IMG/VR virus record: IMGVR_UViG_3300031773_000019
Coordinates: 1-32,090 of that record
Length of the DNA: 32,090 nucleotides
Source of the DNA: a virus
Strand: one strand, 5' to 3'
The notes beneath the pieces are model-generated. The model made no database searches. It was not told where the DNA came from and saw nothing but the letters and a program-made list of their open reading frames with translations. Position 1 is the stretch's first letter; each line of letters begins with the position of its first letter. Below are positions 1 to 32,090 of this stretch, piece after piece. A program made the position numbers and the translations under genes.

Positions 1-2
1 GG

Positions 3-10
3 TATTTATA
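3..10 (-). promoter_or_regulatory. Late promoter -10 box (TATAAATA) for the gene after gp20
   Basis: The minus strand reads TATAAATA, a perfect match to the T4 late -10 consensus recognised by the gp55 sigma factor. The stop codon of gp20 is the internal TAA of the box. The expected target, gene 21 (prohead protease), would start just outside the window. T4 late promoters need no -35 element, so the match rests on the octamer and its position. Confidence 0.7.
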
Positions 11-1700
11 TCTCCCCACCCTTAGGTAGTGTAAAAGCCTTTGTTTTACTGCCTTGTTTCTCTAAATCTGGCTCTATAGGCGCTTTGATATTGTCTACTG
101 GAAGACCAAGTTCTGCTGATCCACCTGGTTCCATATCCATTAATGGAAGACCAGTAGCTGGATCAATGGTAGATGGATCAGGAATAATACCATCCTTAAT
201 CTCTTTTTCAATCAACTTATCCTGCTCAAGGATTTCCTCATCAGTCTGGTGAAGAACTTTACGACGTACCCAATCCTGAGAGAAATATCTTCCAATATAT
301 GGTTGAACTGCTTCGACACTACTCAATCTCTCCTGAAGAAGTTCAGAATCCTTCAATTCAGAGAAGTGATTGTCATATAAGAAGTCATATTGGATATGCT
401 CACTCATTACTTCCCAGTCTTCTGGAGTCACCACATTCTTCAGAAGTAGCTGAGTTTTCAGCATATCATTAAACATATTTGAGAATCTCTTTCTCAAACG
501 TCCAACAAACTTACTAAATTTAAGTTCATCTCTTAGGATCTCAGAAGATCTCCCCAAGTTAAATCCACCTTCTCCATCCATTCTGGAGACAGGAACATTA
601 AGTGAACGGAAGAGTTTCTTTTTAAAATACTCAATATCAGTGATTTCTCCAAGGTTTTGTCCACCTGGAAGTGTTGTGATTTCTGTTCCTCTTCCACCTT
701 CACGTCTTGGGAGCCAGAAGTCTTCAAGCATTGCCATGTATTTCTTATCATCCCGAATCTCTCCCGTAGAAGCATCATATACCAACTTATTGCGATAACG
801 CATCATAACATCACGAAGATATTGTTCTGCCTTTACTTTAGGAAGATTACCAACATCAATATAGAAAATTCTTCTTTCTGGTGCTCTTGATAGTCTGTAG
901 ATAACAAGACTATCCTCAATCATCCTAAGTTGATTGAGTGATTTAATTGCTTTATGAAGATATGAAAGTGTATTGCCTTTATTTCTATCTACAAGACCGG
1001 AAGTACAATAAGTGACAGAATCTCTAGTCATTTTAATGCCTTGACTAGCACCCGTAGCATTAATATTACCTGTAGGATAAGAAGGCCTAGGATTATAAAT
1101 GAAATACTCTTCAATTTCGGGAAACTCATAATCCATTGGATTATCAGAATTCTGCTTCGTTACATTATACTTATCTTTATCCTTCTTAACACTTTGCCTC
1201 ATAAAACGCATTTTCATTGCATCAATATAACGCAACTCCTGAATTCCTTCATGAGGTTTTTTCAAATCAATAATTTTATGATAATAGATACGTCCATCAA
1301 TATACCAATTCCTATAGATTTCATGAGCTTTTTTATCAAAATCTAAAAGATCTTTAATAAATTTAAATTCTGCTCTAATTTTATCTTTAATCCCATCACT
1401 AGCATTCAAGTTAGATAATTCAATCTCAACAGGACTATCATTAGTATCAACAACGATTGCTTCATTTACAATATCTTCAATAGCACTATCACACTCTGGA
1501 TGAAGTGCCATTTCACGATATCTCTTAAGAAGATCAAATTCAGTTCTATAGATTCCTTCAATATCAACATACGAACCAAAAAAACCACTAGTTAAATAGT
1601 GGTCACTCCCATCCTCATTATTTGGAGGAATGGGAGAAACTGCTGTAGGAGATAGTAATTCTTCGCCGTCCTCTATTGAGAACCCAAATAATTTAGCCAT
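6..1700 (-). CDS. gp20: Portal vertex protein gp20
   Basis: The 564-residue product is the T4-type portal, the dodecameric ring at the unique head vertex through which gp17 pumps DNA and to which the neck attaches. T4 gp20 is 524 residues, so the length fits. The N-terminal third carries the conserved stretch around YRTEFDLLKRYREMA (about residues 51-65), followed by SAIEDIVNEAIV. The centre has YIDAMKMRFMRQ, and the stem/clip part has RMDGEGGFNLGRSSEILRDE near residues 380-400. The ATG at 1698-1700 is the first residue of the conserved MAKLFGF start and lies 27 bases after a late -10 box. Its TAA stop (6-8) sits inside another late box that should drive gene 21. Position directly after the tail tube gene matches T4 order. 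I am confident of the family; this is the gene widely used as a cyanomyovirus marker. Confidence 0.97.
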   Translation of the reverse strand: MAKLFGFSIEDGEELLSPTAVSPIPPNNEDGSDHYLTSGFFGSYVDIEGIYRTEFDLLKRYREMALHPECDSAIEDIVNEAIVVDTNDSPVEIELSNLNASDGIKDKIRAEFKFIKDLLDFDKKAHEIYRNWYIDGRIYYHKIIDLKKPHEGIQELRYIDAMKMRFMRQSVKKDKDKYNVTKQNSDNPMDYEFPEIEEYFIYNPRPSYPTGNINATGASQGIKMTRDSVTYCTSGLVDRNKGNTLSYLHKAIKSLNQLRMIEDSLVIYRLSRAPERRIFYIDVGNLPKVKAEQYLRDVMMRYRNKLVYDASTGEIRDDKKYMAMLEDFWLPRREGGRGTEITTLPGGQNLGEITDIEYFKKKLFRSLNVPVSRMDGEGGFNLGRSSEILRDELKFSKFVGRLRKRFSNMFNDMLKTQLLLKNVVTPEDWEVMSEHIQYDFLYDNHFSELKDSELLQERLSSVEAVQPYIGRYFSQDWVRRKVLHQTDEEILEQDKLIEKEIKDGIIPDPSTIDPATGLPLMDMEPGGSAELGLPVDNIKAPIEPDLEKQGSKTKAFTLPKGGEI

Positions 1701-1727
1701 AATTTATTTTAGGAATTATCTTTCTAC

Positions 1728-1735
1728 TATTTATG
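1728..1735 (-). promoter_or_regulatory. Late promoter -10 box (CATAAATA) for gp20
   Basis: CATAAATA on the minus strand differs from the T4 late consensus only at the first base. It lies in the 39-base gap between gp19 and gp20, 27 bases before the gp20 ATG, which is a suitable distance for a short leader. This suggests that the portal gene has its own late transcript start in addition to read-through from gp19. Confidence 0.65.
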
Positions 1736-1739
1736 GGAG

Positions 1740-2327
1740 TTATGCAGCAGATGGATTATTCAAACACCGGAAACTATTTACAGCAAAGTCAACTGTATAC
1801 TCTTCAATTGTATCTCCTGAATCATAGGAAAGATCAATTGGAGCAACGGTAGTTGGCCAAATATCAACAAACTCATAAGTGTTCAAAATAGTAGCGTTAT
1901 CATCTACGGTTCCATTATCTACACTACTTGGAGTAGCACCTCTACCTAGTTGCTGTACACTAGCATTTACCATATATTCAGATGGGCGTGTGGTTCCCAT
2001 ATTGTTACTCAATCTAACAATTTGCTCACTCCATTCTTCAAAAGCCCTTCTGAAGATAAAGTCCTCATCGTTGATAATAGTTACAGTCCAAACATCAATA
2101 GTCCTGTCACCAGCAACTTTAAAAATACGACCTCTAAATGGAACATCAATTGATGCTACATTTTGAGCTGGCAGTGATGCTGCTTTACACATAAATTGGA
2201 ACTTATCTTTGTCCCAAGTGGATTGAACATTTGCCGGTAGTACCGGCAATTGGACGTTAAAGAGATTGGGCCTTGCCCCTCCTCCTCGAAGTTGACTTTT
2301 AAAGTCTGAGATGGTCTTGATTGCCAT
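1740..2327 (-). CDS. gp19: Tail tube protein gp19
   Basis: The 195-residue protein is the T4-type tail tube subunit, which stacks as hexamers to form the rigid inner tube inside the sheath. T4 gp19 is 163 residues; the extra length is mainly a loop around residues 128-150. Recognisable family features are the start MAIKTISDFKSQL, the GGGARPNLFNVQLP segment at about residues 15-28, the FQFMCKAASLPAQ stretch at about 43-55, and FRGRIFKVAGDRTIDVWTVTI at about 64-84. The gene sits between sheath and portal, as in T4. The start is supported by a strong AGGAGG ribosome binding site (plus-strand CCTCCT near 2337-2343) and by a late box 22 bases upstream. Confidence 0.96.
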   Translation of the reverse strand: MAIKTISDFKSQLRGGGARPNLFNVQLPVLPANVQSTWDKDKFQFMCKAASLPAQNVASIDVPFRGRIFKVAGDRTIDVWTVTIINDEDFIFRRAFEEWSEQIVRLSNNMGTTRPSEYMVNASVQQLGRGATPSSVDNGTVDDNATILNTYEFVDIWPTTVAPIDLSYDSGDTIEEYTVDFAVNSFRCLNNPSAA

Positions 2328-2349
2328 GATTTGCTATCCTCCTGTTTGT

Positions 2350-2357
2350 TATTTATC
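2350..2357 (-). promoter_or_regulatory. Late promoter -10 box (GATAAATA) for gp19
   Basis: GATAAATA on the minus strand matches seven of eight positions of the T4 late -10 box. It lies between the gp18 stop and the gp19 start, 22 bases before the ATG, with an AGGAGG ribosome binding site in between. The tail tube is needed in very high copy number, which suits a dedicated promoter. Confidence 0.65.
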
Positions 2358-2365
2358 TAATAAGG

Positions 2366-4585
2366 TTAAACGCGACCAGCTACTTCTTCAAAGCTAACCC
2401 CAGTTCGGGTAGCAACGAAGGTTAGCGTGACATAATTAATCGACTTCGCAGGCTTCAGGAAGATGTCTGCGCGGAATTCATTATTATCAATAACATCAGG
2501 TGTGTTATTTGTTTCATCACAAATAACAAGGAATCCATAAACTCCCCTCTTCGCTTGAATATCACGAAGATATGGTTCAACAATATTACGGAAACTTGCT
2601 CTTGTTAATTCATCATTGAGTTCAAAGAGTTGAGCTTCAGCAGCTTTCTGCAATGCTTGCTCAACAGTAAGGAACAGACGACGAACATTAATACGGTCAA
2701 ATGCAGATGCATAACCGAGAGCAGTCTTATCACCAAAGAGAAGTGTTCCAATTCCAGGTGTCGTGATAAAAGCATTAACCCTTAGAGGATAAAGAATATC
2801 TCTCTGTGCCTTGGTGGGATTGTATGCAAGTTTAACTGCATTATTAATAACACCACGCTGTTGACCAGCAGGTGAGAACCAAGGATAAGCAACAATATTT
2901 GTGCGAGTCATCAGACCAGCAACGTCAGCATTGGTTGGAATCCAACGGAACTTATTATTAAAGCGATCATAAGTATACTTATAACCAGCATCAAAAATGC
3001 CATAAGAAGTAGACATTAGTGGGCTGAAATACTTAACCAGATTATCCGTCTGAGTAGTAGCGTTAGTAACACCAACCAAATCTGCCCTATGTGGTCCAAC
3101 AGTAGCAACACAATCTTTTCTACTATTTGCTAGAGAAAGGACATAGTTTGCTTTTGCCTGAGAATCTTCTAGGTTAGTGCATCCTGGACCCATAATCAAA
3201 TAATCAACTTCAATTTCATCTTTATTTTCAAATTTACCATAAGATGTAATTAGATCAGAAAGTGCTGCCTTATACCCACCAGCAGCAGAGTAATCAACTC
3301 CCCCACCTAAGGTATAAGTGTTGTTACCTACAGCACTAAAGGTAATTCCTTGTGCATTCTGACCCCAGATTCCATCTGCTGTAGAAATTGGACTATAGGA
3401 AGCAGCATCACCAGCTGTAGTGGTGAATCCAGTTGCTCTTGGAGATGTTCCCCAATACGTGTCTGTTGCTGCAGAAACATTATATCCAGCATAAGTATTA
3501 TCTGAGAAATCAGCCAGATATTGCTTGTAGTAATTCTTTTGAGGAGAATTAACATCTGATACAGAATCAAGTGCTTTAGAAAGACCCAGATGCTTCTCTA
3601 GGATATTACCTTTGATTCCAGTAATATCACCAGTATCATCAACTACAACCACATGCATTCCATCGCCTTTACCACTTCTATTAGTAGTATAGACATTGGA
3701 TGTAGGTCTGGGAGCAATTGACTTCCAATAAGTCGTTGCATTAGTAAGATTTAGAGTTTGAGCATCATACCAATCAGCAATGGCAGACGACGTAGCACCA
3801 ATACCTGTTCCTGTAGAAGTAACACCTGCATTATTAACAAAGTTGAGTGTCTGACTCGCTGCAAATGCATTAGATGTAGTTCCTTCTGCATAATCAATTG
3901 CAGTTTCAGTAGAACCAGCACCAGATGTTTCTACACGAGAAACAATTTTAACATCTACTGATCCATCTGTGGATGCATTAGTAGTAATGCCAGTAATAAT
4001 TCCTTTTAGATAACCAGTGAATTCAGAAGTAGTTCCTGTTCCTGGAATAACTACACTGGCCAATGATGCCGTAACACCAAATCCAATAGTCGCACCTGCT
4101 ACTGCGGGATCAGTGCTACCAATAGTAACTGTTTGATCCGCATAGTTGTCAATAACACATACTTTTAATGTGTTAGCCCATGTACCAGGATCTTTAGCAG
4201 CATAAGTGAAATTAGTAGCCGTATCCCAATTGTTCAAATAATCATCATAGTTCTTAATTTTAGATGCAGTTGTAGAAGCAATGCCAACACCCGCATTTGC
4301 GTTATTGAGTGTTGTTCCATCGGTTCGACATACTTTCAAGACTCCGCCGTATGATAGGAAAGAGGAAGCACTCATCCAATACTCATATTGAGCATCTGTT
4401 GAAATGGGCTTGCCAAATACATTAATTAAATCTTGCTCTGTAGCAACACTAATTGGATCATCAATTGGGCCGAGCGAGAATGGTCCCGCCAGTGCACCAA
4501 TGTTGTCCAATACATTATCAGCTCTTCCTACAGTTAAATCAACCTCCCTGGTTAATACACCAGGAGATAATTGAGGAGTCGCCAT
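2366..4585 (-). CDS. gp18: Tail sheath protein gp18
   Basis: The 739-residue product is the contractile tail sheath subunit; the T4 homologue has 659 residues. The N-terminus (LSPGVLTREVDLT, about residues 6-18, then GALAGPFSLGP) and the C-terminal quarter are the conserved sheath core. The latter includes the DRINVRRLFLTVEQALQKAA segment followed by FRADIFLKPAKSINYVTLTF near the end. The middle (about residues 130-440) is Ser/Thr/Ala/Gly-rich and looks like the variable surface-exposed domains that differ between T4-like phages. The start is supported by a GGAGAAA ribosome binding site about nine bases upstream and a late box 35 bases upstream. It lies between the large terminase and tail tube genes, as in T4. 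High confidence. Confidence 0.97.
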   Translation of the reverse strand: MATPQLSPGVLTREVDLTVGRADNVLDNIGALAGPFSLGPIDDPISVATEQDLINVFGKPISTDAQYEYWMSASSFLSYGGVLKVCRTDGTTLNNANAGVGIASTTASKIKNYDDYLNNWDTATNFTYAAKDPGTWANTLKVCVIDNYADQTVTIGSTDPAVAGATIGFGVTASLASVVIPGTGTTSEFTGYLKGIITGITTNASTDGSVDVKIVSRVETSGAGSTETAIDYAEGTTSNAFAASQTLNFVNNAGVTSTGTGIGATSSAIADWYDAQTLNLTNATTYWKSIAPRPTSNVYTTNRSGKGDGMHVVVVDDTGDITGIKGNILEKHLGLSKALDSVSDVNSPQKNYYKQYLADFSDNTYAGYNVSAATDTYWGTSPRATGFTTTAGDAASYSPISTADGIWGQNAQGITFSAVGNNTYTLGGGVDYSAAGGYKAALSDLITSYGKFENKDEIEVDYLIMGPGCTNLEDSQAKANYVLSLANSRKDCVATVGPHRADLVGVTNATTQTDNLVKYFSPLMSTSYGIFDAGYKYTYDRFNNKFRWIPTNADVAGLMTRTNIVAYPWFSPAGQQRGVINNAVKLAYNPTKAQRDILYPLRVNAFITTPGIGTLLFGDKTALGYASAFDRINVRRLFLTVEQALQKAAEAQLFELNDELTRASFRNIVEPYLRDIQAKRGVYGFLVICDETNNTPDVIDNNEFRADIFLKPAKSINYVTLTFVATRTGVSFEEVAGRV

Positions 4586-4620
4586 GTTCTTTTTCTCCGA
4601 ATCTCAGATTTATCTGAAAT

Positions 4621-4628
4621 TATTTATT
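4621..4628 (-). promoter_or_regulatory. Late promoter -10 box (AATAAATA) for gp18
   Basis: AATAAATA on the minus strand lies in the 54-base gap between gp17 and gp18, the longest gap between genes in the window. It is 35 bases before the sheath ATG. It matches the T4 late box at seven of eight positions and is not fused to the gp17 stop codon. Confidence 0.65.
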
Positions 4629-4639
4629 GTTTACACACT

Positions 4640-6349
4640 TTACATATACTCCCACATATATGATCGATCACCATACTCATCTGTATTCCATGTATTAGGA
4701 CCATCTCTCAATCTATTCAGTCCTTGAGTTCCATCTTCATCAACAAACCACCTATCCCCATCTTTATCGACAAAACTTTTATCATCTAATCCATCACTAA
4801 CAAAACCAAAAGGTGCCATATCTTGTTCAATTTGATTCTTTTGTTCTTCATATAATCTTTTTCTTACATCTTGATCTGTAAGTTCTTTAAAATAATCTTG
4901 AGCAACTAACCATGCAAATATGACAAGACACATTGCAAGGTCATCATTACATCCATCTTCTGCTTCAAATGAATTATTTTTTTGAATAAAAGTAGTCAAT
5001 TCACTCATAATCTCATAATCATTGAATATAAGCTTATCTGTTTCAATTAATGTTTTAAGATTAAGAGATCCTACCTTCTTAACTGTTTTGGACATTTTAA
5101 CTCCTAATTGAGTTTTCTTTCCAGAAAAACCCTGACCCACCACTTGCCCTGCTCTGCCCCTCATCGAGGCCATAAGCAAATTGGGATACTCCATATCATA
5201 ATTTAAAATTGATGCTACCTGATCCCCCACATCATTTACCTCACAAAGAATAAAAGCATCATTATAACTCTTTGCTACTTCATAAATGACACTAGGAAAT
5301 AGCATAGGTTTTATTTCATTATTTCTATATTTCGCAATTACTCTATGAGGAAATTCTGTTATATCAACAATTACAAAAGCAGAGTAATCTTTTACTACTC
5401 CTCGTGCTACATCCACTGTACAAACATAATCATGTCCCTTTAAAGGATCTTCATATACATCTAAACCAGCATTTCTTTTTAGAGGATTCTCATATACTAA
5501 TGTTCTTAACTTACTGGGAGCAATAAGAGTATCAACTGATCCTAAAAATTCACATTCAAACTCAACTTTAAATTGCTGCTCTGATGTATTAGCAATAGTT
5601 TGTTGACGCCACTTATCATCTCTTCCTGGTACTTCCGACCAATGAACATCTGTAGGGATATACTCATTTTTTTGCCGTTCTGCATCATGCCATAAACGGT
5701 AAAAATGATTCATTCCATGAGGCGTTGAGACAATGATGACTTTTGTGCTCTTACCAGAAGTAATAGTAGGATAAACGGAACTAAAGAATGAGTCTGCAAT
5801 ATGGTTCGGAACGAATGCAAATTCATCGAGGAAGAGGATGTTAAACGACATACCTCGGACAGCACTCGCAGATGTAGAAGCTGCCAATATCTTACTGCCA
5901 TTCTCTAACTCCAATGAACCTCTGTTCCATGATAACACACCCTGCTGCATCCATTTAGGAATATTCTCATAGGCAGTCTGTAAACGCCCCAGGAGCTCCC
6001 TAGCAGTTGCTGCTTTGTTTGCTAGTATACCAATATTTACACTATCATTAAAAAGTAAATAATGCAACAAATAAGATATAACAGTTGTAGACTTACCCGT
6101 CTGACGTGGCATCTTACAAATGTTAAATCTATTATCGTGAAAATTTGATATTAATTTCTTTTGAAAAGTATAGGGTTCAAAAGGCATTAAACCATGATCC
6201 AGAGTAACAATTTTTACATGCTGTTCTGCAAAATAAACTGGATCCTCTCTACATGCCATAAACTCAAGAATTTGGTCTTGAGTAAAGTTAATAGCAGTAT
6301 TCGCTTTTTTTAAATTCGGATTGCCTAGATAGATGTCATCAATAGCCAT
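4640..6349 (-). CDS. gp17: Large terminase subunit gp17 (packaging ATPase and nuclease)
   Basis: This 569-residue protein is the DNA packaging motor; T4 gp17 has 610. The N-terminal ATPase shows a Walker A loop PRQTGKST (residues 81-88, Lys86), a Walker B strand ILFLDEF (171-177, Asp175 and catalytic Glu176) and a coupling motif STPHG (208-212). The C-terminal RNase H-like nuclease shows three acidic residues in the expected order: Asp313 in TVDVARG, Glu370 in LCEVND, and Asp469/Asp470 in NDDLAM. All key residues are present, so the enzyme should be active. The last 60 residues form an acidic tail with two similar short units (SFVDKDGDRW and WFVDEDG). The start has an AGGAAA ribosome binding site that overlaps the stop of the small gene upstream, suggesting translational coupling. 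Unlike in T4, it is separated from gp16 by four other genes. Confidence 0.98.
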   Translation of the reverse strand: MAIDDIYLGNPNLKKANTAINFTQDQILEFMACREDPVYFAEQHVKIVTLDHGLMPFEPYTFQKKLISNFHDNRFNICKMPRQTGKSTTVISYLLHYLLFNDSVNIGILANKAATARELLGRLQTAYENIPKWMQQGVLSWNRGSLELENGSKILAASTSASAVRGMSFNILFLDEFAFVPNHIADSFFSSVYPTITSGKSTKVIIVSTPHGMNHFYRLWHDAERQKNEYIPTDVHWSEVPGRDDKWRQQTIANTSEQQFKVEFECEFLGSVDTLIAPSKLRTLVYENPLKRNAGLDVYEDPLKGHDYVCTVDVARGVVKDYSAFVIVDITEFPHRVIAKYRNNEIKPMLFPSVIYEVAKSYNDAFILCEVNDVGDQVASILNYDMEYPNLLMASMRGRAGQVVGQGFSGKKTQLGVKMSKTVKKVGSLNLKTLIETDKLIFNDYEIMSELTTFIQKNNSFEAEDGCNDDLAMCLVIFAWLVAQDYFKELTDQDVRKRLYEEQKNQIEQDMAPFGFVSDGLDDKSFVDKDGDRWFVDEDGTQGLNRLRDGPNTWNTDEYGDRSYMWEYM

Positions 6350-6358
6350 AATAATTTC

Positions 6359-6544
6359 CTACATCATTTCTCCAAATAAATGTTTTTTGTCGTGTTCGAG
6401 AGTTTTTCTTGTCATATCTAATAGTTTTTGTAAATTCTCTGCTTTCTTTCTTAATTCTTCGATCTCTTTATCGTTGTCCTCCAATCTGGAGGAGTGGTTC
6501 CCCTGGGTCATAGTCCGATACTTGGTAGCCCCACAATTTAGCAT
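6359..6544 (-). CDS. Small coiled-coil protein upstream of gp17
   Basis: I do not recognise this short protein (61 residues, or 50 if the ATG at 6509-6511 is used). Residues from about 22 on are a charged heptad-like helix rich in Glu, Lys and Leu (EIEELRKKAENLQKLL), typical of a small coiled coil. It overlaps the end of the preceding 109-residue gene in another frame. Its TAG stop is part of the ribosome binding site for gp17 (TAGGAAATTATTATG), which argues that it is translated and coupled to gp17. The upstream start has an AGGAAAG about nine bases before it; the downstream start has no clear ribosome binding site. A helper or regulator of the terminase is only a guess from position. Confidence 0.55.
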   Translation of the reverse strand: MLNCGATKYRTMTQGNHSSRLEDNDKEIEELRKKAENLQKLLDMTRKTLEHDKKHLFGEMM

Positions 6545-6797
6545 CAGGATATACTTTCCTTACTTGATCCTGTACTTCCTTGCGAGATGGTTTTTTGACT
6601 TGTGGGAAAAACATTTGTACCATATAGTTTCTGCCCCTCCAAGCCAATTGGATGGATATTATATTTCCTACTTTCTGATAATTAGGCAAACGTGTTGCTT
6701 CAATTACTTTTGAAGGCTTAAGAGGTTCTGGAGTTATTACATCAATAACTTCTAAAAAAGGATTACCCTTAGCATCTTCAATTGATACACTTTTCAT
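6468..6797 (-). CDS. Conserved hypothetical protein, 109 residues, before gp17
   Basis: I cannot assign a function to this 109-residue soluble protein. It has no signal peptide or membrane segment. The N-terminal half contains ITPEPLKPSKVIEATR (about residues 21-36). The central beta-like part, IISIQLAWRGRNYMVQMFFP, looks like two strands, and a basic stretch follows (KKPSRKEVQDQVRKVYP). It reads like a small folded alpha/beta domain. It is the first gene of a three-gene block (this gene, the small coiled coil, gp17), and a late promoter box lies 23 bases before its ATG. The ribosome binding site is weak. Co-transcription with gp17 is the only hint that it may act in packaging. Confidence 0.75.
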   Translation of the reverse strand: MKSVSIEDAKGNPFLEVIDVITPEPLKPSKVIEATRLPNYQKVGNIISIQLAWRGRNYMVQMFFPQVKKPSRKEVQDQVRKVYPDAKLWGYQVSDYDPGEPLLQIGGQR

Positions 6798-6820
6798 TAT
6801 AATAGTATTATCTACCCTTC

Positions 6821-6828
6821 TATTTATT
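6821..6828 (-). promoter_or_regulatory. Late promoter -10 box (AATAAATA) for the gp17 block
   Basis: AATAAATA on the minus strand overlaps the TAA stop of the DUF192 gene (6827-6829): the sequence reads TAATAAATA, with stop and box sharing two bases. It lies 23 bases before the 109-residue gene and should serve that gene, the small coiled-coil gene and gp17. Confidence 0.6.
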
Positions 6829-7786
6829 ATTTCTTAAGTGTTAAAATCTGATCTCCTTCAAATACACTATTTTCTTCAAACCATCCTCTATTAACTTCCA
6901 AAGCATAAAGAACATCACCATCAGAATAAACTGGTTGTAATGTATAGGGATCTAACTCTTTTATACTCTCAATTATACCATCTTCTTTAATAAATGCAAT
7001 ATCCAAAGAAATTCTTGTATCCTTCATATGAAAAGATTTTTGACTAATTTCATCAAAAATAAAAAGCATCCCACTATCATAATCCAAACTTTCCCTAAAC
7101 ATCAAACCCAAATTAAATTCTGTCTGCGTTTGAGGCACTTCAAGATTAAGTGAAAGAGATCTTACTCCTTCACTAACACCGCCACCATTACCGTTGCCAT
7201 TCCCACCGTTACCATTGCTAGAATGGCCATTTCCATTTCCATTCCCGTTATTGGACCCATTTTTCTTTTCCCCCTCATCTTCATCTTTTTCTAACCATCC
7301 CCTAGAACCTATATGATATCCTTGAGGGATTTTTTTACACTTCTTATCTTGATAACAATAATAGGATCCTGCCGGACAGGTCTTATGCATATGATCTTCT
7401 CTCAATCCCTGAAATTGCTGATAAGTTCTTCTCATTGCCCTAGCCGTCCTTTCTGCTTCGATGTTTACAAATTCTTTTGATGCATCTACCATTTGGTCAA
7501 TAGATGGCCCCTCACTGGCCTTATCCAATTCTAATTTCATCACAGGATATATATTAGAAAATCTCCACTTATTTAAACCTGGTTCTGCAGGAGTTTGATA
7601 TCCCTGAGCTAAAAGGTCATCATTAATATTAGGAAAGAAGAATTTATCAAACCCAGCGACAGGTCCAGAAGCGGTTGCATTAGCACCAAAACCGGAATTG
7701 GTTGGAGGATTGCCTGTGGGTTCTCCAGCAACATTAGCGCTCATTGTAGGCTCAGCTTCATTTAAAAATTCTTTAAATGGTTTCAT
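6827..7786 (-). CDS. DUF192-domain protein with T4-like capsid-targeting N-terminus
   Basis: The product has 319 residues. I chose the ATG at 7784-7786, not the in-frame ATG 57 bases upstream. It follows the stop of the previous gene by two bases, has a GGATGG ribosome binding site, and begins MKPFKEFLNEA. That peptide closely resembles the T4 internal-protein targeting sequence MKTYQEFIAEA, with an LNE/A junction that fits the gp21 protease rule (Leu/Ile-x-Glu). Next come a Gly/Pro/Asn-rich segment, a helical part (about 95-130), a three-Cys module (CPAGSYYC and KKCKKIP, about 137-154), a Gly/Asn linker (about 176-203) and a C-terminal DUF192 domain (about 209-316). The DUF192 domain is marked by GLMFRESL, GMLFIFDE, FHMKDTRISLDIAFI and ALEVNRGW. 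The DUF192 function is unknown. An internal head protein is my inference. Confidence 0.85.
   Translation of the reverse strand: MKPFKEFLNEAEPTMSANVAGEPTGNPPTNSGFGANATASGPVAGFDKFFFPNINDDLLAQGYQTPAEPGLNKWRFSNIYPVMKLELDKASEGPSIDQMVDASKEFVNIEAERTARAMRRTYQQFQGLREDHMHKTCPAGSYYCYQDKKCKKIPQGYHIGSRGWLEKDEDEGEKKNGSNNGNGNGNGHSSNGNGGNGNGNGGGVSEGVRSLSLNLEVPQTQTEFNLGLMFRESLDYDSGMLFIFDEISQKSFHMKDTRISLDIAFIKEDGIIESIKELDPYTLQPVYSDGDVLYALEVNRGWFEENSVFEGDQILTLKK
7178..7261 (-). repeat. Gly/Asn low-complexity linker coding repeat
   Basis: About 28 codons alternate Gly and Asn, with a few Ser and His (NGNGNG, NGNGGNGNG). The DNA is an imperfect GGNAAY repeat. It separates the three-Cys module from the DUF192 domain and probably forms a flexible linker. 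Such repeats can change length by slippage. Confidence 0.8.
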
Positions 7787-7788
7787 AA

Positions 7789-9798
7789 TTAACCATCCAA
7801 TGCTACAGTAAGACCAAGAGTCATACCTGGTAGAGTCTGCCAAGAAGATCCATTATATACTTGTAATTTGCCATCAGTACTATTAAAGATCATTGCACCT
7901 TGAGTTACAGTAAGAGCATCCCTCTGTGTAGTATTTAGGACAGGAGGGTAAAATGCACCAGTTGTTCCAACTGTTACAATTTCTGGTGCCATAATCTTGC
8001 CGGTGGTGGCATTTAAAGTAATTCCCGCACCAACATTTACTATATTATTAGTACCATCAACCGTTACTGAAGTTTTACCAACAGTTAAAATACCAGTAAT
8101 TCTAGCATCACCATTTACAACTAGATCTTCAGTAAAGAATCCAGTATCCACACCAACATGCATTTCTGCCGCTGTTGCTATTCCAGTAATATTCCAATTT
8201 CTTGCAACTGCTTCATCATATTCAAGATCTCCACTAACATTTAAATTACCAGTGACTGTAGCATTTCCTTCAACATATAAAGCACTATCAGCTCTAGCGG
8301 TCGTAGCAATACCTACATTAGATAAAGTATGAATACCAACACTATCATGAATCCACGCTGTACTTCCACTACTTACGGTAGAAAATTTAAATTTCTTACC
8401 GCTTGGTTGATTTAAATCAACAGTAAGGAACATTCCATCATAAGCACTAATATTAGTGGCAATACCAGCAATATCATCCAAATATTGTAACTCTACTGCT
8501 CCCCCACCGCCGATAGAAGCAATTTGAGTTTGTATTCTATTAACAAATAATCTATAATGCTCTGTAAGATCTTTTAAGGTTGCAAATTTTTGATCTAAAG
8601 GTGCAAGAGGATCTTTTGATACCCCAAGATCAGTGTAAGTTGGTGGATTATCAGTAAGGTCTTCTTTTAATTCCTGTTGAGTTTCTTTTAATTCACCAAC
8701 AATCTTATATAATTCAGCAATATTAATACTTTGTTCTTCTCTCCTTTCTTCTAAATGGGATACATCCTTTTTCAAATCTTTAAGAGGAGCGTCATAGTAT
8801 TTCACTTTAGGAAGATTGGTAATTTCTTCTTTTAATCCCTCAAAATACTTTGTAAGAGTTTTATTCTCCTCATAATTTTTAACATTAAAATCAAGTATTT
8901 GATTCTCAATATTCTGCTTTGTTTCATTAAGCTTGCTAAGGACTTGCTTCTTTAACTTTCTATCATCATCTTTGAATTGTGTATGATGATCCCAAATCCT
9001 TATAGCAGCTTCTTTTAACTCTTTAAATATTTTTTCTTTTGTTTTTTTAATATCATCTTTTACTTCATCAATTTGTACTCTTTTTTCAAAATCTTTAATA
9101 TCAAGACTTTCTGTAAGATCATGAATATCAGCATCAAATTTAGATGCCATATCCTTTATCTTATCACCTACTTCAACAAAATCCTCATCAATTACACTAA
9201 ATGTTTTTCCAATCCATGAAAAATCAGGAACCTCATTAACTTCATTAACCCATTTAGGAAACTGGGGGATCTCTGCTCTTACATTATCAATTGCTTCACA
9301 AATTGCTTCTATCTCTTTATCATAATATTTTACTTCAGGTAAATTAACTACTTCCTGACGAAGTAAATCAACCCTATCCTCAATATTTGTTACTTGTTCA
9401 TCATAATACTTTACTTCTGGAAGATCTCTTATCTCTTCCCTTACAAGATCAATCTGTTCACATATTGATTCTACTTCATGATCATAATATTTTACTTCTG
9501 GAATACCATTTTTAATCTCTTCAACTTGTTCAGCAAGTTGTTTTAACTCTTCATCATAATATTTAATTTCAGGAACTTTTGGTATATCCCTTCTTACTGC
9601 ATTAATTAAATGCAATATTTCTGTAAGATCCTCTGCCGTTTCTTCTGATACAGGTTCTTCTATTGTCTCTTCTACAATATCTTCCTCTTCCTTCTCAATG
9701 AACTCTTCAACCGAAGGTAAATTCTCTTCTTTTATAACCTCATCGACTGGTGGTAACTCCTCAATGAAGTCATCTATCGACGGTAATTGGTCCGACAT
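7789..9798 (-). CDS. Coiled-coil/fiber-like virion structural protein between gp16 and gp17
   Basis: The 669-residue product has three parts. Residues 1-60 are very acidic and hold three copies of an LPS-V/I-acidic-FI motif. Residues 60-430 are long charged helices with five copies of P-x-VKYYD (residues 76-82, 100-106, 127-133, 154-160, 330-336); the first four recur every 24-27 residues. Residues 430-669 are Gly/Thr/Val-rich beta repeats typical of phage fibers (YVEGNATVTGNLNVSGDL, then VVNGDARITGILTVG), ending in TTQRDAL..GAMIFNSTDGKLQVYNGSSW, a motif common in tail-fiber ends. This suggests a trimeric stalk with a beta tip, such as a neck whisker or short fiber. It is not recognisable as T4 fibritin. 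The start has a weak ribosome binding site and lies 42 bases after a late box. Confidence 0.85.
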   Translation of the reverse strand: MSDQLPSIDDFIEELPPVDEVIKEENLPSVEEFIEKEEEDIVEETIEEPVSEETAEDLTEILHLINAVRRDIPKVPEIKYYDEELKQLAEQVEEIKNGIPEVKYYDHEVESICEQIDLVREEIRDLPEVKYYDEQVTNIEDRVDLLRQEVVNLPEVKYYDKEIEAICEAIDNVRAEIPQFPKWVNEVNEVPDFSWIGKTFSVIDEDFVEVGDKIKDMASKFDADIHDLTESLDIKDFEKRVQIDEVKDDIKKTKEKIFKELKEAAIRIWDHHTQFKDDDRKLKKQVLSKLNETKQNIENQILDFNVKNYEENKTLTKYFEGLKEEITNLPKVKYYDAPLKDLKKDVSHLEERREEQSINIAELYKIVGELKETQQELKEDLTDNPPTYTDLGVSKDPLAPLDQKFATLKDLTEHYRLFVNRIQTQIASIGGGGAVELQYLDDIAGIATNISAYDGMFLTVDLNQPSGKKFKFSTVSSGSTAWIHDSVGIHTLSNVGIATTARADSALYVEGNATVTGNLNVSGDLEYDEAVARNWNITGIATAAEMHVGVDTGFFTEDLVVNGDARITGILTVGKTSVTVDGTNNIVNVGAGITLNATTGKIMAPEIVTVGTTGAFYPPVLNTTQRDALTVTQGAMIFNSTDGKLQVYNGSSWQTLPGMTLGLTVALDG
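9253..9573 (-). repeat. Four tandem 24-27-residue KYYD coiled-coil units
   Basis: Each unit reads roughly P-E-V-K-Y-Y-D followed by about 19 charged helical residues of the type EVESICEQIDLVREEIRDL. Spacing between KYYD motifs is 24, 27 and 27 residues. A fifth isolated copy lies near 8788-8814. The DNA carries the matching ATCATAATATTTTAC-like string on the plus strand in each unit. Confidence 0.85.
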
Positions 9799-9839
9799 AC
9801 TATTAGTAACTTAAATACTTTGGGATTTCTCTCCCTAAG

Positions 9840-10262
9840 TTATTTAGAGTTATCTTTTTGTCCAGACTTTAATATTTTTTGCAGCTCTGCTGTAGACCCT
9901 ACAAAGAGAGCGTTGTTAACTGTATTTGGTCCTTTTTGTTTTGTTTCCTCTTCAACATCTTTTAATTTCTTTTGCAAATCCATTAATTTATCAGTTGCAT
10001 CCGAAACACTCTTAATTAACTGACCAGCTACTTCATATGCTCTGGGCATTTCACTCTCTTGAGCGAGTTCAAGAATTCCATTAATTGCTTCTTGTCCCTT
10101 TTCAATAATGGAATATAAATTACCTCGTGTATATTCATAATCTTTAGTAATATCATCCTGTGTTAATCTGGGAGGTTTTTGTATACCCACAGATTCAGAT
10201 TTCTCTACAACTACTTCAGAAGAAGTTATATTAAAAGCATCATCTAATTTGTCATACTTCAT
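9840..10262 (-). CDS. gp16: Small terminase subunit gp16
   Basis: The 140-residue protein is the T4-type small terminase, which recognises the concatemer, forms a ring and stimulates gp17. T4 gp16 is 164 residues. The start MKYDKLDDAFNI followed by the central DYEYTRGNLYSIIEKGQEAINGILELAQ stretch (about 41-68) and SEMPRAYEVAGQLIKSVSDATDKLMDLQ (about 70-97) is the family signature. The latter continues into the oligomerisation coiled coil (KKLKDVEEE). It overlaps the gp15 stop by four bases (ATGA at 10259-10262), so the two are translationally coupled, as in T4 order. Unlike in T4, gp17 does not follow directly. Its TAA stop overlaps a late promoter box. Confidence 0.95.
   Translation of the reverse strand: MKYDKLDDAFNITSSEVVVEKSESVGIQKPPRLTQDDITKDYEYTRGNLYSIIEKGQEAINGILELAQESEMPRAYEVAGQLIKSVSDATDKLMDLQKKLKDVEEETKQKGPNTVNNALFVGSTAELQKILKSGQKDNSK
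9841..9848 (-). promoter_or_regulatory. Late promoter -10 box (TCTAAATA) for the 669-residue structural gene
   Basis: TCTAAATA on the minus strand matches the TAAATA core of the late box. The gp16 stop codon TAA (9840-9842) uses the last two bases of the box plus one more. It lies 42 bases before the ATG of the 669-residue gene, longer than in the other cases, so confidence is lower. Confidence 0.5.
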
Positions 10263-11287
10263 ATAACAGTTCCACTAAATCCAAAATCATCACCTTCTAC
10301 AACCATAGCATTATCAGCAGTAGTAATGGACTTAATAGTTGCTCCTTTTACATGATTGGCAATGGTAGTTCCATCTTGTCCTCTTTCAACAGTAACTTTA
10401 TTACCTGTCTTAGACTTAACAAGCATTTCTTCACCATCAACATCAATATAAACATTATTAATCCCACTGACTGTGATATTGGTAGCATCATCAACAGTTA
10501 ATACTCTTGGTACAGGCTTACCATCTACAGTAATCAGATCTTCCGCCAATTGAGTAACAATACTATCATCATAATCTTTAAGTGCTCTTGGTTCAACTGA
10601 ATATGTAATATCTCTGGTGGTAGACTTGGAATCTCCCGCAAGATACCTGACGCTGGCCTTTTTGATAATATCGGATGTTGCACCAGAAACAGGACCAAAG
10701 AGATAAGTTTTTGCAGTAAATCTTAGTGTATAATATAGAACTCTTCGTGTATTAAAATCTCCATCATAATCATCCTGCATTGTTATATTTTCAAGAATGA
10801 TAGGAATATCTCTTTTTTCTTTTATAGTATTAACCAATTCTACAGTAACATTATAGGATGGTTGAAAATAAGGAAGAATCTGCTCTACAATCTGTAATGC
10901 ATCCTCATTCAACTTACACATAATAGCAAGTTCAAATTGCATATTATAAGGAACAGGCATATATGCCTTTTTCTCATCAGGAGTATCCGAACTAGGATTT
11001 TGTACAACGAATTGTTGAGTAGTAGTTACTTTTCTAGATGGATCATAAGTCATTCCCGTGAATTCAAATGACATTCTTGGGAGAGTAATCATTGTAGATT
11101 GATTTAAATCCGGAGACTGTGTTAATCTAGCTAAGAATTTTTGAGTAGGTCCATAAGACAAAGGAACCTTAGTAACACTTAAGGTATTATCTGAAGAATC
11201 AGTATGAGTAATTGAAATATTATTAAAGAGAGTACCAAAAGAAATAATGGTTCTCCTCAAAATTTCGTTATAAAAATATTCAAACAT
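10259..11287 (-). CDS. gp15: Tail completion/sheath stabiliser protein gp15
   Basis: The 342-residue protein matches T4 gp15 (272 residues), which caps the finished tail as a hexamer and binds the neck. Diagnostic segments are the start MFEYFYNEILRRTI, compared with MFGYFYNSSFRRY in T4, and QIVEQILPYFQPSYNVT (about residues 132-148), which is nearly identical to T4. The DYDGDFNTRRVLYYTLRFTAKTYLFGP stretch follows at about 171-197. The C-terminal 80 residues are an extra beta-rich region (VDDATNITVSGINNVYIDVDG onward) not found in T4. The start has a GGAAC ribosome binding site and a late box 21 bases upstream. It is coupled to gp16 by a four-base overlap. Confidence 0.95.
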   Translation of the reverse strand: MFEYFYNEILRRTIISFGTLFNNISITHTDSSDNTLSVTKVPLSYGPTQKFLARLTQSPDLNQSTMITLPRMSFEFTGMTYDPSRKVTTTQQFVVQNPSSDTPDEKKAYMPVPYNMQFELAIMCKLNEDALQIVEQILPYFQPSYNVTVELVNTIKEKRDIPIILENITMQDDYDGDFNTRRVLYYTLRFTAKTYLFGPVSGATSDIIKKASVRYLAGDSKSTTRDITYSVEPRALKDYDDSIVTQLAEDLITVDGKPVPRVLTVDDATNITVSGINNVYIDVDGEEMLVKSKTGNKVTVERGQDGTTIANHVKGATIKSITTADNAMVVEGDDFGFSGTVI

Positions 11288-11308
11288 TGCTAAGTTCCGT
11301 TTATATTA

Positions 11309-11316
11309 TATTTATG
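11309..11316 (-). promoter_or_regulatory. Late promoter -10 box (CATAAATA) for gp15-gp16
   Basis: CATAAATA on the minus strand contains the gp14 stop codon as its internal TAA (11312-11314). It lies 21 bases before the gp15 ATG. The gap between gp14 and gp15 is only 24 bases, so stop, promoter and leader are tightly packed. Confidence 0.65.
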
Positions 11317-12754
11317 GTGTGCCAAAGGGATTTGCTTCTGAGAAATCTAATATTTCATCTGCTTGGGTTTCTATATTATAATTATCAGCAAATCCAGCAT
11401 CAAGAGAAGTATCAACAACTCTTAAAACATGAGCTGCTCCTGAAGATCCTCCTGTTAAAGTTTCTCCTCTTAGGAAAGTTCCCGTAATAGAAGCAACCTC
11501 AAGAGTATTGGTGGAAGAATCCCAAGTTCTTACTCTTGCGGTGGTATTACTTACAGATCCAGTAACTATTTCATTAAAGAGATAATCTCCAGTTGATGAT
11601 GTATCAGCACTTGCTATCGATACAGTAGGTGCAACACTATATCCTAAACCAGCATTACTAATATGAATTGAAGTAACTATTCCTGCACTGCTTATATAGG
11701 CAGTTGCTGCAGCACTAACAGTAGTAACTCCGGATAAGAATACTTCATTTGTAAACGTAATAGCAGGCGGATTAACATACCCATTACCGCCGGCAGTAAC
11801 AGTGACAATACCTATAACACCATCTCCAATATAAGCTGTTCCTGCTGCTCCAGCTCCACTAGTACTTGTAACAGTTACTGCAGGAGCCACCGTATATCCA
11901 GCACCAGAATTTGTCAAATAAATTGCTTGAACCGATTTTTGGTTGGCATTTAAATTCAAATTACAGTATTGAATTCCACCAATCATAGATGCAATACCAA
12001 CTGCTGTTACACCTCCAGAAGGAGCAGAAGAGATGCCTATAACCGGACCACTAGTATATCCACCACCTCTATTGGTCATAGTAATGTATTTAACACCACC
12101 ATCAACAACATTTGTTACAGCAGTTGCATCTACACCAGTTCCAACCAGTGTAAGAGTTTGAATTGGTCCAAGAACTGTTGAAATTCCCTCATCAGTAGTT
12201 CCGTCAGAATCATCTCCTGTTAACTCATCATCAATTTCAGCAATTCCAGTATCAATAACTTCATCTTCGTAACGGAAGAGTTCACATCTTAATGTATAAA
12301 CATAATTTTTCTGAAGTTGATAAAATGGTTTTTCATGCTCTACATACTTAATTTCAAATAAACGATCTCCTAATGGGAAATAAATTAAATCACCCTCTTT
12401 AGGCCTAGTAGTCAACTTTACATTGGGTTCATTTTGTAATAATGGTTCAATATAAGTTTCCCATCTTTCCCTAGAAATAACTAATGTTATATCATTTGTA
12501 TTTTCAATACCAAACTTTGATAAAAGAACAGGATTTTCGGCATATCCATCATAATTATCAATATAGGCTTCTAAAGGATATGCATCATCAAATTTTGAGG
12601 AAATTACTTCTTTTATGACCTTATTTTCGGCCATATATTTTCTGGGCATATAATGAATATCAACACCATACATCCTCAACTGTTCGTTGATTAAATCTTG
12701 AACTAAATTTTGTTCAGACCTCGATCCCTGTTGAAAATATGGATTAAGTGCCAT
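11312..12754 (-). CDS. gp14: Neck protein gp14, expanded by GxGY repeats
   Basis: Residues 1-190 match T4 gp14, a head-closure neck protein. Examples are QLRMYGVDIHYMPRKY (25-40), EAYIDNYDGY (62-71), FGIENTNDITLVISRERWE (81-99) and EGDLIYFPLGDRLFEIKYVEHEKPFYQLQKNYVYTL spread over 120-155; the EGDLIYFP run is identical in T4. T4 gp14 has 256 residues and this one 480. The extra part (about 195-450) is Gly/Thr/Val-rich and has four GxGY-x-x-x-P units at about residues 230, 284, 323 and 369, then a G-E-T-L-T-G-G-S-S-G-A motif. The conserved short C-terminus, DFSEANPFGTP, resembles the acidic T4 end. It follows gp13 with a four-base gap and an AGGT ribosome binding site. Confidence 0.93.
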   Translation of the reverse strand: MALNPYFQQGSRSEQNLVQDLINEQLRMYGVDIHYMPRKYMAENKVIKEVISSKFDDAYPLEAYIDNYDGYAENPVLLSKFGIENTNDITLVISRERWETYIEPLLQNEPNVKLTTRPKEGDLIYFPLGDRLFEIKYVEHEKPFYQLQKNYVYTLRCELFRYEDEVIDTGIAEIDDELTGDDSDGTTDEGISTVLGPIQTLTLVGTGVDATAVTNVVDGGVKYITMTNRGGGYTSGPVIGISSAPSGGVTAVGIASMIGGIQYCNLNLNANQKSVQAIYLTNSGAGYTVAPAVTVTSTSGAGAAGTAYIGDGVIGIVTVTAGGNGYVNPPAITFTNEVFLSGVTTVSAAATAYISSAGIVTSIHISNAGLGYSVAPTVSIASADTSSTGDYLFNEIVTGSVSNTTARVRTWDSSTNTLEVASITGTFLRGETLTGGSSGAAHVLRVVDTSLDAGFADNYNIETQADEILDFSEANPFGTP

Positions 12755-12758
12755 GCTA

Positions 12759-13601
12759 TTAACCTATCATATCCAATGGAGGTAATTCGTAAGTATTGGA
12801 CATTCTTTCTCTAATACCATCTAATTCTTTTTGAGCATCATCATAGATTTGCCTACCATTCAATTCTACTCCACCTGGCAGTTTTACTCCTTGGAATTTT
12901 AATAAATTTTGTCCCCATTGTCGTTTAATAAGAGCAGTTGCATATATTTTCAAGAAAGAATCATTCCAAACTCTAACAAAATCATTAGGATTTAATGCCA
13001 TAAAACAATCCAGAATTAACCATTCTCCCACATTAACAGTCTCCCAATCAATATCAAGATATAACCTATCCATTCTCTGATTAAATCTTATTTGTTTTTG
13101 TGTGGTTAATAAAAACTCAATATCAGACAAATAACTTCTAGTCATTGCATAAGTCAACATTTCCATGGCACCCCAGAAATACATATCATTTAGGAATAAC
13201 TGATACTTAACACTAAACATCCCACTTGACATGGAATTGGATCCATCAAAATGAAATACTTTTGTTACTCCAATAATATTTGGTGGTACTTGTAAATAAT
13301 TGCTATTTTCTTCCCATTTAAATGATGTCGATACCCCAGCAATTGTTGCGGGGGTATTTGTTGTAACGATTCCTACTTGACTTTTATGTGGTGCTCTTCC
13401 CCTATCAATATCTGCTTGAGTTACTTGATATTTTAAATACATCGGAGAAACACCATCAAAATGCCTCTCTTGAAAATACTGTATAGCATCATCTAGTATA
13501 TCCTCTATTTGCTCTTCCGCAACATTAATCTCCAATACGGGAGCACCCAACTGCCTCTTACAGTAATCTATTAATTCTTGTCTACTTGCTGGTTGGGCCA
13601 T
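12759..13601 (-). CDS. gp13: Neck protein gp13
   Basis: The 280-residue protein is T4-type gp13 (309 residues in T4), which binds the portal and, with gp14, closes the filled head before the tail attaches. Characteristic segments are SRQELIDYCKRQLGAPVLEINVA (about 6-28), QIEDILDDAIQYFQERHFDG (about 31-50) and WEMLTYAMTR-like helices in the middle. FMALNPNDFVRVWNDSFLKIYATALIKRQWGQNL follows at about 197-230, and the tail is conserved (ERMSNTYELPPLDMIG). The start has an AGAGGT ribosome binding site and a late box 19 bases upstream. It forms a two-gene unit with gp14. High confidence from both sequence and order. Confidence 0.95.
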   Translation of the reverse strand: MAQPASRQELIDYCKRQLGAPVLEINVAEEQIEDILDDAIQYFQERHFDGVSPMYLKYQVTQADIDRGRAPHKSQVGIVTTNTPATIAGVSTSFKWEENSNYLQVPPNIIGVTKVFHFDGSNSMSSGMFSVKYQLFLNDMYFWGAMEMLTYAMTRSYLSDIEFLLTTQKQIRFNQRMDRLYLDIDWETVNVGEWLILDCFMALNPNDFVRVWNDSFLKIYATALIKRQWGQNLLKFQGVKLPGGVELNGRQIYDDAQKELDGIRERMSNTYELPPLDMIG

Positions 13602-13620
13602 TTATACAATACCTCTACAA

Positions 13621-13628
13621 TATTTAGG
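13621..13628 (-). promoter_or_regulatory. Late promoter -10 box (CCTAAATA) for gp13-gp14
   Basis: CCTAAATA on the minus strand includes the TAA stop of the 133-residue gene (13624-13626). It keeps the TAAATA core of the T4 late box and lies 19 bases before the gp13 ATG, at the same place as the better matches before other genes. Confidence 0.55.
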
Positions 13629-14025
13629 TTGGAGCAGATGAAATGCCTTGATATACCAAAATATCTCCGTTTACAATATTGTAAGTAGTCGTTCCAGAAC
13701 TCACCAAAACATTATAAAGATATCTTCCTTCAGAAATACTAGTAGTTGCTGTAGATGCCAATGTTAATGCAAATTTTCCACCAGCTGCACTGGTAAATCC
13801 AACATTAAAGGTAGCAGTAGGAACCGTAGTGGATCCTGCTCCAACACTTTTTTGCATTTGTGAAGAACCAGTCCAAGTAGTTCCTGCACCTGAAAAATCA
13901 AATGCAGCATTAGATGTATCAACTACATTAAAGTTGGCATTGAAATTAGCTCCACCATAAATGGTCAAATTAGAAGCAACGGGTACTCCAGCATCTGGAT
14001 CAAATGTTATCTTTTTAGTTGCCAT
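13624..14025 (-). CDS. Small beta-rich virion protein (133 residues)
   Basis: I cannot name a family with certainty. The 133-residue protein is rich in Thr, Ser, Gly, Ala and aromatic residues, with alternating strand patterns (NFNVVDTSNAAFDFSGAG, about residues 31-48; FALTLASTATTSI, about 84-96; GRYLYNVLVSS, about 99-109). This is compatible with one beta-sandwich domain of the kind found in small baseplate or head decoration proteins. It has no signal peptide. The start has a strong AAGGAG ribosome binding site eight bases upstream and overlaps the end of the 74-residue gene by 11 bases. It is the last gene of the block that begins with gp8, just before the neck genes, so a role in the virion is likely. 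Confidence 0.8.
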   Translation of the reverse strand: MATKKITFDPDAGVPVASNLTIYGGANFNANFNVVDTSNAAFDFSGAGTTWTGSSQMQKSVGAGSTTVPTATFNVGFTSAAGGKFALTLASTATTSISEGRYLYNVLVSSGTTTYNIVNGDILVYQGISSAPT

Positions 14026-14239
14026 GGACTAACTCCTTAAGTAGAGATTTTATTTCATTAATCTCACCCTTCAAATCAGATAAATCCTTTTCCATAGAAT
14101 TTACTTTTTCATTCTTTAACATTTTCGCTTTACGACCTTCAACATAATGCTCATAATCTACGTTATTCACATTTATAATTGCATTAGTAGATGGATCTCT
14201 AGCCAGATCACCATTTCCTTCCACATCATAATATTCCAT
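14015..14239 (-). CDS. Small coiled-coil protein (74 residues)
   Basis: This small protein has an acidic N-terminus (MEYYDVEGNGDLARDP) and a middle VDYEHYVEGRKAKM (about residues 28-41). Its C-terminal helix runs VNSMEKDLSDLKGEINEIKSLLKEL (about 46-70), with hydrophobic residues in heptad spacing, typical of a coiled coil. Function unknown. It begins one base after the stop of the 2525-residue gene without a clear ribosome binding site, so translation probably depends on coupling. It overlaps the next gene by 11 bases. Its place in the baseplate block suggests a small virion or assembly protein. Confidence 0.75.
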   Translation of the reverse strand: MEYYDVEGNGDLARDPSTNAIINVNNVDYEHYVEGRKAKMLKNEKVNSMEKDLSDLKGEINEIKSLLKELVHGN

Positions 14240-14240
14240 A

Positions 14241-17200
14241 TTAAGCTAATGCCATTACTCTAAGTTGTTTCATTACAGGTACATAAACCTGACTATTAGA
14301 AATCAATGCTATCTTAATTTGATAAGATCTAAAGGAAGGTAATTGATCAGCAGTAAAAGTATACTCTTTGAAAGCTTCCACATAGGATGTTACCCCTCCC
14401 GTCGTACCATGCTGCACAGTTGATATAACATTTGATTTTGGAACAAACACATCAGATTGGCCATTACTATCTTCGGCAGCAATCATTTGCCTTCTACTAT
14501 TAAGATTGTTATATCCAGGGAATGGTGTAAATATTGGTTCAAATCCTGCGCCATCACCTATGGCATAGAATGCTCTAATATCAGTACCAACATCAATATG
14601 AGAACTAACAATTATCTTAAGAGATGTAGCAGAATTTTCTAAAGAAATTTCTTTGGAAATATACTGACATGCTGTTGGATCAATATTCAAAGTATTTACT
14701 CTATTATCTGTTGCATAATTTTCAATAACATCATTAACTCTATTAGATGTAAGAATAGTACTTACTCTTTGTGCATCAATAACTGGAGTTATTCTAGCAT
14801 CGGTAGTTCCGAGGAATAATCTCATATTCAAAGACTTAGATCCTTCAAGAGTTGTTAATTTAGCATCGGCATTAACTTTAGATGCAATCAATCTGGGACT
14901 ATCCAAATAATTGGGAGTATTAAGGGCAATACTTTCAAACCCATTATCAAGATAAGGAATTTCTGTTCCACTCATACTTTGACTGGTAACAGTTCTTACC
15001 TCACCAACAAGAGAAGTGCCAGGAGATGTTACATTCTGAACAATTGGAGTAATAATTTCATAAGGCATATTTTGAGTTGCTCTTATATTATATCCACCAG
15101 CAGATTTAGTGCTATTCAAATATAATGCTGCGAATCCAACATCATTACCTCTATTGTTATTATTAACATTAAATGTCGTAGACATATTCAATTTAATATT
15201 ATAGGAATCAAAAGTAATAGGATTAGAAACTGTAGCATCAGATAGTGTATGAATTCCATTAATTCTCTTCAAGTTAACTCCCCCAAGTTCATATTTGTAA
15301 ACAGGAGTACCAACCGCATAATCTATAGAATTTCCTCCTCTTACAATATTTCCACCAATATTATTACCAGAAACATTTGTATATTCAATAATTTCATCTC
15401 CAATTTTAAGGAATCCAACATTAGTAGTTCCTACCCCAACACTCTCAAAAGTAGAGAATATTGTTCCATCACCTACTGATATATTTCCGGTAGAACCTGA
15501 AGAATAAGCAGCATTTAATTGAGTAGGCTTAACATCTGACACTGCACCAGATATCTCTACAATATTATCACCAAAATACATTCCATGATTCCTATGGTTC
15601 ACTTTAATATGAGTACCATCAGAATCAACATTAATAGTAGAAATTTGAACATCTCCCCCAGTTCCCAATCCAGTTGCTCCAGAAGAATTAAGTTCTGTAG
15701 TAATACCAGAACTGTTAATAAACATTACTGTATTAGCAGATCCAACAATAAAATTACCTTGAACATTTTCAAAAATAAGTTCATTAGTTATACCAATTCC
15801 AGCAATAGTAAATTTAGAATTTCTTCCCAAACTAGCAATTCCAATAGTAGTAATACCAAGAACATCACCAACTTGATAACCATATCCCCCATTTCCAGTA
15901 ATTGTTGCAGCGGCCGCTACTCCATTAGCAATTGTAACTTCTGCAGTTGCTCCACGTCCATTACCGGTTAATGTAACTAAATTCACCCCTGCAAATGTAA
16001 GTCCTCCATCGGTAGGAGTATATCCAATACCAGGATTAGAAACAGTCAATGAACCACTTGCACTTCCAGCTACCCCTACAAGATGACCAGTAGCATTAGT
16101 TCCTTGTTGGAAAAATACATTTCCCATTTCATAAGAATCAGCAACTGTTGTTCCAAGTCCAACTCTTATACTTCTTGAAGTTAAAGATAATGAATCTGGC
16201 ATCAAAACAGGAATTTGATTATTTCCTTTAGTAAGTTGTGGATTATAAAAATCTACAACTCCAGAAAGTTCAAATGCTGCTCTATAAAGAGTAAATTTAA
16301 GATCTTCCCATTGACTTGGATCCCACGTAGAACCATTTTGTGATTTGAATAAAGAACCTAGAACTGGTTGATTCTGCACAAAAGTCTGAGTTTGAAGATC
16401 GTTCTCACCCACTCTTGAAATATAAACACTATATGCTGTGGAATTTGATATTAAAACCATAGCATATTCTGTTTGGTCACCTTCCAAATATACCGGAGCA
16501 TCAAACTCAACCGTAGTAGCAACCGATCCATCACTCGAAACTGTAATATCATTAGGATATAATGTAATTTCTGCAAATGGAAGGATCTTTTCAGTTGGAG
16601 TTCCATTTTTCATAGTTCTCAACTGAAACTTAACAGGAATATTATTATCATCTACAGTTCGGAAAAATATATCACATTTTGTTACAAATATTCCTGTAGG
16701 ATCTTCAACTCTAAATGATTGTGCAAGTGGATCTCCATTTCTCCGCCAACTACCAGTTTGAATTGCCCCCGTTATAGCAGCAGAACCAGTAACACGAGTA
16801 GAAATAGTCTCAAAAGTTGCTGTTTGTTCTTCTGTTACTCTAGTTTCTACCCTTGCATTTCTAACAGAAACAATATTTTCTTGAACCGTTTCAAGAGTTC
16901 CTGCAGAAGTAAAGGTTTCATCAGCCATTGTTGTTGCAGAATCAATATCATTATCTTCATCATTAATCAAAACAAAACTCTTAGTTCCTGTTTCAAATCT
17001 AGGATGGTTGGGGATATTAGGATTAGGATTAAAATAGGATCCAATCACTGTTGCAGTTATATCCGAAACAAGCCTGACACTATTAATTGTACAAACTGCG
17101 CCACTTGATCCGCCCAACAGAGTCATCCCAGGACTTACCCAACCACTATATTCACCTTGTACTTCAGAAGCAAGAGAGAAAGTATCCACATTCAAAATAT

Positions 17201-20200
17201 TGGAAGTGGAAGAATATGAAGAAGGAAGAATGGAATTTGTATATGGGTTTATAGGATAAGTTGCTGTTGGAGAGTTAAAAGATCCTTCTCTATGATTGGA
17301 TTGAGCAACTCTAAATTCTATAGCAGCTGCTACACCCGGATTAAGAGGATCAGCAAGACCAGTAGGTGAAGTTCCTCCTGTTACAGTTTCTCCAACCTGA
17401 AATGTACCACTAACCATACTAATTTCAAGAAGTTTAGGAACACAATATTTTGTAATATCTTCCCCGTCAAAGAAAGCATACATTCTTGTCGTGGGCTTTA
17501 CTGCCTTAGCAACAAATTCAATATTCCGTGATCTCATCCAAGGAATAATAGCCCTACTAACAACTCTATCACCAACAGAAGTATTATCCCATTGTTCAGT
17601 AATTATAGTCTGGGATCCTGTTCTAACATCAAAACCAGTTCTTCTAGTTTCTTCTAGTTCTTGTTGCCAAGTTTGTCTCCAAGTGCTACCACTTCTCCAG
17701 TTCCCCGTAGACCATGATCTATCTACATTACGAGTTGTATTTACAACAGTAGTTCCCACCCAATTCGTTTCCCAAGCATTCCAAACCGTAGGAGCAAATC
17801 CAGTTTGAGGATCTACATTTTGATTTTGAACTGCTTCATTCATCACATTCTCAAAATCACCTTCAACTTGAATAATTCTATCTTCAATTCTAGTAGTATC
17901 AACCCAAGTATCTGAAGCTGGAGTTAATTCAAGAGTACCAGTCCAAAAACTCATTAAGAAAGGAGTTACACTTTCGGATCTAGTAGCATAAGGTTGTTCT
18001 ATGAACATCGTATCACTATAATCTAAAGTTATAACATCATTTTTTCTTCTTACATTTGTCCCCTCAATTAGATTAAAAGCAAGATCCGTATTTTGAGTTT
18101 GATTTACAACAGGGCCTAACATCAAATCAACAGAATTAGTATAATGAGAAGGTCTACATATTTGGTTCTTGGTATCAATAGAATTCTTAAAATTCCCTCC
18201 TTGTGTTCTAAAAGATGAAAAATTATCTACAAAGAATCCAGACTTAAACCGATTTAAACCATCAGCATCAGGAATAAACATATTGGCAGTTTCTACTTCC
18301 AATAATGATAAAGCAGTATAAAATTCTAAATTCTTAATTCTATTTTCAAGATTTTTAATATCCACCATTCTAAAGCGTTTATACTCTAGAAAACTAATAT
18401 TTACATTTTCAGTATTATAAACATATGGAGGAAGCGTAACTGTAGCCAACTCAATAGCATCATCAATAGGATTTGGTAATTGTGGGCTATCAGCGGGAGT
18501 ACCATAAATTACTTGGAATCTTCCATCTTTAGATACAAAAATTCTATCAATTCTTCCTTGATAGTATGATATATCACTAATAATATTTTCATCAGATGCA
18601 AGAATATTAGCAGCTGAATTTCCTGACCCATTAAATGATCTTCCAAAGAATTCTAAAGGTGATCTTGTACTTTCAGTTACAGTATAATCAGAAACTCTTG
18701 GTCTTATATCAAAAATATCCGTATTTCTATGTCCATCAATACTTTGAATTTCGTTAGTATAATTAAATGTATTATATGAATCTACACTAGTAAGATCACC
18801 TTCATCCGTAGATTCATAATAACCACTTTCAAAATAAACTTTTATTCTCTTATCAGGTGCTGAAATATCCGCTTTTCTTTTCAAAGTTCCATAATTATAA
18901 AATGTATTTTTTTGACCTACACTAAAAGTATAACTTCTACTAATATCAAAACTAGGTGAATCTAAAGCACTTACAACTGCTGATATAGCAGTTTCTTGAG
19001 AGATTACAGTTTCTCCCTCTATAAAATAAAGTTCATTTTTCTTAACATAGGAAATTTGATCACTACTCACTTTTTCTGCACATGCAGCAACTGCTCCACT
19101 TGTTTGTCCTATTAAAAGTTCTCCAATTATAAACTCTGAAGTTGTAGTAGTAGAACTATTAATAGATGAAAGTGTTGCTTTAGGTGCAGATGGATCAGAA
19201 GTATCAGAAGATTCATAAATTCCATGAATTGTAATAATATCAGGAGTATTCAATGATAAAGTTTTATCTTGAACTCTAGTTCCATATGGATAATAACCAT
19301 CCCCAAAATCCAATCCATCATTAAGAGTAGTTGATCCAATACCAGATGCTGAATCTCTAGATTTAGAAACAACTAATGAATTAACCCTATTTTTTATCTT
19401 TTTCTTTGATGTTGGCTTCACTTTTTTCAAAGTAGCAACAAGTGTTGCTCCTGTATCATCTGATCCAAGATTACTTGCTCCGAATTCAGTTGCAGTAGAA
19501 TTAAAAGTTACTTTATCTGATGTTAATTCTTCTGTACTTCCATCTGATCTTATTAAAGTATATCTTTCTACATCGAATGGTAAAAATGTTTCATTAGTTC
19601 CTGCTGTAGGTCTAGATGAAGTAGTTATTTGTTTATCAGTAATATCAACACTAAAAGTCTTTCTAATGGTAATAGATGCACTAGTAAAATCTACATCTGA
19701 TACATTAGGCTTCGGAAGTACAGTATATAAAGTATTATCCGTAGACTTATCTAAAGCAGTAGTCAATAATTTCAAATCAGTCACTTGTAACTGAGCAGAA
19801 GGAAGAGCACCCTCTACAATTCCTGTTACAGTAGCAACTCCTACAACTTCTATACGACTAGATGGAATATCAGTCCCATTTCCAACATAAGTAACCCTAG
19901 CCATAACAGGATCAGGAGATGCTAATGTTGTATCAGTATATTGAATTAAATCATTTTCTTTTATAACACCCGGTGCCCAATTAGAAAAAGCAGTGCTTCT
20001 TACTGTACTGATACTGGGAGACCCACTAGGAACCGTAATAGATGCTATTCCAACTTCCCATTTAGATGATTGAATTACATTTGCATGGAAAGTATTAATT
20101 CCACTAATACCATCATTTGTTGCATATAAAGATTTTACATCTGAAATAGAGTTATCTGTAACTGCTATAGCAATTCTTCCACCGGCAATACCATTAATAA

Positions 20201-21818
20201 TAAGTTGTTCATCTGGAATAAAACTACCCGATTTATCATATACAGTTACAGCTGTTCCTGCATTAACACTATGACGTAAAAAACCTGTAGCACCACTATT
20301 ATTACCTTCAATAAAACATGGTATTGTAAGAGTATCAGCTTGATTTAATGTAAGAGTAGAATAAGTTTGTATATCATATAATGACATATCCCACTCATTT
20401 CTATTTCCATTAGTAGTATCATATGATCCAGACTCTAATCTATAATCATAGATACGAGCAACACCAATTTCTTTACCATCCTGAGCCCCATCTGATCCAG
20501 AATATGTATCAGCAACACCCACTCTTTGGTTTCTTAAACTTACATAATAAGTATTACCAATTCCTATGGTAGGTGATCTATAGATACTATTTAATTTTAC
20601 AGTAGGTCCTGTATTGTATATTATTGATTGATCTTCTAAAAGTTTTGTTGTTCTAGGTTTGTTTACATCTAAAAAATATGTATCGGTAGTTTCAACTTCA
20701 TATCCCTTTACATAAGCTTTTCCTGGTGAAATTCTATATACACCCAAATTATTAGACGGCGAAGCTCCTCCAGATGTAAATTGACCAACCTGCCAAATCC
20801 CCCTATTTCCTACATTATCATTTAATGAATTTAAAAAAGAAATATTAAAAGGTTTTACTTGATAATTACCACTTTCATCAAAAGTTCTTCTTGCAAGAGT
20901 ATCTGTTATATCATAACTAAAAGATCCACCTCCTCCATAAACTGTAGAAACTGGTTTTTTTAAAACACCATCAATTACCGATACTATTTCAACAAAAGTA
21001 TTATCATCTAAATCAGTTATTTCTTTTTTATATAAATGTGTAGTAAGTCTTAATCTATCGGCACCTGATGCAGCATAATTATTATATCCCTGAGAGTTAT
21101 CATTTAATGCTTCATCTTGAGCTGGAGTAACAATTTCCTCTTCTACATATAATCCGACTCTATAAGTAGGAATATTGGTATATTGATCGAGAATCAATGT
21201 TTCTTCATCTACATTAACAAAATTGCCGCGCATAAAATATACACCTTCACCAATATGATAAGAAGACCCTGTAACAGCAGCAGCATTAGCAACTGTAATA
21301 GCAAAAGGAGCTCCCGCAGTAATAACAGAATTACTCAATAATCCAGAAACAATATCCTCAGCACATGTCAATGGCTCAGCATCGGAAAATGTTTGGGTGG
21401 AATTATTTACAGTACTGGATTGTATATAATTTACATATAAAGTAAGAGTATCTCTTTCTGATTCTTCTGGTAACAATACCTTATCAACAACTGCTGTTAC
21501 ACCAGAATTTTGTCCAGTAATTTTTAATCCTACTAATTGCTCTATATAAGCAGATACAGGTACTCCTTTATAACTATTGTTTAATTGTATCCCCGTATAC
21601 CTCTTATTATATGAAGTATTTCCAGGAATTACCTTTGCACCTTCTTTGAAAAAATGCTGCCCAAATCTTTCAATTTGATTTTGCAGTATTGACTGAAGAT
21701 TATTTAACTCTCTAGCCTGTATAGGATAGGAAGGTTTGAATAATACTTTATGATAGTCATTAGCTGGATCAAAGTCGTCAAAATATGGCGATACATTGAG
21801 ATTGGTTTGTTGCGGCAT
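14241..21818 (-). CDS. Giant DUF4815-type baseplate/tail structural protein
   Basis: The 2525-residue product is a very large virion protein. The N-terminus (YFDDFDPANDYHKVLFKP, about residues 12-29, then PIQARELNNLQSILQNQIERFG) is typical of phage DUF4815 proteins. A Trp-rich region follows (nt about 17450-17820), ending in a conserved segment RNIEFVAKAVKPTTRMYAFFDG. The rest is beta-rich, with GETVTGGTS-like and GxGY repeats. It occupies the place where T4 has genes 9, 10, 11, 12 and wac, so it may take over several baseplate-periphery roles. The T4 gp10 equivalence sometimes given to such proteins cannot be shown here. It starts six bases after gp8, with no Shine-Dalgarno sequence in an A-rich leader. 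Confidence 0.88.
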   Translation of the reverse strand: MPQQTNLNVSPYFDDFDPANDYHKVLFKPSYPIQARELNNLQSILQNQIERFGQHFFKEGAKVIPGNTSYNKRYTGIQLNNSYKGVPVSAYIEQLVGLKITGQNSGVTAVVDKVLLPEESERDTLTLYVNYIQSSTVNNSTQTFSDAEPLTCAEDIVSGLLSNSVITAGAPFAITVANAAAVTGSSYHIGEGVYFMRGNFVNVDEETLILDQYTNIPTYRVGLYVEEEIVTPAQDEALNDNSQGYNNYAASGADRLRLTTHLYKKEITDLDDNTFVEIVSVIDGVLKKPVSTVYGGGGSFSYDITDTLARRTFDESGNYQVKPFNISFLNSLNDNVGNRGIWQVGQFTSGGASPSNNLGVYRISPGKAYVKGYEVETTDTYFLDVNKPRTTKLLEDQSIIYNTGPTVKLNSIYRSPTIGIGNTYYVSLRNQRVGVADTYSGSDGAQDGKEIGVARIYDYRLESGSYDTTNGNRNEWDMSLYDIQTYSTLTLNQADTLTIPCFIEGNNSGATGFLRHSVNAGTAVTVYDKSGSFIPDEQLIINGIAGGRIAIAVTDNSISDVKSLYATNDGISGINTFHANVIQSSKWEVGIASITVPSGSPSISTVRSTAFSNWAPGVIKENDLIQYTDTTLASPDPVMARVTYVGNGTDIPSSRIEVVGVATVTGIVEGALPSAQLQVTDLKLLTTALDKSTDNTLYTVLPKPNVSDVDFTSASITIRKTFSVDITDKQITTSSRPTAGTNETFLPFDVERYTLIRSDGSTEELTSDKVTFNSTATEFGASNLGSDDTGATLVATLKKVKPTSKKKIKNRVNSLVVSKSRDSASGIGSTTLNDGLDFGDGYYPYGTRVQDKTLSLNTPDIITIHGIYESSDTSDPSAPKATLSSINSSTTTTSEFIIGELLIGQTSGAVAACAEKVSSDQISYVKKNELYFIEGETVISQETAISAVVSALDSPSFDISRSYTFSVGQKNTFYNYGTLKRKADISAPDKRIKVYFESGYYESTDEGDLTSVDSYNTFNYTNEIQSIDGHRNTDIFDIRPRVSDYTVTESTRSPLEFFGRSFNGSGNSAANILASDENIISDISYYQGRIDRIFVSKDGRFQVIYGTPADSPQLPNPIDDAIELATVTLPPYVYNTENVNISFLEYKRFRMVDIKNLENRIKNLEFYTALSLLEVETANMFIPDADGLNRFKSGFFVDNFSSFRTQGGNFKNSIDTKNQICRPSHYTNSVDLMLGPVVNQTQNTDLAFNLIEGTNVRRKNDVITLDYSDTMFIEQPYATRSESVTPFLMSFWTGTLELTPASDTWVDTTRIEDRIIQVEGDFENVMNEAVQNQNVDPQTGFAPTVWNAWETNWVGTTVVNTTRNVDRSWSTGNWRSGSTWRQTWQQELEETRRTGFDVRTGSQTIITEQWDNTSVGDRVVSRAIIPWMRSRNIEFVAKAVKPTTRMYAFFDGEDITKYCVPKLLEISMVSGTFQVGETVTGGTSPTGLADPLNPGVAAAIEFRVAQSNHREGSFNSPTATYPINPYTNSILPSSYSSTSNILNVDTFSLASEVQGEYSGWVSPGMTLLGGSSGAVCTINSVRLVSDITATVIGSYFNPNPNIPNHPRFETGTKSFVLINDEDNDIDSATTMADETFTSAGTLETVQENIVSVRNARVETRVTEEQTATFETISTRVTGSAAITGAIQTGSWRRNGDPLAQSFRVEDPTGIFVTKCDIFFRTVDDNNIPVKFQLRTMKNGTPTEKILPFAEITLYPNDITVSSDGSVATTVEFDAPVYLEGDQTEYAMVLISNSTAYSVYISRVGENDLQTQTFVQNQPVLGSLFKSQNGSTWDPSQWEDLKFTLYRAAFELSGVVDFYNPQLTKGNNQIPVLMPDSLSLTSRSIRVGLGTTVADSYEMGNVFFQQGTNATGHLVGVAGSASGSLTVSNPGIGYTPTDGGLTFAGVNLVTLTGNGRGATAEVTIANGVAAAATITGNGGYGYQVGDVLGITTIGIASLGRNSKFTIAGIGITNELIFENVQGNFIVGSANTVMFINSSGITTELNSSGATGLGTGGDVQISTINVDSDGTHIKVNHRNHGMYFGDNIVEISGAVSDVKPTQLNAAYSSGSTGNISVGDGTIFSTFESVGVGTTNVGFLKIGDEIIEYTNVSGNNIGGNIVRGGNSIDYAVGTPVYKYELGGVNLKRINGIHTLSDATVSNPITFDSYNIKLNMSTTFNVNNNNRGNDVGFAALYLNSTKSAGGYNIRATQNMPYEIITPIVQNVTSPGTSLVGEVRTVTSQSMSGTEIPYLDNGFESIALNTPNYLDSPRLIASKVNADAKLTTLEGSKSLNMRLFLGTTDARITPVIDAQRVSTILTSNRVNDVIENYATDNRVNTLNIDPTACQYISKEISLENSATSLKIIVSSHIDVGTDIRAFYAIGDGAGFEPIFTPFPGYNNLNSRRQMIAAEDSNGQSDVFVPKSNVISTVQHGTTGGVTSYVEAFKEYTFTADQLPSFRSYQIKIALISNSQVYVPVMKQLRVMALA

Positions 21819-21824
21819 GATTTT

Positions 21825-23378
21825 TTAGAACTGCAAAATAACTTTGATATCTTCTTTTTGATTAGAGGATCGCGTAATAGATGGTCTATTATCAACATAA
21901 ATTATATTTCCAGAGTGTTTTTTAACTTCTGGATTAGCAATTCCACTAGTAAAAGATTGACCAAGATAATATGTCCTATTATTTATTACTGTAGAGAGAC
22001 CTGTAAATGATGTATCAATTTCTAAATTTGAACCCGATGAAGGAACAATTGTTACACTTCCATCTCCAGTTGGAAAAGAAGTAAACTCTTTCAATTCAAA
22101 TCCATAAGTTGGATCTGTTACAGCAGTTCCAACCGTATTGAAACCCGCCATTGACCTATCTTGCCAATACTTTAATACTCCAGTATTTTGATCATAATTA
22201 ACAACTCTACCTACAGCAGTTGATCCCGTAGCAACAGTTTGCGTAAAATAAGCATTAGAGGTAAATGTGGCTGTACTATAACCCGTACCAGCCAATCTAA
22301 GTGCTCCAACAGCACTTGCTTTATCTGCATTTAAAATTGCCGTAGAATTATATTGTTGTGGACTTTGTACAATTCCCACTCTTGCAATTTTATTTCCGGT
22401 TATAAAATCTGGATTTTCATTATCATTTTCAATTCTTGAATATAAAAGAACATTATATGCACCAAGTTCTCTATAAATATCGGATCCATGCCCTCCTTCA
22501 GGAGAAATAATAACATTAAAAACAGGTCTTGTAGTTCCTGTTGGAACTCCACCAGCAGCTAAATCAACACTGGCATAAGTATATCCAGATCCTTCATTAG
22601 AAATTGTTATAGATCCGACTTGTGAATCATTATTAATAATAATAGTTGCTGTTGCTCCACTTCCATCTCCTTGAATAGGAACTGCAGCATAACTTCTATT
22701 AGCAGTACCAAGGCCAACACCACGATTAGTAATGGTTGCAATTTTAATAGATCCGTCTATTGCATTACCTCTTACTGCAGCATTATCAGTATTTGTTGCC
22801 CAATCTTGAGGAACTGGTATAAAATCAGTAGATTCAAACTTAGTAATATCACTTGGCTTAATAGTATAGAGATATTTCCAAATATAACCATCCCCACTAC
22901 TACCTGCAGATCTTGGTTCTAAATCAGTAAACGTAGGTTCATCTAAAGAAGGTCTCCCATTCGGATTATCGGGATCAGTTCCATTTTGCAAACATTCATA
23001 AACTCTATAGTCACTGTTAAGAACATAATATGAAGCATTATATAAATTAGTTGCTCCAGAAATTTTAGCAGCATTAGAAACCGTATAATCACTACGATAA
23101 TAATCGTAGGTAGTTCCAGACGCCCATGATCTCTTGTTGATAACTTGTCTTACATCTGAAGAATTAATTTTCTTCAATGCAATCATTGTATCCCAATATT
23201 CATTTTCATCATTAAAAGAATCTTTGGGGGAAGGTGGACTACTATCCCAATCAGACTGATAATCTGTGGGATTAGTTAACCCAACAAAAGAATAATAGGA
23301 ACTACTAGCAGATTGTATTCCTGCAACAAAATTCTTTGCGTTTAGTATCCTAATTTGATCAGTTATAATGGCAGCCAT
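21825..23378 (-). CDS. gp8: Baseplate wedge protein gp8
   Basis: The 517-residue protein matches T4 gp8 (334 residues), a wedge subunit that joins gp7 and gp10 in the baseplate. The shared features are an N-terminal part with SPPSPKDSFNDENEYWDTMIALKKI (spread over about 47-71), RVYECL (125-130), DGYIWKYLYTI (163-173) and FIPVPQDW (186-193). The C-terminal end HSGNIIYVDNRP (488-499) continues to KEDIKVILQF, nearly superimposable on the T4 C-terminus. The additional 180 residues lie between about 210 and 470 and contain GxGY units (GSGYTYA, about 263-269; GTGYSTA, about 364-370). The start follows tandem late boxes. The leader is A-rich and has no clear ribosome binding site. Confidence 0.92.
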   Translation of the reverse strand: MAAIITDQIRILNAKNFVAGIQSASSSYYSFVGLTNPTDYQSDWDSSPPSPKDSFNDENEYWDTMIALKKINSSDVRQVINKRSWASGTTYDYYRSDYTVSNAAKISGATNLYNASYYVLNSDYRVYECLQNGTDPDNPNGRPSLDEPTFTDLEPRSAGSSGDGYIWKYLYTIKPSDITKFESTDFIPVPQDWATNTDNAAVRGNAIDGSIKIATITNRGVGLGTANRSYAAVPIQGDGSGATATIIINNDSQVGSITISNEGSGYTYASVDLAAGGVPTGTTRPVFNVIISPEGGHGSDIYRELGAYNVLLYSRIENDNENPDFITGNKIARVGIVQSPQQYNSTAILNADKASAVGALRLAGTGYSTATFTSNAYFTQTVATGSTAVGRVVNYDQNTGVLKYWQDRSMAGFNTVGTAVTDPTYGFELKEFTSFPTGDGSVTIVPSSGSNLEIDTSFTGLSTVINNRTYYLGQSFTSGIANPEVKKHSGNIIYVDNRPSITRSSNQKEDIKVILQF

Positions 23379-23392
23379 TTTTTGGAACTTTT

Positions 23393-23408
23393 TATTTATT
23401 TATTTAAC
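23393..23408 (-). promoter_or_regulatory. Tandem overlapping late promoter -10 boxes before gp8
   Basis: The minus strand reads GTTAAATAAATAAATA. Two AATAAATA octamers (23393-23400 and 23397-23404) and a weaker GTTAAATA (23401-23408) overlap with a four-base period. The nearest box is only 14 bases from the gp8 ATG, so a more distal one is the likelier true box. The target is the block gp8, 2525-residue gene, 74-residue gene, 133-residue gene. Confidence 0.6.
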
Positions 23409-23414
23409 TATTAA

Positions 23415-26400
23415 TCAAACACTATAGTTTTTGGATTTTAAAGAAACGGATCTCTCAACAATCATAGATGTTGAAATACCAGAATCTACGGTTCCAATTC
23501 CATTTAAAGTATATGCACTATAAGAATTTATCCCAACTCTAGATGTTAGCATAATTCTACCCCAACTAAAATCACCAAAATAATCTGAAGTTGATATTCC
23601 AGATCCATAAGTAACCAAGTTCTGAGTATTTACATATACTCTTCTAACATATGTAGTAATACCAGATATACTTGTTGAATGATTTTCAAAACTTTGAACA
23701 GAATAGATATTATCTACAAATGAAGTTCCTATTCCCACAGTAGTAGATCCCGCAGAATCTAAAGAAGTTATAGACGTAGATCCAGCTCCTGTATTAGATT
23801 CATATACCATAAAGTAATCATTTGTAGAAATTCCACTAAGAGTTACAGGAGTGCCTGTAAGAGTAGCATTTCTTAGCTCAGAATCATATGGAATAAAGAG
23901 ATCAAATATAAGTTGAGGTTGCGCTCCATTAGTAGTAGTACCAACTCCTACAATAACTCCAGAATCACCAGAATAAGAAGATACTGAATTTGTTTCTGTG
24001 GTAGATACTGGAGGAGAAATAAGAACCAAAGGAGGATTAGTGTATGTATATCCCACTCCAGGACTTGTAACTGCCACTCCAGTAATAGTTCCACTAGTTC
24101 CAATTGTAACTGACCCAAATGCCCTTGTAGTGGTGCCTACACCCACTGTAGAAGCAATACTAACAAATGCGGTAGTATATCCAACTCCACCGTCCGAAAT
24201 AACAACAGAAGAAATAGAACCCAATCCAGAAACAACCGCAGTGGCAGCAGCTCCTGTTTTAGTTTCTTGTCTTATAAAACTAACTTTATTCTGGAAATCT
24301 GTATTGACATAATTTTCATTTTCAGCATCAAAGAATGGTCGAATATTATCCACATAAATTGCTGTTGACCCAATTCCAACAGATTTGATAATATAAGCAA
24401 CAGGATTAATGTTTGCTTCATATAATTCTCTATCTTTACCAACGATCTTCTCATTAATAATCTTATCTGCAGTTTGCCTACACAATACAACAGGTCTTAA
24501 TAAGGTTGTATCTTGAGTATTACCTGGACCCGAATATGCACTTGTTTCTACTAGATCAGTAGAATTAATCTGTGTAACAGTCCTAGGATCTTGCTGTAAA
24601 TAAGATGCTTGCCCTTTTGAAGAATCATATCCAATAGTTAAATTATCACCTACTTTAACAGTCTCAATAACTTCTTTTTCAATAACATCAAATCCACTTC
24701 CTTTATAAAATGCAATCTTAATAGTATCCTCAAGTTTAGGGGCTTCGGTAAATGTAATAATACTTCCACCATCAAACTCATACCCATCACCTGGAATTTG
24801 AAGTATATCATTAACAGTTACAATTAAAACATCTTGAAGAACAATTTTTGATCCTCTAGCTGCCAAAATAGAAACTGTATCTCCTGCTAGTGATAATGGG
24901 AAATCAACTCTTGTTCCATCAATGTAGTTACTTACATTATCTAAAGTTTCTAGCTCTCCAAGAGACCATCCAGTAAATTGATCGGAAACTATTCTATCAA
25001 TTGTTACATTAAATTCTTTAAATCCAGAAGTAGTTGGAATTCCAGTAGATCCTCCTACAGGAATAGTTAAAATTTGCCCATTACCATATCCATATCCGGT
25101 ATTTTTAATTTCAAAATCAATTATACTAGATCCTTGACCAACTTGAATATCAATAGTTGCAGAAGATCCAATTCCAACTGCACTAGAAGAACTATATTGT
25201 AAAGGAAGATTGGTATATGAAAGAGGATAATCAAATAATACCTTCATCGATTTTTCAATTTTTCCACCTCTAGCATAGAAATGGGAACGTGTAGAAATAC
25301 CAGTTGGAACTTGGAAACTATAATCATCAAGAACATTATTAACTGTTACTTGGCCATATGCAGGATCAGTTTTACTTGATGAATTATTAACTGCTCTAGG
25401 AGCTATAATAACACCTTGAACTGTTCCACCAGACTTATAATAAGTATCAACAGTAGAAATACCAACATATGTAACAAACTGAGTAGTACTAGGAAGACTA
25501 GTAATTTTAGATCCAGTATAGAAAGGATCAGGTTTTCTGGGATATCTATGTGTAGTAACTCCACTATCCTTATCACAAGTAAATGATAGAGATTCAGTAG
25601 CTAACTTAATACTCTCACCAGTCTGCAGAGTATGAGCACCAATAGTCATGGTCATCACACCCACATTAGCACTATAATCTGCTCCAGTTACATTATAATT
25701 TACAATAGGTGATGCACCTACATTAACTGTAATTGTATTAGAAGTCGTTGTAGTAATACCTAAAGCAGTGCTAAATCCTGGATCAGTAGATCTTGGATAA
25801 GTATGCAAAGAAGCATAATTATCCATGGCACATCTAAAGGTTAAAGCATCATTAGCTAATCTAATACTAGTTGAAGTTGTTAATGAATGAGAACCAATAG
25901 TAATTGTAGATAGTCCTGAAGAAGGATGATATGTTGCATCTGAGACTTGATAATATACCAAAGGAGATGCACCAACATTAACTGTAATGGTGCTAGCAGT
26001 AACTGCTGTAATAGAAGTGTTTACACCAATAATAGGATCAGTAGAACGAGGATAAGTATGGTCAGTAGCATTATTATCCATTGAACAACTAAAGATCAAT
26101 GCACTCGTTCCAATGCCTACAGTATCGCTTGTAGTGTATGTGTGACCCGATCCAACAGTCAATACCAAATCACCCGTAGAAGCGGTATAGGTGGCGTCTG
26201 TAGGCGTCGTAGACCCTATTCCAGTTACAGTGATGGTGCCAACACCTACGCTGACAAAGGTGTGCTCATAATCGCCTCCAGTGATCACTGCACTACTTGC
26301 AGCACTTACATATTGATGTGCATAATCACCACCACTAATTACTGCTCCACTCGTTGCACTTACAAAGGTATGAGCAAATTGATCAATAGGAGCACCATAT

Positions 26401-29400
26401 CCAACCTTAACTGTAATAGTTGTAGCAGTTGTGGATGCAATAGAAATAGCCGTATCGTAAGCAGGATCTTCACCTCTAGGATAATAATGAGTGGAAGCAC
26501 CAGCATCCAATCCACATGTCATTGCAATACCAGTAAATATTACATCTTGATCAACACTATATCCATGAACTCCGGAAGTAGTAACAGTTACAATACCACT
26601 TGATGCATGATAATCAAATGCTGAAATATTTTTAGGTCCGGAATATAAACATGTAAAGGCAATTCCCGATAATACAACTTCATTACCAACTGCTAATTCA
26701 TGAGGAAGTAAAGTAGTAACTGTACTCATACCTGTTATTGAATTATATCCAACATTCATTATAGTTTTGGGTTTGTAGAATATATGTGGATTTGTTATTG
26801 CAACACCAGTTAGAGATCCAGTAGATCCAATAGTAGCAGTACCGATAGAAACTATATTAGTAGCAGTAAGATCTTCCTGTTGAATGGAAACGTTAACCGT
26901 TTGACCAATTCCACTTCTATATCCAGATCCACTATAACCAATAGAAATGAGAGATACAGTTCCTGCTGTTGAAACTTTTGCTGTCCCCCCAGCAGCTACT
27001 AGTGGTTGATACCCCAACCCTTCAGTAGAACCAACTGAAACAATTACTCCACCAATTGGATATGGAGATATATTAATGTCATCATTTATGGTAGGATAAT
27101 CTCCTGTAAAAGTAATAGATGTAATACCCGAAGATTCTTCTAGAATATAATTACTTAAAGCTCCTCTTCCTTGCCATATACTGTTAATTAAAACTACTCC
27201 ATCCGAAGTTATGCCCGTAATATCCGATCCATTCGCTTTTAAAGTAAATTCATTATTGATACCATCAAAATTTTGAGAAATATCATCAAAAACGTAATTA
27301 TTAAAGTATGCATCAGTAGAAGATCCGGTAATACCTGATTTCATAAAGACCCTTCCTTGGAAGGTGGATGATGTAGATATCCCAGTCCAATCCCTATCAT
27401 CCGGGGGATTTGTCACACTTCCAATAGGAATATTACCATGTGGAGCTTCCACATAATTTAAAACATTATCTACAATATTATAATTTCCGTCAATCTTAGT
27501 AATTAAGTCACCAGTTCCATATCCAGCTAAAACCGTTCCCAACCATGGTCTACGAACTCTCATCATATTGGTACTTCCAATACCCACCCCTTCAATCTTC
27601 ATTATTTCAGTACCAATCTTAATCAGATCTCCACCATAGAATGAAGTAATTCCTGAGAACTCAATTATATTATCAGTAGTAAATATTTGGTCTGCAAGTG
27701 TAGTCGTAACAGCAGTAGATACTACAGGAGATTGAATAATATTATCAAGGGCATTAATTATTTTTGTATTTTGATTTGTTGCAACAAACCTATGTGAAGT
27801 TCCAATACCAACACTTGTAATATCTACTGTTGTTGGAACAACGTTCAATGCATCTTCTGCATTTCTAGCAATCTTAATTGCATCATCACTAATTTTGACA
27901 ACAAATAATTCTTCTGGCAAATATTCGGTAACACCAACACCAGAGAAGCTAGTTGCCGCAATTCCAATTGCAGAAGTAGCAGTTCCAACATGAGTATAAT
28001 TAATTCTTTCTCCTGTTACATAAAAATGATTTGGTATCTTAATAGTATCATCACTAACACTTACAATAGTAGAATCATCCCCTAAGAAATATCTTTCAAA
28101 AATACCATAATTTTTATGTGTTAAACCAAATGCTCTCTTAATATCTCTCTCTGTTCCTTCATACTCTCCAAATCCAGATCTTATAGATCCATTATTGAAA
28201 GAAATCTCATCTTGAGTATCATCTTGAATTCTTAAGGCATTCATGAAGACATTTACTTCAATATCAATGCTGGGTAGTGGAGTAAATACAAGTTCAACAG
28301 TTGATCCATTTAATCTAGAACCAATTGTACCCAATCCAGCAGCAGTCTCTATATTTGCCCATTCAACATCAAAAGTATCCCCACTTCCAGCAACATAATT
28401 ATCAACAACAGCAACTTCAGATAACTGATATTCGTTATTAGTTTTATCACAAACTTGAACTAGAAAATAACCAGCATCATAAGCATCTTCATATTCACAG
28501 ATTACATTTTCTGTTGGAGATCCTGAAGAAGCAATAGTTGTAGTGACAGATTCTAATCTAGCATGCTTCATCTGAACCGTTCCAATACCAGTATAGGTTG
28601 AATTTGCCAACCCAACTGTAATTGTATTAACAGCAGCAGTTGTACCTATACCAGCGTTTGGAATAAAATCAACTTTTAGTGAAGAACCATCCAGATAAGG
28701 TAAATAAGTTCCATATCCAGCTGATGAATATCCACCCAAACTAGTCATCAACTGTCCATATTCTGTAATAGCAACATCTGTTCCATTATGAACAATATTA
28801 AGCTCAGTAAATTCAAATTCATTTGAATTAATAGTGGATCCATCTCCACCCACATCTGGGGTTACTTCAACTAAAATCTTTGCCGAACTATAAGTACTTG
28901 CAATACTCACAATAGTAGTTGTAGTACCAGTAGAAACATTAGTACTATGGGTTTCAACAAGAGAAATTCCTCCAATACTAGTTGTTCCAACTCCTAATAT
29001 ATTATCATCAAGATTATAAGAAAGAGCTGTAATCCAATAATCATTTACTGAAGATTTTGTAGGATAGAATAATACTTCACCTTCTGAACCTACAATTTTA
29101 AAATCAAAAGATCCTTGATCATATACACTTTCTACTCGTCCATACTGGTTAATATATCCATTAGCACCATCATGAATTAAATCAACAATCATTAATTGCC
29201 GTTGAGCAGTATATCTTTGATCTTGAACATAAGTAATAAATTTCCTCGCTCTCATTTCCGATAATAGGAACCTATCAACTATACTAAATGCAGTTGCTCT
29301 GGGATGGCTATTAAATTGAGAACTAAAATCATCAACTGACAGAACCCTATTTCCCTTAGATTCCATATAATCTTGAAGGACTCTATTGGCAAATATAATT

Positions 29401-32090
29401 TCTGTTGAAACTATCTTACCATCTAGATTTAATGCATTTTCTTTAACTAAATCAAATCCATATACACAATTTAAACTAGCTGATCCATACAAGTCATTAA
29501 CAACTTCAACAGATGTTAAATTGGTTGTTAATCCAACAATTGCATCCATTTCATTATTATCAGAGTTAGGAATTGGGGATAAAATTTGGTGATCACCAAA
29601 TTTTTTAAATCCTAATGTATGATTTAAAGCAGAAACAACATCATACCAAGTATCATAAGTTACAGTAGAACTTAATGAATAAGAGAAATTCTGATAATAA
29701 TCACTATCTTGCAATCTCTGCATATTGTAATTCAGAACTCCAGAATCAGTTCTCCATCCATCTATAACTTCAGAAAATGGACCCACATTTGCATATGCAT
29801 CATATTCCCTAATAGAAGAAGCAATTCCTTGAGATTTTGAAGTTAATCCTTCAATTCTCTCATTAACTATAAAATTATCTAATGGGTTAGTTGATATTCT
29901 TAATATACCTGTTTTACCATTCCAATATTCAACAGTTCCTTTAGAAGAATTAGATTCAACAGTTTCACCTATAACATAATCATTTGGTTTTAAATCAACT
30001 TTAAATAGAGGAAAATGCTTTTCGGGAATAATCCTTGCACTAGAATTAATAGTATCAAAAAGTCCAGGAATTTCACCATCATCAAGATAATTATCCAAAG
30101 AATAAGTAACACTTCCAATTCCACCTATATTCTCATCAACCTCTGTTAATGTGAAAAGATTATAATCATACTTTTTAGAATCATATCCAATTCCAGTAGA
30201 TCCTACACCTACACTTACTCCTTCAATTAATACTTTATCATTTACAGCAAAGGGGAAACTATTTGCAGTGCTAAACCCAACTGCCATTGTAACTGTTACA
30301 TCCTTTGTAATAGTATTAAATCCAACAGTAGAAATTCCTACACCATTAGTATTGTTTACGGGAATAACTGTAGGAGGTACATCATAAAGAATATAAGTAT
30401 TCTTTAAAATATCTACTTTATATTGTCCTAAAGTATATTTCAAATGTATATCATCAACTAGATCTCCAGTCTTACCATCTAGAACAACTAAATTTGGAGA
30501 AGTAGTATATCCTCTACCTACCGAAGTTACACCAACCGACTCTAAAGATGTAAAGGGACTTATAGTTATGATTTGTGGTAATCCCACACTAGGTGCTAAA
30601 GTAGTGTCAGATGCAAAATCAAATCCTATATTATTAATCTTTGTTTTTGTAATTTTACCGATAGATTTACTATCCAAATCAATTTCAGCACCTTTACCAG
30701 ATGAAGTTGTAATAGTTGTAATACCAGGAACTTCATAATAATTACTACCAACATTCTTTATTTGAAATTTAGTAATAGGTCCTAAAGTAGAAGAAGAATC
30801 AGTTTCATAGGATAAGCGTGGCCCACCAGTTATTGAAGATGCATAAGAAGTCTTTTCAGGAGGCTCTGGCAAAGTATATGTAAATGAAGTATTAGAATCT
30901 ACAGTAATTCCCTGTCTTCCATTATATACACTCTTCTTAGACTGAATTTGATTATAAGACTTCACAGTAGTGTCTATAATAATTTCTTCTTTAATTGAAG
31001 GCAAATTACTTTCATAAAGAGGATCGAACCTATAATATAAGATATCAGGGATATTCTCATTAACAATTAAAGTTACTTTAGCATCAGCATCTATACCAAC
31101 CCTACCAGATCTCTTAACATTAAACTCTTTAATGTTAACATTTTTCTCCCACAATTGCGTATATGTATTATCACTATAGAAGTTAAGTTCAAATGCCGAA
31201 TATGAAGTTCCTTGATTAGTATATCCTAAAGAAGAATCACTAAGATCAAATATAGCTGTAGAATTCTTATATACTTTTAAAGCAGGATTAATAGGTCCAA
31301 TATTTCCACTTGAAGTACTTCCAAGTCCAACAATAGATGGTTTGGGTTGTATAGATTCATAATAAGTATCAGATAACTTAAAGTTATTATTATCAATTTT
31401 AACTATGTAATACATTCCTTCATTAGAAAGACCTTCAACAGGAGTAGTGGCAGTATGAACAATCTTTTCTCCTGTTACAAATCCATGATCTGTTAAACTA
31501 ATTGTATTTGTTTCTGTATTAACACCTGAAGAAGTAAAGGTTTTTATTCCTACCAGAACTCTTCTATTATAATCATTATATTTGACTACAAATGTAGAAG
31601 CAATAGAAGGACTTATATCAATATAAACATTATTATTATTCACTAACCCATGAGTCTGACCAGTTGCTACTGTTACTAATTGCCTATTAGCTTCTCCAGT
31701 TATTTGATCATAATTTGTTTTAAGACTATGATAAACTCCAGTTCCTACTCCACTAAAATATAAAGTAGAGTTAGCTGTTGTTGCTATACCAACCCAAGTA
31801 CCCGTTGTACCTAATCCAACTGTAACAGTAGATAATCCAATTAAAGAATCACTTATTTTTGCAACATAAAGAGTATCTCCGTCGGTGAAAGTAGATACTC
31901 CTGTTGCCGGATCATCTCCCAATCTAACAACTGCAATACCTGTTCCATTACCAGGAGAATATGTTAATTTATCTCCTGTTGCCAAATTATGATGGGGAAT
32001 ATAAACTGTTTTAGTAGGAATAAAGATTTCACTTATTCCAGCACCAGGATTAGAGAAATAAAGAGTAGAACCAATACCCACAGCTGCAGT
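23415..32090 (-). CDS. Giant gp7-like baseplate protein, 5' end outside window
   Basis: At least 2891 codons are visible. The frame is open to the right edge, and the GTG at 32079-32081 is an internal Val of a repeat (VGIGST), so the true start lies outside. T4 gp7 has 1032 residues. The assignment rests mainly on its place directly before gp8. A non-repetitive core (nt about 29050-29830) contains VGPFSEVIDGWRTDSG, YYQNFSYSLSS, ALNHTLGFKKFG, VDRFLLSEMRARKFITYVQDQRYTAQRQ and similar segments. The remainder is a mosaic of beta repeats: GIG(T/S)T strings, GxGY units, and four modules with a C-x-x-D...H-x-YPR-x-x-DP motif (nt about 25500-26560). The C-terminus ends in RSVSLKSKNYSV. A large wedge/baseplate role is very likely; gp7 identity is moderately likely. 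Confidence 0.8.
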   Translation of the reverse strand, partial: TAAVGIGSTLYFSNPGAGISEIFIPTKTVYIPHHNLATGDKLTYSPGNGTGIAVVRLGDDPATGVSTFTDGDTLYVAKISDSLIGLSTVTVGLGTTGTWVGIATTANSTLYFSGVGTGVYHSLKTNYDQITGEANRQLVTVATGQTHGLVNNNNVYIDISPSIASTFVVKYNDYNRRVLVGIKTFTSSGVNTETNTISLTDHGFVTGEKIVHTATTPVEGLSNEGMYYIVKIDNNNFKLSDTYYESIQPKPSIVGLGSTSSGNIGPINPALKVYKNSTAIFDLSDSSLGYTNQGTSYSAFELNFYSDNTYTQLWEKNVNIKEFNVKRSGRVGIDADAKVTLIVNENIPDILYYRFDPLYESNLPSIKEEIIIDTTVKSYNQIQSKKSVYNGRQGITVDSNTSFTYTLPEPPEKTSYASSITGGPRLSYETDSSSTLGPITKFQIKNVGSNYYEVPGITTITTSSGKGAEIDLDSKSIGKITKTKINNIGFDFASDTTLAPSVGLPQIITISPFTSLESVGVTSVGRGYTTSPNLVVLDGKTGDLVDDIHLKYTLGQYKVDILKNTYILYDVPPTVIPVNNTNGVGISTVGFNTITKDVTVTMAVGFSTANSFPFAVNDKVLIEGVSVGVGSTGIGYDSKKYDYNLFTLTEVDENIGGIGSVTYSLDNYLDDGEIPGLFDTINSSARIIPEKHFPLFKVDLKPNDYVIGETVESNSSKGTVEYWNGKTGILRISTNPLDNFIVNERIEGLTSKSQGIASSIREYDAYANVGPFSEVIDGWRTDSGVLNYNMQRLQDSDYYQNFSYSLSSTVTYDTWYDVVSALNHTLGFKKFGDHQILSPIPNSDNNEMDAIVGLTTNLTSVEVVNDLYGSASLNCVYGFDLVKENALNLDGKIVSTEIIFANRVLQDYMESKGNRVLSVDDFSSQFNSHPRATAFSIVDRFLLSEMRARKFITYVQDQRYTAQRQLMIVDLIHDGANGYINQYGRVESVYDQGSFDFKIVGSEGEVLFYPTKSSVNDYWITALSYNLDDNILGVGTTSIGGISLVETHSTNVSTGTTTTIVSIASTYSSAKILVEVTPDVGGDGSTINSNEFEFTELNIVHNGTDVAITEYGQLMTSLGGYSSAGYGTYLPYLDGSSLKVDFIPNAGIGTTAAVNTITVGLANSTYTGIGTVQMKHARLESVTTTIASSGSPTENVICEYEDAYDAGYFLVQVCDKTNNEYQLSEVAVVDNYVAGSGDTFDVEWANIETAAGLGTIGSRLNGSTVELVFTPLPSIDIEVNVFMNALRIQDDTQDEISFNNGSIRSGFGEYEGTERDIKRAFGLTHKNYGIFERYFLGDDSTIVSVSDDTIKIPNHFYVTGERINYTHVGTATSAIGIAATSFSGVGVTEYLPEELFVVKISDDAIKIARNAEDALNVVPTTVDITSVGIGTSHRFVATNQNTKIINALDNIIQSPVVSTAVTTTLADQIFTTDNIIEFSGITSFYGGDLIKIGTEIMKIEGVGIGSTNMMRVRRPWLGTVLAGYGTGDLITKIDGNYNIVDNVLNYVEAPHGNIPIGSVTNPPDDRDWTGISTSSTFQGRVFMKSGITGSSTDAYFNNYVFDDISQNFDGINNEFTLKANGSDITGITSDGVVLINSIWQGRGALSNYILEESSGITSITFTGDYPTINDDINISPYPIGGVIVSVGSTEGLGYQPLVAAGGTAKVSTAGTVSLISIGYSGSGYRSGIGQTVNVSIQQEDLTATNIVSIGTATIGSTGSLTGVAITNPHIFYKPKTIMNVGYNSITGMSTVTTLLPHELAVGNEVVLSGIAFTCLYSGPKNISAFDYHASSGIVTVTTSGVHGYSVDQDVIFTGIAMTCGLDAGASTHYYPRGEDPAYDTAISIASTTATTITVKVGYGAPIDQFAHTFVSATSGAVISGGDYAHQYVSAASSAVITGGDYEHTFVSVGVGTITVTGIGSTTPTDATYTASTGDLVLTVGSGHTYTTSDTVGIGTSALIFSCSMDNNATDHTYPRSTDPIIGVNTSITAVTASTITVNVGASPLVYYQVSDATYHPSSGLSTITIGSHSLTTSTSIRLANDALTFRCAMDNYASLHTYPRSTDPGFSTALGITTTTSNTITVNVGASPIVNYNVTGADYSANVGVMTMTIGAHTLQTGESIKLATESLSFTCDKDSGVTTHRYPRKPDPFYTGSKITSLPSTTQFVTYVGISTVDTYYKSGGTVQGVIIAPRAVNNSSSKTDPAYGQVTVNNVLDDYSFQVPTGISTRSHFYARGGKIEKSMKVLFDYPLSYTNLPLQYSSSSAVGIGSSATIDIQVGQGSSIIDFEIKNTGYGYGNGQILTIPVGGSTGIPTTSGFKEFNVTIDRIVSDQFTGWSLGELETLDNVSNYIDGTRVDFPLSLAGDTVSILAARGSKIVLQDVLIVTVNDILQIPGDGYEFDGGSIITFTEAPKLEDTIKIAFYKGSGFDVIEKEVIETVKVGDNLTIGYDSSKGQASYLQQDPRTVTQINSTDLVETSAYSGPGNTQDTTLLRPVVLCRQTADKIINEKIVGKDRELYEANINPVAYIIKSVGIGSTAIYVDNIRPFFDAENENYVNTDFQNKVSFIRQETKTGAAATAVVSGLGSISSVVISDGGVGYTTAFVSIASTVGVGTTTRAFGSVTIGTSGTITGVAVTSPGVGYTYTNPPLVLISPPVSTTETNSVSSYSGDSGVIVGVGTTTNGAQPQLIFDLFIPYDSELRNATLTGTPVTLSGISTNDYFMVYESNTGAGSTSITSLDSAGSTTVGIGTSFVDNIYSVQSFENHSTSISGITTYVRRVYVNTQNLVTYGSGISTSDYFGDFSWGRIMLTSRVGINSYSAYTLNGIGTVDSGISTSMIVERSVSLKSKNYSV
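25500..26560 (-). repeat. Four about 83-residue modules with a YPR-x-x-DP motif
   Basis: Each module contains a strand pair with TITVNVG or TMTIGAH-type sequence, an (F/M)-(S/T/R)-C-x-x-D segment, an H-x-YPR-x-x-DP motif and a Thr-rich strand. The YPR codons lie near 26475, 26050, 25792 and 25540 on the plus strand. The last three modules are about 250 bases apart. The first interval is longer because of an inserted 54-base tandem repeat. Ends are approximate. Confidence 0.8.
26254..26372 (-). repeat. Two 54-base tandem units inside the YPR module array
   Basis: Two units encode HTFVSATSGAVISGGDYA and HQYVSAASSAVITGGDYE; the start of a third unit (HTFVSVG) follows. On the plus strand the shared strings GCACTTACA (ending at 26310 and 26364) and ACAAAGG (starting at 26254 and 26362) lie 54 and 108 bases apart. 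It looks like a recent internal duplication within the gp7-like gene. Confidence 0.8.

Follow-up and report, generated by a model that had tools for sequence, protein, structure and literature searches.

Locus and gene organisation

The window analysed here is a whole stretch of 32,090 nucleotides, the 32-kb IMG/VR virus record IMGVR_UViG_3300031773_000019. It belongs to a T4-like cyanophage and matches Kyanoviridae, e.g. S-SM2 and SynMITS9220M01. The late genes follow a T4-like order: gp13, gp14, gp15, gp16, a fibre-like gene, a DUF192 gene, a 109-aa gene, gp17, gp18, gp19 and gp20. The phage's own gp21, gp22 and gp23 lie outside the contig; gp21 is present in relatives (e.g. locus L029). The stretch from gp16 to gp17 is a known variable region in Kyanoviridae relatives, and the DUF192 gene sits there, beside head and tail genes (Table 1).

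The DUF192 ORF opens with an ATG 2 nt past the stop codon of the preceding gene. Its homologues begin at the same Met; an alternative TTG start (to 7843) is possible, without conservation. The N-terminus encoded from 7786 on the minus strand is MKPFKEFLNEAEPTMSANVAGEP... The upstream fibre-like protein has N-terminal repeats of its own (LPSIDDFIEE, LPPVDEVIKEE and LPSVEEFIEKE), with similar ones in SynMITS9220M01_093.

Table 1. Positions of the features discussed, in the window and in cyanophage S-CREM2 (arrow, predicted scissile bond).
Feature	Record	Position	Strand	Remarks
gp17 large terminase	window	4640-6349	minus	bounds the gp16-gp17 variable region downstream; synteny with S-SM2
Next gene, 109 aa, MFFP module	window	6468-6797	minus	own L/I/V-x-E site, KVIE33↓A34, at module start
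CTS-tagged DUF192 ORF, 319 aa	window	6827-7786	minus	codons 6830-7786, stop 6827-6829
DUF192 domain, aa 214-314	window	6845-7147	minus	PF02643
Gly/Asn-rich linker, aa 175-207	window	7166-7264	minus	from sequence
Cys-rich module, aa 129-169, CPAGSYYCYQDKKCKKIPQGYHIG	window	7280-7402	minus	phrog_30733
Conserved region, aa 40-128, QGYQTPAEPG..WRFSNIYPVMKL..SIDQMVDASKEF	window	7403-7669	minus	
Segment aa 11-48, AEPTMSANVAG...GFGANATASGPVAGFDK	window	7643-7756	minus	like cyanophage gp23 mature N-terminal arm
Predicted prohead-protease site, L8-N9-E10↓A11	window	7754-7765	minus	L/I-x-E rule and cyanophage gp23 sites
Predicted capsid-targeting propeptide MKPFKEFLNE, aa 1-10	window	7757-7786	minus	F4/F7 targeting, L8/E10 processing
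Upstream gene, fibre-like protein, 669 aa	window	7789-9798	minus	
gp6, SAM hydrolase	S-CREM2 (OR473000)	3837-5081		tag MKDFDSFLEE
gp13	S-CREM2 (OR473000)	10310-10546		tag MKDLHSFLTE
gp154, cytidylyltransferase	S-CREM2 (OR473000)	124608-125468		tag MKNFSSFLTE

The DUF192 protein is modular. Its region 40-128 was seen in marine phages only, in the collections searched; AlphaFold models it with low confidence (17 sequences, pLDDT 60, pTM 0.26). The Cys-rich module stands alone behind the N-terminal peptide in L127, L146 and L152, among the IMG/VR matches listed. The C-terminal domain is a full-length DUF192 (PF02643, COG1430), matched with an E-value of 6.3e-26 and 90.8 bits against a gathering cut-off of 27, over positions 2-94 of the 96 of the profile. 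Its PDB relatives, 3pjy and 3m7a, are short single-domain chains, one of them named a signal peptide protein, whereas in the phage late-gene product studied here it forms the C-terminal part. A scan of genome contigs confirmed no cellular relative of the domain. DUF192-like matches also occur in the human gut phage records MT835492, MT835470 and MT835876 (E 1e-7 to 2e-9).

A T4-type leader with a predicted cleavage site

On the minus strand, positions 7786 to 7754 read ATG AAA CCA TTT AAA GAA TTT TTA AAT GAA GCT, so that the product begins MKPFKEFLNEA, as the first-pass annotation of the window had stated. In T4, the first ten residues of IPIII are enough for packaging; targeting acts mainly through residues 4 and 7 of the leader and processing through residues 8 and 10, and gp21 cleaves after L/I-x-E (PMC9026906). 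The DUF192 protein has aromatic residues at positions 4 and 7, Leu at 8 and Glu at 10; in T4, Asp at position 10 prevents processing and leaves targeting intact. The DUF192 protein shares with T4 IPI-III the ten-residue pattern M-K-x-[FY]-x-x-F-[LI]-x-E followed by A, and the earlier remark that LNE before Ala fits the gp21 rule holds at L8, E10 and A11 (PMC9026906). Also in common are diverse cargo behind one leader and a T4-like phage with gp21, given the gene order from gp13 to gp20 and gp21 in relatives.

The differences lie in the cargo: the DUF192 protein carries extra modules, its post-cut sequence is gp23-like, and its packaging and injection are here predicted. T4 internal proteins are basic, whereas the predicted mature DUF192 protein (309 aa, pI 4.83) is acidic and thus departs from the small basic type.

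The same annotation had given MKTYQEFIAEA as the start of IPI, IPII and IPIII alike. The T4 ipII leader was indeed found with that sequence in our collection, similar leaders being present in 242 phage records. The statement was slightly overstated for the three proteins together, because IPII and IPIII have the same propeptide, to which that of IPI is only similar (PMC9026906). Leaders of T4 type are named in that review just for the close T4 relatives T2 and T6 (PMC9026906).

Conservation of the tag among homologues

Across 80 related IMG/VR loci, the tag is kept in close homologues while the remainder of the protein varies. Beside MKPFKEFLNEA we find MKSFRNFIKEA, MKPFKNFLKEA, MKSFKQFLKEA, MKSFKKYLKEA, MKHYKDFIKET, MKSFSQFIRES, MKSFKQFLAEQ, MKSLKEYLEEA, MKTFKQFIKEA and MKTLKQFLKET, the last as in S-SM2 gp108. 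Position 4 of the tagged homologues is aromatic or Leu and position 7 is F or Y, with L/I-8 and E-10 in every one. In AG-345-O18 and S-SKS1 the MKxF part is lost and L-x-E before S/T-PTN is retained; for S-SKS1, a siphovirus assignment was abandoned, gp17 and a tail sheath being present. A 22-aa tblastn query proved too weak for the tag and matched mainly S-SM2 and gp23.

The modules behind the tag are arranged variously. L040 has the tag, the site and DUF192 with little over a dozen residues between, in the usual gene order; L021-L024 are without the Cys module; L036, L030 and L034 encode the tag and the aa 40-128 region in one gene and DUF192 in the next. Homologues lacking the peptide had been named beforehand as grounds against the reading, and they do exist: the tag is present in 14 of the 75 phage DUF192 ORFs (some duplicates) and absent from 61. 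Some of the latter are cut by contig ends, however, and several loci have a separate tagged gene directly upstream of the DUF192 gene. With just 14 of 75 ORFs carrying the tag, DUF192 occurs independently of it in these phages.

P-TIM68 gp111 (L007, 5128-6249), a longer protein, has an internal copy of the tag, NMKNFTSFMEASKTCPKGKYYC, right before a Cys module; the protein may be cut internally at this copy.

The tag is not a product of chance. Just ten residues are in play, and a lysine-rich amphipathic N-terminus could resemble the T4 peptide by coincidence, an explanation that we consider highly improbable. From the residue frequencies of the contig, the relaxed motif M[KR]x[FYWL]xx[FYW][LIVMF]xE is expected about 2e-5 times per gene; it occurs nine times in 726 phage ORFs of at least 60 aa, each time at the start Met, and at no other Met of these ORFs (3,430 Mets in all). 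In 11 phage records, a degenerate DNA pattern matched 14 times and its reversed form once; all except one of the 14 matches coincide with a plausible gene start. The tag is moreover conserved though the homologues are only 40-60% identical further on. Altogether, homologue conservation and motif statistics largely exclude a chance likeness.

Resemblance of the predicted mature N-terminus to gp23

T4 gp23 is cleaved at FLTE65↓A66, a place corresponding to the predicted cuts of cyanophage gp23: LTE↓AAPTM, LME↓APTN and LAE↓APTN, followed by GFG..AT..GPVAGFDPVL. Past its own predicted cut, the DUF192 protein reads E↓AEPTMSAN...GFGANATASGPVAGFDK, a segment with the stretch GPVAGFDK. An HMM of five gp23 arms matches it with an E-value of 2.4e-4 among 25,119 ORF frames, and gave no match below E 1 on reversed decoys. 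The junction thus resembles the head-protease site of relatives both before and after the scissile bond. The same HMM also matches a small-protein family, of which one member, S-CREM2 gp160, was detected in virions by mass spectrometry.

This comparison is with gp23 of related phages. What is common is the L-x-E↓A junction and the stretch PTN/PTM...GPVAGFD that follows it in cyanophages; in contrast, the gp23 propeptide has 52-65 residues against the ten of the targeting type here, and no capsid fold was found in the DUF192 protein.

In L029 (4439-5317), which has gp20-21-22 on the upstream side and gp17 on the downstream side, a gp23 propeptide is fused in frame to the DUF192 protein. A natural propeptide swap was rejected: the order gp20-21-22-fusion-109aa-gp17 indicates a chimeric assembly, probably through DNA common to gp23 and the DUF192 gene. 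Because of this gene order, the fusion is taken to indicate common sequence and nothing more.

The tag on other proteins and in virions

In a scan of IMG/VR, the pattern MKxFxxF[x]xEA matched at least 80 contigs. At least 79 ORFs with a length of 60 aa or more begin with the motif at true gene starts, and at least 33 of them match the PHROG cytidyltransferase family. Among the matches listed, other tagged ORFs correspond to Pfam GNAT, a zeta-toxin-like kinase, glucosaminidase, DPBB and DUF5661, and T4 core genes are present in 54 of 80 excerpts.

By eye, again among the matches listed, tagged proteins of further kinds can be recognised: in L130 an ADP-ribosyltransferase-type protein (3736-4149) and a GNAT acetyltransferase (4149-4529; the set has one GNAT Pfam match), in L166 a second ADP-ribosyltransferase-like protein (1211-1858) and in L155 a HAD-type phosphatase (519-1094). 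They are possible additional head cargo.

The first-pass annotation had suggested searching related phages for such starts and asking whether they lie on head-packaged proteins. Four cyanophages with published virion proteomes, S-CREM2, S-SCSM1, S-SM1 and S-SZBM1, were compared. The whole genome of S-CREM2 has an MK-type tag on gp6, gp13 and gp154, all three detected by mass spectrometry (PMC10665884). In S-SCSM1, the tagged NMNAT was detected and the tagged small protein gp30 was not detected in the virion proteome (PMC9602691). Tagged T4-GC190 of S-SM1, searched with the strict pattern only, was detected (PMC3037559); tagged small proteins 191 and 192 of S-SZBM1 are absent from the list of 30 detected proteins (PMC9146016). 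In the four phages, detection thus covers five of eight tagged proteins versus 1.5 expected (P about 0.007); since the cytidylyltransferase recurs, families were also counted once, which leaves three of five (P about 0.04). S-PM2 has no tag match and Syn9 has one.

A peptide common on non-virion enzymes would have spoken against a packaging signal. The commonest tagged enzyme, the cytidylyltransferase/NMNAT (T4-GC190), is on the contrary repeatedly detected in virions, namely of S-SM1, S-SCSM1 and S-CREM2. It carries the tag as MKSFFQFLSEA (in S-SM2), MKSFLQFLKEA, MKNFSSFLTEA or MKKFSAFLNEA and differs from the DUF192 protein in its enzyme domain and genome position. Enzymes such as NMNAT and SAM hydrolase have been found repeatedly in cyanophage particles, and the authors of the S-SCSM1 and S-CREM2 proteomes left undecided whether this reflects packaging or contamination (PMC9602691, PMC10665884). 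A T4-type tag on just such particle enzymes argues for packaging, and would make head cargo predictable from sequence alone.

Altogether, the residues critical in T4, conservation among homologues, the post-cut match to the gp23 site of relatives and the virion detection of other tagged proteins support the original proposal of a T4-like targeting peptide with a gp21-type site on the DUF192 protein.

Predicted delivery of the DUF192 protein

We think it likely that MKPFKEFLNE is a T4-type propeptide and the DUF192 protein a cleaved head cargo. Through its aromatic residues at positions 4 and 7, the propeptide would bind the scaffold core and bring the protein into the prohead, where the phage gp21 would cut after Glu10 and remove ten residues; it is by this entry and cut that the protein would become head cargo. 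The mature form would begin AEPTMSAN, like the mature gp23 N-terminus, would most likely be held in the capsid until infection and would probably be ejected with the DNA. What we observe is the peptide, its conservation, the likeness of its site and a statistical link to virion proteins of relatives; we infer the packaging, cleavage and ejection of this protein, as well as any role of DUF192. In T4, the injected IP1-3 act as inhibitors of GmrSD restriction enzymes (PMC12373910); a role against host defence or in early modification of the host can thus reasonably be guessed at, but no more. In this lineage, DUF192 would be placed among proteins likely delivered at the start of infection.

The protein could instead enter the prohead and be cut, yet remain there to line the head or form part of the core, held to the inner shell by its gp23-like arm and not ejected. 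The resemblance of the segment past the cut to the mature gp23 arm is in line with this, as is the acidity of the mature protein, but T4 proteins with the tag are ejected (PMC9026906, PMC12373910) and other tagged cargoes are enzymes (SAM hydrolase, NMNAT) without obvious structural use; we hold such a lining role to be rather unlikely. More improbable still is that the peptide binds scaffold or assembly partners of a tail or fibre-associated protein and is not a head-packaging signal. The DUF192 gene does adjoin a fibre-like gene, and S-SCSM1 gp29, which has the Cys module in common, is associated with virions although its N-terminus bears no tag; against this, non-structural enzymes in other gene neighbourhoods carry the tag as well, and the cleavage site in it corresponds to the one at which the head protease cuts gp23.

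Beyond cleaved and ejected DUF192 cargo, we tentatively entertain a broader possibility for marine T4-like phages: a general ten-residue capsid-delivery code, recognisable from sequence and with or without a gp23-like arm, through which many unrelated cargoes (NMNAT, SAM hydrolase, kinases, acetyltransferase and DUF192) would be brought into the head and injected, and multi-module late proteins would be cut in a polyprotein-like manner at protease sites on module borders.

T4 capsid targeting is already known; what appears new, within the open-access literature, is how the tag is spread among cyanophages, its use on a DUF192 protein and the likeness of the adjoining arm to gp23. There, a search joining capsid targeting and cyanophage returned a T4 review alone, and the titles and abstracts found for DUF192 and phage held nothing bearing on virions.

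The MFFP module

Positions 6696-6707 on the minus strand lie at the border of the MFFP module, whose pattern is R-[LMVI]-P...GN...MFFP and which has homologues in L002, L003, L004, L030, L049, L180 and others. A Glu precedes the module in all 29 distinct sequences and L/I/V stands at P3 in 28, while the sequence further upstream differs. The border looks like a head-protease site, hinting at polyprotein processing; alternatively, it is a conserved domain start. On visual inspection, S-SCSM1 gp30 has a module of this kind behind its tag.
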